Positions 1 through 64,000 of a DNA stretch of 64,000 nucleotides are shown here, piece by piece. Origin of the DNA: Massilia soli (GTDB lineage: Bacteria; Pseudomonadota; Gammaproteobacteria; Burkholderiales; Burkholderiaceae_D). A model generated the notes under the pieces. The model made no database searches and was not told the origin of the DNA. It was given only the letters and a program-made list of their open reading frames with translations. The DNA lies in the NCBI RefSeq assembly GCF_016809835.1, contig NZ_JAFBIL020000001.1, positions 248,001 to 312,000 of the forward strand. The letters run 5' to 3'. The position numbers and the translations under genes are program-made. Every line of letters starts with the position of its first letter. Positions within the stretch are counted from its first letter, which is position 1.

Positions 1-1376
1 GCTTCGCCGTGCAGCCATTTGCCGTAGCCCAGGCCATTTTCAATCGCGTGGCCGAAGGTGTGGCCGAAATTGAGGATCGCGCGCAGGCCGCTTTCGCGTT
101 CGTCCTGGCGCACGATGTCGGCCTTGATCTCGCACGAGCGCGCGATCGCGTGGGCCAGCGCGGTCTGGTCGCGCGCCAGCAGCTTGCCGATGTTTTGTTC
201 GATCCAGTCGAAGAACGGCGTGTCGATGATGGCGCCGTGCTTGATCACTTCGGCCAGGCCGGCCGACAGCTCGCGCTCGGGCAGCGTCGCCAGGGTGCCG
301 GTGTCGGCGAACACGGCGCGCGGCTGGTAGAAGGCGCCGATCATGTTCTTGCCAAGCGGATGATTGATGCCGGTCTTGCCGCCGACCGAGGAATCGACCT
401 GCGACAGCAAGGTCGTCGGCACCTGCACGAACGGCACGCCGCGCATGTAGCTCGAAGCGGCATAGCCGGTCAGGTCGCCGATCACGCCGCCGCCCAGCGC
501 CACCATGGTGACCTTGCGGTCGCATTTGCTGGCCAGCAGCGCGTCGAACACCTGCATCAGCGAGTCCCAGTTCTTGTACTGCTCGCCGTCGGGCAGGATG
601 ATCTCGATCACTTCGCGGCCGGCTGCGCGCAGCGGCGCGGCGACTTGTTCGAGGTACAGCGGCGCGACGGTGGTGTTGGTGACGATGGCCACCTGGCGGC
701 CCTCGACATGGCGTACCAGCAGCCCGGCGTTTTGCAGCAGGCCGGAACCGATCGCGATCGGGTAGCTGCGCTCGCCGAGATTGACGTTCAGGGTGGTGTT
801 GGATGCTTCGTTCATCGCGCCTCGCGGTTCGGGTTTCACACCTGTCCGCGGATGCGGCGCGTTGAGCGCCTCCAGCTGGTTCAGGATGGTCTGAACCATC
901 GATTGTACGTTAGGGCGGCCGGTGTCGATGACGAGGTCCGCAACTTCGCGGTACAGCGGCTCGCGCTGCGAGGTGAGCTCTTCGAGCCGGCCGCGCGGGT
1001 CGGCCGTCTGCAGCAGCGGACGGTTCTTGTCGTGGGCGGTGCGCGCCATGATGCTGTTGACGTTCGCGCGCAGGTAGACGACGGTGCCGCGCGCCTTGAG
1101 CAGGGCGCGGGTTTCCGGATTGAGCACCGCGCCGCCGCCGGTCGCCAGCACGATGCCCTGGCGCGCGGTGAGGTCGCGAATCACATCTGCCTCGCGGCGC
1201 CGAAAGCTCGGCTCTCCCTCGATCTCGAAGATCCACGGAATCGATGCGCCGGTGCGGGCCTCGATCTCGTGGTCGGAATCGATGAACTGCTTGCCCAGCT
1301 TGCGGGCAAGGATGCGGCCGATGGTGGTCTTGCCGGCCCCCATCAGGCCTATCAGGAAGATATTTTCAGAACTCAA
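1..1376 (-). CDS. aroKB: Bifunctional shikimate kinase / 3-dehydroquinate synthase (AroKB fusion), 3' end outside window
   Basis: Two shikimate-pathway enzymes read as one open frame. Residues 1 to about 170 are a shikimate kinase: Walker [10 protein letters not shown] at 10-18, a DSDHEIE substrate segment and a [11 protein letters not shown] motif. A Pro/Arg-rich linker follows. From the internal Met at residue 188 (positions 813-815) comes 3-dehydroquinate synthase, with [10 protein letters not shown] for NAD and EVIKHGA and [11 protein letters not shown] for the metal site. I translated the junction codon by codon and saw no stop, so either one fused protein is made or AroB restarts at the internal ATG. 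The frame opens at TTG (1374-1376), directly after the TAA of the upstream gene; the next Met lies inside Walker A and is too late. AroB lacks roughly 90 C-terminal residues because the window ends. Fused AroKB proteins are, as I recall, annotated in some related bacteria. Confidence 0.85.
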
Positions 1377-3458
1377 TTATTGTGATTTGAACGCAAACGT
1401 TTTAGCGGTTCCTTTCGGAGTCGTGACCTTCACGACCAGGCTTCCGGATGCACATGCGGAATCGGGCTTGACGGTCACCGCGTGAATTGTACCGCCGATT
1501 GCGTTCGAGGATGGAACCGATGCGGGGACCACTTCCCCAAGGCTCAGCTTGACCAGGTCGATGCCGGAAATGCTAGTGTTCTCAGGCAACGGATTGTTGT
1601 TCTTGTCGTGCAAGCGGAAATACAGGGTACGGGCACCGCAGGATGCGCCGGCCACGCCAGCGATTTCATCGACGGCGCCATCGGCTGTCGCCCAGTCGCG
1701 GCAGACGTCGCCGGTGCACACCTGGCGCTTCAGGAACGGGGTCGACTCGCTGAACACGATGACGGTCGAGGCGCTGATGTAGTTGATGCCCCACTTGCCG
1801 TTGCCGGTAGCGCGGTACACCGTGCTGTTATACGGAATCGGCAGGTCGCCTGAGGCGGCGGAATAGACGCCGTCTTCGCCCGTGTCGAGGAACGGATCGC
1901 TCAGGTCGGCAAACGGCTCGCCGCCGGACAGGCAGGTGTCGACCAGCGGACGGTAGACGGCTGGGACAGCGCCGTTGGCGTCGACGAAGCTGGTGCAGCT
2001 GTACTGGCCGTCACCATTCAGGTCGGTGAAGTTCTCGATGCCCTGGACGAAGGCCAGCACGGTGACGCGGCCGTTGGCCGGGCGGAAGTTCTGCGAGATC
2101 AGGTCAACCTTGCAGCCGCCATCCTTGGTGGTGCAGGCGCCCTGCGCCGCGGTGCCAACGGCGCCGCCTTCGGTGATGAAGTTGACTGCGGTGTTATCGG
2201 AGATCGGATTGCCGTACTGGTCGGCGAGCCTGATGTTGATTTCCGACTTTTCGCCGTCGTAGTTGCCGCCTTCGATGTTATGGCTCGAAGCGCTGATCGA
2301 CATCGCCTTCATGATCGGCAGGCCGGTCGAAATCGTCAGCGCGTCGGACAGGCCGCTGATGGTCGAACCATTGCGGGTCGCTTCGGCGATCACGCGCACC
2401 GGGGTCGGGATGGTGCCCGACGACACCGTCGTCGTCACGCGGCCGGTCGCATCGGTAGTGGCGCTGGCTGGCAGTACGGTCAGGCCGCCGGTGTTGGTGG
2501 TAGCGCGGAAGTTGACGTCCACGCCGGCCAGGCCGTTGTTGTTGCGGTCGACCACGCGGAAGGTCAGCACTGCCGCTTCCTTGCGTCCCAGGCCGCCCGA
2601 TCCCTTCAGCACGATCGAGGTGCCTTGCAGGTCGGAGCCGATAAACTGCATGGTGCCGATGTTGGCGGCGTCGACGTCGATATTGACGCTCTGCGACGAG
2701 TTGCCGATCGAGGCGGTGATGCGGTCGGTGCCGCGCAGGCAGCCGTTGTTGGTGTAGGTCGCGGTCTGAACGCCATTGGCGAGCGCGCCCATGACGATGG
2801 TGGCCGAGCCGTCGCCCACGCACAGCGAGGTCAGGGTCAGACCGGGTACGCTGGTGGCAGGCTGGCCGCCGCTGGTGACAGGAATATTGATCGCCACGGT
2901 GCTGAAGGCCGGCAGCTTGCCCGCTGGCGCAGGCGTGAGGGTCAGCGCGCCAACGGTCAGCGGGGCCGCGCCGACGGCGAGGTTGACGCTTCCCGTGGCG
3001 GTCTTGCCGGCGACTACGCCTTCGGCGGTGATCGCCACGGCGCCGGCCGCGGTCACGCTGGTCGGCTTGACGCTGATGACGGCGGTGCCGGTGGCATCGG
3101 TAAGGGCCGAGCCGGAGGATGGCGTGAACTCGACCAGCGCGGCGTCCGACGCGGTGAACTTGACGATCGCGTTGGAAGCGGCGATGCCGGTGCTGTCGGT
3201 CAGCTTGACGCGTACCTGGCCGGTCTGGCCGCCGGACAGCGAGTTGACCGAGGCGCCGCTGCCATCGACGACGCTGACGGTCAAGCGCGGCTCGCCTACT
3301 GCTGTGCCGGTGCCAGGAGTGGTGGTGCCGCCGCCCCCGCCCACCGCGCCGGGATTGCCGCCGCCGCCGCCGCACGCGGCCAGCGCCAGCGCCAAGGTGG
3401 CGCAGATAAGCAGTTTAAGAGGCGGGAGACCCGGAGTGACGGCGGCGGTATGCGACAT
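1377..3458 (-). CDS. Putative surface lipoprotein with bacterial Ig-like (Big_1) repeats
   Basis: 693 aa. A hydrophobic N-terminus ends in a lipobox LAAC with the acylated Cys at about residue 29, followed by a Gly-rich tether (30-48). The rest is a string of beta-sandwich repeats of the invasin/intimin Big_1 type, recognisable by phrases such as DSTGIAASNAIVKFT, TDATGTAVISV and DRNNNGLAGVDVNF at about 60-165, 270-375 and 385-470. No catalytic motif is visible. It lies 34 nt after pilQ and its stop codon abuts the aroKB start, so it sits inside the usual pilQ-aroK operon. A role at the outer surface, perhaps adhesion or support of the pilus/secretin, is inferred from position only. AGGA about 10 nt upstream supports this start. 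Confidence 0.8.
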   Translation of the reverse strand: MSHTAAVTPGLPPLKLLICATLALALAACGGGGGNPGAVGGGGGTTTPGTGTAVGEPRLTVSVVDGSGASVNSLSGGQTGQVRVKLTDSTGIAASNAIVKFTASDAALVEFTPSSGSALTDATGTAVISVKPTSVTAAGAVAITAEGVVAGKTATGSVNLAVGAAPLTVGALTLTPAPAGKLPAFSTVAINIPVTSGGQPATSVPGLTLTSLCVGDGSATIVMGALANGVQTATYTNNGCLRGTDRITASIGNSSQSVNIDVDAANIGTMQFIGSDLQGTSIVLKGSGGLGRKEAAVLTFRVVDRNNNGLAGVDVNFRATTNTGGLTVLPASATTDATGRVTTTVSSGTIPTPVRVIAEATRNGSTISGLSDALTISTGLPIMKAMSISASSHNIEGGNYDGEKSEINIRLADQYGNPISDNTAVNFITEGGAVGTAAQGACTTKDGGCKVDLISQNFRPANGRVTVLAFVQGIENFTDLNGDGQYSCTSFVDANGAVPAVYRPLVDTCLSGGEPFADLSDPFLDTGEDGVYSAASGDLPIPYNSTVYRATGNGKWGINYISASTVIVFSESTPFLKRQVCTGDVCRDWATADGAVDEIAGVAGASCGARTLYFRLHDKNNNPLPENTSISGIDLVKLSLGEVVPASVPSSNAIGGTIHAVTVKPDSACASGSLVVKVTTPKGTAKTFAFKSQ

Positions 3459-3492
3459 GTTGAATCCTGATTTTTATTGTGTTGGGTTGTAC

Positions 3493-5682
3493 TTAGCGGC
3501 CGGTGACGCGGTCGGCAACGATCTTCGGCGTGATGAAGACCAGCAGTTCAGTCTTGCTGGTGGTGCGTCCGGTGGTCTTGAACAGGTAGCCCAGCACCGG
3601 CACGTCGCCAAGGAAAGGCACCTTGTTTTCGGAGTTCGATTCGGTTTGCTGGTAAATGCCGCCCAGGACCACGGTGCCGCCGTTTTCAACCATCACCTTG
3701 GTCTTCACGTGCTGGGTATTGATGGCGAAGCCGGCGCGGGTTTCCTCGCCTTTCGAATCCTTGTTGACGTCGACGTCGAGCACCACATTGCCGTCCGGGG
3801 TGATCTGCGGCGTCACTTCCAGGCGCAGGTTGGCCTTCTTGAAGGTGATCGAGGTGGCGCCGCTGCTGGTGGCGACCTGGTAAGGCAGTTCGATACCCTG
3901 CTCGATCACGGCCAGCATCTTGTCTTCGGTGACCACGCGCGGGCTCGAGATGATCTTGCCCTTGCCGTCAGCTTCCAGCGCCGACAGCTCCAGGTTCAGG
4001 AAGCGGTTGGCCGCCGACGAGAACAGGCTGAAGGCCACGGTGGCCGGCGACTGGCCGCCGATGCCCGCTGCCGGCAGGTTGATGAACTGGGTATTGGTAT
4101 AAGCGTCGCCGGTGTCCGGGGTCTGGCCGGTGACCTGGCCCACGCCGGTGATGTTGCCGCCGATGGCGACCCGCTCGTTGCCCTTGACCTGGTAGCCAGG
4201 GTCGCCGCCGCGGAAGCCGCGCAGGTCGGCAAAGCCAAGCTTGGCGCCGAGGTTGCGCGAGAAGCCGTCGCTCGCTTCCACCAGGCGCGCTTCGATCACC
4301 ACCTGGCGCGAGGCCACGTCGGTTTTCAAAATCAGCTTGCGGATGTCTTCGATCTTCGACGGGATGTCGGTGACGAACAGCTGGTTGGTGCGCGGATCGA
4401 TGATCGCACTGCCGCGCTTGGACAGCACGCGGTTCTGGTTGTTCTCGGCGCCGCCGGCAGCCGCGCCGCCGTTGGCGTCGAGGCCGAACACGGTACGGAA
4501 CGACTCAGCCTTCTGGTAGTTCAGCTGGAAGATCTCCGAGCGCAGCGGCTCCAGGTCGGCGATCTGCGCGCGCTGCTCGAGTTCGAGCTTTTCCTTGGTC
4601 AGCAGTTCATCCTTTGGCGCGATCCACAGCACGTTGCCGTTCTTGCGCATGTCCAGGCCCTTGGCCTGCAGGACCACGTCGAGCGCCTGGTCCCACGGCA
4701 CTTCGCGCAGGCGCAGGGTCAGGTTGCCGGTGACCGAGTCGCTGGTGATGATGTTCAGGCCCGAGATGTCGGCGATCGCCTGCAGTGCGGCGCGCACTTC
4801 CACGTTCTGGAAGTTGAACGACAGCTTTTCGCCGCGATAGCCCTGGGTGCCCTGGGTCAGGCGGTTCGGGTCTTCCTTGATCGGCTTGACGTCGACCACC
4901 AGCTGGGTCTCGCTCTGGTAGACGCTTTGCTCCCACAGGCCGTTCGCCTCGATCGTCATGCGCACGTTGTCGCCTTGCGAGGCGGTGGTGATCAGGCCGA
5001 CCGGGGTACCGAAATCGGTGACGTCGAGGCGCCGGCGCAGCGTTTCAGGCAGTCCGGTCTTGAGGAAATCGACGATGATCTTGCCGCCGACCTGGCGCAC
5101 ATCGACCGCCACCTGGTTGTTCGGCAGGTCGACCACGACACGGCCTTCGCCGTTGGCGCCGCGGCGGAAATCGAGGTCGCGCAGCAGCGGGCGAACCGCC
5201 GGCGCCGCGGCAACCGGCGCCGCCACGGGCACGCCGCTGCGGTCGACTGCCTGGGCCACGCCGCCGCTGCCTTCCACCGTCAGGATCACGGAGTTGCCGT
5301 CGATCGCGGTGGCGTAGTTCAGCGGGCGTTTCAGGTTCAGCACCAGGCGCGTACGTTCGCCGGCCTGCACCACATTGACGTTGCGGACATCGCCAAGGTT
5401 CACTTCCTGGGTGCTCTTGCCGGTGGCGTTGGCGGTGGCGCCGAAGTCCAGCGCGATGCGGCTCGGATTGGTGATCGAGAAGCCGATCGGGGCGCGCGCC
5501 GGCGCATTTTTCATCGCGATGTTGACGATGACGTTGGCGCCTTGCTGGTTGGCCGTGATCGATTCGATCGCATTTTCCTGCGCCAGCGCCGCGCCACTGG
5601 CGACGACCATAGCGAGCCATGCGCCCATGCGTACTGCGATCCCCGTCAGCGAGGCGGCGCCATTCATTCGTAATGCGATCAT
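3493..5682 (-). CDS. pilQ: Type IV pilus secretin PilQ
   Basis: Outer-membrane secretin through which type IV pili pass. The 729-aa protein has a Sec signal peptide (cleavage near AALAQ, about residue 35), two AMIN peptidoglycan-binding domains (about 38-140 and 165-270), a secretin N0/N1 region starting at GEKLSFNFQNVEV, and a C-terminal secretin beta domain with VVLGGIYQQTESNSENKVPFLGDVP, the typical secretin signature. AAGGAG lies about 8 nt before the ATG. The start overlaps the end of pilP by 4 nt (ATGA), so translation is coupled. Length and domain order match betaproteobacterial PilQ. Confidence 0.96.
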   Translation of the reverse strand: MIALRMNGAASLTGIAVRMGAWLAMVVASGAALAQENAIESITANQQGANVIVNIAMKNAPARAPIGFSITNPSRIALDFGATANATGKSTQEVNLGDVRNVNVVQAGERTRLVLNLKRPLNYATAIDGNSVILTVEGSGGVAQAVDRSGVPVAAPVAAAPAVRPLLRDLDFRRGANGEGRVVVDLPNNQVAVDVRQVGGKIIVDFLKTGLPETLRRRLDVTDFGTPVGLITTASQGDNVRMTIEANGLWEQSVYQSETQLVVDVKPIKEDPNRLTQGTQGYRGEKLSFNFQNVEVRAALQAIADISGLNIITSDSVTGNLTLRLREVPWDQALDVVLQAKGLDMRKNGNVLWIAPKDELLTKEKLELEQRAQIADLEPLRSEIFQLNYQKAESFRTVFGLDANGGAAAGGAENNQNRVLSKRGSAIIDPRTNQLFVTDIPSKIEDIRKLILKTDVASRQVVIEARLVEASDGFSRNLGAKLGFADLRGFRGGDPGYQVKGNERVAIGGNITGVGQVTGQTPDTGDAYTNTQFINLPAAGIGGQSPATVAFSLFSSAANRFLNLELSALEADGKGKIISSPRVVTEDKMLAVIEQGIELPYQVATSSGATSITFKKANLRLEVTPQITPDGNVVLDVDVNKDSKGEETRAGFAINTQHVKTKVMVENGGTVVLGGIYQQTESNSENKVPFLGDVPVLGYLFKTTGRTTSKTELLVFITPKIVADRVTGR

Positions 5683-6221
5683 TTCGTGCTCTCCTTACTA
5701 TCCTGCAACTCCAACTTCGACATGCGCTCGACCCAATCGCCGGTGGCGTCCTGAACCACTTCTCTGATATTCACTTCCTGCTCCGTCACGCTGGTGACGA
5801 CGCCGAAATTCTGGCCGATGCGCTGTCCCGAGCGCACCTGATGCACCGCGCGGTCGATCTGCACCAGCGCGTGGTTGTTGCCGGCCTTTTGCAGCAAGCC
5901 GACCATGCGCATCGTGTCGAGCGGGAAGGTCTCGAGCAGCTCGCGGCGCCGCTCGGTGTCCGGCTTGAGCGGGTTGGTCGAACCGGCGTCGGTGCGCGCC
6001 AGTTCGGCCAGCAGCTTGTTCTGGCTGAACGGATCAATCGCGTCGCCGGCCTGGTAGGCAAACGCCGTGAAGGTTTTCGGCTCGGCCAGCGGCTTGACCG
6101 TGACCTTGGTTTTTTTCTCGGTGTCGGCCATCCACTGCTGGACTTCGCGTACATCGCGGTCGCTGCACGCGCCCAGCATGACGGCCAGCGCCAGCAGCGC
6201 GGCTTTGTTCAGGTGCGTCAT
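5679..6221 (-). CDS. pilP: Type IV pilus assembly lipoprotein PilP
   Basis: 180-aa lipoprotein with signal peptide and lipobox LGAC (Cys at about residue 19). After a flexible stretch it has the small PilP beta domain (PLKPDTERRRELLETFPLDTMRMVGLL) that docks PilNO in the inner membrane to the PilQ secretin. It overlaps pilO and pilQ by 4 nt each, which is normal in the pilMNOPQ operon. Assignment rests on the lipobox, the PLDTMRMVG motif and the position. Confidence 0.95.
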   Translation of the reverse strand: MTHLNKAALLALAVMLGACSDRDVREVQQWMADTEKKTKVTVKPLAEPKTFTAFAYQAGDAIDPFSQNKLLAELARTDAGSTNPLKPDTERRRELLETFPLDTMRMVGLLQKAGNNHALVQIDRAVHQVRSGQRIGQNFGVVTSVTEQEVNIREVVQDATGDWVERMSKLELQDSKESTK

Positions 6222-6937
6222 TTTCCCGCTCCCTTTTTCTTGGTCGGCTTGGCGGCTTTGCCCTTCTTGCCTTTTTTATCCTGCTTCTCGCGCTCGACGC
6301 GCGCCACGCGCTGGGCCTCGGCTTCTTCCTCGTCGAGGTAGCGGAACGTCTTGACCACCGCCTCCAGCATCAGGCTGCCGTCTTTCGACGTCGACAGCGC
6401 CATGTCGTTGAGTGTGACGATGCGCGGCAGGTTGGCCATGTCGCCGGCGAAAGAGCCGAGGTCGTGGTAGCTGCCGGCGATCTTGATGTTGATCGGCAGT
6501 TCGGCGTAATAATCGCGCACCACCACCTGGCCAGGCTTGAACAGCTCGAACTGCAGCCCACGGCCGACGCCGGCCTGGTTGATGTCCGACAGCAGCGCCG
6601 CCATTTCGGCCTTGCTTGGCAACTGCTTCTCAAGGCGCGAGACATACTGGTCGACCTGCAGCTTCTGCGCTTCCAGCGCCTCCAGGTTGATCGCCTGGGC
6701 GATCTTGGTGGTGTACTCGGCGCGCAGCTTGGCTTCCTGCTTGGCGCCGGCTTCCTGCTCGTCGAACTGCGAACTCCAGTAAGCGAAATAGCCAAGCACG
6801 ATCACCACCGCCATCACGCCGAGCGCCAGCAGCAGGCGCGGGGCCAGCGGCCACTGGCCCGGATGGCGCCCCTGCAGCCCCTGGAACTGCGACTGCAGCG
6901 AATGCGACAGGTCTTTCAAATCGATGTTCTTGCTCAT
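6218..6937 (-). CDS. pilO: Type IV pilus inner-membrane platform protein PilO
   Basis: 239 aa: short cytoplasmic N-terminus, one transmembrane helix (about 33-53, LLLALGVMAVVIVLGYFAYW), a coiled-coil segment (about 60-125) and a periplasmic ferredoxin-like domain. The C-terminus is a Lys-rich tail (EKQDKKGKKGKAAKPTKKK) longer than in many homologues. PilO forms heterodimers with PilN in the alignment subcomplex between pilus motor and secretin. It overlaps pilN and pilP by 4 nt on each side. Confidence 0.95.
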   Translation of the reverse strand: MSKNIDLKDLSHSLQSQFQGLQGRHPGQWPLAPRLLLALGVMAVVIVLGYFAYWSSQFDEQEAGAKQEAKLRAEYTTKIAQAINLEALEAQKLQVDQYVSRLEKQLPSKAEMAALLSDINQAGVGRGLQFELFKPGQVVVRDYYAELPINIKIAGSYHDLGSFAGDMANLPRIVTLNDMALSTSKDGSLMLEAVVKTFRYLDEEEAEAQRVARVEREKQDKKGKKGKAAKPTKKKGAGK

Positions 6938-7557
6938 GGCTTGCCTCCGCCTGCGCCCGCGGCGGCGCCTGCCGCAGCTTCCGCTGCCGCATCGATATCG
7001 CGCGGACGCTTGATGCTCACGCCGAGCGTGAACTCGACCACCTTGCGGCCGGCCTTGTTTTTATCCAGGCTGACGGCACGCACCTCGGTCAGGTCAGGAC
7101 GCTCCAGCCACTGTGAATTGCCGGCCAGGTTGCGCAGCAGTTCAGCGACGCGCTCCTGCGACTGGGCGAAGCCGGTCACCGTGACGCGCTGGCCTTCCTG
7201 CTTGAACGACTTCAGGTAGACGCCCTCCGGGGTCTGCCGGACCAGTTCATCGAGCAGGTAGACCGGCTGGTTGCGGTCGCCCTGCAGGTCTTCAACGGCC
7301 TGCTGGCGCGCCTTCAGCGCTTCGATTTCCTGTTTCAGGCCGGCGATCTTCTCGATCTTGACGTCCAGTTCCGCGTTGGCGTTGGCGATCACGCGGTTGC
7401 GCTCTTCCTGGATCGAGATGCGGCTGGCGTTGTAGGCGCCGACCATCAGCACCACCACCACGCCGAGCACCGCGCCCAGCACCATCAATGCGATGAATGC
7501 GGCCTGCTTCTGTTTGCGTTTGGCTTCCCGATGGGGAAGCAGGTTAATCTTGATCAT
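6934..7557 (-). CDS. pilN: Type IV pilus inner-membrane platform protein PilN
   Basis: 207 aa. It begins MIKINLLPHREAKRK; the INLLP segment is the conserved motif that PilM binds. A transmembrane helix (about 20-45), a coiled coil and a periplasmic fold follow. I chose the ATG at 7557 over an upstream in-frame start because it restores the conserved N-terminus and gives a 4-nt ATGA overlap with pilM. The C-terminus is Ala/Gly-rich. Confidence 0.95.
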   Translation of the reverse strand: MIKINLLPHREAKRKQKQAAFIALMVLGAVLGVVVVLMVGAYNASRISIQEERNRVIANANAELDVKIEKIAGLKQEIEALKARQQAVEDLQGDRNQPVYLLDELVRQTPEGVYLKSFKQEGQRVTVTGFAQSQERVAELLRNLAGNSQWLERPDLTEVRAVSLDKNKAGRKVVEFTLGVSIKRPRDIDAAAEAAAGAAAGAGGGKP

Positions 7558-8633
7558 GCGCCCGCCTTTCGCATCGCCAGCCCGCAAGCGACCAGGTAAG
7601 CCGGCGCTTCGGTGCGCAGCTGCGACTCGCGCACGCTTGATGCCAGCTGCATGCCTTTGAACGGCGACACCACGGCGCTGGAGATGCGGGTGCGGCTGGC
7701 GACGATGTCGAGCAGCCCCGGCATCAGCGCGCAGCCGCCGGCCAGGAACAGCTGGTCGATGCGGGTGTACGGTGTCGAGGTGTAGAAGAACTGAACGGCG
7801 CGGGTGACTTCAAGGGCGGCGTTCTCGAGGAAAGGGGTCAGCAATTCGGCCTGGTAGTTTTCTGGCAGGTCGCCGGCGCGCTTGCGCGCTTCGGCATCCT
7901 CGAACGACAGCCCGTAGGCGCGCACGATGTCCTGGGTAAGCTGGTTGCCGCCGAACGGCTGCTCGCGCTCGTAAATGGTGTCGCCGTCGAGCATGACCGA
8001 AATATGGGTGACCTGGGCGCCGATCTGGAACAGCGCGACGATCATGCCGGCGCCAGCCTGCGGCATCATCGCCGTCACGCGGTCGAGCGCGGCGCGGGCG
8101 GCGTACGATTCGATGTCCATCACAACCGCGGTCAGGCCCGCCGCTTCGGCCAGCGCCACGCGGTCCTCGACTTTTTCCTTGCGCGAGGCAGCCAGCATGA
8201 CTTCGATGTCGTCGGGCGAATTGGCGGCCGGGCCGATCACGTCGAAATCGAGGCTGACCTCGTCGAGCGCGAACGGGATGTACTGGCTCGCTTCGGACTC
8301 GACCTGCACTTCCAGCTGGTCTTCCGACAGGCCGGCCGGCAGGATGATCTTTTTGGTGATGACCGACGCCGGCGGCATGCCCAGCGCGGCCAGCTTGACG
8401 CGGGTGCCGCTCTTTTTCCAGACCCGGCGCACCGCCTCCGAGACCTGCTCGAGGTTTTCGATATTGCCATCGACGACGGCGCCGCGCGGCAGCGGCTCGG
8501 ACGCGTAGCGTTCCAGCCGCAGCTCGCCCTTGCCAAGCTGGGTCAGCTCAACCAGGCGAACGGTGGACGTACTGACGTCCAACCCGATCAAGGGGGGACT
8601 GGATTGCCCGAACAAGGAACCTAGATTAACCAT
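7554..8633 (-). CDS. pilM: Type IV pilus assembly actin-like ATPase PilM
   Basis: 359-aa cytoplasmic actin/FtsA-like protein. The first phosphate loop is seen in IGLDVSTSTVRLVEL and the later nucleotide-binding segment in LFLAGGCALMPGL. It is the first gene of the pilMNOPQ operon and recruits PilN through its N-terminal peptide. A GGGAGGAG Shine-Dalgarno lies about 11 nt before the ATG. The upstream stretch (8634-8760) is AT-rich compared with the genes, as expected for the operon promoter. Confidence 0.96.
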   Translation of the reverse strand: MVNLGSLFGQSSPPLIGLDVSTSTVRLVELTQLGKGELRLERYASEPLPRGAVVDGNIENLEQVSEAVRRVWKKSGTRVKLAALGMPPASVITKKIILPAGLSEDQLEVQVESEASQYIPFALDEVSLDFDVIGPAANSPDDIEVMLAASRKEKVEDRVALAEAAGLTAVVMDIESYAARAALDRVTAMMPQAGAGMIVALFQIGAQVTHISVMLDGDTIYEREQPFGGNQLTQDIVRAYGLSFEDAEARKRAGDLPENYQAELLTPFLENAALEVTRAVQFFYTSTPYTRIDQLFLAGGCALMPGLLDIVASRTRISSAVVSPFKGMQLASSVRESQLRTEAPAYLVACGLAMRKAGA

Positions 8634-8980
8634 TTACGAGCCCACTCCTCCCAATCACCAAATTTCTATTAACCTCTGAATAACTTGCTTCTCAGAAAGA
8701 TAATATTGTTTGCCTTAATGGGGTTATTTGATATAAAACCGCTATTTAGACGGCATACATAAGACAGTACATTAAATCGTAGCAACATCACTTGGGCCGT
8801 GTAAAGGTATTTCTGCATTGGAACTTTCGGGGTACGGGCGGATTCACCACACTCTGTGAACCCCGTGACATCATAGTTGTCGGCAGGTTCACAGCCCGCA
8901 TTAGGTTGCCTTAGCGAAATCGGTGTGCGCGATGCAGTGCTTTATAATGAAGCACATCAATATGTGAGAGATTGACCTGC
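8634..8980. other. Divergent intergenic region between pilM and mrcA
   Basis: 347 nt without a gene. The pilM-proximal part (about 8640-8790) is markedly AT-rich and must carry the pil operon promoter; a TATTAT box can be read on the minus strand near 8697-8702, but no convincing -35 is seen. The mrcA-proximal part carries a perfect TATAAT. No repeat or RNA gene was recognised. Confidence 0.6.
8943..8948 (+). promoter_or_regulatory. Candidate -10 box for mrcA
   Basis: A perfect TATAAT lies 32 nt before the mrcA ATG. The sequence 17 nt upstream (TCGGTG) is a poor -35, so either an activator is involved or transcription starts elsewhere. Confidence 0.45.
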
Positions 8981-11326
8981 ATGACTTCCAAATCGGATAC
9001 ACCAGCCGCGCAGAAAAAAGGCGCTGGCAAGCGCAGCCCCAAGCGGATGCTGCTCATTGCGCTCGGCGTCATCACCGGCACCGGCCTGGCGGCGCTGCTG
9101 ATTGTCGTGTTTGCGCTGGCGATGGCCTACCCCAACCTGCCCCCGCTCGACAGCCTGACCGACTACCGGCCAAAGATGCCGCTGCGGATCTTTTCTGCTG
9201 ACAATGTCCTGATCGGCGAATTTGGCGAAGAGCGCCGCACGCTGGTCCATATCAAGGACATTCCTACGGTCATGAAAAAAGCCGTGCTGGCGATCGAGGA
9301 CGACAACTTCTACGAGCACAGCGGCGTTTATTACAAGGGCATCCTGCGCGCGGCGTTCAACAACGCCAGCGGCGGCGCACGCCAGGGCGCATCGACCATC
9401 ACCCAGCAGGTGGCGCGCAACTTCTTCCTGTCGTCCGAACAGACCCTCAAGCGCAAGGCCTACGAGATCCTGCTGGCCTGGAAGATCGAGAAAAGCCTGA
9501 CCAAGGACCAGATCCTCGAGGTCTACATGAACCAGATCTACCTGGGCCAGCGCGCCTACGGCTTCTCGTCGGCGGCCCAGATCTACTTCGGCAAGGACCT
9601 GAAGGACATCAGCGTTGCCGAAGCGGCAATGCTGGCCGGCCTGCCGAAAGCGCCGTCGGCCTACAACCCGGTGGTCAATCCGAAGCGCGCGCGCACCCGC
9701 CAGCAGTACATCCTGGTGCGCATGCACGATCTGGGCTACATCACCACCGCCCAGTTCCAGGCCGCCAAGGAAGAACAGCTCAAGATCAAGACCGACAGCA
9801 ATGAATTCGGCGTGCACGCCGAGTACGTCGCCGAGATGGCGCGCCAGTTGGTGTATGAACAGTTCAAGGAAGAGACCTACACGCGCGGCCTGAACGTGTT
9901 CACCACCATCACCAAGGCCGACCAGGACGCCGCCTACCTGGCGCTGCGCCGCGGCGTGATGGACTACGAACGGCGCCAGGCCTACCGCGGGCCGAAGTCG
10001 TACATCGAAATCCCGAGCAAGAAGGAAGAAGCCGAGGAAGCGATCGAAGCCGAGCTGGCCGAACACCCGGACAGCGACGACATCATCGCCGCCATCGTGC
10101 TGCAAGCCTCGCCGCAGCAGGTGACGGCGGTGACGGCATCGGGCGAAGAGATCAAGATCAGCGGGCCGGGGCTGTCGTTCGCCAAGGCCGGCCTGTCGGA
10201 AAAAGCGCCGGCGAACCGCAAGATCAAGCGCGGCGCGGTGATCCGCGTCACGCAAGGCGGCGGCACCACCTGGAGCATCACCCAGATGCCGGAAATCGAA
10301 TCGGCCTTCATCGCCGCCGACACCCGCGACGGCGCGATCCGCGCGCTGGTGGGCGGTTTCGACTACAACCGGAACAAGTTCAACCACGTGACGCAGGCAT
10401 GGCGCCAGCCGGGTTCGGCGTTCAAGCCGTTCATCTACTCGGCCTCGCTGGAGCGCGGCCTGTCGCCATCGACCCTGATCAACGACGCGCCGATCTCGTT
10501 CGACGCCGGGCAGACCGGCGGCCAGGCATGGGAACCGAAGAACTACGACGCCAAGTATGAAGGACCGATGAGCATGCGGCGCGGGCTGACCAAGTCGAAG
10601 AACATGGTCTCGATCCGCATCCTGCACCGCATCGGCGCCAAGTACGGCCAGGAATACACCACCCGCTTCGGCTTCGACGCCGAAAAGAACCCGCCCTACC
10701 TGACGCTCGCGCTGGGCGCCGGCGCCACCACGCCGCTGCAGCTGGCTGGCGCCTATGCGGTCTTCGCCAACGGCGGCTACCGCGTCAGCCCCTACCTGAT
10801 CACCAAGGTCACCGACAGCAACGGCACCATCCTGTCGCAAGCCTCGCCCGACCGTGCTGGAGAAGAAGGCAACCGCGTGATCGACGCCCGCAACGCCTAC
10901 CTGGTCGACAGCATGCTCAAGGACGTCGTCCGCTACGGCACGGCGACCAAGGCCCTGTCGCTCAAGCGCACCGACATCTCCGGCAAGACCGGCACCACCA
11001 ACGACTCGATCGACGCCTGGTTCGCCGGCTACAACCCGAACGTGGTGGGGATTGCCTGGATCGGCTACGACCAGCCCAAGAACCTCGGCAACAAGGAAAC
11101 CGGCGGCGGCCTCGCGCTGCCGATCTGGATCGGCTACATGAGCAAGGCGCTCAAGGACGAGCCGATGGCCGAGCGCGCGGTGCCGGGCGGGCTGGTCAAC
11201 GTTGGCGGCGAGTACTACTACGCCGAGAACCCGCCGGGCACGGGCGTCCAAAGCATCGACGTCGGCACCCGCAGCACGCCGGCCGAAGAAGCGGTAAAAG
11301 ACGCGGTCAAGAACGAGCTGTTCTAA
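8981..11326 (+). CDS. mrcA: Penicillin-binding protein 1A, bifunctional class A PBP
   Basis: 781-aa inner-membrane enzyme that polymerises and cross-links peptidoglycan. Order: cytoplasmic tail, one transmembrane helix (about 22-45), GT51 transglycosylase domain (catalytic Glu106 in AIEDDNFYEH, then GASTITQQVARN and KIEKSLTKDQILEVYMNQIYLG), an OB-like insert, and a transpeptidase domain with S479-A-F-K, the SKN motif and K669-T-G-T-T. All catalytic residues are present. The ATG at 8981 is preferred over a TTG 9 nt upstream. The gene stands alone, divergent from pilM as in many proteobacteria, and ends 11 nt before a perfect palindrome. Confidence 0.96.
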   Translation: MTSKSDTPAAQKKGAGKRSPKRMLLIALGVITGTGLAALLIVVFALAMAYPNLPPLDSLTDYRPKMPLRIFSADNVLIGEFGEERRTLVHIKDIPTVMKKAVLAIEDDNFYEHSGVYYKGILRAAFNNASGGARQGASTITQQVARNFFLSSEQTLKRKAYEILLAWKIEKSLTKDQILEVYMNQIYLGQRAYGFSSAAQIYFGKDLKDISVAEAAMLAGLPKAPSAYNPVVNPKRARTRQQYILVRMHDLGYITTAQFQAAKEEQLKIKTDSNEFGVHAEYVAEMARQLVYEQFKEETYTRGLNVFTTITKADQDAAYLALRRGVMDYERRQAYRGPKSYIEIPSKKEEAEEAIEAELAEHPDSDDIIAAIVLQASPQQVTAVTASGEEIKISGPGLSFAKAGLSEKAPANRKIKRGAVIRVTQGGGTTWSITQMPEIESAFIAADTRDGAIRALVGGFDYNRNKFNHVTQAWRQPGSAFKPFIYSASLERGLSPSTLINDAPISFDAGQTGGQAWEPKNYDAKYEGPMSMRRGLTKSKNMVSIRILHRIGAKYGQEYTTRFGFDAEKNPPYLTLALGAGATTPLQLAGAYAVFANGGYRVSPYLITKVTDSNGTILSQASPDRAGEEGNRVIDARNAYLVDSMLKDVVRYGTATKALSLKRTDISGKTGTTNDSIDAWFAGYNPNVVGIAWIGYDQPKNLGNKETGGGLALPIWIGYMSKALKDEPMAERAVPGGLVNVGGEYYYAENPPGTGVQSIDVGTRSTPAEEAVKDAVKNELF

Positions 11327-11336
11327 ACGCGAATCG

Positions 11337-11414
11337 CAACGTTCCAAAATCGGGGACAGACCACCATTTTAGAATCTTCTAAAATGGTGGTCTGTCCCCG
11401 ATTTTGGAACGTTG
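11337..11414. repeat. Perfect palindromic element, 38-bp arms with 2-nt spacer
   Basis: Arms 11337-11374 and 11377-11414 are exact reverse complements around a TC spacer. The core reads TTCCAAAATCGGGGACAGAC. It fills the gap between the convergent mrcA and cyaY genes. A near-copy lies at 33886-33969. There is no T-run, so it is not a canonical terminator, although so strong a hairpin could block or protect both transcripts. No transposase is adjacent; a REP/MITE-type element is the likeliest class. Confidence 0.9.
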
Positions 11415-11425
11415 GAAGGCTGAAA

Positions 11426-11758
11426 CTAGCCGGTGACGGTGACGGCGGTGCCGCCTTGTTCGCTGGCAAGTGTGGAGAGCGCGGCGTAGAGCTCGGAGCC
11501 GTCGCGGGTGTTGATCCACTGGCCGTCGGCGCGCTTATAGTGGAAGCCGCCGGATTTGGCGGCGACCCACATTTCTTGCAGCGGGGCCTGGCTGTTGACG
11601 ATGATCTTGCTGCCGTTGTCGATGAACTCGATTTCGAGCACGTTGCCGCTGCGCTTGCATTCGACGTCGATCACGTCGTCGTCGTTGAGCCGGTCCATCG
11701 CCGCTTCGATCGTGCCCAGGGTGCTGTCGGCCAGGTCCAGGAATTCGGTTTCACTCAT
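11426..11758 (-). CDS. cyaY: Frataxin-like iron donor CyaY
   Basis: 110-aa acidic protein of the frataxin family, which binds iron and modulates Fe-S cluster assembly at IscS. Acidic helix 1 (MSETEFLDLADSTLGTIEAA) is followed by the beta sheet with NGSKIIVNSQAPLQEMWVA, the frataxin signature, and by GGFHYK and W-INTRDGSELY. Length matches CyaY. An ATG one codon upstream (11761) is equally well placed behind GGAG, so the protein may start Met-Met. Divergent from lptM by about 30 nt. Confidence 0.94.
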   Translation of the reverse strand: MSETEFLDLADSTLGTIEAAMDRLNDDDVIDVECKRSGNVLEIEFIDNGSKIIVNSQAPLQEMWVAAKSGGFHYKRADGQWINTRDGSELYAALSTLASEQGGTAVTVTG

Positions 11759-11790
11759 CATGCTACACTCCAAGGTCTTCTAATTAAACC

Positions 11791-11973
11791 GTGATTCTAA
11801 TCGTGAAGCCTTCTATTGCGCTGAATATCGGCGCTGCCGCCGTGGTCTTTGTTGCGCTCGCCGGTTGCGGACAGACCGGGCCGCTGTACATGCCTACCCC
11901 GCCCGCCAAGCCGCAGCCAACACCCGCCGTGCCGCCTGCAATGCCGCCAGTTTCTTCTTCCGTCGCCCAGTAA
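11791..11973 (+). CDS. lptM: LPS translocon maturation chaperone LptM-like lipoprotein (YifL family)
   Basis: 60-aa lipoprotein: hydrophobic signal, lipobox LAGC and directly after it the family motif CGQTGPLYMP, then a Pro-rich tail. In E. coli LptM (YifL) helps LptD oxidise and mature at the outer membrane; transfer of that role here is by family. It starts with GTG (11791; a second GTG at 11803 is possible) and is followed 8 nt later by lysA, an arrangement common in proteobacteria. Confidence 0.85.
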   Translation: MILIVKPSIALNIGAAAVVFVALAGCGQTGPLYMPTPPAKPQPTPAVPPAMPPVSSSVAQ

Positions 11974-11981
11974 GCTACCCT

Positions 11982-13259
11982 ATGTCGCAATTCTCCTACC
12001 AAGACGGCGCCTTGTTCGCCGAAAGCACCTCCTTGTCCAGCATCGCCGAGCAGTTCGGCACCCCGACCTACGTGTATTCGAAGGCGGCGCTGCTGAAAAA
12101 CTTCGCGTCGTATTTCGATGCGTGCAAAGGGCGCGATGCGCTTGTCTGCTATGCGATGAAGGCCAATTCCAACCTCGCGATCCTCGATCTGCTGGCGCGC
12201 CAAGGCGCCGGTTTCGATATCGTGTCGGGCGGCGAATTGCTGCGCGTGCTGGCCGCCGGCGGCGATCCACGCAAGGTGATCTTCTCGGGCGTCGGCAAGA
12301 CGTCCGACGAAATCCGGCTGGCGCTGTCGCACGATATCCTGTGCTTTAACGTCGAGTCGATTCCAGAACTGCACCGCATCAATGAAGTCGCCGGCATCAT
12401 GGGCAAAACCGCGCCGGTTTCGCTGCGCGTGAACCCGAACGTGGATGCGAAAACCCATCCATATATCGCCACCGGCCTGAAGGCGAATAAATTCGGCGTG
12501 GCCTTTGACGATGCGCTCGATACCTACCGTACCGCGGCGGCCTTGCCGCACCTGCAAGTGGTAGGCATCGATTGCCATATCGGCTCGCAGTTGCTGGACG
12601 ACGCGCCCTTGCTGGAAGCGCTGAATAAACTGATCGAATTGATCGATACGCTGGCCGACGAGGGCATCGTGATCCATCACCTGGATATGGGCGGCGGTAT
12701 CGGCATTAACTATGGCGAAGCTGGCGAAGCCGAGCCGGTCGCGGTAGGCGATTACCTGGGCCGCGTGTTCGCCCATATCGACGCCTGGCGCGCGCGCAAA
12801 TATGACGGCAAGCCGATCAAGGTGGCGTTCGAACCAGGCCGCTCGATCGTCGGCGATACCGGCCTGCTGCTGACCAAGGTCGAATACCTGAAGCCGGGCG
12901 CGGAAAAGAATTTCTGCATCGTCGACGCGGCGATGAATGACCTGATGCGCCCTGCCCTGTACCAGGCGTGGATGGATGTGCAGCCGGTAGCGCCGCAAAC
13001 CGGCCAGAAGGTGACCTACGACATCGTCGGACCGGTGTGCGAGTCGGGCGACTGGCTGGCGCGCGATCGCGCACTGGCAGTCAATCCGGGCGATCTGCTG
13101 GCGATCATGCAGGCGGGCGCGTATGGACTGACCATGTCATCCAATTACAATACCCGCGGCCGCGCAGCCGAGGTCATGGTCGATGGCGACAAGGTGCACT
13201 TGATTCGCCAGCGCGAAAACCCGGCCGATCTGTTTGCGTTGGAGTCGGTGATTCAATAA
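11982..13259 (+). CDS. lysA: Diaminopimelate decarboxylase
   Basis: 425-aa PLP enzyme of fold III that converts meso-diaminopimelate to L-lysine, the last step of lysine synthesis. The PLP lysine is K60 in CYAMKAN; GGGIGINY is the phosphate-binding glycine loop and the substrate-site Cys appears in GPVCESGDWLA. The ATG at 11982 restores the normal N-terminus (MSQFSYQDGALFAE); a longer in-frame start would lie inside lptM. The ribosome site is weak, consistent with coupling to lptM. Confidence 0.96.
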   Translation: MSQFSYQDGALFAESTSLSSIAEQFGTPTYVYSKAALLKNFASYFDACKGRDALVCYAMKANSNLAILDLLARQGAGFDIVSGGELLRVLAAGGDPRKVIFSGVGKTSDEIRLALSHDILCFNVESIPELHRINEVAGIMGKTAPVSLRVNPNVDAKTHPYIATGLKANKFGVAFDDALDTYRTAAALPHLQVVGIDCHIGSQLLDDAPLLEALNKLIELIDTLADEGIVIHHLDMGGGIGINYGEAGEAEPVAVGDYLGRVFAHIDAWRARKYDGKPIKVAFEPGRSIVGDTGLLLTKVEYLKPGAEKNFCIVDAAMNDLMRPALYQAWMDVQPVAPQTGQKVTYDIVGPVCESGDWLARDRALAVNPGDLLAIMQAGAYGLTMSSNYNTRGRAAEVMVDGDKVHLIRQRENPADLFALESVIQ

Positions 13260-13356
13260 GCCGGCGGCGGATCATGGCGGATGACGGCCTCTGGCCGCTT
13301 CCGCCGTAGCGGCCATGAGCGGCCAGGCGACGCAGGGGACAACAGGCCGCAGCCCG

Positions 13357-13986
13357 TCACCCGCCGGCCGCCGCCACCGCCTTCGGCTTCGACCAGCTCC
13401 AGTACACCCGCGCTCCCAGCAGCACCGCCACGATCACCCCGAAGATAAACGGTTCGGTGAAGTTGCTCTTCCCCGCCCGCATCCACCAGAAGTGCAGGAT
13501 ACCCAGCGGCGCGATCAGGTAGATCAGCCGGTGCAGCCACATCCAGCGCTTGCCGCCCAGCCGCTTGATCATCGCGTTCGTGCTCGTCACCGCCAGCGGT
13601 ATCAGCAGCACAAAAGCGATAAACCCGACCAGGATAAACGGCCGCTTGGCGACGTCGCGGAACATGGTTTCGACATCGAAGAAATGGTCGAACCAGAAGA
13701 AGGTCATGAAGTGCAGGAACGCGTAGAAGAACGCAAACAGCCCGAGCATCCGGCGCAGCTTGATCAGCCAGTTCATTTTGGTGAGCCGGCGCAGCGGCGT
13801 CACGGCCAGGGTGATGCACAGGAAGTACAGCACCCAGTCCCCGGTGCCCCGCGTGATGAATTCAAGCGGCTCGACCAGCTGCCCGCTGACGGTCAGCCAC
13901 ACCATGCGCGCCAGCGGCACCAGCGCCAGCAAGAAAATCGCCGCCTTGATGCCTGTGAGCTGCTTTGGACTCGGAATGAACGCCAT
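13357..13986 (-). CDS. msrQ: Haem-binding membrane subunit MsrQ of the periplasmic methionine sulfoxide reductase
   Basis: 209-aa polytopic protein with about six transmembrane helices and the conserved His-rich helices (FYAFLHFMTFFW, WLHRLIYLIAPLGILHFWW) that hold b haem in the ferric-reductase-like family. MsrQ passes quinol or flavin electrons to MsrP. Its ATG overlaps the msrP stop by one base (TGATG), so the two are coupled. An Ala/Gly-rich end (KAVAAAGG) closes the protein. Confidence 0.94.
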   Translation of the reverse strand: MAFIPSPKQLTGIKAAIFLLALVPLARMVWLTVSGQLVEPLEFITRGTGDWVLYFLCITLAVTPLRRLTKMNWLIKLRRMLGLFAFFYAFLHFMTFFWFDHFFDVETMFRDVAKRPFILVGFIAFVLLIPLAVTSTNAMIKRLGGKRWMWLHRLIYLIAPLGILHFWWMRAGKSNFTEPFIFGVIVAVLLGARVYWSWSKPKAVAAAGG

Positions 13987-14966
13987 CAGAAGTATTTCTT
14001 CAAGTCCAGTCCGGTGTACAGCGATGCCACATCGTTATAGCCGTTGAACATCAGCGTCTTGCGCTTGGCTTTGAAGAAGCCGTCTTCGCCGATCCGGCGT
14101 TCGGTGGCCTGCGACCAGCGCGGGTGATCGACGTTCGGATTGACGTTCGAGAAGAAGCCGTATTCCGATGGCGCCGAGACATTCCAGGCCGTTTTCGGCT
14201 GTTCGCGCACGAAACGGATCTTGACGATCGACTTGGCCGACTTGAAACCGTATTTCCAAGGCACCACAAGGCGCACAGGCGCACCGTTTTGATTCGGCAA
14301 GGTCTGGCCATACATGCCAAGCGTGAGCAGCGTGAGCGGGTGATTGGCTTCGTCGATGCGCAAGCCTTCGACATACGGCCAGTCGAGCACGCGGCTGCCG
14401 ATGCCCGGCATCTGCTTGCGGTCGGCCAGGGTGGTGAACTCGACGAATTTGGCGTTGCTGTTCGGCTCGACCTTCTTGATCAGGTTCGACAGCGAATAGC
14501 CAACCCATGGAATCACCATCGACCAGCCCTCGACGCAGCGCAGGCGGTAGACGCGCTCTTCCAGCGGCGCGAGCTTGAGCAGGCTGTCGATGTCGAGCGT
14601 CATCGGCTTCTTGACTTCGCCTTCGATCGACACGGTCCACGGCCGGGTCTTCAGCGTGTGGGCGTACTCGGCCGGGTCCGACTTGTCGAGCCCGAATTCA
14701 TAGAAGTTGTTATAGCTCGACGCATCCTTGAACGGGGTCGGCTTGTCGAGGATGGTGTAGGCGGGGTTGGCCTTGCCGGCCAGCTTTTGCGCGGCGGGCT
14801 GCTGGGCAAACGCCTGGCGGTTCGCCATTTCCCACAGCGCGCTGCCGGCCACGGCGCCGGCAGCCATCTTGGCGATGAAGCGGCGGCGCGACTCATAGAC
14901 TTCTTGCGGCGTGATTTCCGATCCGAACGGGATCTCCGCCTGGTTCGGACTGCGTTTGATCAGCAT
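13986..14966 (-). CDS. msrP: Periplasmic methionine sulfoxide reductase catalytic subunit MsrP (molybdopterin)
   Basis: 326-aa molybdoprotein of the sulfite-oxidase fold that repairs oxidised Met in envelope proteins. A Tat signal is clear: SRRRFIAKM followed by a hydrophobic run ending near AFAQQ. The molybdenum Cys lies in [15 protein letters not shown]. The ATG at 14966 has GGAG 6 nt upstream; a TTG 15 nt earlier is less likely. Paired with msrQ. Confidence 0.95.
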
Positions 14967-15046
14967 GGCTTGCTCCGGCAAAATGAAGGTAACGACTTAA
15001 CATTACACCATTTTGCCGATGCTAGCCGGCCACCCTCGCGCCGTCT

Positions 15047-16201
15047 TTACAACGTTCCGTACGAGTGTAGGCCCGACAGAAACATATTCACGCCGATGAA
15101 GGCAAACGTGGTGACCAGCAAGCCGACCAGCGCCCACCAGGCAGCGACCCGGCCGCGCAGGCCGGTCATCAAACGCATGTGCAGCCAGGCCGCGTAGTTC
15201 AGCCAGACGATCAGCGCCCAGGTCTCTTTCGGATCCCACGACCAGTAGCCGCCCCATGCTTCGGCCGCCCACAGCGCGCCAAGGATGGTGGCCACGGTGA
15301 AGAACGCGAAGCCGACCGAGATCGATTTGTACATCACGTCATCGAGCACTTCCAGCGGCGGCAGGCGGTCGGCCAGGATGCCGTGCGACTTGAGCAGGTA
15401 GGCCGAGCCGACCATCGCGGCCAGTGCGAACGTGCCGTAGCCGATGAAGTTGGCCGGGACGTGGATCTTCATCCACCAGCTTTGCAGCGCAGGCACCAGC
15501 GGCTCGATGCCGGCGGCGTCGCGCGACACGGTGTACCAGAGCAGGAACACGACCGCTGCGGCAATGATCAGCATGACAAACGCGCCCAGCTGGCGGGTGG
15601 CGTAGTGCTGCTCGTAGTGCAGGTAGAACATGGCGGTGATCAGCGCGAACAGGATGAACACTTCGTACAGGTTCGATACCGGGATGTGGCCGACGTCGGC
15701 GCCGATCAGGTAAGACTCGAACCAGCGCACCATCATGCCGGTCCAGCCGAGCACCAGCGCGGCCCAGCACAGCTTGGAGCCGACCGAGGTGCCGAAGTTG
15801 CTACGGCTGAGCAATCCGACCCAGTAGAACACGGTAGAGAACACGAACAGCGTGCTCATCCACAAGATCGCGGACTGCGACGACAGCATGTACTTCAGGA
15901 AGAATTTCTCATTGGCGTTCTGCAGGTCGCCCGCGTACATGCCGATGGCCGCCAGCGACAGCAGGAACACCAGCGGCATCAGCCAGCGCACCGCCTTGAA
16001 CTGCCAGCCGATCAGCGCGAAGGTCGGCGCGGACAGCAACAGGATCACCTTTTCATAGATGTCCATGTACGCGCCGTAGCGGGCCAGGCCAAACACCGCG
16101 CCGGCGATCAAGGCCGCCGCGAACAGCCAGTCGAACATCGTCAGGCGCTTGAAGAATCCCGGCGTCTGGGTGTACGTTGTTTGAGTTTGCGAAATTTCCA
16201 T
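15047..16201 (-). CDS. ccsB: System II cytochrome c biogenesis protein CcsB (CcsA/ResC family)
   Basis: 384-aa polytopic membrane protein with the haem-handling WWD motif WAAEAWGGYWSWDPKETW and conserved flanking His residues (KIHVPANFIGYG, WLHMRLM). Together with ResB it exports haem and ligates it to apocytochromes in the periplasm. The second of two adjacent ATGs (16201) is best spaced from GGAG. It lies 40 nt downstream of resB in one transcription unit. Confidence 0.94.
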   Translation of the reverse strand: MEISQTQTTYTQTPGFFKRLTMFDWLFAAALIAGAVFGLARYGAYMDIYEKVILLLSAPTFALIGWQFKAVRWLMPLVFLLSLAAIGMYAGDLQNANEKFFLKYMLSSQSAILWMSTLFVFSTVFYWVGLLSRSNFGTSVGSKLCWAALVLGWTGMMVRWFESYLIGADVGHIPVSNLYEVFILFALITAMFYLHYEQHYATRQLGAFVMLIIAAAVVFLLWYTVSRDAAGIEPLVPALQSWWMKIHVPANFIGYGTFALAAMVGSAYLLKSHGILADRLPPLEVLDDVMYKSISVGFAFFTVATILGALWAAEAWGGYWSWDPKETWALIVWLNYAAWLHMRLMTGLRGRVAAWWALVGLLVTTFAFIGVNMFLSGLHSYGTL

Positions 16202-16241
16202 CATTTTCTCCAAATACCGCCGCCATGGGGCGGCATACAGC

Positions 16242-18338
16242 TTACGCCGATTGCGGCAGCTTCGTTTTCAGGTCGTTAAATTCGTGCTCGAAATCAAGTG
16301 TTTTGCGCTGGGTGCTCATCGCCATCAGCGCGTGGGCGCCGCCGGACTCGTCATCGCGCACCCAGATCCACAGGCGCCGTTCGCGGATATAGAACATGGC
16401 AAAGATGCCCATCACCAGGAACAGGCAGCCGGTGTAGACGATGGCTTTGCCCGGCGAACGCGTCACTTGCAGCACCGATGCCTTGACCTCGGTAAATTCA
16501 TCCATCTGCAGGAACACCGGTGCGCCGTAGAAGAAGCTATCGGACAGCGCATTGGTCGACATCTGCAGGAAACGCGCGTGCTTCTCGTCGACGGCGGCCG
16601 GCGCCAGGCCGTCTTTCGCGCGCGCGGCCTGCCACAGTTCCCACATGGTGCCGTTGAGGATCTTCATGAAGATGCCTGCGGCCTTTTCCTGCTCGGCCGC
16701 GGGAATCTGCTCGAGGAACTTCGATACCGCCAGGTAGCCGCCCTGCGAGTTGGCGCCGGCGAAAATGCCCAGGCTGCGCGCGGCCGAGTCTTCCAGCTGC
16801 TTGGCCATGCCGGCCGCATTCGCGCCCGCCGTGGCCGGCATGGCGCGCTCGGCGTAGCGGGCCGCGGCGGCCTGGCGCATTGCCGGGTCGGCCAGTGCGG
16901 CGCGCAGGCGCATCCAGTCGCGCACGCTGTATTCATCATCGGCCGGAATGCGCAGGTAGCTGAACGCTTCGGACGGCGTCGCGCGCATGCCCGCCAGGTA
17001 GAACTGGGCGCCGTCGAGGGTGACCGGCTGCATGTAGTTCTGGTATTCGCGGGCCTGCCCGGTCTTGTCGCGCAGCTTGTAGGTGACGCTCGGGCCGACG
17101 TTCTTCAGATCCTTGTTCTCGGCCTTGGCGCCGGAACCGAGCTGCTTGTTCAAGCCAGCTGCGAACTCTTCGTTGAGCGACTTGCCCTTGGTGACGGCGC
17201 GGACGTCCGGGGTGGTGCCGGTGTTTTCGACGTTGAACGGACGGAAGCCGGTCCATTCGACCGAGTAGGCTTCGCCGCCGCGCTTGAGCTCGGACGCGGT
17301 GCCGATTGCGCCCGCCATCTCGAACGATGTCGCGTCAACGCCCTGCATCGGGAAGGCGGTTATTTTCAGCTTGGTGCCGCCGTCCTCGAAGCTGGACTGA
17401 TACACGGCAACGCCCTTGTAGATCAGCGGCTCGTTGACCTTGATGGTGGCCGGGAAGGTCTTGCCGGTCTCGTGGTCGCGCACGATGACATCGCTGGCAA
17501 ACAGCTTCGGCATGCCGGTCGAGTAGAAGTCGATATGGAATTTGGCCAGCTTGATGGTGAACGGCAGGTCCTGCACCAGCACGCCGTTGGCTTGCGGGAT
17601 CAGGGCGACGTCGCTCGACTGGCCTTCCGGAATCATGGTGTTGCCCCGGTAGGTCGGGTTGCCCAGGCCGAGCCGGTGCTGTTCAGGAATCGCCGAAATC
17701 AAGCCACTGCCCGCGAACGGGGTTTTGCCGAAGAACCATTGCTGGAAGCGGATAGGCAAGTCGGAGTCGAGCATGCCGCCAACCAGGATGATGATGATGG
17801 CCGAGTGCGCGAAGATATAGCCGAAGCGGGTGCCGGCGCCCTTCTTGGCGGTGACCAGGGTGGCGTTGGGCTTCTCGACGATCTTGGTGCCGTAGCCGGC
17901 GTCGGCCAGGCGCGCGGCGCTTTGCTGGGCAAGCGCGGCGCGCGACAGCGGGGCCACCCATTCAGCCTTGTGGTGGAAATTGCGCAGCGAAACCTCGCGC
18001 ACGTTCTCGCGCCAGCTGCGCATATCCTTCATCATCTTCGGCGTACTGCGTACGATGCACAGCGAGGTCGACAGCAGCAGGAACGCCAGGATCAGCAGGA
18101 ACCACCAGGCCGAGTACACCGTGTACAGGCCCAGCTTGTCGAACACCGAGAACCAGAACGGGCCGAACTGGTTGACATAGTTCGTCATCGGCTCATTCTG
18201 TTTCATCACGGTGCCGATCATCGAAGCGATCGAAATGACCGTCAGCAGGCTGATGGCAAAACGCATCGACGAGACCAGCTCGACCGCTTCGGCAAGCCGG
18301 CGGCGGTTCGTCTTCAGTTCAATTCCGGTGGTGCTCAT
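16242..18338 (-). CDS. resB: System II cytochrome c biogenesis protein ResB (Ccs1)
   Basis: 698 aa. Transmembrane helices occur near 25-45, 75-100 and 180-200, a large periplasmic domain spans about 205-620, and a last helix near VYTGCLFLVMGIFAMFYIRERR. This is the ResB/Ccs1 architecture, partner of CcsB in haem delivery. The start MSTTGIELKTNRRR was chosen because the in-frame extension upstream lacks family character. It sits between cytochrome c4, a likely client, and ccsB. Confidence 0.94.
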   Translation of the reverse strand: MSTTGIELKTNRRRLAEAVELVSSMRFAISLLTVISIASMIGTVMKQNEPMTNYVNQFGPFWFSVFDKLGLYTVYSAWWFLLILAFLLLSTSLCIVRSTPKMMKDMRSWRENVREVSLRNFHHKAEWVAPLSRAALAQQSAARLADAGYGTKIVEKPNATLVTAKKGAGTRFGYIFAHSAIIIILVGGMLDSDLPIRFQQWFFGKTPFAGSGLISAIPEQHRLGLGNPTYRGNTMIPEGQSSDVALIPQANGVLVQDLPFTIKLAKFHIDFYSTGMPKLFASDVIVRDHETGKTFPATIKVNEPLIYKGVAVYQSSFEDGGTKLKITAFPMQGVDATSFEMAGAIGTASELKRGGEAYSVEWTGFRPFNVENTGTTPDVRAVTKGKSLNEEFAAGLNKQLGSGAKAENKDLKNVGPSVTYKLRDKTGQAREYQNYMQPVTLDGAQFYLAGMRATPSEAFSYLRIPADDEYSVRDWMRLRAALADPAMRQAAAARYAERAMPATAGANAAGMAKQLEDSAARSLGIFAGANSQGGYLAVSKFLEQIPAAEQEKAAGIFMKILNGTMWELWQAARAKDGLAPAAVDEKHARFLQMSTNALSDSFFYGAPVFLQMDEFTEVKASVLQVTRSPGKAIVYTGCLFLVMGIFAMFYIRERRLWIWVRDDESGGAHALMAMSTQRKTLDFEHEFNDLKTKLPQSA

Positions 18339-18532
18339 TTTAATTCCAGTGCGCGGCAGCCATCGGCCGCGAAAGAAGTGAAACAAAAGCAAGGCTCCGC
18401 TCTTGTCCGATACTGCTCAGCAAAAAGGGCAGCCCGCTTACGCGCCGCCGCCCTTTAAGGTTTCTTGCTCGAACGTTACGCGGCATCGCGCCGCGCTTCG
18501 CAGTCAGCAGGCATCGAAAGATGCCGCGAATT

Positions 18533-19207
18533 TTACTTCAATCCGGCGATGTAATCGGCAACGGCCTTCATTTCCTGGTCCGACATGCGCTGCGCCAAGG
18601 TGGTCATCTGGGCACTGTTGCTGCGCGAACCACCCTTGAATGCCTGCAGCTGGGCTACGGTGTAGTCCTGGTGCTGGCCTGCGAGGCGTGGATACTGGGC
18701 AGGAATACCGTTGGCGTTGGCGCCGTGGCAGCTGGCGCAGGCAGCGACGCCACGCTCAGCAATACCGCCGCGGTAGATCTTTTTGCCCAGTTCGACGGTG
18801 TCCTTGTTCTTGGCCGCGCCTGGCTTTGGCTTCTGGATCGCCAGGAAGGCAGCGATGTCGCGCTTTTCGGCATCCGACAGCATCTTCGCGTAAGTCGTCA
18901 TGACTGGCTGGTTACGCGCAGGGGTGGTGAAATCAACCAGTTGCTTGTGGGTGTAAGCCTCGAACTGTGCGGACAATTTCGGGTTGGCGCTGATGGTCGA
19001 ATTGCCGGCGGCGCCGTGGCACGATGCGCAAGCTGGCAGGCCGCGGGCAGCATCGCCGGCGTCGTACAGGGTTGCGCCTTTGGCGGCATCAGCCTTGGCA
19101 GGAGCTGCGGGTGCGGCGGCAGACGCCAGGCCGGATACAGCCAGGGTTGCAACCAATAAGGACTTCACAAACGCCGCGCCGGCGGCCGGGAAAAACGCAC
19201 GATTCAT
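18533..19207 (-). CDS. Dihaem cytochrome c4
   Basis: 224-aa periplasmic electron carrier with a signal peptide (cleavage near ASA, about residue 30) and two similar cytochrome c domains, each with a CASCH haem motif (C60-H64 and C157-H161) and a distal Met in QPVMTTYAKML and SAQMTTLAQRM. It is probably a donor to a terminal oxidase. It is first in the c4-resB-ccsB cluster and divergent from engB. A 194-nt gap to resB holds no gene. Confidence 0.93.
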   Translation of the reverse strand: MNRAFFPAAGAAFVKSLLVATLAVSGLASAAAPAAPAKADAAKGATLYDAGDAARGLPACASCHGAAGNSTISANPKLSAQFEAYTHKQLVDFTTPARNQPVMTTYAKMLSDAEKRDIAAFLAIQKPKPGAAKNKDTVELGKKIYRGGIAERGVAACASCHGANANGIPAQYPRLAGQHQDYTVAQLQAFKGGSRSNSAQMTTLAQRMSDQEMKAVADYIAGLK

Positions 19208-19372
19208 TCACACACCCTGACTTGTAAAAATTGAGTTCTATTTGAAAATATGGCAGTGCAACCGCTTGTCGCATGACGCTGGAACTACCGCATCGCAACA
19301 ATACGCAACCCCTTATTGTACAATAGCTTTCTCGGGTCATCGCCCCCTTTTGTTGCATTTTCTGCCCATTCC

Positions 19373-21138
<1,766 letters not shown>

Positions 21139-21165
21139 GGCAGGCTTCGCATGGCCGGCAACGCG

Positions 21166-21196
21166 AAAGCGGCGGACCAACCGCCGCTTTTTTTTG
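21166..21196 (+). terminator. Intrinsic terminator of engB-hemB
   Basis: A 10-bp stem AAAGCGGCGG/CCGCCGCTTT with loop ACCAA is followed by a T-run (21188-21196). It stands between convergent genes. Confidence 0.9.
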
Positions 21197-21199
21197 CCT

Positions 21200-21715
21200 T
21201 TACACCGGGGTCGGGTTCAGCGCAGCGCCGGACGCTTTGGTCTGCGCCACCAGGTTTGCCGCGCGCGCCGCGAAATACCCGCTGAAGCAGCCGTAGGCCA
21301 GGCTGAATGCCATCGCAAACGCCGGACTATTGACTGCGCCGAATTTCATGGCGGTCATGACGGCAAACGCGTATTTGGTCAAAAAGATCGCCATGATCAC
21401 GGCCAGCGGATACCAGCTACCCGGGATGAAAAAGGAATTGGTCGCTGGATCGAAGATGAGCCGGGTGTTCGGGAAAAGCTTGTAGCCGGCGAAGGCGACC
21501 ACGATCAGTCCCGTAGCCCATAGTGCGACCGGCACCGGCGCCAGGCCAAAACTCGACTGCACCCCCGACAGGGACAGGGCGACCATCCCGGCCGGCAGCA
21601 GGTAAGCCATGGTCCGGTTGACGTTGCGGCTGCGCGTCTGGAGCAAGCCAAAAGCCAGCAATCCTGCAAACAGGGCGAATACCCACGGCGGGGTGTGAGT
21701 CAGGATTTGCGACAT
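21200..21715 (-). CDS. Conserved integral membrane protein of unknown function
   Basis: 171 aa with about five hydrophobic helices (PPWVFALFAGLLAFGLL, MAYLLPAGMVALSLSGV, VALWATGLIVVAFAGY, WYPLAVIMAIFLTKYAF, AFAMAFSLAYGCFSGYF). It resembles small DUF-type membrane proteins of Burkholderiales whose function I do not know. GGAG lies about 9 nt before the ATG at 21715. It is convergent with hemB and has no operon partner, so context does not help. Confidence 0.7.
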   Translation of the reverse strand: MSQILTHTPPWVFALFAGLLAFGLLQTRSRNVNRTMAYLLPAGMVALSLSGVQSSFGLAPVPVALWATGLIVVAFAGYKLFPNTRLIFDPATNSFFIPGSWYPLAVIMAIFLTKYAFAVMTAMKFGAVNSPAFAMAFSLAYGCFSGYFAARAANLVAQTKASGAALNPTPV

Positions 21716-21838
21716 GAATGTTTTCTCCGGAACGCAGGGCAAAGACCGACGAGGACTCTAACGCATCCGGAAACGCTTGTCATCTGGTCAAGCACCTGGC
21801 TTGCCGTCACCGCCTCAAGTGGCGTGTGGGCCGCGGCA

Positions 21839-22726
21839 TTACCGCCCTGTACGATATTCCGGGAACATCTCTTTAAACAGGAACGCTTCCAGTTCCGCCG
21901 TATCCTGCACCCGCGCGCTCATTTTCACCACGCGCTGCAAACGCTGCGAATCCCAGTCGAAATCGCCGGTCTTTTCCTTGCGGATCAACTCGATCATCTT
22001 CTTGACGATCGCCGTTTCGATGTCTTTTTCGCCGCCCAGCTCCACATTCACCTGCTGCAGCCAGCGGCGCTTGAAATTCGGGTTCCAGCCGCGGAATTTC
22101 AGCTGGGCGCTGGAGAACGACTTATCGGTCACACTGAATACGCCGCCGGTTTCATTGCGGTCATCGCCCCTGCTGCGGCCATTGGCGGCCGCGATATTGG
22201 CCAGCGCATTGCGCGTTCCGCGCGCGGCTTCGCTTTCGGCCGCCGGCTGCTCGGCCGCCGCCCCGCGCTCCTGCCGGCGCTTGGCGATATAGGCCGCCAT
22301 GTCGACTTCCTCGGGAGGCTCCATCTTTTTCGGCGGCTCTTCGACGATTTTCACCGGCTGCTCGTCCGGCAGCGTGATCGTATCGGGCAAGCGTTCGATC
22401 TTCGGCGGCGGCGTGGCAGATTTTTTGACCGCCTTGCTGGCCTGCTTGCGCGGCTGCTCGGGTTGTTGGGGCTGCTGCTTGGGCTGCTCGGCCACCGGTT
22501 TGATGTACACCATCTCCCCACCCGACGGCGGCAATGCCACCGTTTCGGTTTCCGGCTTGAACGCGTAGATCGCCACCAGCAGCAAGTGCAGCCCGATCGT
22601 GACGGCCAGGCCGATCCGATTGACGCGCGGCGACGCCCCATAGCTCAGCGTGGTGGCTGGCAACGGCTGACCGCAATGCTCGCAGTACCCGGTGTTTTGC
22701 GGCGAATGGTGGGAATGATCACGCAA
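21839..22726 (-). CDS. Uncharacterised membrane-anchored protein with zinc-ribbon N-terminus and TonB-like Pro-rich linker
   Basis: 295 aa of unknown function. The N-terminus has one CxxC pair flanked by His residues (HSHHSPQNTGYCEHCGQP), then one transmembrane helix (about 38-55, GLAVTIGLHLLLVAIYAF). A long Pro/Gln/Lys/Glu-rich periplasmic linker (about 60-145) recalls TonB or TolA. The C-terminal domain (about 195-290) is charged and helical, with FRGWNPNFKRRWLQQVNVELGG. One membrane helix plus a spanning linker suggests an envelope-crossing or tethering role, but no TonB C-terminal signature is visible. It stands alone on its strand. Confidence 0.65.
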   Translation of the reverse strand: MRDHSHHSPQNTGYCEHCGQPLPATTLSYGASPRVNRIGLAVTIGLHLLLVAIYAFKPETETVALPPSGGEMVYIKPVAEQPKQQPQQPEQPRKQASKAVKKSATPPPKIERLPDTITLPDEQPVKIVEEPPKKMEPPEEVDMAAYIAKRRQERGAAAEQPAAESEAARGTRNALANIAAANGRSRGDDRNETGGVFSVTDKSFSSAQLKFRGWNPNFKRRWLQQVNVELGGEKDIETAIVKKMIELIRKEKTGDFDWDSQRLQRVVKMSARVQDTAELEAFLFKEMFPEYRTGR

Positions 22727-23052
22727 GATAATGACGGTTTTCCAGGTGCAGCTTCAGCTAAAAGGGGGACGAGTGGCGCAGTCTATACGTTTTGACGAAA
22801 TTGCGCACCAGCACGACGCCTTGAACAGCTTATAACACCCTGGCAGGCGCGGCTGTTACCAGTTGTATCCAGCGCCTGCGGCTGGAACAAAGAAGTTGAC
22901 AGTGCGATTGCAGCAATCGGGTTCAGGGCGCTCACAGAAATCGCGACATGAAGACCTGGAATGCAAGACTTAACGTCGCCCCTGCGAAGGCAGGGGCGAC
23001 GTTGGCCTGCATTGCCGATGTCCTTGTGGCTATACCTTCTAAAACGATGTCC
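22727..23052. other. Intergenic region between the 295-aa protein gene and the RND operon end
   Basis: 326 nt with no supported gene. It must contain the promoter of the leftward 295-aa gene and the 3' end of the RND transcript. The only structure seen is the REP-like hairpin at 22972-23003. Confidence 0.6.
22972..23003. repeat. REP-like hairpin (CGCCCCTGC-GAAG-GCAGGGGCG core)
   Basis: Perfect 14-bp stem with GAAG loop, 49 nt beyond the RND permease stop. The same core occurs at 48650-48669, and the layout matches the TTCCCGC-GAAG-GCGGGAA hairpins elsewhere in the window. Confidence 0.8.
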
Positions 23053-26000
23053 TCAGTGCGCAGCGTCCGCCGCCGCCAGTTGCTCGTCCGACAACGGCCC
23101 CTTGCCGCTGTACTTGTCGAGGTACAGGTAGATCACCGGCGTGATGTACAAGGTGATGACCTGCGAGAACAGCAGGCCGCCGACCACCGCCAGGCCGAGC
23201 GGCTGGCGCAGCTCGGCGCCGGCGCCAATGCCCATGGCGATCGGCAGCGCGCCCGTCATTGCCGCCAGGGTGGTCATCAGGATCGGCCGGAAGCGCAACA
23301 GGCAGGCTTCGCGGATCGCGAATTCGGGCGTCTTGCCTTCCACCCGCTGGGCGTGCAACGCGAAGTCGATCATCATGATCGCGTTCTTTTTCACAATGCC
23401 GATCAGCATCAGGATGCCGATGATCGCAATCATCGTCAGGTCCATGCCGAATATTTCCAGCGTCAGCAGCGCACCAACCGCCGCCGATGGCAGCCCGGCC
23501 AGGATCGTCAGCGGGTGGATGTAGCTCTCGTAGAGCACGCCCAGCAACACGTAGATCACGCCCAGCGCGGCGATGATCAGGATCAGCTGGCTCGATTGCG
23601 ATTGCTCGAACACGGCCGCGTCGCCGCCGTAGCGGGTGATGACCGAGGCCGGCAGCTTCATCTCGGTGGCCATGCGGTCGATCGCCGCCGTGGCGTCGCC
23701 AAGCGGCATGGTCGGCGCAAGGTTGAACGACACGGTGATCGCCTGCAGCTGGCCCTGGTGGTTGACCGAGGTCGGGCCGACCGTGCGCTCGACCGTCGCG
23801 ATGCTCGACATCTGCACCAGCTGGCCGTTCTTGCTGCGCACCGACACGCGCGTGAGCGCATCGTCGAAGTGGCGGTCTTCCGGCGCTGCTTCCATGATCA
23901 CGTTGTAGCTCGCCGCCGGCGAGTAGATGGTCGATACCTGGCGCTCGCCGAATGCCGCGTACAGCGCGGTGCGCACGTCGGACATCTGCACGCCCAGGCT
24001 GTTGGCCTTGTCGCGGTCGACCTTCAAGGTAGCCTGCAGGCCGCCGGCCTGCGAGTCGCTGGTTACGTCGAGGAAGCCCGGCGTGGTGCGCATGCGCTCG
24101 AGGAAGCGGTTCGACCAGACCCCAAGATCGTCTGCGCGCACGCTCTGCAAGGTGTACTGGTAGCGGCTCTTGCTCGGGCGTCCTCCCAGCTGCAGGTTCT
24201 GGGTCGGGCTGAGGAACACCGTCACGCCGGCAACCGAGCGGGTCGACTGGCGCAGGCTGCTCACGACGTCGGCCATGGCATCGCGCTCGCTGCGCGGCTT
24301 GAGCACGATGAAACCGCGGCCGGTGTTGCCGCCGCCAGTAAACGAGGTCACGTCCTTGACCGCCGGATGGGCGCGCACCTTGTTGACGACCTGCTCCTGC
24401 AGCAGCGACATCTTGTCGGTCGAGGTGTCTTCGGACGCTTCGACGCTCATGCGGATCTGGCCCAGGTCTTCTTCAGGGAAGAAGCCTTTCGGGATCGTCG
24501 TGTACATGATCACCGTCAGCGCAAAGGTGGCGAAGGCGACCAGCAAGATGATCGGCCGGTTGGCCAGCGCCATGTCGAGCGTCTTTTCATAGCCGCGCAG
24601 GACCTTGGCGAAGCCAGCTTCGAAATGGCGGCCGATCCAGCTTTTCTCGCCGCCGCTGTTGACGTCATGGGCTGGCAGCAGGCGGCTGGCCAGCATCGGC
24701 ACCAGGGTCAGCGAAACCACCGCCGACACCAAGACCGCCAGGCCGACAACCACCGCGAATTCATGGAACAGCAGGCCGATTACGCCCGGCATGAAGAAGA
24801 TCGGAATGAACACGGCGACCAGCGAAATCGAGATCGAGACAATCGTGAAGCCCACTTCGCGCGAGCCGACCAGCGCCGCTTCCAGCGGCCGTTTGCCCAT
24901 TTCGATGTGGCGCACGATATTTTCGAGGACCACGATGGCGTCATCGACCACCAGGCCGACGGCCAGCGTAATGCCCAGCAGCGAGACGTTATCGAGGCTG
25001 TAGCCGAACCAGTACAGCAGCGCCACCGCGCCAAGCAGCGAAATCGGCAGCGTCACGGCGGGAATGAAGGTGGCCGAGGCGCGGTGCAGGAACAGGAAGA
25101 TCACCAGCACCACCAGCAGCACGGTACCGAGCAGGGTCAGGTTGACGTCGTGGATCGCTTCGCGGATCGATACCGAGCGGTCGTTGACGAGGCTGATCTT
25201 GATCGAGGCCGGCACCTGGGCCTGGAAGCCCGGCAGCAGCTTGCGCACCGAGTCCACCACCTGCACCGTGTTGGCATCGGGCTGGCGCTGCACCATCAGC
25301 ACGATCGAGCGTTCGCCGTTGAAGCTGCCGGCGGCCTTGATCGACTGGAAGCTGTCTTCGACCGTGGCCACATCCTTCAGGCGCACCGGTTCACCGTTGC
25401 GCATGGCGACGATCACTTCCGAAAATTCGGCGGCGTTCATCAGCTGCGGGTTGCCCTGGATCGTCAGCGTCTGGTTGGGGCCATCGAGCACGCCGAGCGG
25501 CGCGTTCGAGTTCGAGGCGCGCAGCGCGGTGCCCAGTTCGTCGTAGGTCAGGTCGCGCGCGTTCATCAGGTCGGCCTTGGCGCGCACCCGCACGGCGAAG
25601 CGCTTCTGGCCGTTGACCGTCACTTGCGCCACGCCCGGCAGCGTCGACAGGCTAGGCGCGATCAGGTTTTCGGCGTAGTCGTTCAGGTCCGACAGGCTCA
25701 TCGACGGCGACGTCATCGCCATGAACAGGATCGGCGCGTCGGCGGGGTTGACCTTGCGGTACGACGGCAGCTCCGTCATCTCCTGCGGCAGCTGGCGCTG
25801 CGCCCGCAGCAGCGCCGCCTGGACGTCGACCGCGGCGGCGTTGACGTCGATGCTCGAATCGAATTCGAGCGTGATATCGGTGTCGCCCTGGGTACTGGTC
25901 GAGGTGATCAGCTTGATGCCGGCGATCGTCGAAAACTGCTTTTCGAGCGGCAGCGCGACCGACGACGCCATCGTTTCAGGGCTGGCCCCGGACAGGTCGG

Positions 26001-26145
26001 CCGAGACGTTGATGACCGGGGTGTTATAGCTCGGCAGCGCGGCGACCGGGATGTTGACGTAGGCAAGCACGCCGACCAGCACCAGCGCCAGCGACAGCAG
26101 CACCACCATCACCGGACGGCGGATGCACAGTTCGGAGATGTTCAT
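23053..26145 (-). CDS. RND multidrug efflux permease (AcrB/MdtC-like)
   Basis: 1030-aa inner-membrane proton-driven exporter of the HAE-1 family. It starts MNISELCIRRPVMVVLLSLAL and has two large periplasmic loops and about 12 helices. The proton-relay Asp pair is in GLVVDDAIVVLEN of helix 4, and GILMLIGIVKKNAIMMIDFA marks the second half. Overall style is closest to MdtC/MuxC. It overlaps the fusion protein gene by 4 nt. No outer-membrane factor is encoded nearby, so it presumably uses a TolC-type channel from elsewhere. Substrates cannot be read from sequence. Confidence 0.94.
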   Translation of the reverse strand: MNISELCIRRPVMVVLLSLALVLVGVLAYVNIPVAALPSYNTPVINVSADLSGASPETMASSVALPLEKQFSTIAGIKLITSTSTQGDTDITLEFDSSIDVNAAAVDVQAALLRAQRQLPQEMTELPSYRKVNPADAPILFMAMTSPSMSLSDLNDYAENLIAPSLSTLPGVAQVTVNGQKRFAVRVRAKADLMNARDLTYDELGTALRASNSNAPLGVLDGPNQTLTIQGNPQLMNAAEFSEVIVAMRNGEPVRLKDVATVEDSFQSIKAAGSFNGERSIVLMVQRQPDANTVQVVDSVRKLLPGFQAQVPASIKISLVNDRSVSIREAIHDVNLTLLGTVLLVVLVIFLFLHRASATFIPAVTLPISLLGAVALLYWFGYSLDNVSLLGITLAVGLVVDDAIVVLENIVRHIEMGKRPLEAALVGSREVGFTIVSISISLVAVFIPIFFMPGVIGLLFHEFAVVVGLAVLVSAVVSLTLVPMLASRLLPAHDVNSGGEKSWIGRHFEAGFAKVLRGYEKTLDMALANRPIILLVAFATFALTVIMYTTIPKGFFPEEDLGQIRMSVEASEDTSTDKMSLLQEQVVNKVRAHPAVKDVTSFTGGGNTGRGFIVLKPRSERDAMADVVSSLRQSTRSVAGVTVFLSPTQNLQLGGRPSKSRYQYTLQSVRADDLGVWSNRFLERMRTTPGFLDVTSDSQAGGLQATLKVDRDKANSLGVQMSDVRTALYAAFGERQVSTIYSPAASYNVIMEAAPEDRHFDDALTRVSVRSKNGQLVQMSSIATVERTVGPTSVNHQGQLQAITVSFNLAPTMPLGDATAAIDRMATEMKLPASVITRYGGDAAVFEQSQSSQLILIIAALGVIYVLLGVLYESYIHPLTILAGLPSAAVGALLTLEIFGMDLTMIAIIGILMLIGIVKKNAIMMIDFALHAQRVEGKTPEFAIREACLLRFRPILMTTLAAMTGALPIAMGIGAGAELRQPLGLAVVGGLLFSQVITLYITPVIYLYLDKYSGKGPLSDEQLAAADAAH

Positions 26146-27308
26146 GGCGTGGCTGCCTTGCGTGCCAGCGTGGTGCCGCTGTCAGGCGCGGCGCCGGCCA
26201 GGCGCACCTTGCCGCCCGGGCGCAGGTTCTGCTTGCCCTCGGTGATCACCTTCTCGCTGCCCGACAGGCCGGTGACGGCGGCGCTGTCGCCGTAGGCGTA
26301 GACGCGCTGCACCGGCACTTCCCTGGCGGTCTGGCCTTCGCCAACCACGTACACGAACGTGCCGCGGGTGTTGATGATGATGGCCGCCTGCGGGATCACG
26401 GTCGCGTTTTTCAGCGTGCGCAGGGTGACGCGGGTGGTGACGTACTGGCCCGGCCACAGGCCGGTGTCGCGGTTGTCGAACTGCGCCTTGGCCTTGATGG
26501 TGCCGGCCTGCGCGTCAACCGCGTTGTCGATGAAGGTCAGCTTGCCGACCACCGGCTTGCCGCCGGACGGCTGCGCTTCGACCGGCACCTGGCCGGCGCG
26601 CTGCGCCGACAGCAGATCAGGCAGCGACGATTCCGGCAGGGTGAAGGCGACGTCGACCGGGTCGAGCTGGGTAATCGTGGTGAGCGAGGTGGCCGGCTGC
26701 ACCAGGCTGCCGGGGTAGACCGAAATGGCGCCCACCCGGCCCGACATCGGCGCGCGGATGGTGCCGAAGCTGGCGGTGACACGCTCGCCCTGCAGGGCGG
26801 CCTGGTTCGACGCCACCAGCGCGCGCTGGGCGTCGACCTGGCTGCGCAAGGTGTCGATCGCGCTCTGAGCCAGGAACTTCTGCTCGACCAGCTCCTGGTT
26901 GCGCTTGTACTGGCGCTCCAGGTCGGCCAGGGTGGCGCGGTCGCGCGCGATCTGCGCCTGCGCCTTGCTGACGTTGGCCTGCTCGTTGCGGTCGTCCAGC
27001 GAGAACATCAGCTCCCCTGCCTTGACCGACTGGCCCTCCTTGATGTGTACCTTGCGGATCGTACTGGTGGTCTGCGGGCGCAGGTCGACCGAGTTGATCG
27101 GGGTGACCGTGCCGTTGGCCTGCAGCGTGATCGGCACGTCCTGGCGCAGCGGCGCCACCACATTGACGGTGGCCGGCGGCTGCTCGCCGTTACCGCGGCC
27201 GCCGCCCTTGGCGCCCGGCTTTTCAGCCTTGCCGTTGTTCAGGTACCAGGCCGATCCGCCAACGATGGCAATGATGCCGATGACGAGTACGAGATTTTTC
27301 TGCTTCAT
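26142..27308 (-). CDS. RND periplasmic adaptor (membrane fusion protein, MdtA-like)
   Basis: 388 aa. An N-terminal membrane anchor (MKQKNLVLVIGIIAIVGGSAWYL) is followed by a Gly-rich linker, a lipoyl half (TSTIRKVHIKEGQSVKAGELMFSLD), an alpha-hairpin (about 105-170), the second lipoyl half (IRAPMSGRVGAISVYPGSLV), a beta-barrel and a membrane-proximal domain. It links the RND pump to an outer-membrane channel. The ATG at 27308 has AGGAAG upstream; the longer reading is unlikely. 63 nt separate it from the kinase gene. Confidence 0.93.
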   Translation of the reverse strand: MKQKNLVLVIGIIAIVGGSAWYLNNGKAEKPGAKGGGRGNGEQPPATVNVVAPLRQDVPITLQANGTVTPINSVDLRPQTTSTIRKVHIKEGQSVKAGELMFSLDDRNEQANVSKAQAQIARDRATLADLERQYKRNQELVEQKFLAQSAIDTLRSQVDAQRALVASNQAALQGERVTASFGTIRAPMSGRVGAISVYPGSLVQPATSLTTITQLDPVDVAFTLPESSLPDLLSAQRAGQVPVEAQPSGGKPVVGKLTFIDNAVDAQAGTIKAKAQFDNRDTGLWPGQYVTTRVTLRTLKNATVIPQAAIIINTRGTFVYVVGEGQTAREVPVQRVYAYGDSAAVTGLSGSEKVITEGKQNLRPGGKVRLAGAAPDSGTTLARKAATP

Positions 27309-27371
27309 TGGTTCTTCCTGGCCGCTCGGCGGCTCTTGATTAATCGTCAAACTGAATGGGGCAGGACCGGG

Positions 27372-28736
27372 TTATATGCCCCGGTAGGCTTCGGGCAGTA
27401 CCAGCGTCACTTCGAGGCCGCCTTCATGATGATTGGCGAGGCTGACGCTGCCGCCGTGCTGTTCGGCGATGTTGCGGGCGATCGGCAGTCCGAGCCCGGT
27501 GCCGCCCGACTCGCGCGAACGCGAGCTTTCGATACGGTAGAACGGCTCGAACACGCGCGGCTGTTCCTCGTGCGCGATGCCGGGGCCGCGGTCGCGAATG
27601 CGGATGCGCGCGGCGCCCGCGGTGCGCTCGACCACCAGTTCGGCCTGGTGGCCGTACTTGACTGCGTTGTCGATCAGGTTGGCAAGGCAGCGGCGCAGCG
27701 CCATCGGGCGCCCCATCACGGCCATGCCGGCGCGGCCGATCAGCGTGACCTTCTGGCTGGCGTCGGTGGCGTCGGAACAGACGCTATCGAGCAGCGAGTC
27801 GACGTCGAGCGCCTGCATGTCTTCGGTGTTGTCGGTGCTGCGCGCCAGGTCGAGGCCTTCGCGCACCATCTCCTGCATCGCCGAGAGGTCGCCGATCAGG
27901 CGCTCCTGCAGCTCGTGGTCGGCGACTTTTTCAAGGCGCAGGCGCATCCGCGTGAGCGGCGTTTGCAGGTCGTGGGTGATCGCGGCCAGCATCTGGGTGC
28001 GCTGCGCGATGTACTGGCGGATGCGCGCCTGCATCGCGTTGAAGGCGGCGCTGGCCTGGCGGATTTCACTGGCGCCGGCCAGTGTCAGCGGCGGGTGGTT
28101 GATGTCGTTGCCAAGGTCCTTGGCGGCCTGCGCCAGCTGGTTGAGCGGCCGCGTGGTCATGCGCGCGACCAGGTAGGCGAGGAAGGCAATGCTGATCAGG
28201 AACAGCGCGATGATCATCGAATAGTCGGTGGCGCCGGCGATCACCGAACCGGGCGGCGGCAGGATCTGCAGGCGCAGCAGCTCGCCGTCGCGCAGGCGCA
28301 CGTCGATGCTTTCGCAGACGCCCTTCCACAGCGCTTCCTTGGGGCCGAACATGCTTTGCTGGATGCGCGGGACGTCGCACTCCTTCGGGCGCAGCGCGAT
28401 GGTGGAGAACTCGTAGCCGCTGCCCATGCGCTTGGTCAGCGCGGCGGTAAACGGCGAGTCGACCGGCGCGACCGGCAGGTCATGGGTGATTTCTTCGATG
28501 CGGATGCCGGGACGGTTGGCCACGCCCAGGTAGGCCATGCGCGCCGATGCGGGGACGATCTCGGTGGCGGTGATCAGCTGCTCGGCGCGGTCAAGCGCAT
28601 GGCTGGTGCGGAAGTCTTCGATCACGCGCTGGCGTTCGTTCTCGGCCAGCAGCTGGGTGATCACGGACGAAAACACGATACCCAGCAGCAGTGTCAGGAA
28701 CACCCTGCCGGTCATCGATCCGAAGAACGCCCTCAT
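27372..28736 (-). CDS. Sensor histidine kinase, EnvZ/BaeS-like
   Basis: 454-aa membrane kinase: helix 1 near 9-30, a periplasmic sensor of about 130 residues containing two Cys (KECDV, GVCESI), helix 2 (YSMIIALFLISIAFLAYLVARM), HAMP, then the H-box ITHDLQTPLTRM with phospho-His255, N-box NLIDNAVKYG, G1 DRGPGIA and G2 GGTGLGLPIA. All catalytic boxes are intact. It overlaps the regulator gene by 4 nt (ATGA). Its placement directly before the efflux genes suggests control of the pump. Confidence 0.93.
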   Translation of the reverse strand: MRAFFGSMTGRVFLTLLLGIVFSSVITQLLAENERQRVIEDFRTSHALDRAEQLITATEIVPASARMAYLGVANRPGIRIEEITHDLPVAPVDSPFTAALTKRMGSGYEFSTIALRPKECDVPRIQQSMFGPKEALWKGVCESIDVRLRDGELLRLQILPPPGSVIAGATDYSMIIALFLISIAFLAYLVARMTTRPLNQLAQAAKDLGNDINHPPLTLAGASEIRQASAAFNAMQARIRQYIAQRTQMLAAITHDLQTPLTRMRLRLEKVADHELQERLIGDLSAMQEMVREGLDLARSTDNTEDMQALDVDSLLDSVCSDATDASQKVTLIGRAGMAVMGRPMALRRCLANLIDNAVKYGHQAELVVERTAGAARIRIRDRGPGIAHEEQPRVFEPFYRIESSRSRESGGTGLGLPIARNIAEQHGGSVSLANHHEGGLEVTLVLPEAYRGI

Positions 28737-29461
28737 GGACTTGGCTCCACGGTGACCTGCCCGGCCAGCACGTAGCCGCCGTTGCGCACCGTCTTGATGA
28801 TCTGCGGCAGGCGCGCGTCTTCGCCGAGCTTCTGGCGCAGGCGGCTGATCTGGATGTCGATCGAGCGGTCGAACGGGTCGGCGTCGCGGCCCTGCGTCAG
28901 GTTCAGCAGCTGGTCGCGGTTGAGCACGCGGTTGGGATGTTCGAGGAACACGCGCAGCAGGCGGAACTCGGCGCCCGACAGCATGATCACCAGGCCGTCG
29001 GGATTGATCAGGTGGCGCGCGGTCAGGTCGAGCGTCCAGCCGGAAAAGCGCATGCGCTGGGCGTTCTCGGACTGCGCGTTGGATGGCATCGCATGGCTGC
29101 GGCGCAGCACGCTGCGGATGCGCGCCAGCAGTTCGCGTGGCTCGAACGGCTTTGGCAGGTAGTCGTCGGCGCCCATTTCGAGGCCCAGGATGCGGTCGAG
29201 CGGCTCGCTGCGCGCGGTCAGCATGATCACCGGCAGGGTCGAGGTGGCGCGCAGCTTGCGGCACAGGGTCAGGCCGTCGTCGCCGGGCATGTTCAGGTCA
29301 AGCACGATCAGCTCGGGACGCGCCTCGTCCAGCACTTTCCACATGCCGGTGCCATCAGCGGCCACCAGCGTGCGGTAGCCGTTCGATTCGAGATAATCGG
29401 CGAGCAGCGAGCGGATGTCGCGGTCGTCGTCGACGATCAAAATGGTGGTGGGAGTATCCAT
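28733..29461 (-). CDS. OmpR-family response regulator
   Basis: 242 aa. Receiver domain: acidic pocket VDDDRD, phospho-acceptor D55 in LIVLDLNMPG, Thr in MLTARS and Lys in LPKPFEP. The winged-helix output domain includes LSGAEFRLLRVFLEHPNRVLNRDQLL and IDIQISRLRQKLGED. First gene of the regulator-kinase-adaptor-permease operon and divergent from a Spy-like gene, as expected if it regulates both directions from the shared 173-nt gap. Confidence 0.95.
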   Translation of the reverse strand: MDTPTTILIVDDDRDIRSLLADYLESNGYRTLVAADGTGMWKVLDEARPELIVLDLNMPGDDGLTLCRKLRATSTLPVIMLTARSEPLDRILGLEMGADDYLPKPFEPRELLARIRSVLRRSHAMPSNAQSENAQRMRFSGWTLDLTARHLINPDGLVIMLSGAEFRLLRVFLEHPNRVLNRDQLLNLTQGRDADPFDRSIDIQISRLRQKLGEDARLPQIIKTVRNGGYVLAGQVTVEPSP

Positions 29462-29502
29462 GTTCGCAATTATCCCGACTTACGACCAGCCTGCACAGGG
29501 CA

Positions 29503-29551
29503 TTTGTATCGCCATGTATATTGACAGGTAGTCGAAACATATTGATACAAA
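29503..29551 (+). promoter_or_regulatory. Candidate promoter of the Spy-like gene with flanking inverted repeat
   Basis: A perfect -35 TTGACA (29521-29526) and, 17 nt on, GATACA (29544-29549) can serve the rightward gene. The arms TTTGTATC (29503-29510) and GATACAAA (29544-29551) are an 8-bp inverted repeat, the right arm covering the -10. Binding by the adjacent OmpR-type regulator is a hypothesis. Confidence 0.5.
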
Positions 29552-29634
29552 GTGTTCGGTACAAGACATGCCTCGGTTACACCTGAGGCTCATGATGAAT
29601 CCCGTAGTCCAACCACTCCACAAAGGGAACCAAC

Positions 29635-30156
29635 ATGAACGCACTTCGCAAGAATATCCTCATCGGCCTCACCGTCCTTGGCATGGGTAGCGCCGTGCTG
29701 CCGCTGCACGCGGCTGAAGAAGGCCGCCAGGGCCACGCCATGACACAAGAGCAGCGCGACGCCAAACGCGCCGAGTGGCGCGCCAAGCGCGGCGAACACT
29801 TTGCCAAGCGCCAGGCCAAGGTGCATGATGCCCTGAAACTGACCCCGGCGCAGGAGCCTGCCTGGGCCGCCTACCAGGCGGCCATCAAGCCCCAGCCACG
29901 CATGGCGGCCCGCGCTGACCGGGCCGACTGGAAAGCGATGCCGGCGCCGCAGCGGATGGAGAAAAAGATCGAGATGTCGAAGCAGCGCATTGCCCACATG
30001 GAAGCGCGGCTGGCTGCCACCAAGAGCCTGTATGCGGTACTGTCGCCTGAGCAGCAAAAACTGTTCGATGAGAACAGCAAGCGCGGCGGCCACCGCATGA
30101 AGCACCGCGGCATGCACAAGGGTCATGGCGAGCACATGCACCCGAAGGCAAGCTGA
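29635..30156 (+). CDS. Spy/CpxP-like periplasmic LTxxQ-motif protein
   Basis: 173 aa with a signal peptide (cleavage after LPLHA, about residue 26) and a very basic, helical mature part carrying two LTxxQ-type motifs, LTPAQEPAW and LSPEQQKLF, the hallmark of the Spy/CpxP chaperone family. The C-terminus is rich in His and Met (HRMKHRGMHKGHGEHMH), which could bind copper or another metal. Divergent from the two-component/RND operon and closed by its own terminator. An envelope-stress chaperone or metal-buffer role is inferred. Confidence 0.82.
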   Translation: MNALRKNILIGLTVLGMGSAVLPLHAAEEGRQGHAMTQEQRDAKRAEWRAKRGEHFAKRQAKVHDALKLTPAQEPAWAAYQAAIKPQPRMAARADRADWKAMPAPQRMEKKIEMSKQRIAHMEARLAATKSLYAVLSPEQQKLFDENSKRGGHRMKHRGMHKGHGEHMHPKAS

Positions 30157-30180
30157 TCGCTTGTGTGGAAATGTAAAAAG

Positions 30181-30205
30181 GAGCGCTCGATGCGCTCTTT
30201 TTTTT
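30181..30205 (+). terminator. Intrinsic terminator after the Spy-like gene
   Basis: Stem GAGCGC/GCGCTC with loop TCGAT, followed by eight T (30198-30205); an A-run precedes the stem, so it may also act on the convergent SDR gene. Confidence 0.88.
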
Positions 30206-30210
30206 GACAA

Positions 30211-30969
30211 TCAGAGGAACATGCCGCCCGACGCTTCGACGCGCTGCCCGTTCAGCCAGCGGCTGTTATCGCTGAGCAGCGCGGCAATCGCGCCGCCGAT
30301 ATCGTCCGGCTGGCCCACCCTGCCAAGCGCGGTTTGCGCGGCGATGAAGCTGTTCAGTTCCGCGTTGTCGCGCACGCTGCCGCCGCCGAAATCGGTCTCG
30401 ATCGCGCCAGGGGCGATGACGTTGACGGCGATGCCGCGCTGGCCCAGCTCTTTCGCCAGGTAGCTGGTCAGCACTTCGACCGCGCCTTTCATCGCTGCGT
30501 AGGCGGCGAAGCCCGGCAGCGTAAAGCGGGTCAGGCCGGTGGACACGTTCAGGATACGGCCGCCGTCGCCAATCATCGGCGCCAATTGCTGGGTGAGGAA
30601 AAACACGCCCTTCAGGTGGACGTTGACCAGCTCGTCGAACAGCGCTTCGCTGGTGTCGGCGAAGGCGGCGTGGCCGGCCACGCCGGCGTTATTGACAAGA
30701 AAATCGATGCTGTGACGCTGCCAGTTGCTGGCGAGGAGTTCCTGCAGCTGCCCCGCGAACGCGGCGAAGGAACCCACGTCGCCGACGTCAAGCTGGAGCG
30801 CTGCCGCATGGCCGCCGCGCGCCTGGATGGCGGCAACCACGTCGGCAGCTTCCTGCGCCTTGGTGCGATACGTGAGGACGATATCGACGCCCTGGGCTGC
30901 AAGGTGCATCGCTGCGCTTTTGCCGAGTCCGCGGCTGCCGCCGGTGATGAGTGCGATCTTGTTGCTCAT
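30211..30969 (-). CDS. Short-chain dehydrogenase/reductase
   Basis: 252-aa classical SDR. The cofactor loop is TGGSRGLG (9-16), the NNAG motif is present, the catalytic Tyr/Lys pair is in YAAMK, and a Ser precedes it in LNVSTG. The Arg after the glycine loop favours NADPH. Substrate unknown. AAGGAG lies about 7 nt before the ATG. It is divergent from a LysR gene, which probably regulates it. Confidence 0.9.
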   Translation of the reverse strand: MSNKIALITGGSRGLGKSAAMHLAAQGVDIVLTYRTKAQEAADVVAAIQARGGHAAALQLDVGDVGSFAAFAGQLQELLASNWQRHSIDFLVNNAGVAGHAAFADTSEALFDELVNVHLKGVFFLTQQLAPMIGDGGRILNVSTGLTRFTLPGFAAYAAMKGAVEVLTSYLAKELGQRGIAVNVIAPGAIETDFGGGSVRDNAELNSFIAAQTALGRVGQPDDIGGAIAALLSDNSRWLNGQRVEASGGMFL

Positions 30970-31090
30970 GTGGTTCTCCTTCTGCTGGATAAGTGACGGA
31001 AGCAGTTTATTTGTTTAGACCCATGACACAAAGATGCTAGAGTCGATAACACTGTTCGCTGGTGAAGAACAATTGGCTGGAGGATCTTTG

Positions 31091-31987
31091 TTGGATACAT
31101 CTGAATTTCTACAGGTATTTGTGCGGGTCGCGGAGCTTGGCAGCTTTACCAAGGCTGCCGACAGCCTGGGAATGTCGAAGGCCAGTGTCTCGGTGGCGAT
31201 CAGCCAGCTGGAAGCGTCGGTGGGCACGCGCTTGCTGCAGCGGACGACCCGCAAGGTGCAGATGACGCAGGACGGGCACAGCTTCTACGAGCGCAGCAAG
31301 CAGGTGCTTGCCGACATTGAAGACTTGCGGGGCATGTTCCAGGGCGAAGCGGAAATCAGCGGACGACTGCGGGTCGACATGCCGCTCGGCGTGGCGCGCC
31401 ATATCGTGTTGCCGAAGCTGGCCGCGTTCCTGGAAGCGCATCCCCAGATCAAGGTGGAACTGAGCAGCACCGACCGGCGCGTCGACGTCGTCGCCGAGGG
31501 CTTCGACTGCATCGTGCGGGTTGGTAAGCTCGACGATTCGAGCCTGGTCGCACGGCCGCTGGGCAATTTCCGGCTGGTCAACTGTGCGAGCCCGGCGTAC
31601 CTGGCGCGTTACGGAGTGCCTCGGTCGCTGGACGACCTCGCCGCACACCGGCTGGTCGACTACGCGCCGTCGTTGGGCGCGCAGGCAGCGCTGTTCGAGT
31701 ATGTCGACGGAGATGTCGTGCGTTCGGTGGAGATGCCGGCAGCGGTGGCGGTCAACAACAGCGACGCCTACCAGGGCGCCTGCCTTGCCGGCCTGGGCAT
31801 CATCCAGGCACCCGAGAGCGGGCTCGGCGAACTGCTGGCCAACGGCCGGCTGGTCGAGGTGCTGCCTGGGTACCGCGCGGCGCCGATGCCGGTCACGCTG
31901 CTTTATCCGAACCGCCGCCAGCTGGCCAAGCGCGCGCGCCTGTTCATGCTGTGGCTTGGCGAAGTGATGCAGCCTTGGGTGCTCTAG
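31091..31987 (+). CDS. LysR-family transcriptional regulator
   Basis: About 298 aa. The N-terminal winged helix-turn-helix (FTKAADSLGMSKASVSVAISQLEASVGTRLLQRTTRKVQMTQDG) is followed by a periplasmic-binding-like effector domain. The TTG at 31091 is preferred: GGAGG lies 7 nt upstream and the protein then begins DTSEFLQVFVRVAE as usual for the family. An ATG at 31034 would add 19 residues without a good ribosome site. It faces the SDR gene across about 120 nt, the classic LysR-target layout. Confidence 0.92.
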   Translation: MDTSEFLQVFVRVAELGSFTKAADSLGMSKASVSVAISQLEASVGTRLLQRTTRKVQMTQDGHSFYERSKQVLADIEDLRGMFQGEAEISGRLRVDMPLGVARHIVLPKLAAFLEAHPQIKVELSSTDRRVDVVAEGFDCIVRVGKLDDSSLVARPLGNFRLVNCASPAYLARYGVPRSLDDLAAHRLVDYAPSLGAQAALFEYVDGDVVRSVEMPAAVAVNNSDAYQGACLAGLGIIQAPESGLGELLANGRLVEVLPGYRAAPMPVTLLYPNRRQLAKRARLFMLWLGEVMQPWVL

Positions 31988-31993
31988 CGCCGT

Positions 31994-33775
31994 TTAGTTC
32001 AGGCGGCCCAGCGAATTGAGGAACTTGTCGGGCGCCTGGTAGCCAATCACGCGGCTATCGGCGATCTCCTGTCCCTTGTTGTCGAACAGAATGATCGCCG
32101 GCGGGCCGAACAGGGTGAAGCGTTTCAGCATCGCCTTGTCGGCCTCATCGTTGGCGGTGACGTCAACCTGCAGCAACAGCGTGTTATTCAGCTTGGCCTG
32201 GACGCGTTCATCGACGAACGTCAGCTTTTCCATTTCGATGCACGACACGCACCAGTCCGCATAGAAATCGAGCATCACCGTCTTGCCGTTGGTATTCGCC
32301 AGGGCCGCATCGAGCTGCGCCACGGTCTTGATGCGCTGGAAGGTCAGGCCGTGTTGCTGGCCGCCGCCGAGATGGGCCAGCGGCGCCAGCGCGTCGCGCC
32401 CGCCGGTGGCGACGCCCACCAGCTGGATCGCACCCAGGATCGCGAATGCCGCGCCGAGCGCCATCGCCGCGAAATGACGGGACGATCGCAGCAGATAGAA
32501 GCCGTAGCCGAGGAACAGCACGGTCCAGCCGGCCATCTGGGCCGCGGCCGGGATAACCGGCGACACCAGCCACAGCGCCATTGCCAGCATCAGCACGCCG
32601 AAGAATTTCTTGACCGCCTCCATCCATGCGCCGGCGCGCGGCAGCAGCGATCCAGCCGACAAGCCGACCAGCAGCAACGGGATGCTCATGCCGACGGCCA
32701 TCGCGAACAGCGCCGCGCCACCGATCAGCACGTCGCGGGTCTGGCTGATGTAGACCAGCGCACCGGCCAGCGGCGCGGCCACGCACGGCCCGACGATCAG
32801 CGCCGAGATCGCGCCCATCGCGAACACCCCGGCCAGCTTGCCCGACGACTGGCGGCCCGATGCGCCGGCGAGGCGGGTCTGCAGGGCTGCGGGCAGCTGC
32901 AGGTTATAGACGCCAAACATCGACAGCGCCATCACGACGATCAGCACGGCGACCGCGCCGAGGACCCACGGGTTCTGCAGCGTGGCAGCCAGGCCCTCGC
33001 CCGCCAGGCCGGCGGCGACGCCGAGGGCTGTGTAGACGATTGCCATGCCAAGCGAATAGGCGAGCGAGAGGATGAAGCCGCGCGAGCGCTTGGCCTGCGC
33101 GCCCTCGCCGACGATAATCGACGACAGGATCGGCACCATCGGCAACACGCACGGCGTAAACGCAAGGCCGAGGCCGAGCAGCATGAAGGCAGGGAGAATC
33201 ACCAGCAGCTTGCCGCCGCCGAGTACCGAAGCGATGCCGGACAGTTCGGACGCCGGCGCCGGCGCCGCTGGCGTGGCTGGCGACACTGGCGCGGGCGCCC
33301 CGGGAAGGCTCATCGACGGACCGCTGCCGCCGGCAACGAGGCGGGTGGACGCCTCCTGCGGCGAATAGCACAAGCCGGCGTCGGCGCAGCCCTGGCTGAC
33401 CGCCTTCAGGGTGAACATCCCGCTGCCCTGCACCGGGATCATGATCGTGATGAATTTGCGATAGGTCTCGACCTCCTTCTGGAAGGTCTCGTCGTACTTC
33501 ACCTTGCCGGCCGGCAGCTCGGGCGTACCGAGGGTGGCGCCGGTTGCCGTGAAGGCAAAGCGCTCGCGATACATATAGTACTTATCGGCGATCTCATAGG
33601 TGACGGCGATGGTCTGCGGATCGGCCATACGCGCCGAAAATTTGAACGCGACATTCGGATCGAGGAACTCCTCCTCCGCGCGGGCGTTGGCGGCGCCAAA
33701 CAGCACCGACAACGTAAGTAGCAACAACGCGACGGCCTGGACGGCGAGCGGACGGAGGGACGGCAAACGGGACAT
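31994..33775 (-). CDS. dsbD: Thiol:disulfide interchange protein DsbD
   Basis: 593-aa inner-membrane reductant exporter that keeps DsbC/DsbG and cytochrome maturation thiols reduced. A signal peptide is followed by the N-terminal DsbD-alpha domain with its Cys pair (CADAGLCYSP), a hydrophobic core with the redox Cys in FTPCVLPMVP and GPCVAAPLAG, and a C-terminal thioredoxin domain with WCVSC. All six redox cysteines are visible. Start MSRLPSLRPL has AAGGAA close upstream. Convergent with the LysR gene, 6 nt apart. Confidence 0.95.
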   Translation of the reverse strand: MSRLPSLRPLAVQAVALLLLTLSVLFGAANARAEEEFLDPNVAFKFSARMADPQTIAVTYEIADKYYMYRERFAFTATGATLGTPELPAGKVKYDETFQKEVETYRKFITIMIPVQGSGMFTLKAVSQGCADAGLCYSPQEASTRLVAGGSGPSMSLPGAPAPVSPATPAAPAPASELSGIASVLGGGKLLVILPAFMLLGLGLAFTPCVLPMVPILSSIIVGEGAQAKRSRGFILSLAYSLGMAIVYTALGVAAGLAGEGLAATLQNPWVLGAVAVLIVVMALSMFGVYNLQLPAALQTRLAGASGRQSSGKLAGVFAMGAISALIVGPCVAAPLAGALVYISQTRDVLIGGAALFAMAVGMSIPLLLVGLSAGSLLPRAGAWMEAVKKFFGVLMLAMALWLVSPVIPAAAQMAGWTVLFLGYGFYLLRSSRHFAAMALGAAFAILGAIQLVGVATGGRDALAPLAHLGGGQQHGLTFQRIKTVAQLDAALANTNGKTVMLDFYADWCVSCIEMEKLTFVDERVQAKLNNTLLLQVDVTANDEADKAMLKRFTLFGPPAIILFDNKGQEIADSRVIGYQAPDKFLNSLGRLN

Positions 33776-33885
33776 GAGTTCCTTTTTTATTCTGCAATTC
33801 AAACGCGCGCAAGCGCGCAGCAGAATAGTACACCGGAGGAACGCATCCATGCTTAGACGAAGCTTATTGCTGACTTCTCGCAAAC

Positions 33886-33969
33886 ATTCCAAAATCGGGG
33901 ACAGACCGGGTCACGCAGACCACCATTTTAGAATCTTCTAAAATGGTGGTCTGTCCCCGATTTTGGAAT
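33886..33969. repeat. Second copy of the long palindromic element, left arm with 14-nt insert
   Basis: Outer arms 33886-33901/33954-33969 and inner arms 33916-33933/33936-33953 pair perfectly around the same TC spacer as the element at 11337-11414. The left arm carries 14 extra bases (33902-33915) that repeat the CAGACC motif. It lies in the dsbD-rplQ gap. Confidence 0.88.
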
Positions 33970-33981
33970 TGTTTTTGGGCG

Positions 33982-34014
33982 AAAAAAAAGCCAGGCTGAG
34001 CCTGGCTTTTTTTT
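33982..34014 (-). terminator. Intrinsic terminator of the alpha ribosomal operon
   Basis: Stem AGCCAGGC/GCCTGGCT with loop TGA, flanked by eight A and eight T, so it works on either strand. It lies 14 nt beyond the rplQ stop. Confidence 0.93.
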
Positions 34015-34027
34015 CGCTACCGGCTGA

Positions 34028-34423
34028 TTACTCAGCGGTTGGAGCGTCGTCAGCATCGCTGACTTCTGGACGGTCCAGCAGTTCGACGTATGCCATCGGT
34101 GCATTGTCGCCAACGCGGAAACCCATTTTCAGGATACGCAGGTAGCCGCCGTTGCGGTTTGCGTAGCGTGGGCCGAGTTCTGCGAACAGCTTCAGAACCA
34201 TTTCGCGGTCGCGCAGGCGGGCAAATGCCAGGCGCTTGTTGGCCAGCGTGTCGGTCTTGCCCAGGGTCAGGATCGGCTCGATGACGCGGCGCAGTTCCTT
34301 GGCTTTTGGCACGGTGGTTTTGATGGCTTCATGACGCAGCAGGGAAACGGTCATGTTGCGCAGCATTGCCAGACGGTGGGACGAAGTACGATTCAGCTTG
34401 CGAAGGCCGTGACGGTGACGCAT
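34028..34423 (-). CDS. rplQ: 50S ribosomal protein L17
   Basis: 131 aa, beginning [20 protein letters not shown], the L17 signature, with a C-terminal acidic tail (DADDAPTAE). L17 binds 23S rRNA near the exit-tunnel side. Last gene of the alpha operon, 129 nt after rpoA, as in other proteobacteria. Confidence 0.97.
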
Positions 34424-34552
34424 GGTAGTTCCTTTCGGTTGTTTAATTCCAGCTCTTCGATCGTCTCAGACGCGGGCCGGTTGAATAAGGTTAATTTACT
34501 GCGGTGCTGCCATGCACCCGGAAGCACAATCGCACTTCCGGGTGAATTCTTC

Positions 34553-35530
34553 TTACTTTTCCAGGCCGGCAGGCGGCCAGTTTTCCAGCTTCATGCCGAG
34601 GGTCAGGCCGCGCGATGCCAGCACTTCCTTGATCTCGTTGAGCGACTTGCGGCCCAGGTTCGGCGTCTTGAGCAGTTCGTTTTCCGAACGCTGGATCAGG
34701 TCGCCGATGTAGTAAATGTTTTCTGCTTTCAGGCAGTTGGCCGAGCGGACGGTCAGTTCCAGGTCGTCGACTGGACGCAGCAGGATCGGATCGACCAGCG
34801 GTGCGCGCGATGGCGCTTCGGCCGCAGCTTCGGTGCCTTCCAGCGCGGCGAATACGTTGAGCTGGTCAACCAGTACGCGTGCCGATTGGCGGATCGCTTC
34901 TTCCGGCGTGATCACGCCATTGGTTTCGATGTTGATGATCAGCTTGTCCAGGTCGGTACGCTGTTCGACACGCGCCGATTCCACTGCGTACGAAACGCGG
35001 CGTACTGGCGAGAACGAAGCGTCCAGGATGATGCGGCCGATGGTCTTGTTGGTGTCTTCCGACAGGCGGCGCACGTTACCAGGAACGTAGCCACGGCCCT
35101 TCTCGACTTTGATCTGCATGTCCAGCTTGCCACCGGCGGTCAGGTGAGCGATCACGTGGTCCGGGTTGATCAGTTCGACGTCATGCGGCAGGTCGATGTC
35201 CGATGCCAGGATCGCGCCTTCGCCTTCCTTTTTCAAGGTCAGGGTGACGGAATCGCGGTTGTGCACTTTGAAGACAACGCCCTTCAGGTTCAGCAGCAGG
35301 TCGACAACGTCTTCCTGTACGCCGTCCAGCGACGAGTATTCATGGACAACACCAGCGATGGTCACTTCGGTTGGCGCGTAGCCGATCATCGACGACAGCA
35401 GGACGCGGCGCAGTGCGTTGCCCAGGGTGTGGCCATAGCCACGCTCGAACGGCTCCATCACGACTTTGGCGTGACCGGCACCGAGTGCTTCGACATCGAT
35501 AATACGTGGCTTCAACAAACTGTTTTGCAT
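34553..35530 (-). CDS. rpoA: RNA polymerase alpha subunit
   Basis: 325 aa. The N-terminal domain (about 1-235, [32 protein letters not shown]) dimerises and binds beta/beta'. A linker leads to the C-terminal domain (about 250-315, [44 protein letters not shown]), which contacts UP elements and activators. Located between rpsD and rplQ as expected, but the gap to rpsD carries unusual hairpins. Confidence 0.98.
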
Positions 35531-35585
35531 GAAATGTCCTTTTCAATACCCTCGGCTCATTACACCGATAAGGCTGATGGCATTA

Positions 35586-35614
35586 GTAAAAACGCCCGCT
35601 CGTACGAGCAGGCG
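35586..35614 (-). terminator. Terminator-like hairpin between rpsD and rpoA
   Basis: On the minus strand a 10-bp stem (35593-35602 with 35605-35614, one G-T pair) is followed by five T (35588-35592). It lies just before rpoA. It may attenuate read-through from rpsD into rpoA or stabilise a processed 3' end. Confidence 0.55.
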
Positions 35615-35638
35615 GGGAAAAACCTGAATTCTGGTGTC

Positions 35639-35710
35639 GTTCCCGCGTCGGCGGGAACCTATGCTGAGCTGAACTTGCCGCGTCAGCATGGGTTCCCGCC
35701 TTCGCGGGAA
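35639..35710. repeat. REP pair (BIME-like) inside the alpha operon
   Basis: Two hairpins, TTCCCGC-GTCG-GCGGGAA (35639-35658) and TTCCCGC-CTTC-GCGGGAA (35693-35710), face each other. Between them ATGCTGA and TCAGCAT form a nested inverted repeat. Related single hairpins occur at 62337-62368 and, with another core, at 22972 and 48650. Confidence 0.85.
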
Positions 35711-35743
35711 TGACGGTGTCGCGGGTGACCGCGACATCGTCAA

Positions 35744-36367
35744 TTAACGCGAGTACAGTTCGACGATCAGTGCTTCGTTGACGTCGTTGGCGATCTCGTT
35801 ACGCTCTGGGAACGAACGGAAGGTGCCTTCCATCTTCTTGCTGTCGACCGATACCCAGCTTGGCATGCCAACTTGCTCAGCCAGCGACAGGGCTTCGACG
35901 ATACGAACCTGCTTCTTGGCCTTTTCGCGCACAGCGACGACGTCGCCGGTCTTGACCGCGTACGACGCGATGTTGACGACGTTACCGTTGACGGTGAATG
36001 CCTTGTGGCTGACCAGCTGGCGCGCTTCGGCGCGGGTCGAGCCAAAGCCCATGCGGTATGCCACGTTGTCGAGACGCGATTCCAGCAGCTTCAGCAGGGT
36101 CTCGCCGGTGTTGCCCTTGCGGCGGTTCGCTTCTGCGAAGTAGCGGCGGAACTGGCGCTCGAGGATGCCGTACATGCGCTTGACCTTCTGCTTTTCGCGC
36201 AGCTGGTTGCCGTAGTCCGAGGTGCGGGCACCCGACTTGACACCGTGCTGGCCTGGCTTGACGTCGAGTTTGCACTTCGAGTCGAGCGAGCGGCGTGCGC
36301 TCTTGAGGAACAGGTCCGTGCCTTCGCGGCGGGACAGTTTTGCTTTTGGTCCGATATAACGTGCCAC
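35744..36367 (-). CDS. rpsD: 30S ribosomal protein S4
   Basis: 207 aa, primary 16S rRNA-binding protein and, in E. coli, translational repressor of the alpha operon. It starts with GTG behind GAAGGAAG; the protein then reads (M)[18 protein letters not shown], the family N-terminus. The S4 RNA-binding domain is visible in [34 protein letters not shown] longer ATG-initiated reading does not fit the family. 229 nt separate it from rpsK. Confidence 0.97.
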
Positions 36368-36596
36368 AGTACTTCCTTCACAATAAATGACGCCCCGACA
36401 CACTTGCGTGCGACAGGCGCTAGTCCGGTACCCAAACGGCCCGGACGTGGCTTAAACCCGCGCGCAGATGCAGCACGGGCGACAATAGCCGGGCAGTATA
36501 TCCTATTCGGACACTGCACCGGCGATCTTTTTCAACGAACAGCCGACAGGCGCGGCGATCCTGCAACAGGACGAGGTTGCCCTCGCCGGCTGTTAC

Positions 36597-37001
36597 TTAG
36601 ATACGACGACGCTTCGGTGGACGGCAGCCGTTGTGCGGCACTGGCGTCACGTCCTGGATCTCGGTGATCTTGATACCCAGGTTGTTCAAAGCGCGAACCG
36701 CGGATTCGCGACCTGGGCCTGGGCCCTTGATGCGCACTTCCAGGTTCTTCACGCCGCACTCAACAGCGACCTTGCCTGCTGCTTCAGCCGCAACCTGCGC
36801 TGCGAACGGGGTCGATTTACGCGAACCCTTGAAGCCAGCACCGCCGGACGTCGCCCACGACAGGGCATTGCCCTGGCGATCGGTGATCGTGATGATGGTG
36901 TTGTTGAACGAAGCGTGCACGTGTGCGATACCTTCGGCGACGTTCTTTTTAACTTTTTTGCGTACGCGCGCTGCTGCGGCGCTGCTTTGTTGCTTAGCCA
37001 T
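36597..37001 (-). CDS. rpsK: 30S ribosomal protein S11
   Basis: 134 aa of the platform protein S11, with [22 protein letters not shown] and the C-terminal [18 protein letters not shown]. Length is normal. It follows rpsM by 14 nt in the alpha operon. Confidence 0.98.
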
Positions 37002-37015
37002 GGTCGTTTCCTAGA

Positions 37016-37381
37016 TTATTTCTTGAGCGATTGTGCGGCCTTGCGCGGACCCTTGCGAGTACGAGCATTGGTGCGGGTACGCTGACCGCGCACTGGCAGG
37101 CCCTTGCGGTGACGCATGCCGCGGTAGCAACCCAGGTCCATCAAACGCTTGATGTTCATGGAGAGCTCACGGCGCAGATCGCCTTCAACTACGAACGTGC
37201 CAACTGCATCACGCAGCTTTTCCAGTTCGGAGTCGTCCAGGTCCTTGACCTTCTTGTTGGTCGGTACACCGGTCTCGGCGCAGATTTTCTGCGAACGAGG
37301 ACGGCCGATCCCGTAGATGGCGGTGAGGCCGATTACGGTGTGCTGATGATTTGGGATATTAACCCCTGCAATACGTGCCAT
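37016..37381 (-). CDS. rpsM: 30S ribosomal protein S13
   Basis: 121 aa, starting [27 protein letters not shown], with the C-terminal [16 protein letters not shown] tail that reaches the P-site tRNA. S13 forms intersubunit bridges with the 50S head contact. First of the alpha set, 28 nt after rpmJ. Confidence 0.98.
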
Positions 37382-37409
37382 TCGTTATTCCTCAATAAAT
37401 AACGTTAAA

Positions 37410-37523
37410 TTAACCTTGACGCTGCTTGTGACGCGGCTCGATGCAGATGACGCGAACGACGCCTTTGCGCTTGATCACTTTGCAGTTGCGGCAGATCCGC
37501 TTGACTGATGCGAGAACTTTCAT
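37410..37523 (-). CDS. rpmJ: 50S ribosomal protein L36
   Basis: 37 codons, too short for most gene callers: [37 protein letters not shown] in pieces, with the zinc ligands C11, C14, C27 and H32. This is the C+ (zinc-binding) form of L36. It lies between infA and rpsM as in other Burkholderiales. Confidence 0.95.
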
Positions 37524-37567
37524 TTTTGCACTCTCTTTTTTCGGATTGGTTCAGTTACTTAAATTGT

Positions 37568-37786
37568 TTACTTGGTCCGGAACACGATCCGGGCCCGGGA
37601 CAAGTCATACGGCGTGAGTTCCACCGTTACCTTGTCGCCGGGGAGAATGCGGATATAGTTCATCCGCATTTTACCGGAGATGTGTCCGAGCACCACGTGC
37701 CCGTTTTCCAGCTTCACTCGAAACGTTGCATTCGGCAGATTCTCAAGAATCTCGCCCTGCATTTGGATGACGTCGTCTTTTGCCAT
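37568..37786 (-). CDS. infA: Translation initiation factor IF-1
   Basis: 72-aa single OB-fold protein, [22 protein letters not shown], with [23 protein letters not shown]. It occupies the A site during initiation. The ATG at 37786 gives the canonical length; an upstream in-frame start would add residues with no family match. Position between secY and rpmJ is typical of this order. Burkholderiales often carry a second infA elsewhere. Confidence 0.96.
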
Positions 37787-37823
37787 TCGGTCTGTGCACT
37801 CCTGGTTCGCGTAACCCCAAGGG

Positions 37824-39158
37824 TTATCGCGTCGGGATTCCGCCCTTGAAATTTGCCTTGCGCAGCAGTGATTCATATTGCTGCGACATGACGTAGTTCT
37901 GTACTTGCGCCATGAAGTCCATGGTGACAACCACAATAATCAACAGGGAAGTACCGCCAAAGTAGAATGGCACTTTCCATTGGGCTTGCATAAATTCCGG
38001 CAACAAGCAGACTGCAGTGATGTAGACGGCACCAGCCAGGGTCAGGCGCATCAAGATCTTGTCGATGTAGCGTGCGGTCTGGTCACCAGGACGAATCCCC
38101 GGGACAAACGCGCCGCTCTTCTTCAAGTTGTCCGCTGTTTCCTTGCTGTTAAACACCAGCGCGGTATAGAAGAAACAGAAGAACACGATGGCCACCGCAT
38201 ACAGCAACGCATGGATCGGTTCGCCAGGCGACAGCGATGCCGCCAGATCTTTCAGGAAGCCGATCACCGGGGAGGACGAATCCTTGCCACGGGTGAACCA
38301 GTCCACGATCGTCGCCGGGAACAGGATGATCGACGATGCAAAGATCGGCGGAATCACGCCTGCCATGTTCAGCTTCAAAGGCAGGTGGCTGGTTTGGCCG
38401 CCGTACACTTTGTTGCCTACCTGCTTTTTCGCGTAGTTGACCAGGATCTTGCGCTGGCCACGTTCAACGAACACGACGAGATAAGTAACCAATGCCACCA
38501 GAATCACGATGAAGATCGCTGCCAGGCTGCTGATCGAACCGCTTGACACCAGGGAGAACAAACCACCCAGCGCCGACGGCAGACCGGCTGCAATACCGGC
38601 AAAAATAATGATCGAGATACCGTTGCCCAGACCGCGCTCGGTGATCTGTTCGCCAAGCCACATCAGGAACATGGTACCCGTCAACAGGGTCACCACGGTC
38701 ACGAAGCGGAATGCCATGCCAGGATCAATCACCAGACCGGCCTGCGATTCAAGCGCGACGGCAATGCCGAAGGCCTGGAACAGTGCCAGCGCCACCGTGA
38801 AGTAGCGGGTGTACTGGGTGATCTTGCGGCGTCCTGCTTCGCCCTCTTTCTTCAGTGCTTCCAGCTGGGGCGACACGATGGACGCCAGCTGCATGATGAT
38901 CGAGGCCGAAATGTACGGCATGATGCCGAGTGCAAATACCGTGAAACGTTCCAGCGCGCCACCCGAGAACATGTTGAACATGCCCAGGATGCCGCCCTCG
39001 TTCTGCTTGAACAGCGACGCCAGCTGTACTGGATCGATGCCCGGTACAGGGACGTGGGCACCGATGCGATACACGACCAATGCGCCAAGCAAAAACCAGA
39101 GCCGGCCCCAAGGGAATCCGGACGCTGCACTTTTACCGAGTTGTGAATTAGTCGCCAC
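37824..39158 (-). CDS. secY: Protein translocase subunit SecY
   Basis: 444-aa channel of the Sec translocon with ten membrane helices. Landmarks are the plug/helix 2 region [26 protein letters not shown], the cytoplasmic loop [24 protein letters not shown] and the C-terminal QQYESLLRK. Last gene of the spc set before infA; 32 nt after rplO. Confidence 0.98.
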
Positions 39159-39190
39159 TTTATGCTCCGATCAAGCTGTTAGGCTGCAAC

Positions 39191-39622
39191 TTAAGCTACC
39201 GAGCCGCCGGCTGCTTCGATTGCCGCTTTGGCGCCTGCAGTTGCTTTCAGGCCTTTGAGGTTCACCGCTTTGGTGACTTCGCCGGACAGAATCACGCGCA
39301 CATCGCGCGCCAGCACTGGCAGGATGCCTGCTTGCTTCAGAACCAGAATGTCGACATCGCCAACAGGCAGGTTGTTCAGGTCCGACAGGCGCACTTCAGC
39401 TTTGAAGGTTGCATTGAGCGACTTGAAACCACGCTTAGGCAGACGGCGCTGCAGAGGCATCTGACCGCCTTCGAAGCCGACCTTGTGGAAACCGCCCGAA
39501 CGCGACTTCTGACCCTTGTGGCCACGACCGGCGGTCTTGCCGATGCCGGAGCCGATACCGCGGCCGACGCGACGCTTGTAGTGCTTGGCGCCGTCAGCTG
39601 GTTGAATCGTATTCAATTCCAT
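39191..39622 (-). CDS. rplO: 50S ribosomal protein L15
   Basis: 143 aa, starting [41 protein letters not shown]-like N-terminus typical of L15, a late-assembly 23S-binding protein. The ATG at 39622 is chosen over a longer in-frame start that overlaps rpmD's 3' side. Between rpmD and secY. Confidence 0.97.
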
Positions 39623-39653
39623 TGTTTTCTCCGTTCCCTCAAGCGCCAGGCGC

Positions 39654-39833
39654 TTAAGAGACAACTTTCACGAGGTAGGACACTTTGTTGATCATGCCGC
39701 GCACGGATGGGGTGTCCTGCAACTCTTTAGTGGAGTTAACACGACGCAGGCCCAGGCCGCGTACGGTGGCACGGTGATCCTGCTTGGTGCCGATCAAGCC
39801 CTTGACCAATTGTACTTTGATGGTGTTTGCCAT
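39654..39833 (-). CDS. rpmD: 50S ribosomal protein L30
   Basis: 59 aa: [20 protein letters not shown], then [18 protein letters not shown], the L30 core. It ends in VSYLVKVVS. Only 9 nt separate it from rpsE. Short but in its standard spc-operon place. Confidence 0.95.
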
Positions 39834-39842
39834 TGTCTGACC

Positions 39843-40361
39843 TTAGCCCATGATCTCTTCGACCGACTTGCCACGCTTGGCGGCGATGTCGGAAGCGGTG
39901 CTCATCTTCGACAGGCCGTCCAGCGTTGCGCGGACGAGGTTATAAGGATTCGACGAACCGGTGGACTTGGCGACCACGTCGGTCACGCCCATCACTTCGA
40001 AGATAGCGCGCATTGCACCGCCGGCGATGACGCCGGTACCTGGCTTGGCTGGCGACATCATCACTTTCGATGCGCCATGACGGCCGGTCACGGTGTGGTG
40101 CAGGGTACCGTTCTTGAGAGGCACCTTGATCAGGTTGCGACGGGCTTCTTCCATTGCCTTCTGCACACCAACCGGTACTTCCTTCGACTTGCCCTTGCCC
40201 ATGCCGATGCGGCCATCGCCATCACCAACTACGGTCAGCGCGGCGAAGCCCATGATACGACCACCCTTGACCACTTTGGTCACGCGGTTGATCGCGATCA
40301 TTTTTTCGCGCATGCCATCATCCGGCTTGTCGCTTTGCATTTTTGCTTGCATTTTTGCCAT
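39843..40361 (-). CDS. rpsE: 30S ribosomal protein S5
   Basis: 172 aa. The double-stranded RNA-binding half ([38 protein letters not shown]) and the C-terminal fold ([40 protein letters not shown]) are both seen. S5 affects decoding accuracy. Spectinomycin-loop residues look ordinary. Confidence 0.98.
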
Positions 40362-40373
40362 GACGATTCTTCC

Positions 40374-40736
40374 TTAGAACTTCAGACCGGCTTCACGCGC
40401 GGCTTCCGCCAGCGCCTTGACACGGCCGTGGTAACGGAAACCCGAGCGATCGAACGCAACTTCGGTGATTCCTGCTTTCAGTGCCTTCTCTGCAACGCGC
40501 TTGCCAACCAGGGCGGCAGCGGCGGCATTGCCACCCTTGCCGCTCTGGCCTGCCAGCTCGGCGCGCACTTCTGCTTCGAGGGTCGAAGCGGAAACGAGCA
40601 CTTTTGCGTCCGGCGAGATCAGGTTCGCATAGATGTGCAGGTTGGTGCGGTGTACCGACAAGCGGTTCACGCCCAGCTGCGCGATCTTGATGCGGGTCTG
40701 GCGTCCACGACGCAGACGTGATTCTTTCTTGTCCAT
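40374..40736 (-). CDS. rplR: 50S ribosomal protein L18
   Basis: 120 aa, [20 protein letters not shown], ending in [27 protein letters not shown], the L18 signature for 5S rRNA binding. 11 nt after rplF. Confidence 0.98.
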
Positions 40737-40747
40737 GGTCAGCCCTA

Positions 40748-41281
40748 TTATTTCTTCTTGGTTTCTTTAAGCTTAACCACTTCGTCCACATAGCGGACGC
40801 CCTTGCCTTTGTAAGGCTCAGGGGAGCGGTAAGCACGCACTTCAGCGGCAACTTGGCCAACCTGTTGACGATCGATACCCTTGATGATGATTTCGGTCGG
40901 GGTTGGGGTCGTTGCGGTGACGCCAGCTGGCATCGCGTGGGCGACTGGATGCGAGAAACCGAGCGACAGGTTCAGCTTGTCACCAGCGGCCTGGGCTTTG
41001 TAGCCCACGCCGACCAGAGACAGCTTCTTCTCGAAGCCCTTGGTAACACCGGTCACCATATTGTTGACCAGGGCACGCAGGGTGCCGGACATCGCATTCG
41101 ATTCACGGCTGTCGTCGATCACGTCGAACGTCAGGGTGCCATCTTTGTTTTCTACTTTGACCAGGCCATTCAGGCTCTGGGTCAGGGTGCCCAGTGGGCC
41201 CTTGACCGTGATCGCTGCTGCAGTGATCGCCACTTCGGCGCCAGCTGGGACAGCGATTGGCATCTTAGCTACTCGAGACAT
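40748..41281 (-). CDS. rplF: 50S ribosomal protein L6
   Basis: 177 aa with two related L6 domains; [17 protein letters not shown] at the N-terminus and [24 protein letters not shown] at the C-terminus. Binds near the sarcin-ricin loop. Standard spc position. Confidence 0.98.
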
Positions 41282-41291
41282 CGTCTACTCC

Positions 41292-41687
41292 TTAAGCCAC
41301 GTAGCAAATTACTTCGCCGCCGACACCGGTGGCGCGCGCTTTGCGGTCCGTCATGACGCCTTGCGGGGTCGATACAATCGCCACGCCCAGACCGTTCATC
41401 ACGCTAGGGATTTCATCTTTGCCTTTGTAGACGCGCAGCCCTGGACGGGATACACGCTCTAAGCGCTCGATGACCGGACGGCCTACGTAATACTTCAAAC
41501 CGATTTTCAGTTCCGCTTTGCCACCTTCTTCGGTGACGGCGAAATCTTCAATGTAACCCTCGTCCTTGAGGACGTTGGCGATGGCAATTTTCACTTTCGA
41601 CGATGGCATGGCCACGGTCGTCTTCTGAACACCTTGCGCATTGCGGATGCGGGTCAGCATATCGGCGATAGGATCGCTCATACTCAT
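41292..41687 (-). CDS. rpsH: 30S ribosomal protein S8
   Basis: 131 aa, [18 protein letters not shown], with [27 protein letters not shown] at the end. S8 binds helix 21 of 16S rRNA and in E. coli represses the spc operon by binding the rplE leader; whether that holds here was not tested. Confidence 0.98.
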
Positions 41688-41701
41688 TGCATATTCTCCT
41701 A

Positions 41702-42007
41702 TTACCAGCTTGCTTTAGTCATACCCGGAATCTCGCCACGCATAGCGAATTCACGGAGCTTGATACGGGCCAGACCGAATTTACGGAACGTGCCACGTGG
41801 ACGGCCTGTCACTGCGCAGCGGTTACGCTGGCGGGTCGGGGCCGAGTTGCGCGGCAGGGCCTGCAACTTCAGACGAGCTTCATAGCGCTCCTCTTCCGAC
41901 TTGGACTGGTCATCGATGATGGCCTTCAGAGCGGCACGCTTTGCGGCGAATTTCTCCACCAGGTCTGCACGCTTCTGTTCACGGTTAATCAGTGCGAGTT
42001 TTGCCAT
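41702..42007 (-). CDS. rpsN: 30S ribosomal protein S14 (zinc-independent form)
   Basis: 101 aa, the long C-minus form: [20 protein letters not shown], then [46 protein letters not shown]. The CxxC zinc pairs of the short form are absent. Between rplE and rpsH. Confidence 0.97.
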
Positions 42008-42013
42008 GATCTA

Positions 42014-42553
42014 TTAGTTCCTGAACGGGAATTTAAAGGCGGCGAGCAGAGCTTTCGCTTCGTCGTCGGTCTTCGCGGTCGTGGTGATCGAAATGTTCAT
42101 ACCACGCAGTGCGTCGATCTTGTCGTACTCGATCTCAGGGAAGATGATCTGTTCCTTGACACCGATGTTGTAGTTGCCACGGCCGTCGAACGATTTGCCA
42201 TTGACACCACGGAAGTCACGCACGCGCGGCAGGGCCACGGTGATCAGACGATCCAGGAACTCGTACATGCGAGCGCCACGCAGGGTGACCATGGTACCGA
42301 TCGGGTAGCCTTCGCGGATCTTGAAGCCCGCGATTGCCTTGCGCGACTTGGTGGTCACTGGCTTTTGGCCGGCGATCTTGGTCAGGTCGCCAACGGCGTG
42401 CTCGAGAACCTTCTTGTCAGCGATCGCTTCACCCACACCCATGTTCAGGGTGATCTTGGTCAGGCGCGGCACTTCCATTGCCGATTTGTAGCCATATTTC
42501 GCTACCAGGTCAGCAACGACCTTTTCTTTGTAGATTTGATGGAGACGGGCCAT
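42014..42553 (-). CDS. rplE: 50S ribosomal protein L5
   Basis: 179 aa, 5S rRNA-binding protein at the central protuberance. [26 protein letters not shown] and [36 protein letters not shown] are the family's conserved blocks. 2 nt from rplX. Confidence 0.98.
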
Positions 42554-42555
42554 GA

Positions 42556-42870
42556 TTAAACCTTCACTACTTCGCCGGAGGACTTGAAGATGCGGACTTT
42601 CTTGCCGTCTACGTCTTTGAAGCCTACGCGGTCTGCCTTGCCAGTCGCTGCATTAAACAATGCAACGTTGGACACGTGAATCGGCATAGTCTTATCGACG
42701 ATACCACCAGTTACGCCGGTCATTGGGTTAGGCTTGGTCGCTTTTTTAGCGATGTTGACGCCTTCAACCACGACATGCTCAGCATCGATACGCTGCTGAA
42801 CAACACCGCGCTTGCCCTTGTCTTTGCCGGTCAGAACGATGACTTCGTCGTTTTTACGAATCTTATCCAT
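42556..42870 (-). CDS. rplX: 50S ribosomal protein L24
   Basis: 104 aa with the KOW motif near the N-terminus ([21 protein letters not shown]). L24 initiates 50S assembly. Between rplN and rplE. Confidence 0.98.
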
Positions 42871-42879
42871 TACGACTCC

Positions 42880-43248
42880 TTACAGAACTTCAGGTGCCAG
42901 GGACACGATCTTCATGAACTTCTCAGTACGCAGTTCGCGCGTGACTGGTCCAAAAATACGGGTACCGATCGGTTCGAGCTTGGCGTTGAGCAGAACAGCA
43001 GCATTGCTGTCGAACTTCACCAGCGAACCGTCTTGGCGGCGAACACCTTTTGCAGTGCGCACAACCACGGCGTTATAAATTTCACCTTTTTTGACACGGC
43101 CGCGTGGCGCAGCAACCTTGATGGTCACCTTGATCACATCGCCAATGCCAGCATAACGGCGCTTGGAACCGCCCAATACCTTGATGCACATAACTTCTTT
43201 GGCACCAGTATTGTCGGCCACTTCGAGCCGGCTTTCAGTTTGAATCAT
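42880..43248 (-). CDS. rplN: 50S ribosomal protein L14
   Basis: 122 aa, [39 protein letters not shown]-type N-terminus, ending in [14 protein letters not shown]. First gene of the spc set; 269 nt upstream separate it from rpsQ and carry a candidate promoter and a long leader. Confidence 0.98.
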
Positions 43249-43431
43249 AGTATTCTCTTTCCCAACTTAAGCCGAAGAAACCCCACAGCGTGGGCCTGCG
43301 GTCAGTCTTGGTCCCGCCAACTTTGCCCTGCTGGGCGCCGCTGATTGGGTGATGGACTTTCCAGTAACGTTTCGGTTCAGGCCGCTTACACCGGGGTGAA
43401 AAAATGCGGCAATACATGAACGAAGCCCGCT

Positions 43432-43460
43432 AGTATCGCAGAATACTGGCGGGCCCGCAA
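43432..43460 (-). promoter_or_regulatory. Candidate promoter of the spc set (rplN onward)
   Basis: On the minus strand TTGCGG (43455-43460), a 17-nt spacer and GATACT (43432-43437) stand about 185 nt before rplN. The segment also forms an imperfect CCCGCCAGTATTC/GATACTAGCGGG inverted repeat. The long transcribed leader could fold, but I see no known riboregulator. Confidence 0.55.
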
Positions 43461-43517
43461 GAACATTCTTTCAGGTGGCGCTCATGCGCGGCATTTACGC
43501 CACCCTTGCTACAACAT

Positions 43518-43790
43518 TTACAGTACCTGGGCTACTTGCACAACGCGGGTAACAGTCCATGCCTTGGTCTTGCTGATCGGGCGACCTTCCTGGATCTCGA
43601 CCGTATCACCGGTCTTGGCCTGGTTGGTTTCGTCATGCGCGTGATACTTGTTCGAACGCATGATGATCTTGCCGTACAGCGGGTGCTTGACGTGACGCTC
43701 GATCATGACGGTAACCGTCTTGTCCATCTTGTCGGAAACAACTTTACCGACCAGCGTACGCTTGAGCGCTACTTTAGTGGTTTCAGTCAT
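43518..43790 (-). CDS. rpsQ: 30S ribosomal protein S17
   Basis: 90 aa OB-fold protein: [33 protein letters not shown] and [21 protein letters not shown]. It ends the S10 set and overlaps rpmC by 4 nt. Confidence 0.98.
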
Positions 43791-43978
43791 TTTGCATCCT
43801 TCGAGTTCATTACCGTCTTCACACGCGCGATGTCGCGGCGCACCTTCTTGAGCTGCGAAGTGTTGCTCAGCTGTTGCGTAGCGATTTGCATGCGCATGCC
43901 GAACTGGGCCTTCAACAACTCATTCAGCTCTTTTTGCAGAGCGTCCTGGTCTTTGCCGCGGAGTTCTGTTGCTTTCAT
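43787..43978 (-). CDS. rpmC: 50S ribosomal protein L29
   Basis: 63-aa two-helix protein, [31 protein letters not shown], located at the tunnel exit and part of the SRP/trigger-factor docking site. Overlaps rpsQ by 4 nt; 12 nt after rplP. Confidence 0.97.
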
Positions 43979-43990
43979 CTACAACTCCTT

Positions 43991-44410
43991 TTATTGGCCG
44001 ACCTGGCGTACGACGAAGGTCGTGGCCAGTGGCAGTTTGGCGGCAGCCAGGCGGAATGCTTCACGCGCCAGTTCTTCTGCGACGCCGTCCATTTCGTACA
44101 GTACCTTGCCTGGCTGAATTTCAGCGACGTAGTACTCCGGGTTACCTTTACCGTTACCCATACGGACTTCGGCCGGCTTGTTCGAAATCGGCTTGTCCGG
44201 GAAGATACGGATCCAGATACGGCCGCCACGCTTGATGTGACGGGTCATTGCGCGACGAGCGGCTTCGATCTGGCGTGCCGTGATACGACCACGGGCAACC
44301 GCTTTCAGGCCGAACTCACCGAACGACACAGCGGTGCCGCGGGTGTGCGAAATGCCGGTGTTACGGCCTTTCTGCTCTTTACGATACTTTCTGCGTGCTG
44401 GTTGCAGCAT
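43991..44410 (-). CDS. rplP: 50S ribosomal protein L16
   Basis: 139 aa: [19 protein letters not shown], with [36 protein letters not shown]. Contacts A-site tRNA. 2 nt after rpsC. Confidence 0.98.
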
Positions 44411-44412
44411 GA

Positions 44413-45246
44413 TTATTCTCCTGCTTTCTCAGCTGGTTCAGCGGCCGCGGCAGGTGCTGCCGTCGGCAGCTTGACGGCCGGACGTGCACGCACGGTCGGC
44501 GCAGCTGGGGTTTTAGCACCGGCTGGACGTGGGCGGCCGGCTGGCTTTCCATCGTCACGGCGCGGACCGCGGGTCTTCTTCTCGTCAGCCGGGGTATCGA
44601 TGACTGGCGCTTCGCCGGTGACCGAACGGTCGCCCTTGTAGACCCAGACCTTGACACCGATGATGCCGTAGGTGGTCGATGCTTCGCTGGTACCGTAGTC
44701 GATATCGGCGCGCAGGGTGTGCAGAGGCACACGGCCTTCACGGTACCATTCGGTACGTGCGATTTCGATACCGTTCAGACGGCCCGACGACATGATCTTG
44801 ATGCCGAGGGCGCCCAGGCGCATCGCGTTCTGCATCGCGCGCTTCATTGCGCGGCGGAACATAATACGCTTTTCCAGCTGCTGCGAGATCGAATCGGCGA
44901 TCAGCTGCGAGTCGATTTCCGGCTTGCGGATCTCTTCGATGTTCACGTGCACAGGTACGCCCATGATCTTGGTCAGCGCCGACTTCAGTACTTCGATGTC
45001 TTCGCCTTTTTTACCAATGACCACGCCTGGGCGCGAGCTGTAGATCGTGAAGCGTGCGTTCTTTGCAGGACGCTCGATGACGATACGGCCGACCGATGCG
45101 TTCTTCAGTTTCTTTTTCAGGAACGCGCGTGCCTTGAGGTCTTCGTTGAGCATCTGGGCAAAGTTACCATTGCCCGCGTACCAACGCGACGCCCAGTTAC
45201 GGGTTACTGACAGGCGAAAGCCTGTTGGATGAATCTTCTGTCCCAT
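44413..45246 (-). CDS. rpsC: 30S ribosomal protein S3 with long Pro/Ala-rich C-terminal tail
   Basis: 277 aa. The core ([20 protein letters not shown] domain with [17 protein letters not shown]-terminal half to about residue 215) is standard. After VKVWVYKGD come about 60 residues rich in Pro, Ala, Lys and Arg. E. coli S3 has 233 residues, so the tail is long; similar tails occur in Burkholderiales. Probably disordered and solvent-exposed. Confidence 0.97.
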
Positions 45247-45255
45247 CGTGACCCC

Positions 45256-45585
45256 TTAGTTACCGACAGTCACGTAGATGTGACAGGATTGTTTCGAGAT
45301 ACGATCGCCCCGGCCCTTAGCGCGTGCAGTGAAGCGCTTGAGGATCGGGCCCTTTTCTACGTAGATCTGAACGACCTTCAGCTCGTCGATGTCAGCGCCA
45401 TCATTGTGCTCGGCGTTCGCGATTGCGGACTCGAGTACTTTCTTGATGATCGTTGCACCTTTTTTCGGGCTGAATTGCAGAATGTTGAGTGCTGCGTCAA
45501 CTTTCTTGCCGCGGATCAGATCAGCAACCAGACGGCCCTTTTGGTCCGACAGGCGCACACCTTTGAGGATAGCTTTGGTTTCCAT
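45256..45585 (-). CDS. rplV: 50S ribosomal protein L22
   Basis: 109 aa, [33 protein letters not shown], whose beta-hairpin ([18 protein letters not shown]) lines the exit tunnel. Its start overlaps the rpsS stop by one base. Confidence 0.98.
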
Positions 45586-45860
45586 TATTTCTTCGCCTTC
45601 TTGTCAGCGGCATGGCCCTTGAACGTACGGGTCAGTGCGAATTCGCCAAGCTTGTGGCCGACCATGTTTTCGGACACATAAACCGGCACGTGCAGCTTGC
45701 CGTTATGGACCGCGATCGTCAGGCCGATGAAGTCAGGCGAGATCGTCGAGCGGCGCGACCAGGTTTTGACTGGCTTTTTGTCTTTGTTCGCTTGCGCGGC
45801 TTCGACTTTTTTCACCAGGTGGGCGTCTTGAAACGGCCCTTTTTTCAATGAACGTGTCAT
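45585..45860 (-). CDS. rpsS: 30S ribosomal protein S19
   Basis: 91 aa: [41 protein letters not shown] and [15 protein letters not shown] are the family blocks. Works with S13 in the 30S head. 10 nt after rplB. Confidence 0.98.
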
Positions 45861-45870
45861 TTCTTATCCC

Positions 45871-46698
45871 TTATTTCTTGCCGCGGCGCGAAACGATCAT
45901 CGAAGAAGTACGCTTGTTACGGCGCGTCTTCTTACCCTTCGTCTGCTGGCCCCAAGGCGACACTGGATGACGACCAGCTGCGGTTTTACCTTCACCACCA
46001 CCGTGCGGGTGATCGACCGGGTTCATGACCACACCGCGAACGGTAGGACGAACACCGCGCCAGCGCATCGCGCCAGCTTTACCGATCTTGCGCAGGCTGT
46101 GCTCGGCGTTGCCAACTTCGCCTACCGTTGCACGGCATTCGATGTGGACGCGGCGAACTTCGCCCGAGCGCAGGCGGACCTGGGCGTAGGTGCCTTCACG
46201 TGCCATCAGCACGACGCCGGCGCCGGCGGTACGGGCCATCTGGGCACCCTTACCTGGCAGCATTTCGACGCAATGCATCACGGTACCAACCGGGATGTTA
46301 CGGATTGGCAGGCAGTTGCCCGACTTGATAGGCGCTTCCGAGCCGTTCATCACTGCGTCGCCAACGGCCATGCCTTTGGTCGCGATGATGTACTGGCGCT
46401 CACCGTCTGCATAGCACAGCAGGGCGATGTTCGCGGTGCGGTTCGGATCGTATTCAATACGCTCGACCTTTGCCGGAATACCATCCTTCTGACGCTTGAA
46501 GTCGATCAGGCGATAGTGCTGCTTGTGACCGCCGCCGATGTGGCGGGTGGTGATGTGACCGTTGTTGTTACGGCCAGCCGTCTTCGATTTCTTTTCTACC
46601 AGGGCTGCGAACGGACGACCTTTGTACAGGTCCGGGTTCACAACCTTCACCATGCCGCGACGGCCTGGCGAAGTTGGTTTCATCTTTACGAGTGCCAT
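45871..46698 (-). CDS. rplB: 50S ribosomal protein L2
   Basis: 275 aa, essential for peptidyl-transferase assembly. [28 protein letters not shown] and the C-terminal [14 protein letters not shown], which holds the conserved His near the catalytic centre, are intact. Overlaps rplW by one base. Confidence 0.98.
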
Positions 46699-47015
46699 TA
46701 TTTAGCCTCCTCGACAAAATTGATTTCCTGGCCAGGCTTCAGGCACACGAAAGCACGCTTGGTATGGTTGCGACGGCCATTGAAACGGCCCGAACGCTTT
46801 TGCTTACCTTCGCGATTGACTGTCTGCACCGACAGGACTTCAACCTTGAACAACAGTTCAACGGCTGCCTTGATTTCAGGCTTGGTCGCATCCGGCAATA
46901 CGCGGAATACGATCTGCTCGTTCTTTTCCGCGACCATGGTGGCCTTCTCGGAAATGACCGGCGCCTGGAGCACCTTCATCAGGCGCTCTTCGCTGAATTT
47001 CATTACGCCGCTCAT
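46698..47015 (-). CDS. rplW: 50S ribosomal protein L23
   Basis: 105 aa: [32 protein letters not shown] and [33 protein letters not shown]. Forms the trigger-factor/SRP dock at the tunnel exit. The ATG at 47015 overlaps the rplD stop by 4 nt; an internal Met five codons on is possible. Confidence 0.97.
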
Positions 47016-47632
47016 GCGAACATCTCCTCAAGCTTGGCCAGCGCTGCTTTGGTGACCAGAACTTTTTTGTAGAACACCAGCGACATCGGGTCAGCGTGAC
47101 GTGGCTCGACAACCAGCACGTTCGGCAGGTTGCGCGATGCCAGCAGCAGGTTTTCCTCGAGCGTGTCGGTGATCACCAGAACCGACTCCAGGCCCATCGA
47201 CTGCAGCTTTTGCGACAGCAGCTTGGTCTTAGGAGCTTCGAGGCTCAGGTTTTCGATGACGCTCAGGCGACCTTCACGGGCCAGCTGGGACAGGATCGAG
47301 CAGATACCTGCGCGATACATCTTCTTGTTGACTTTGTGGCTGAAGTTCTCGTCAGGCGAGTTCGGGAAGATACGACCACCACCGCGCCACAGAGGCGACG
47401 ACGACATACCAGCACGGGCGCGGCCGGTGCCTTTCTGGCGCCAAGGCTTCTTGGTCGTGTGGTGAACTTCTTCACGATCCTTCTGCTTGCGGTTACCGCT
47501 ACGTGCGTTAGCAGCGTAGGCAACCACGATCTGGTGAATCAGGGCTTCATTGTATTCACGGCCGAAAACGGTATCGGCGGCGGCGACGTTGGAGCCTTCT
47601 TTGCCTTGCTCATTCAGAAGCTTGAGTTCCAT
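47012..47632 (-). CDS. rplD: 50S ribosomal protein L4
   Basis: 206 aa; the tunnel loop [27 protein letters not shown] and [29 protein letters not shown] are present. In E. coli L4 also represses its own S10 operon through the leader before rpsJ; here rpsJ is not in the same unit, so any such control would have to act on a leader before rplC. Confidence 0.98.
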
Positions 47633-47635
47633 CGT

Positions 47636-48292
47636 TTAAGCTCCCTTCTGTGCTTTAACTTTAATAGCAGGCGAAACTACAACCTGGCCATTTTTCGCAC
47701 CTGGTACGGCGCCTTTGACCAGCAGCAGCTGGCGGTCGGCATCGATACGGGCGATTTCGAGGTTCTGGGTGGTCACGGTGACGTCACCCATGTGGCCGGT
47801 CATGCGCTTGCCTGGGAAAACGCGACCTGGATCCTGCGCCATACCGATCGAGCCTGGTACGTTGTGCGAACGCGAGTTACCGTGGGTAGCGCGGCCCGAT
47901 GCGAAGTTGTGACGCTTGATGGTACCGGCGTAGCCTTTACCGATCGAGGTGCCTTGCACGTCGATTTTCTGGCCAACTTCGAACAGGGAAGCAGCGACGA
48001 CGTCGCCAGTCTTCATTTCAGCGGCTTTAGCGGCATCGACGCGGAATTCCTTCAGCATCGTACCGGCTTCAACGCCAGCTTTAGCGTGGTGACCTGCAAC
48101 AGCCTTGTTCACGCGGGAAGCGCGACGTTGACCGAATGCAACCTGAACAGCGGAGTAACCGTCTGTTTCAGGAGTTTTGATTTGCGCAACACGGTTGTTC
48201 GACACGTCCAGCACGGTGACAGGGATCGAGTCCCCTTCATCCGTGAAGATGCGCATCATTCCAACCTTGCGACCGAGAAGGCCTAGGCTCAT
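47636..48292 (-). CDS. rplC: 50S ribosomal protein L3
   Basis: 218 aa: [29 protein letters not shown], with the central loop [32 protein letters not shown] that reaches the peptidyl-transferase centre. GGAG lies 6 nt before the ATG at 48292; the longer in-frame reading starts inside the promoter and leader. It leads its transcription unit instead of following rpsJ. Confidence 0.98.
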
Positions 48293-48389
48293 TTTTTCTC
48301 CATTCCCACCTGCGATTGGGCGGGGCTGATGTTTAACTACCAAGTAAAAGCATGGATCCGAAAAAGATGAATCCATACCGAAGCCGGCT

Positions 48390-48418
48390 AGTATAACGCG
48401 AAGAAGGGGTTGACGCAA
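48390..48418 (-). promoter_or_regulatory. Candidate sigma70 promoter of the rplC-led S10 operon
   Basis: Minus strand: TTGCGT (48413-48418), exactly 17 nt, then TATACT (48390-48395). Start would fall near 48383, giving a leader of about 90 nt before rplC. This fits the need for an own promoter once rpsJ is separated. Confidence 0.65.
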
Positions 48419-49148
48419 CGAGAAAGTTTGGGGTATGTCGGGTTTTCTGCACCGGCTGTGCACCGTCTTGCGCAGTGGAAAACAGCACGTGATTCGCGCG
48501 CAAGCGGGGACCGACCGTGAAGCCGGCCAGCGCCCAACCGGCACCCTCCCGCCTGCGCGCGCTGCTGATGCGTGACACGAATCGCTCGGCAGCCAGGCGT
48601 CGCTCTAGAAGCTACAGCGACAACGAAATCGCCAATGCCGTCCAGCGTCGCCCCTGCGAAGGCAGGGGCCCATGCTCAACATGCCGAATATCGAGCCTGC
48701 TTTCGCCTGGGCGACGCTGCATCTTGCACGCCAAGTCTCCATGCCCCGATTTCTGCGCGTGCCCTGGCGACGATTGCTGCAACGGCACGGCCAACAAGAT
48801 CATTCCGGACAGCAGCACACCTGCGCGGGAACGCCGCCAACGGATGGGATGAGCGGGCCGAGGCGACGTGTGCGGGTTGCCCCGACGTCCCATGGATGTT
48901 AGACTGTCATCGCTTCATGAGGGTTAAGCGCCGTTCCACCGTAACACTCAAGCACCATCTTCAGGCGTGCCATCTGTATGGCCGCAGTTGCCCTCCCCCG
49001 CTGGTAAATCCGCAGCGCGCCTTCGCGCGTAGCCGCGCTTTTGCCTTTCCAGGTACGAACCGGCCGCCACGGCCGTTTGGTTGCATCGTACTCCGACCCG
49101 GCCCGCTGGCGAGCATCGCTGCGGGCGCATCGACAAGAAAGAAACGCC
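48419..49148. other. Intergenic region between rplC promoter and ggpPS
   Basis: About 730 nt without a convincing gene. It holds the REP-like hairpin at 48650-48669 and presumably the promoter of the rightward osmolyte operon, for which I could not identify clear -35/-10 boxes. Short open frames here run across the hairpin and have no protein-like composition. Confidence 0.6.
48650..48669. repeat. REP-like hairpin (GCCCCTGC-GAAG-GCAGGGGC)
   Basis: Perfect 8-bp stem and GAAG loop, same core as 22972-23003, followed by CCCATGCTCAACATG, which resembles the CCCATGCTGA flank of the other REP type. Confidence 0.75.
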
Positions 49149-51458
49149 ATGACCGCACTCATGCCTGTCCGCCCCGAACGCCTCACCGGCACCTCCAACC
49201 TCCTGCTCGCGACCGACCTCGACGGCACTCTGCTGGCCGGTACCAGCGACGCCAGGCGCCGCGTGCGCGACCTGTTCAGCGGCGGCTTGCCCGGCGCCAA
49301 GCTGGTCTTCATCACCGGACGCGGACTCGAATCGGTCATTCCCCTGCTGAGCGACCCGACCATCCCGGCCCCCGACTACATCATCGCCGACGTCGGCGCC
49401 ACCATCGTCCATGGCGACCTGCGCCCGGTCAGCCAGCTGCACCATGCGCAGGCGGCCAACTGGCCGGGTAGCCAGGCGGTGCTGCGCGCGCTGGCCGGCT
49501 TTCCCCAGCTGCAGCGCCAGACCGTGCCGCAAGAGCGCCGCTGTTCGTTCTTCCTGGCCGAAGGCGACATCAGCGACTCCCTGCGCGCGGCCGTCGAGGC
49601 GCTCGACTGCGACCTGCTGTTCTCGGCCGGACGCTACCTCGACGTGCTGCCGCGCGGCGTCAGCAAGGGCAGCGCGCTGCGCCGCCTGGTCGCCGCCGAA
49701 GGCCTGGCCGAGTCCAAGGTGGTGGTGGCCGGCGACACCCTGAACGACCTGTCGATGTTCGAGGCCGGCTTTGCCGGCATCGTGGTGGGCGGCGCCGAGC
49801 CGGCGCTGGTCGAGTGCGTGCGCAAGCTGCCGGCCACCTTCATGGCGCGCAGCGAAGGCTGCGGCGGCATCCTCGAAGGGCTGGCCCACCACGGCACCCT
49901 GGTCGAGCCGAGCGCCGCCGCCCAGCAGCGGTCGGAGCGCCGCGGCGAAGCCGACCTGGTGATGGTCTACCACCGCCTGCCGTTCGACGAAGTGGTCGAA
50001 GACGGCGTGATGACCCAGCGCCGCCCGAAAAGCCCGAACGGCATCATCCCGACGCTGCTGTCGTTCTTCGGCGGCGGCCAGACCGGCTCGTGGGTGGCGT
50101 GGTCGCAGCAGGAATCGCGCGAGCCGGACGACTTCGAAAGCCATGTCACGGTCGATGCCGAGCGCTATCCGCGCCTGAAGGCGGCGCGCATCCCGCTCAC
50201 CGCCGAGGATGTCGACCTGTTCTACAAGAAATTCTCGAAGGAAGCGTTCTGGCCGATCATCTTCTCGTTCCCCGACAAGGCCGAATTCCACCAGGACCAC
50301 TGGGAGCGCTTCCTTGAGGTCAACCGCCTGTTCGCCGAGCAGACCGCGCGCGAGGCGGCCGAAGGCGCGGTGGCCTGGATCCACGACTACAACCTGTGGA
50401 TGGTGCCGGCCTTCCTGCGCCCGCTGCGCCCGGACCTGAAGATCGCCTTCTTCCACCACACCGCGTTCCCGTCCAGCGACGTCTTTAATATCCTGCCGTG
50501 GCGCCGCGACATCATCGGCAGCCTGCTGCAGTGCGACTACGTCGGCTTCCATATCCCGCGCTATGTCGAGAACTTCGTCGACGCGGTGCGCTCGTTCGCG
50601 CCGGTCGAGGTGCTGGGCACGACGCCGTGCGCGCCGCGCTACCTGACCTACGGCTGCGCGCTCGGGGTCGACACGATGGCCTCGGCGATCCAGGTCGGCG
50701 GGCGCACCGTCGCGCTTGGCGCGCACCCGGTCGGCACCGATGTCGGGCTGATCAACCGCCTGGTCGACACCGAGCCGGTGCAGCAGAACATCGGCGCGAT
50801 CGACGCCTACCTGGACGGCGTGACCGGGATCGTCTCGATCGAGCGGCTCGACTACGTCAAGGGCTCGCTGGAAAAGCTGCAGGCCTTCGAGCGGCTGCTG
50901 GAACAGTATCCCGAGATGCTGGGCAAGGTCACCCTGCTCAACATCATCACCCCGGCCGCGCCCGGCATGGAAATCTACGAAAGCCTGCGCGTCGAGGTCG
51001 ACCGCGTAGTCGGACGCATCAATGGCCGCTTCTCGACCCTGAACTGGGTGCCGGTGCGCTACTTCTACCGCTCGCTGCCGTTCGACGAGGTGGTGGCCCA
51101 CTACGCCGCCTGCGGCGTGGCCTGGATCACGCCGCTGCGCGACGGGCTGAACCTGGTGGCCAAGGAATACATCGCCACCCGCAAGGCGGTCGGCAAGCCG
51201 GGCGTGCTGATCATGTCCGAATTCGCCGGCGCCGCGGTCGAACTGCACGGCGCGCTGCTGACCAATCCATACGACGCCAACGCCATGACCGCCACCCTGT
51301 ACCAGGCGCTGACGATGGGCCACGACGAGGCGGTCTACCGCACCGGGCGGCTGGCCGCGATCGTGACCGAGCATGACGTCCGGCGCTGGGGCGACGGTTT
51401 CCTCGGCGCCGTCGCGCGCCACGCTGCCAGCGAGGCGCCGGCGAAGGAAGCGGCATGA
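49149..51458 (+). CDS. ggpPS: Fused HAD phosphatase / glucosylglycerol-phosphate synthase-like GT20 enzyme (GgpPS type)
   Basis: 769 aa in two parts. Residues 15 to about 260 are a HAD phosphatase of the sucrose/trehalose-phosphatase type: nucleophile D23 and acid D25 in ATDLDGT, then GDTLNDLSMF (D196, D200). Residues about 268-760 are a GT20 glycosyltransferase beginning MVYHRLPFDEV. It has WIHDYNLWMVPAFLR, FFHHTAFPSSDVFNILPWR, SIERLDYVKG and PLRDGLNLVAKEY, the donor-binding Arg, Lys and Asp/Glu of the family. The block order matches cyanobacterial GgpS more closely than OtsA, and fused GgpPS proteins are known from some proteobacteria. Expected reaction: ADP-glucose plus glycerol 3-phosphate to glucosylglycerol phosphate, then dephosphorylation in the same chain. 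The acceptor is inferred. First of an operon with ATGA overlaps. Confidence 0.82.
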   Translation: MTALMPVRPERLTGTSNLLLATDLDGTLLAGTSDARRRVRDLFSGGLPGAKLVFITGRGLESVIPLLSDPTIPAPDYIIADVGATIVHGDLRPVSQLHHAQAANWPGSQAVLRALAGFPQLQRQTVPQERRCSFFLAEGDISDSLRAAVEALDCDLLFSAGRYLDVLPRGVSKGSALRRLVAAEGLAESKVVVAGDTLNDLSMFEAGFAGIVVGGAEPALVECVRKLPATFMARSEGCGGILEGLAHHGTLVEPSAAAQQRSERRGEADLVMVYHRLPFDEVVEDGVMTQRRPKSPNGIIPTLLSFFGGGQTGSWVAWSQQESREPDDFESHVTVDAERYPRLKAARIPLTAEDVDLFYKKFSKEAFWPIIFSFPDKAEFHQDHWERFLEVNRLFAEQTAREAAEGAVAWIHDYNLWMVPAFLRPLRPDLKIAFFHHTAFPSSDVFNILPWRRDIIGSLLQCDYVGFHIPRYVENFVDAVRSFAPVEVLGTTPCAPRYLTYGCALGVDTMASAIQVGGRTVALGAHPVGTDVGLINRLVDTEPVQQNIGAIDAYLDGVTGIVSIERLDYVKGSLEKLQAFERLLEQYPEMLGKVTLLNIITPAAPGMEIYESLRVEVDRVVGRINGRFSTLNWVPVRYFYRSLPFDEVVAHYAACGVAWITPLRDGLNLVAKEYIATRKAVGKPGVLIMSEFAGAAVELHGALLTNPYDANAMTATLYQALTMGHDEAVYRTGRLAAIVTEHDVRRWGDGFLGAVARHAASEAPAKEAA

Positions 51459-52324
51459 CGTCACTGGTGGTGGCCGGCCTCGCCTACCTCGAGGTGTACG
51501 TGCCGCCGCACGCGCCGGTGGCGCCCGGCCACGAGCGCTTCATCGACGGCATCGGGCTGGGCCTGGGCGGCGCCCTGAACACCGCCAGCGTGGCCGCGGC
51601 GCTGGGCGTGCCGGTCACCCTGTGTGCGCCGGCCGGCAACGGCATCGCCGACCTGGCGCTGGCGGCGCAGGCGGCGCGCCTGGGCATCACGCTGGCGGCG
51701 CTGCCGTCGCGCGACGACCCGGCCATCTCGCTGGTATTTGCCGACGCCAGCGAGCGCGCGTTCGTCAGCTCGGCCGACTTCGACGCGCTCGGCCAGGTCG
51801 AGCAGCTGCCGGAGGGCGGCTGGATCTTCGTGCCCGGCCTGGAAGAGGCGGCGCGCCTGGCGGCGCCGCTGGCGCGGGCGCGCCGCCAGGGCGCCAAGGT
51901 GGCCGTCAGCGCCAGCTGGAACGAACAGCGGCTGGCGCAGCTGGCCACGCTCGGCGGCACCCCATGGGACCTGCTGGTCCTCAATGAGAAGGAAGCCGAG
52001 GCGGCCTGCGGCCAGGTCGACGGCGCGCCCGAACGACTGGCCGGCGTGGCCGCGTCGGTGATCGTCACGATGGGGCTGCACGGCGCCCGCGGCACCCTGG
52101 ACGGCAGCCACTTCAGCGCCCCGGCCGCGCCGGCCGCCGTGATCGACACCACCGGCGCCGGCGACGCCTTCTGCGGCGGCCTGCTGGCCGCCCTGCTGCG
52201 CGGGGCCGCGCCGGCCGCCGCGCTGCGGGTGGCCGCGCGCGCCGCCGCCATCATCCTCGAACAACGCGGGGGCATGCTGGCCGCCCCCGACCGCATGGCC
52301 GCACTGGCCAGGGAGATCGCATGA
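51455..52324 (+). CDS. PfkB-family carbohydrate kinase
   Basis: 289-aa ribokinase-fold kinase. N-terminal GGALNTASVAAALGVPVTL is the first signature (substrate-lid region) and DTTGAGDAFCGGLL (231-244), with catalytic base D237, is the second. Substrate unknown; sugars, sugar phosphates or nucleosides are possible. Its ATG overlaps the ggpPS stop by 4 nt and its stop overlaps the GH4 start by 4 nt, so it is made with them. It might rephosphorylate a sugar freed from the osmolyte. Confidence 0.85.
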   Translation: MTSLVVAGLAYLEVYVPPHAPVAPGHERFIDGIGLGLGGALNTASVAAALGVPVTLCAPAGNGIADLALAAQAARLGITLAALPSRDDPAISLVFADASERAFVSSADFDALGQVEQLPEGGWIFVPGLEEAARLAAPLARARRQGAKVAVSASWNEQRLAQLATLGGTPWDLLVLNEKEAEAACGQVDGAPERLAGVAASVIVTMGLHGARGTLDGSHFSAPAAPAAVIDTTGAGDAFCGGLLAALLRGAAPAAALRVAARAAAIILEQRGGMLAAPDRMAALAREIA

Positions 52325-53595
52325 CCATATTGACTGTACTCGGTGGCGGCAGCGCCTACACCCCCGGCCTGCTCAAGGCCCTGATTGCGCACGCCGCCGA
52401 ACTGCGGCTCGACACCGTGCGCCTGTACGACACCGACGCCGAGCGGCTGGCGATCGTCGGCCGGCTCGGCGCGGCGATGGCGCAGGCCGCCGGCGCCTTC
52501 CGGGTCGAGACTGCCGCCACCCTCGAGGATGCGGTGCGCGGCGCCGCCATGGTGCTCAACTCGACCCGCCCGGGCGGGCTGGCCGCGCGCCGCATCGACG
52601 AGACCCTGCCGCTGGAATTCGACATTCCGGGCCAGGAGACGGTCGGCCCGGGCGGCTTCTTCTACGCGCTGCGCTCGGTGCCCGAAGCGCTGCGGGTAGC
52701 CGACGCGATGCAGGCGCTGGCGCCCGGCGCCGTGCTGCTCAATTACACCAACCCCAGCAACATCGTGACCCAGGCGCTGGCCGACCAGGGCAAGGTCAAC
52801 GTGGTCGGCATGTGCGACCAGTCCGATGAAGACCTCGAATCGCTGGCCCATGCGCTCGGGCGCAGCGGCCACCCGGCATTCCGCTGCAATGGCCTGAACC
52901 ACGCCACCTGGTTCAGCGACGTCAGCATCGGCGGCGAACCGCTGGGCGAGCTGCCCGGCCAGCTGACCCCGCCGGACAGCTACGACGAAGAGCACCAGCT
53001 GCGCTTCGCCTATTCGCTCGCGCTGGCGCGCGCCAACCCGGGCTACTGGCCCAATTCCTACCTGCCGTATTACCTGTATCCGGCGGCGTTTGTCGAGCAG
53101 GCGCGCCGGGTCGGCCCGCGCAGCGACGTGGTGGCCGCCTCGCTGCCGCGCTACTACGCCCACTTCGAGGAGCAGGGCCGGCTGGCGGCGCCGCAGCTGA
53201 GCATATACCGCGGTTCGGCCGGCTTTGGCGACATGGCGGTCAATGTGATCCGGGCGCTGCTGGCCGACACCCCGAGCGAGCTGGTGCTGAACTTGCCGAA
53301 CCGCGGCGCCACCGGCGCGTTCGACAGCGACTGCGTGGTTGAGACGCGGGCGCGGGTATCGCGCCACGGCATCGAGCGGATTCCGGCGCCGCCGCTGCCG
53401 GACAGTTTCGTCGACCTGGCGATGGCGCTGGAGCGCTACCAGCGGCTGGCCGCGCGCGCCGCTGCCGACAGCGCCGACGGGCCGCGCATCGCGGCGCTGG
53501 CGGCCAACCCGCTGGTCGGCGACGCCGCGCTGGCCGGGCGCATGCTGGCGCGCGCGCGCCAGGCCTACGGCGACCTGATCAGGTGGCAAGCATGA
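52321..53595 (+). CDS. Glycoside hydrolase family 4 enzyme (6-phospho-glycosidase type)
   Basis: 424 aa. N-terminal Rossmann fold with GGGSAYTP (8-15) for NAD, NYTNPSN, and the GH4 metal ligands C165 (VGMCDQSD) and H194 (NGLNHATW). GH4 enzymes cut glycosidic bonds by an NAD/Mn-dependent oxidation-elimination route, usually on 6-phosphorylated sugars. The specific substrate cannot be read; next to a kinase and a glycoside synthase, a phosphorylated glycoside is the natural guess. Overlaps both neighbours by 4 nt. Confidence 0.85.
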   Translation: MTILTVLGGGSAYTPGLLKALIAHAAELRLDTVRLYDTDAERLAIVGRLGAAMAQAAGAFRVETAATLEDAVRGAAMVLNSTRPGGLAARRIDETLPLEFDIPGQETVGPGGFFYALRSVPEALRVADAMQALAPGAVLLNYTNPSNIVTQALADQGKVNVVGMCDQSDEDLESLAHALGRSGHPAFRCNGLNHATWFSDVSIGGEPLGELPGQLTPPDSYDEEHQLRFAYSLALARANPGYWPNSYLPYYLYPAAFVEQARRVGPRSDVVAASLPRYYAHFEEQGRLAAPQLSIYRGSAGFGDMAVNVIRALLADTPSELVLNLPNRGATGAFDSDCVVETRARVSRHGIERIPAPPLPDSFVDLAMALERYQRLAARAAADSADGPRIAALAANPLVGDAALAGRMLARARQAYGDLIRWQA

Positions 53596-54413
53596 TGACC
53601 CGCGCCCTGCTCGACGGGCTCGATGTCGACGCCTACGAACGGGTGGTGATCCTGTCGCCCCACCTCGACGACGCCGCGCTCAGCTGCGGCGGCCTGCTGC
53701 ACGCGCTGCAGGGGGTGTCGACACTGGTGGTGACCCTGTGTAGTGGTAACCCGCCGGCCTTGATGGCGGCCGACGGTACCATCAAGGCGCCGTCGCGGCG
53801 CGGCCACGTCAGCCCGCGCATCCGGCGCCGCGAAGACATCGCCGCGATGCGCTCGATCCGCGCCGAATTCGTCCACCTGAGCTTTCCCGATGCCATCTAC
53901 CGGCGCAGCCAGGCCGGCAAGCTGATCTACCGGAACGAGCGCGAGCGCTGGGTCGCGCCGCGCGCCGACGACAGCATCTACATCGAAGAGCTGCACCAGC
54001 TGCTGCGCCGCATCTGCCTCGACCTGGGCAGCATCCTGCTGGTGAGCCCGATGGGCATCGGCGACCATGTCGACCACCAGATCACGGCCCGGGTGGCGCT
54101 GCGGCTGGCGCAAGCCGGCGCCAGCCTGCTGTTCTACGAAGACTTCCCGTACGTGGCCGACCCCGCCAGCGGGCGCGGCGACGCCGACGGGCCGGCCCAG
54201 GCGCTGGCGCGGTTGCGGCTGGCGCCGGCCGAGCGCTTCATCGTGCCGGTCGATGTCGAAGGGAAGATGCGCCTGCTCGGCCATTACGCGTCGCAGGTGC
54301 CGGTGCTGTTCGGCAGCGACGAACAAATGCGCAGCGCCATCCTGGCACACCAGCACGGCGGCGCGCCATGCGAGTTCTACTGGCGGGCCAAGCCCCTCAA
54401 CGTACCCGTTTAA
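53592..54413 (+). CDS. PIG-L-type zinc deacetylase
   Basis: 273 aa of the LmbE/PIG-L family. The metal and catalytic motif is SPHLDDAALSCGG (P23, H24, D26, D27) and the third ligand motif is GDHVDHQI (H159, H162). Family members remove acetyl groups from N-acetyl amino sugars (MshB in mycothiol and BshB in bacillithiol synthesis). Here it is the fourth overlapping gene of the operon. Its presence hints that an amino-sugar glycoside is involved, which plain glucosylglycerol synthesis would not need. Confidence 0.85.
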   Translation: MMTRALLDGLDVDAYERVVILSPHLDDAALSCGGLLHALQGVSTLVVTLCSGNPPALMAADGTIKAPSRRGHVSPRIRRREDIAAMRSIRAEFVHLSFPDAIYRRSQAGKLIYRNERERWVAPRADDSIYIEELHQLLRRICLDLGSILLVSPMGIGDHVDHQITARVALRLAQAGASLLFYEDFPYVADPASGRGDADGPAQALARLRLAPAERFIVPVDVEGKMRLLGHYASQVPVLFGSDEQMRSAILAHQHGGAPCEFYWRAKPLNVPV

Positions 54414-54433
54414 CCAGATACAAGGATTAGCAC

Positions 54434-55555
54434 ATGAATTACCTCATCCTCGGCAATCCCACCCTCGACTGGCTGGCCGCCGCCGGCGTCGCCTTGGGCG
54501 TGGTGCTGGCGTTGTACGGCGCCAAGGTGCTGCTGGTGCGGCGTCTTGGCGCGATCGCCGCACGCACCAATACCCGCTACGACGACATCCTGGTGGCGGC
54601 GCTGGCGTCGACCCGCGTCCCGGTGATGCTGATCATCGGCCTGTACGCGGGCTCGACCATGCTGGACCTGGGCGACAAGGCCGCGTTGTTCCTGAGCCGC
54701 GTGGCGATGGGCGCGACGCTGGTGCAAGCGGCGATCTGGGCCGACAGCGCGGTACGCGCCTGGCTGGCCCAATACCGTACCGGTCCGCAAGTCGATCCCG
54801 GGCGCGCCACTTCCACGGCGGCGCTCGGCTTCATCGTGCGGGTGGTGGTATGGGCGGTATTCGTCCTGATGATCCTCGACAACCTCGGCTTCAACATCAC
54901 CACCCTCGTCGCCAGCCTCGGCATTGGCGGCATCGCGGTGGCGCTGGCGGTGCAGAACATCCTGGGCGACCTGTTCGCCTCCCTGTCCATCGTGCTCGAC
55001 AAGCCGTTTGTGATCGGCGACTTCATCGTGGTGGGCGATTCGCTCGGCACGGTCGAGTATGTCGGCCTGAAGACCACCCGGGTGCGCAGCCTGTCGGGCG
55101 AGCAGATCATTTTCTCGAATGCCGACCTGCTCAACAGCCGGATCCACAACCTGCGCCGCATGGAGACGCGGCGCGTCGTGTTTTCAGTCGGCGTGACCTA
55201 CAGCACCAGCGAAGAACTGCTGCGCGCGCTGCCCGGCGAGATTGCGCAGATCGTCAAGGCGCAGGAGCGGGTGAGCTTCGACCGCGCCCACTTCAAAGGC
55301 TTTGGCGCGTCGTCGCTGGACATCGAGGTGGTGTATATCGTCAACAGTCCCGAGTACGCGGTCTACATGGATGTGCAGCAGGAGATCTACCTGCAGATCT
55401 ACCGCCGCTTCGGCGAACTTGGCGCCGACTTCGCGTTTCCGACGCAGACGCTGCATGTGGTGGGAATGGAGGCGCGCGCAGAGGACGACTCGGCGGTCAG
55501 AGCGCGGCCAGAGTCGCCGCTGCGCGCGCGCCTGGCGGGCGCGGCTGGCGAATGA
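54434..55555 (+). CDS. Mechanosensitive channel of the MscS family
   Basis: 373 aa. Four or so N-terminal helices, then the pore helix region VASLGIGGIAVALAVQNILGDLFASLSIVLDKPF, typical of MscS TM3, and the beta domain GDFIVVGDSLGTVEYVGLKTTRVRSLSGEQIIFSNADLL. The C-terminus is extended with a charged, Ala/Arg-rich tail. MscS channels release solutes on hypo-osmotic shock. It lies 20 nt after the PIG-L gene, most likely in the same transcript. Confidence 0.92.
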   Translation: MNYLILGNPTLDWLAAAGVALGVVLALYGAKVLLVRRLGAIAARTNTRYDDILVAALASTRVPVMLIIGLYAGSTMLDLGDKAALFLSRVAMGATLVQAAIWADSAVRAWLAQYRTGPQVDPGRATSTAALGFIVRVVVWAVFVLMILDNLGFNITTLVASLGIGGIAVALAVQNILGDLFASLSIVLDKPFVIGDFIVVGDSLGTVEYVGLKTTRVRSLSGEQIIFSNADLLNSRIHNLRRMETRRVVFSVGVTYSTSEELLRALPGEIAQIVKAQERVSFDRAHFKGFGASSLDIEVVYIVNSPEYAVYMDVQQEIYLQIYRRFGELGADFAFPTQTLHVVGMEARAEDDSAVRARPESPLRARLAGAAGE

Positions 55556-55588
55556 ACGCTGGCTGGATCTGGAGATTTTGCAAGGAAA

Positions 55589-55665
55589 CTGGTGGGCGGT
55601 GCAGAATTCGAATCTGCGACCCCTTGGATGTCGACCAAGTATTCTAACCAGCTGAACTAACCGCC
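55589..55665 (-). tRNA. tRNA-Val(GAC)
   Basis: 77 nt including encoded CCA. All four arms fold: acceptor GGGCGGT/ACCGCCC, D stem GTTC/GAAT, anticodon stem CTTGG/CCAAG, T stem GCAGA/TCTGC with TTCGAAT loop. The anticodon loop TCGACAT gives GAC, and the discriminator is A, both fitting valine. Position 33 is C instead of the nearly universal U. Convergent with the MscS gene, 33 nt away. Confidence 0.85.
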
Positions 55666-55742
55666 CGGGGACCGGCATTTTAACGCCCCGTGGCGAATCC
55701 GGCAAGTGCCAGTATCGTGGCGTGCGCCGGGTTTCTTATCGG

Positions 55743-56312
55743 CTAGCGGAGATGGGCATCGACATCGGCGGGATCGGTTAATTTGATCAGGCTCTTGACC
55801 GAAAAAAGAACGATCAGAATGCCAAGGACATCGCCAGTGATCATCGCCACCAATGCCGGCCAGTCGACCAGCCCCGTCTCGACCCAGATGAAGGCATGAT
55901 GGAAGGCTGGACTCACCAGCCCGCACAATATCCCCGTGAAGAACAGGCGCCCCGCTGTCAGGTTGCCGAGGCGCGGGCGCAGGTCAAACCAATGCTTGGC
56001 GAAGAGATAGGCGAGGTAGGGACCTCCGGACGCGGCCACTGCGCCGTACAGTGCCCGGGTGTCGTCCTGGAAGGCGAAGTGCTGGAAATTGAGGTAAATG
56101 CTGGCGAGCAGCAGGCCGATAAATCCTGCAAATCCGAAAAAAAGCGTCGCCAGCAGGCGGATTCCGGCCGGAAGGAATACCCAGCTGATCCCTTCGCTGT
56201 GCTCGAATCGATGGAACAAGAGCTCATTGATCCAATTGAGCGCGATGATCGACACGATCGTGATCGCGATATTCCGGAGGCTGGTCAGCGCGTGATTGGT
56301 AGAGCTTGACAT
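55743..56312 (-). CDS. MASE1-like integral membrane protein of unknown function
   Basis: About 189 aa with five or six hydrophobic helices. The segment VFLPAGIRLLATLFFGFAGFIGLLLASIYL resembles the MASE1 sensor membrane domain, but no signalling output domain follows. The start is uncertain: ATG 56312 or GTG 56357, neither with a good ribosome site. It lies between the tRNA and a DUF2784 gene on the rpsJ side of the island. Function unknown. Confidence 0.65.
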   Translation of the reverse strand: MSSSTNHALTSLRNIAITIVSIIALNWINELLFHRFEHSEGISWVFLPAGIRLLATLFFGFAGFIGLLLASIYLNFQHFAFQDDTRALYGAVAASGGPYLAYLFAKHWFDLRPRLGNLTAGRLFFTGILCGLVSPAFHHAFIWVETGLVDWPALVAMITGDVLGILIVLFSVKSLIKLTDPADVDAHLR

Positions 56313-56476
56313 CGTCGGAGGGCGATGAAGGCGGCCAGGTGGCCAGACCCGCTTCACTACCCATTGCCCATTTGAAATAGTCTAGGAACTTTACATCAAT
56401 TCGCACGGGATAAATGCACTATTTGTAACGCCCACGGATTTCTTGCGGCGGTGAAGTCGGCATTTTGTCTCAAGCG

Positions 56477-56878
56477 CTAACGGGCCGGACGCGTGGGCGG
56501 CACCCGCACCCAGCTCCACAGAACCAGCAAGCCGAACGCGCTGTAGAGCGCGATGAATACCCAGGGCGGCGCCTCGAAAAACAGCGCGCGGCTGAGCCAG
56601 TGGGCGATGAAGCCGTCGTCGTAGCCAAGCTGCCCTGCCCGCGTTCTCAGCCACTGCTCAAGCACGGTCAGCCCGCAGTCGATTCCCAGCCACGTCGTGA
56701 TGACCACGTAGGCAATCGCGGCCAGGTGCAGCAGGCGGAAGGCCAGGTTCCTGACCCATTGCCAACCCAGGCCGGGGCCCGCCAGCACCAGCACCAGGGC
56801 GCCGACGTTGAACAGCACGACGCCCACATGCAGTATCAGCACGGCATCGGCGAGTAGGCGGTAGGTCGAGGAATCCAT
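56477..56878 (-). CDS. DUF2784 family membrane protein
   Basis: 133 aa with four helices. [27 protein letters not shown], then [35 protein letters not shown] match the DUF2784 pattern, including the conserved CGLTVLE. The ATG at 56878 is preferred over a longer reading that would run into the rpsJ terminator. Function unknown. Confidence 0.8.
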
Positions 56879-56971
56879 CGTGGCCGTTGGGAGGATAAGG
56901 CGGGGCGCCGCATCCGACGGGATGCGGCCTGTGGTCTTATGCGCCCTGCGATTGTATTCCGTTCTCGACAT

Positions 56972-57008
56972 AAAAAAAGCCGGAGACGCACACGGCGACT
57001 CCGGCTTT
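56972..57008 (-). terminator. Intrinsic terminator after rpsJ
   Basis: Ten-bp stem AAAGCCGGAG/CTCCGGCTTT (56976-56985 with 56999-57008), followed on the minus strand by seven T (56972-56978). It ends the str operon 33 nt beyond rpsJ. Confidence 0.92.
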
Positions 57009-57040
57009 CAGTTCTGGCGGCCCTGCGGCCGCGAGAAAAA

Positions 57041-57358
57041 TTACTGCAGTTTGATTTCGACGTCTACACCAGCTGGCAGGTCCAGCTTCATCAGTGCGTC
57101 AACGGTCTTGTCGGTTGGGTCGACGATGTCCATCAGGCGCTGGTGGGTGCGGATCTCGAACTGGTCGCGCGAGGTCTTGTTGACGTGCGGCGAACGCAGG
57201 ACGTCAAAACGCTGGATACGGGTTGGCAGTGGGACTGGACCCTTGACAACGGCGCCGGTGCGCTTCGCGGTGTCAACGATTTCCAGTGCGGACTGGTCGA
57301 TCAGCTTGTAATCGAACGCTTTCAGGCGAATACGGATTTTCTGGTTTGGTGCGGACAT
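57041..57358 (-). CDS. rpsJ: 30S ribosomal protein S10
   Basis: 105 aa: [24 protein letters not shown], with [30 protein letters not shown]10 also binds NusB in antitermination. In most bacteria it heads the S10 operon directly before rplC; here a terminator follows and rplC is about 8.7 kb away. It stays grouped with tuf. Confidence 0.98.
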
Positions 57359-57430
57359 GTTATTTCCTTAAAGAGCGAACCGTACTGAGTGCACGGCAAT
57401 ATATGGGACCGACATTCTACTACGAAAACA

Positions 57431-57505
57431 CAGGGAGGAACCCGAAAGCTCCTCCCTGTTGCAATCTTGAGTCAGGCGGGAAGGCTTGCGCCCTGCCCGC
57501 CTGAC
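57431..57505 (-). promoter_or_regulatory. Two hairpins between tuf and rpsJ
   Basis: GTCAGGCGGG/CCCGCCTGAC (57471-57480 with 57496-57505) and CAGGGAGGA/TCCTCCCTG (57431-57439 with 57450-57458) lie in the tuf-rpsJ gap. The second is followed by TGTTTTCG on the minus strand, a weak T-run. Partial termination or RNA processing after tuf is plausible. Confidence 0.6.
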
Positions 57506-57513
57506 AAAGGCAA

Positions 57514-58713
57514 TTACTTGCCTTCGCTCAGGATCTTAGCAACAACACCTGCACCAACGGTACGGCCACCTTCGCGGATTGCGAAGCGCAGGCCTTCTTC
57601 CATCGCGATCGGGTTGATCAGCTTGACGGTGATCGACACGTTATCGCCTGGCATAACCATTTCCTTGTCCGCTGGCAGCTCGATCGAGCCGGTCACGTCG
57701 GTGGTACGGAAGTAGAACTGTGGACGGTAGTTGTTGAAGAACGGGGTGTGACGGCCGCCTTCATCCTTCGACAGAACATAGATCTCGCCGGTGAAGTGGT
57801 TGTGCGGCTTGATCGAACCCGGCTTGGCCAGAACCTGGCCACGCTCGACGTCTTCACGCTTGGTACCGCGCAGCAGCAGGCCGACGTTGTCGCCAGCTTG
57901 ACCCTGGTCCAGCAGCTTGCGGAACATTTCCACGCCGGTGCAAGTGGTCTTGACGGTGTCTTTGATGCCGACGATTTCGATTTCTTCGCCGACCTTGATG
58001 ATACCGCGCTCAACACGACCGGTAACAACGGTGCCGCGGCCCGAGATCGAGAACACGTCTTCCACTGGCATCAGGAAGGCGCCGTCGACTGCGCGCTCTG
58101 GCTCAGGGATGTAGGTGTCGAGTGCTTCAGCCAGGGCGATGATCGCCTGCTCGCCCATTGGGCCGGTGTCGCCGTCCAGCGCCATACGTGCCGAACCCTT
58201 GATGATTGGCAGGTCGTCGCCTGGGAATTCGTACTTCGACAGAAGCTCGCGCACTTCCATTTCAACCAGTTCCAGCAGTTCTGCGTCGTCGACCAGGTCG
58301 CACTTGTTCAGGAACACGATGATGTATGGAACGCCAACCTGGCGTGCCAGCAGGATGTGCTCGCGGGTCTGTGGCATTGGGCCGTCAGCTGCCGAGCAAA
58401 CCAGGATCGCGCCGTCCATCTGCGCTGCACCGGTAATCATGTTCTTGATGTAGTCGGCGTGGCCTGGGCAGTCAACGTGAGCGTAGTGACGGTTTGCGGT
58501 CTCGTACTCGACGTGTGCGGTGTTGATGGTAATGCCGCGCGCTTTTTCTTCTGGTGCTGCATCGATCTGGTCGTAAGCTTTTGCTTCGCCGCCGAATTTC
58601 TTCGACAGGACGGTAGCGATTGCTGCGGTCAGGGTGGTCTTGCCGTGGTCGACGTGGCCGATGGTGCCGACGTTGACGTGCGGCTTGGTCCGTTCGAATT
58701 TACCTTTTGCCAT
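57514..58713 (-). CDS. tuf: Translation elongation factor Tu
   Basis: 399-aa GTPase that brings aminoacyl-tRNA to the ribosome. G1 is GHVDHGKT (19-26), G3 is DCPGHADY and G4 is [13 protein letters not shown]-like domain 2/3 blocks are intact. Burkholderiales usually carry a second tuf near secE; only this copy is in the window. AAGGAAG precedes the ATG. Confidence 0.98.
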
Positions 58714-58740
58714 TTTGATCTTCCTTTAAGTTTTTTCTAG

Positions 58741-58857
58741 TCAGTTGGCAACAGGGCAGAACATCGCTGCGCGATGTCCCGCACTGCCGCCCAATTTCAG
58801 TCAGTTGGCAACAGGGCGGAACCTCGCTACGCGATGTCCCGCACTGTCGCCCAAACT
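58741..58857. repeat. 60-bp tandem repeat between fusA and tuf
   Basis: 58741-58800 and 58801-58857 align in register with four substitutions over the first 54 bases. Each unit contains a short hairpin (ACATCGC-TGC-GCGATGT, perfect in the tuf-proximal copy, with one mismatch in the other). Confidence 0.88.
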
Positions 58858-58861
58858 GTTT

Positions 58862-60967
58862 TTATTTAGCTTTAGCAGTAACGATTGCGTCGGTGACGTG
58901 CTTAGGCGCTTCCGAGTAGTGCTTGAATTCCATCGTGTACGTTGCACGGCCTTGCGTTGCGGAACGCAGCGAGGTCGAGTAACCGAACATTTCCGACAGT
59001 GGCACTTCGGCTTTGATGATCTTGCCGCCACCACCCTGGATTTCGTCCATGCCCTGCACCATGCCGCGGCGGGACGACAGATCGCCCATCACGGAACCGG
59101 CGTAGTCTTCCGGGGTTTCCACTTCGACCGACATCATCGGCTCGAGGATAACCGGAGCGGCGCGACGGCAACCGTCTTTGAACGCCATCGAAGCTGCCAT
59201 CTGGAACGCGTTTTCGTTCGAGTCAACATCGTGGTACGAACCGAAGAACAGCGTGACCTTGACGTCAACGACTGGGTAGCCAGCCAGGACACCAGTGCCC
59301 AGCGTGCCGCGAACACCCTTCTCAACTGCAGGGATGTATTCGCGTGGCACGGTACCGCCCTTGATCGCGTCGACGAATTCGAAGCCCTTGCCCGGCTCTT
59401 GCGGCTCGATCTTCAGAACCACGTGACCGTACTGACCACGACCACCCGACTGCTTGACGAACTTGCCTTCGGATTCTTCGCAGGTCTTGCGGATCGTTTC
59501 GCGGTAGGCAACCTGTGGCTTGCCGACGGTTGCTTCGACGCCGAATTCGCGCTTCATGCGGTCAACGATAATTTCCAGGTGCAGCTCGCCCATACCACCG
59601 ATGATGGTCTGGCCCGACTCTTCGTCGGTCTTGACGCGGAACGAAGGATCTTCCTGTGCCAGGCGGTTCAGCGCCAGGCCCATTTTTTCCTGGTCGGCCT
59701 TGGTCTTAGGCTCGACAGCCTGCGAGATCACCGGCTCAGGGAAGACCATCTTTTCCAGCGTAATGACTGCCGATGGGTCGCACAGGGTTTCGCCCGTGGT
59801 CGCATCTTTCAGGCCGACCGCAGCGGCGATATCGCCAGCGCGGACTTCCTTGATTTCTTCACGCTGGTTAGCGTGCATCTGCAGAATACGGCCAAGACGC
59901 TCTTTCTTGTTCTTGATCGGATTGAACACGGTGTCGCCCGAGTTGATCGTTCCGGAGTACACGCGGAAGAAGATCAGCTGGCCAACGAACGGGTCGGTCA
60001 TGATCTTGAACGCGAGTGCAGCGAACTTCTCGTCGTCGGCAGCGCGGCGGCTGGTTGGCTCGTCGTCTTCATCGGTACCGGTCACAGGCGGGATGTCCAC
60101 TGGCGACGGCAGGTATTCGATGACGCCGTCAAGCATCGCCTGAACGCCCTTGTTCTTGAACGCGGTACCGCACATCATCGGAACGATTTCCGAAGCGATG
60201 GTGCGCTGGCGCAGGGCGGCCTTGATGTCTTCTTCCGACAGATCGCCCTCTTCCAGGTACTTGTTCATCAGGTCTTCCGACGCTTCAGCAGCGGTCTCAA
60301 CCAGCTTCTCGCGCCACTCAGCGGCTTGATCAGCCAGCTCAGCAGGGATATCGCGGTAGTCGAACTTCATGCCCTGCGACGCGTCGTCCCAGTAGATCGC
60401 CTTCATCTTGACCAGGTCGACCACGCCGAGGAAGTTCTCTTCCGCGCCGATCGGGATCTGCAGTGGAATCGGGTTCGCCTTCAGGCGTGCGCGCATCTGG
60501 TCGTAGACCTTGAAGAAGTTCGCACCGGTACGGTCCATCTTGTTGACGAACGCCAGACGTGGCACCTTGTACTTGTTAGCCTGGCGCCATACGGTTTCCG
60601 ACTGTGGCTGCACGCCGCCGACTGCGCAGTAAACCATGCAGGCGCCGTCGAGCACGCGCATCGAGCGTTCAACTTCAATCGTGAAGTCAACGTGGCCCGG
60701 CGTGTCGATGATGTTGATGTGGTGCTCAGGGAAATTGTTAGCCATCCCCTTCCAGAAGCAGGTCGTCGCAGCCGAGGTAATCGTGATACCGCGCTCTTGC
60801 TCTTGCTCCATCCAGTCCATGGTGGCCGCGCCATCATGCACTTCACCGATCTTGTGGTTTACGCCCGTGTAGAACAGGACGCGCTCGGTGGTGGTGGTTT
60901 TACCAGCATCGATGTGAGCGGAAATACCGATATTGCGGTAGCGCTCAATGGGGGTCTTGCGTGCCAT
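58862..60967 (-). CDS. fusA: Translation elongation factor G
   Basis: 701-aa translocation GTPase. G1 is [10 protein letters not shown] (17-26), G3 DTPGHVDF and G4 NKMDR; domain IV has the conserved GGRGQYGHV and the C-terminal [21 protein letters not shown]. Start at 60967 gives [14 protein letters not shown], the family N-terminus; 13 codons upstream in frame are not conserved. Confidence 0.98.
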
Positions 60968-61081
60968 AAATATTCCTAAATCTTTTAATGAACAAAACCG
61001 AGCCACATTTTTTCAACAAAATGAGCCCGGCCTCGAACAACGGATGGATGGCCGCGCCCCTCGCAGGGCTGGGCCAGCAAA

Positions 61082-61552
61082 TTAGAAGCGGAAGTGCGAG
61101 AACGCCTTGTTCGCTTCAGCCATACGGTGAACTTCGTCACGCTTCTTCATTGCGCCGCCGCGCATTTCAGCTGCTTCCATCAGCTCACCGCCGAGGCGTT
61201 GTGGCATGGATTTCTCGCTGCGCTTGTTTGCGGCTTCGCGCAACCAACGCATGGACAGCGCCATACGGCGAACTGGGCGAACTTCAACTGGCACCTGGTA
61301 GTTGGCGCCGCCGACACGGCGGGACTTAACCTCGACCATTGGCTTGGCGTTGTTGATCGCTGCAGCGAAAACTTCGAGCGGGTCCTTGCCGGACTTTTGC
61401 TTGATGTGTTCGAACGCACCGTAGATGATGTTTTCAGCGACCGATTTTTTACCGGACAGCATCAGAATATTGACGAATTTGGCGACATCCTGGTTACCGA
61501 ATTTTGGATCAGGCAGGATCTCGCGCTTGGGGACTTCACGACGACGTGGCAT
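61082..61552 (-). CDS. rpsG: 30S ribosomal protein S7
   Basis: 156 aa, [26 protein letters not shown], ending in [15 protein letters not shown]. It nucleates 30S head assembly and in E. coli represses the str operon. 114 nt before fusA and 113 nt after rpsL. Confidence 0.98.
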
Positions 61553-61665
61553 TTCAATTCCTTTCAGTCTTCAGTTGAGCGCGCTGAGCGCACTCGCGGT
61601 GGCCATCATAGCCATCCACTTACTCGACCTTTCGGTCGGTTCAACTCAATAGATGGGCAAAAATA

Positions 61666-62049
61666 TTACTTCTTGCCGGCTTTAGCGCGCTTGGTACCGT
61701 ACTTCGAGCGAGCTTGCTTACGGTCTTTAACGCCCTGGGTATCCAGTGCACCGCGAACCATGTGGTAACGCACACCCGGCAAGTCTTTAACACGGCCGCC
61801 GCGCAGCAGCACGACACTGTGTTCTTGCAGGTTGTGGCCTTCACCGCCGATGTACGAAATGACTTCGAAACCGTTGGTCAGGCGAACTTTGGCGACTTTA
61901 CGCAGAGCCGAGTTAGGCTTCTTTGGGGTCGTCGTGTAAACACGGGTGCAAACACCACGTTTTTGCGGGCAATTTTCCAGCGCCGGCGATTTGCTCTTCA
62001 CGATCGTAGCGACACGTGGATTGCGAATCAGTTGATTGATGGTTGGCAT
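61666..62049 (-). CDS. rpsL: 30S ribosomal protein S12
   Basis: 127 aa: [24 protein letters not shown], with [12 protein letters not shown] and [14 protein letters not shown]43 and K88, the usual streptomycin-resistance sites, are wild-type. ATG 62049 gives the normal protein; the much longer in-frame reading upstream runs through the promoter and leader. First gene of the str operon. Confidence 0.98.
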
Positions 62050-62211
62050 CGTTATTAATCCAACAAAGATACAACGTGAATAACCCGGGCGAAGTGCCCG
62101 GGGACTAAAACTGAGTCCCGGTTTCGACTGACAGCGGAGGCGACAATAGCCACTCGCGAAGGAGCGGCCGAGCAACGCACGCGGTGTGCAGAATAAATTC
62201 GAGAACTCGCG

Positions 62212-62240
62212 AGTATAGGCTTGATACTGGGCAGGGTCAA
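62212..62240 (-). promoter_or_regulatory. Sigma70 promoter of the str operon (rpsL-rpsG-fusA-tuf-rpsJ)
   Basis: Minus strand: TTGACC (62235-62240), exactly 17 nt, TATACT (62212-62217). Start near 62205 gives a leader of about 155 nt with GC-rich hairpins (for example CCGGGC/GCCCGG near 62088-62101). This is the best promoter match in the window. Confidence 0.75.
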
Positions 62241-62336
62241 CCAGTTTACCGGTTTGCCGGGCTCGACTGGCCGGTAAACGGCGGCCTGGCGTCGTTATCT
62301 CGCGACATTGGCGGGGCGGGGAGCCACAAAAACGTC

Positions 62337-62368
62337 GTTCCCGCGAAGGCGGTAACCCATGCTGAGGC
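62337..62368. repeat. REP-like hairpin upstream of the str promoter
   Basis: GTTCCCGC-GAAG-GCGGTAAC (62337-62356, one mismatch) followed by CCATGCTGAGG, the same order as in the 35639-35710 element. It separates the leftward str operon from the rightward transferase gene; the 62050-62432 gap holds no gene. Confidence 0.75.
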
Positions 62369-62432
62369 CAAAAATTCGCACTCTGGCAGGGAACGCCATG
62401 ATAATAGACGACTTTTCGCTTCCGTCCAAGCC

Positions 62433-64000
62433 ATGCGACACCTGCTGCGCCCCGCCACCCTGTACCTGCTGCTGACACATATATGCCTGTCGGCGGTACC
62501 GTTCGTGCCCCTATTGCTGGGCAAGCCGGTGGCACGCCCATGGCAGGTGCTGGGCATCGAGCTGCTGGCCTGGCTGGCGGCGTGGGCGCTGCTGCGCCGC
62601 CCGGCGCGCTTCCACTGGCTGCTGATTCCGGCCTTCCTGGCGCTGCCGACCGAACTTTACCTGCTGACCTACTACGGCCAGGGCATTTCCACCCACCACC
62701 TGGGCATCATCGCGGAAACCAGCCCGATGGAAGCGATCGAGTTCCTTGGGAGCAAGGTCTGGCTGATGCTGGCCGTGCTGGCCGGCGCCGTGGCGTGGTG
62801 GTTCACCACCCTGCGTGCGGCGCGCTCGACCCGGCAGCTGGACTGGAACGACGGTTCGCGGTGGGTGGCGCTGGCCGCGATCGTGAGCGGCGTTTTGGTG
62901 TGGGGCTATGGGCACGAGTTCGGCGTGTCGGCGCAGGACGCGCCAGCGGCCAAAGCGCTGCCGCCGCTTGCGCACCTGGCGAAGGCGAAGCCGGCGCCTG
63001 CCAAGGAGGCAGCAGCTGTGATCGGCGCCGGTCACACCGGGCTGAACCTTCCACCGTTGCCCCGATGGGCGCAGCTACCGTTCGACTTCGAGGCGTTCGC
63101 GCAATCCTGGCCATTTGGCTTAATGGCGCGCGGCGCCGACTACTATAAAGAGCGCCAGCACCTGGCCGAACTGGGCAAGCGCAGCAGCAACTTCCGCTTT
63201 GGCGCGCGCCAGTCGGCGCCGGATGCGGTCCCGGAAACCGTGGTCCTGGTGCTGGGCGAGTCATCGCGCTACGACCGCTGGAGCCTGAACGGCTACGCGC
63301 GCGACACCAACCCGCTGCTCCGCAAGGAAGCCAACCTGGTGACGCTGCCGGACGTGATTACGGCCGTATCGGCCACGCGCCTGTCGGTCCCGGTGATCAT
63401 CTCGCGCAAGCCAGCGATGAAAAGCCTGAAGGATGGATTCGCGGAGAAATCGTTCATCACGGCGTACAAGGAAGCCGGCTTCAAGACCTACTGGCTGTCG
63501 AACCAGATTTCGTTTGGCGAGTACGACACGCCGGTATCGGTATTCGCGAAAGAGGCGGATGTCATCCAATTCATGAACCTGGGCGGCTTCACCAATAACT
63601 CCAATCTCGACGAGATCCTGCTCGATCCGCTGCGCATTGCATTGGAAGACACATCGCCGAAAAAGCTCATCGTGCTGCACTCGCTGGGCAGCCACTGGAA
63701 TTACAGCCAGCGCTATCCGCAGGCATTCGACAAGTGGCAGCCGTCGCTGAAAGGCATGGACAAGCCGGTCTACACGGATGTGAAGCTCAAGGCGCACCTG
63801 AACAACAGCTACGACAGCAGCATTCTGTACACCGACTGGTTCCTGGCGCAGGTGATCGGCAAACTGAAAGGCGCCGAGCATCGCAGCGCGCTGGTGTATG
63901 TGGCCGATCATGGCCAATCCCTATATGACGGCAGCTGCAAGCTCGGATTCCACGGGCACAACACGCAATACGATTTCCACGTGCCGGCCTTTGTCTGGTA
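62433..64000 (+). CDS. Phosphoethanolamine transferase / sulfatase-type membrane enzyme (EptA/CptA-like), 3' end outside window
   Basis: At least 522 aa; the stop lies beyond the right edge. Four or five N-terminal helices ([65 protein letters not shown]) are followed by a periplasmic alkaline-phosphatase-fold domain. The nucleophile motif is [15 protein letters not shown], with Ser where EptA has Thr, and [14 protein letters not shown] and [13 protein letters not shown] carry metal ligands. Members modify lipid A or LPS core with phosphoethanolamine; the exact target is not clear. Divergent from the str operon. Confidence 0.85.

What the first reader, a model, noticed from the sequence alone, without database searches (positions are those of the whole stretch)
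49149..55555. Candidate undescribed glycoside osmolyte system: GgpPS - PfkB - GH4 - PIG-L - MscS
Four enzymes are joined by ATGA overlaps, which implies coupled translation and a common pathway, and a MscS channel follows 20 nt later. The first makes and dephosphorylates a glycoside (GT20 plus HAD). GH4 and PfkB could open and rephosphorylate it for recycling. The PIG-L deacetylase suggests that an acetylated amino sugar is part of the product. Glycosyl transfer, dephosphorylation and deacetylation is also the logic of mycothiol synthesis (MshA, phosphatase, MshB). I know of no described pathway with this gene set.
Basis: partly seen in the sequence, partly recalled or inferred. Interest (0 to 1): 0.78.

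Follow-up and report, generated by a model that had tools for sequence, protein, structure and literature searches.

The report
Osmolyte operon with built-in breakdown module
A Massilia-like bacterium keeps the gene for making a sugar-based salt protectant in one operon with a release valve and a set of sugar-cleaving enzymes; the gene set recurs in distant bacteria and may be an undescribed way to recycle that protectant.

Summary
The genes and junctions are as described. The first gene is a fused HAD-GT20 glucosylglycerol-phosphate synthase (TIGR02398, 671 bits, cut-off 569). The set is conserved: of 20 loci with this GH4 type, 19 have PfkB, 16 PIG-L and 16 GgpPS, from Betaproteobacteria to Myxococcota. 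In 5 of 5 Oxalobacteraceae with GgpPS but no GH4, mscS directly follows ggpPS, so PfkB-GH4-PIG-L looks like an accessory module between them. GH4 keeps 8 of 9 -1-subsite residues of ChbF, a GH4 that needs its chitobiose phosphate deacetylated first. Best reading: synthesis, release, uptake and breakdown of a glycosylglycerol-type osmolyte, breakdown going by deacetylation, 6-phosphorylation, NAD-dependent cleavage and deamination. PIG-L and SIS imply an amino sugar somewhere, which plain glucosylglycerol does not explain; this stays open. None of the paper listings seen names the set. It bears on how ggpPS heterotrophs degrade glucosylglycerol.

The parts
49149..51458 (+). ggpPS: fused HAD (S6PP-type) phosphatase, residues 17-249, and GT20 glucosylglycerol-phosphate synthase, residues 270-758
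   Evidence: Pfam S6PP 167 bits and Glyco_transf_20 424 bits; TIGR02398 equivalog 671 bits, cut-off 569
51455..52324 (+). PfkB-family sugar kinase, ATGA overlap with ggpPS; proposed to phosphorylate the 6-OH of the glycoside
   Evidence: Pfam PfkB 88.7 bits; TGAGD invariant in 9 of 9 aligned; no NCBIfam equivalog reaches its cut-off
52321..53595 (+). GH4 NAD-dependent glycosidase of the 6-phospho group, motif CDQS; proposed to cleave the phosphorylated glycoside
53592..54413 (+). PIG-L (LmbE-type) zinc hydrolase, proposed N-deacetylase acting before GH4
54434..55555 (+). MscS-type mechanosensitive channel, proposed release valve for the solute
   Evidence: Pfam MS_channel domains 1-3; directly follows ggpPS in 5 of 5 Oxalobacteraceae genomes of the draw with GgpPS but no GH4

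Best explanation
It is a compatible-solute operon with its own turnover arm. Shown by sequence: a fused glucosylglycerol-phosphate synthase/phosphatase, a PfkB kinase, a GH4 of the 6-phospho group, a PIG-L hydrolase and an MscS channel, conserved as a set; relatives add a NagB-II-like SIS protein and a sodium symporter. Inferred: GgpPS makes a glycosylglycerol-type osmolyte under high salt; MscS lets it out on dilution; where present, the symporter takes it back. For breakdown the glycoside is deacetylated where it bears an N-acetylhexosamine (PIG-L), phosphorylated at C6 (PfkB), and cleaved by the NAD/Mn-dependent GH4 to a hexose 6-phosphate (glucose-6-P or glucosamine-6-P) and glycerol. Glucosamine-6-P is deaminated by SIS or a housekeeping NagB-type enzyme. 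This is the logic of the E. coli chb operon, with kinase and PIG-L in place of PTS and ChbG, applied to a solute that the cell makes itself. The least certain step is what PIG-L acts on.
For: Linkage: of 20 loci with this GH4 type, PfkB in 19, PIG-L in 16 (in 3 of the other 4 the contig ends first), GgpPS in 16, SIS in 11, MscS in 8. Linkage survives rearrangement: GgpPS is on the other strand from the module in L036 and L103. The 12 lower-scoring GH4 loci that I inspected show none of the window partners; SIS was sought in 6 of them. Osmotic context: mscS follows ggpPS in 5 of 5 GgpPS-only Oxalobacteraceae; betaine-transporter-like genes lie upstream of ggpPS in L027 and L029; an SSF symporter lies beside ggpPS in Myxococcota. 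Chemistry: GH4 groups with 6-phospho-glucosidases; its CD motif and PN[ST]YLxYY stretch match 6-phospho-alpha-glucosidases, fitting an alpha-glucoside. ChbF needs prior deacetylation of its disaccharide (PMC13197890, passages). The SIS scores best to NagB-II. Module and no-module rows are mixed on the GgpPS tree, as expected of an accessory arm. Precedents: gghA beside ggpS, ggp beside ggpPS (PMC6753628, PMC10873239, passages).
Confidence: 0.5

Rival explanations
1. The solute is itself an amino-sugar glycoside: this GgpPS clade uses UDP-GlcNAc (or a similar donor) and the product, for example N-acetylglucosaminyl-glycerol, is later deacetylated, phosphorylated, cleaved and deaminated by the module.
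For: Explains PIG-L and SIS, which otherwise have no substrate; ChbF needs deacetylation first; the clade is only 42-45% identical to the GgpS of Dinoroseobacter, G1082 and G017 and differs from them and from Falsirhodobacter at positions conserved in the clade, such as HHTAF against HTPF and DYVKG against DYTKG.
Against: The five clade members scanned score 638-681 bits to TIGR02398, like Dinoroseobacter ggpS at 658 (G1082 783); the recalled OtsA donor contacts that I could match are kept, with a one-residue shift between recalled and read numbering; GgpPS of 74-78% identity without the module are interleaved in the tree, so the donor is probably shared by genomes without the module.
Confidence: 0.2
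2. The module takes in or degrades an unrelated amino-sugar glycoside (chitooligosaccharide- or cell-wall-like) and is linked to ggpPS only by shared regulation or by accidents of gene transfer.
Against: GgpPS linkage in 16 of 20 loci across two phyla and through rearrangement; L032 and L034 are contigs of 5.2 and 4.4 kb; ATGA coupling of ggpPS to pfkB in the window.
Confidence: 0.18
3. Biosynthetic reading of the first reader: glycosyl transfer, dephosphorylation and deacetylation build an amino-sugar product, as in mycothiol synthesis.
Against: GT20 rather than the recalled GT4 type of MshA; no ligase gene in the operon; a 6-phospho-type GH4 and, in relatives, a NagB-II-like SIS point to breakdown; the module is absent beside close GgpPS. 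A genome-wide search for a ligase was not made.
Confidence: 0.07

Closest known systems
Glucosylglycerol systems: ggpS-gghA of cyanobacteria and ggpPS-ggp of Marinobacter (PMC6753628, PMC10873239; passages seen)
   Same: GT20 synthase with HAD-type phosphatase (fused in Marinobacter), a degradation gene beside the synthase, release thought to go through mechanosensitive channels, and re-uptake
   Different: Here the neighbouring genes are PfkB, GH4, PIG-L and, in relatives, SIS, not a GghA hydrolase or a GH13_18 phosphorylase; the transporter in myxococcal relatives is an SSF symporter, not the Ggt ABC system
E. coli chb operon (ChbBCA PTS, ChbF GH4, ChbG deacetylase; annotation)
   Same: Deacetylase plus 6-phospho GH4; 8 of 9 -1-subsite residues of ChbF kept; glucosamine-6-P as possible product for a deaminase
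   Different: PIG-L instead of ChbG, a PfkB kinase instead of PTS, GH4 motif CDQS instead of CNIP, linked to a solute synthase; no PTS transporter
Mycothiol and bacillithiol synthesis (MshA/MshB, BshA/BshB)
   Same: Glycosyl transfer and PIG-L-fold deacetylase
   Different: GT20, no cysteine ligase in the operon, GH4 and kinase present; PIG-L model nearest Dbv21 and Orf2, with Dac and BshB about equal and MshB lower
GH4 6-phospho-alpha-glucosidases (GlvA, PDB 1u8x; 6dux; 6wbt)
   Different: 24-27% identity; partner kinase is PfkB rather than a PTS (PTS partner recalled)

Membership tests
Glucosylglycerol-phosphate synthase (TIGR02398) | score over the curated cut-off | tested here: met
   671 bits, cut-off 569
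Glucosylglycerol-phosphate synthase (TIGR02398) | NDP-glucose and glycerol 3-phosphate as substrates | not testable with these tools
   needs an enzyme assay
Known glucosylglycerol turnover loci | GghA or glucosylglycerol phosphorylase (GH13_18) beside the synthase | tested here: not met
   downstream genes are PfkB, GH4, PIG-L and MscS, upstream is the ribosomal cluster; the rest of the genome was not searched for GghA or GGP
GH4, 6-phospho-glycosidase group | GH4 domains, Cys/His site, 6-phospho-type -1 subsite | tested here: met
GH4, 6-phospho-glycosidase group | alpha or beta preference | tested here: inconclusive
   CD and PN motifs as in alpha enzymes; best sequence scores and top Z to beta enzymes, though the Thermotoga beta enzyme scores below the alpha ones by sequence; GlvA and BglT use both anomers when the leaving group is good (PMC10628242, passage)
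chb operon | ChbG-type deacetylase and PTS genes in the locus | tested here: not met
   PIG-L and PfkB instead
PIG-L de-N-acetylase | Pfam score and zinc-site residues | tested here: met
   50.6 bits, cut-off 28.2; H24, D26, D27, H159, D161, H162 invariant in 9 of 9 (assignment to the zinc site recalled)
PIG-L de-N-acetylase | N-deacetylase activity | not testable with these tools
   needs an assay; the fold also holds the hydratase GalB
Mycothiol synthesis | MshA-type GT4 glycosyltransferase | tested here: not met
   GT20; GT4 for MshA is recalled
Mycothiol synthesis | MshC-type ligase | not tested
   none among the five operon genes; the genome was not searched
NagB-II glucosamine-6-phosphate deaminase (SIS gene of relatives) | NCBIfam NF046059 cut-off | tested here: not met
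   100.8-119 bits in 4 of 4 proteins scanned, cut-off 430

The most novel reading that the evidence does not exclude
An amino-sugar compatible solute, such as N-acetylglucosaminyl-glycerol, made by a GT20-HAD fusion with a changed donor and recycled by a PIG-L/PfkB/GH4/SIS route: a new class of osmolyte and a new catabolic pathway, shared by Betaproteobacteria and Myxococcota.
Probability: 0.2. Interest if true: 0.82.

Novelty: new variant of a known kind. Interest (0 to 1): 0.6.

Why it matters
How heterotrophs with the fused ggpPS break down glucosylglycerol is called mysterious in PMC10873239, which then shows a phosphorylase in Marinobacter (passages); [quoted passage not shown] A conserved, translationally coupled kinase-GH4-deacetylase set beside ggpPS is a concrete candidate, testable with a handful of proteins. 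If PIG-L acts on the solute, the assigned product of ggpPS would be wrong for this clade.

Tried and rejected
Mycothiol-like synthesis was considered and put low (see rivals). A chance array was rejected by conservation. Plasmid spread of the GH4: no match in 72,556 plasmid records at E 1e-60. The set is rare: 1 of 200 genomes of the order (E 1e-40) and 1 of 274 of the class (E 1e-80), the own genome in each; in 299 genomes of the phylum 7 have a GH4 at 1e-60, but only the own one scores above 276 bits. Lower-scoring GH4 loci were read as outgroups: 6 of the 7 other places (L075-L080) and 6 of the 15 other genomes (L106-L111). They are other GH4 types, one apparently a chb operon (L078, by its ORFs); no window partner was found, but one search compared predicted ORFs only and did not include SIS, and some of these contigs are short. 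Donor specificity could not be settled by aligning 14 clade GT20 domains with six other GT20 and OtsA; contacts were recalled and the printout was cut. The tree holds 21 rows; L025, L037, L005, L007 and L012 were dropped beforehand as partial, duplicate or not GgpPS. The label needs 4 changes on it, but starred branches alone force only 1, so repeated loss or gain is likely, not proven, and which of the two is not settled. Alignments A1-A3 use 9 of the 20 loci. The four GH4 genomes are not independent: one is the own genome, two are the genomes of L022 and L026 by identical coordinates, and the third is probably that of L031 (inferred). GgpPS-only genomes were searched whole for GH4, but for PfkB and PIG-L only in 15 kb. 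Papers: I saw listings only (25 of 343; 20 of 1,585; 10 of 18; 10 of 48; 8 of 73; 12 of 48; 5 of 6,746; 1 of 1, unrelated; 10 of 29) and 91 (1 of 1, unrelated); none listed names the gene set. Passages were seen of PMC10873239, PMC13197890, PMC10628242, PMC7404187, PMC6753628 and PMC9402603; no paper was read whole.
Full report
OBSERVATION. Five ORFs lie on the + strand at 49149-51458, 51455-52324, 52321-53595, 53592-54413 and 54434-55555. The first four overlap by ATGA at each of the three junctions, and 20 nt precede the fifth. Pfam gives S6PP plus GT20, PfkB, GH4, PIG-L and MscS. NCBIfam places the first protein over the cut-off of the glucosylglycerol-phosphate synthase equivalog TIGR02398 (671 against 569 bits) and none of the other four over an equivalog cut-off. 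Around the operon lie ribosomal-protein and elongation-factor ORFs on the other strand (named by eye) and a tRNA-Val at 55590-55666. A whole-genome search gave one match for this GgpPS. The genome belongs to the genus of G246, which has the same SIS-like match coordinates as the genome of L022, Massilia agrisoli.

CONSERVATION. A scan of one genome per species with the GH4 gave 15 loci: Massilia, Janthinobacterium, Rhodoferax, other Comamonadaceae, Oxalobacteraceae or unplaced Burkholderiales/Betaproteobacteria, two Myxococcota (L035, L036) and a contig labelled Patescibacteria. A draw of 329 genomes from the phylum of L035 added four loci that I class with this type (L102-L105; L105 by its C-terminal half and its neighbours). 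Over the window and these 19 loci: PfkB in 19 of 20, next to GH4; PIG-L after GH4 in 16 of 20 (in L031, L033 and L034 the contig ends first; L104 lacks it); GgpPS in 16 of 20 (L032 and L034 are short contigs, in L105 the contig ends about 1 kb past GH4, L104 lacks it). MscS is in 8 of 20, all Oxalobacteraceae or Comamonadaceae; L028 and L030 have the DNA but no match at 1e-10. The loci were chosen by GH4, so these counts say what goes with this GH4, not how common the set is. It is rare: 1 of 200 genomes of the order, 1 of 274 of the class, 4 of 145 of the family.

In 11 of 20 loci a SIS-domain gene of about 340 aa follows PIG-L (Pfam run on four). It scores best to NagB-II glucosamine-6-phosphate deaminase in NCBIfam, far below the cut-off (100.8-119 of 430 bits, 4 of 4 scanned); PDB relatives include putative phosphosugar isomerases and glucosamine-6-phosphate deaminase. 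Of the loci with complete context, the four Oxalobacteraceae ones (window, L022, L023, L026) lack it. Their genomes hold only a 29-30% identical protein elsewhere, which could be the general deaminase. In Myxococcota an SSF symporter sits beside ggpPS in L035, L036, L102, L122 and L124, with a fragment in L105. In L027 and L029 betaine-transporter-like genes lie upstream of ggpPS (OpuAC Pfam hit about 3 kb upstream in L027; proV as best NCBIfam model, below cut-off and cut by the contig end, in L029). An SH3-domain gene lies between ggpPS and pfkB in four Comamonadaceae loci (L024, L025, L027, L029; Pfam on L024).

THE MIDDLE GENES LOOK LIKE A MODULE. Of 145 Oxalobacteraceae genomes, 9 have a close GgpPS and 4 of these the GH4. 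In 5 of 5 GgpPS-only genomes mscS follows ggpPS with a gap of 1 to 32 nt by my start calls. Three of these (L048-L050) sit beside the same ribosomal cluster as the window, by eye, so the same site exists with and without the module. More distant GgpPS loci of the order (L053, L054; 66-67%) have neither module nor mscS. On the GgpPS tree the two kinds are interleaved, with moderate support (4 changes; starred branches alone force 1). In the myxococcal draw this GH4 type is in 5 and GgpPS in 5 of 329 genomes, shared by 3. A fourth GgpPS genome has ggpPS-SSF-pfkB up to its contig end (L122), and the fifth (L123) is a more distant GgpS of 45% identity without the module on its contig. The 12 lower-scoring GH4 loci inspected showed no window partner; SIS was sought in 6 of them.

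MECHANISM. I propose an osmolyte life cycle: GgpPS makes, MscS releases, a symporter (where present) retrieves, and deacetylation, 6-phosphorylation, GH4 cleavage and deamination break down. Shown: the genes, their conservation, the GH4 group and intact motifs. Inferred: every reaction and substrate. The parallel is chb logic applied to a solute the cell makes itself, and the placement parallels gghA or ggp beside the synthase in cyanobacteria and Marinobacter (PMC6753628, PMC10873239; passages). The weak point is that glucosylglycerol has no N-acetyl group. Either PIG-L and SIS serve a second compound, or this GgpPS clade adds an amino sugar, or PIG-L is not a deacetylase here. The clade differs from the other GgpS aligned at several positions but scores like Dinoroseobacter ggpS on TIGR02398, so I cannot choose.

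NOVELTY. The listings of the searches named under Tried and rejected show no paper with this set; PMC10873239 calls glucosylglycerol catabolism in ggpPS heterotrophs mysterious before presenting the Marinobacter phosphorylase (passages). I file it as a new variant of a known kind: a ggpPS osmolyte locus with an apparently undescribed turnover module.

Noticed in passing
L106-L111 (Myxococcota): In 6 of 6 loci a CNIP-type GH4 gene is followed by an ORF that looks like a DegT-type aminotransferase, and in 4 of 6 then by a Gfo/Idh-like ORF: a second, unrelated GH4 neighbourhood (names by eye from N-terminal sequence).
   Followed up: no
L077, L079: GH4 with motif CSGANS beside a small YiiL-like ORF, a dehydrogenase-like ORF and ribose-type ABC transporter ORFs (names by eye).
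   Followed up: no
L105:8966-9970: A symporter fragment abuts the C-terminal half of GH4; the search counts one stop inside: a deletion, chimera or misassembly.
   Followed up: no
L033: A contig labelled Patescibacteria MAG carries a betaproteobacterial-type cassette; probably mis-binned.
   Followed up: no
L104:4102-6281: PfkB-GH4 pair of this type without PIG-L, SIS or GgpPS; that genome gave no GgpPS match at 1e-100.
   Followed up: partly
L121:6567-10049: Kitasatospora plasmid: a carbohydrate kinase gene (28% to the window PfkB) lies upstream of a GgpPS-like fusion that misses the TIGR02398 cut-off.
   Followed up: partly
window 55743-56312 and 56477-56881, - strand: A membrane protein with a sub-threshold MASE1 match and a DUF2784 protein downstream of the tRNA-Val.
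   Followed up: no
L032:329-1144, - strand: A trehalose-phosphatase-type gene and a MarR-type regulator lie upstream of PfkB-GH4, where other loci have ggpPS.
   Followed up: no
L024:3-164: A second MscS-like C-terminal end (65% over 54 aa) lies upstream of ggpPS, in addition to the MscS downstream.
   Followed up: no
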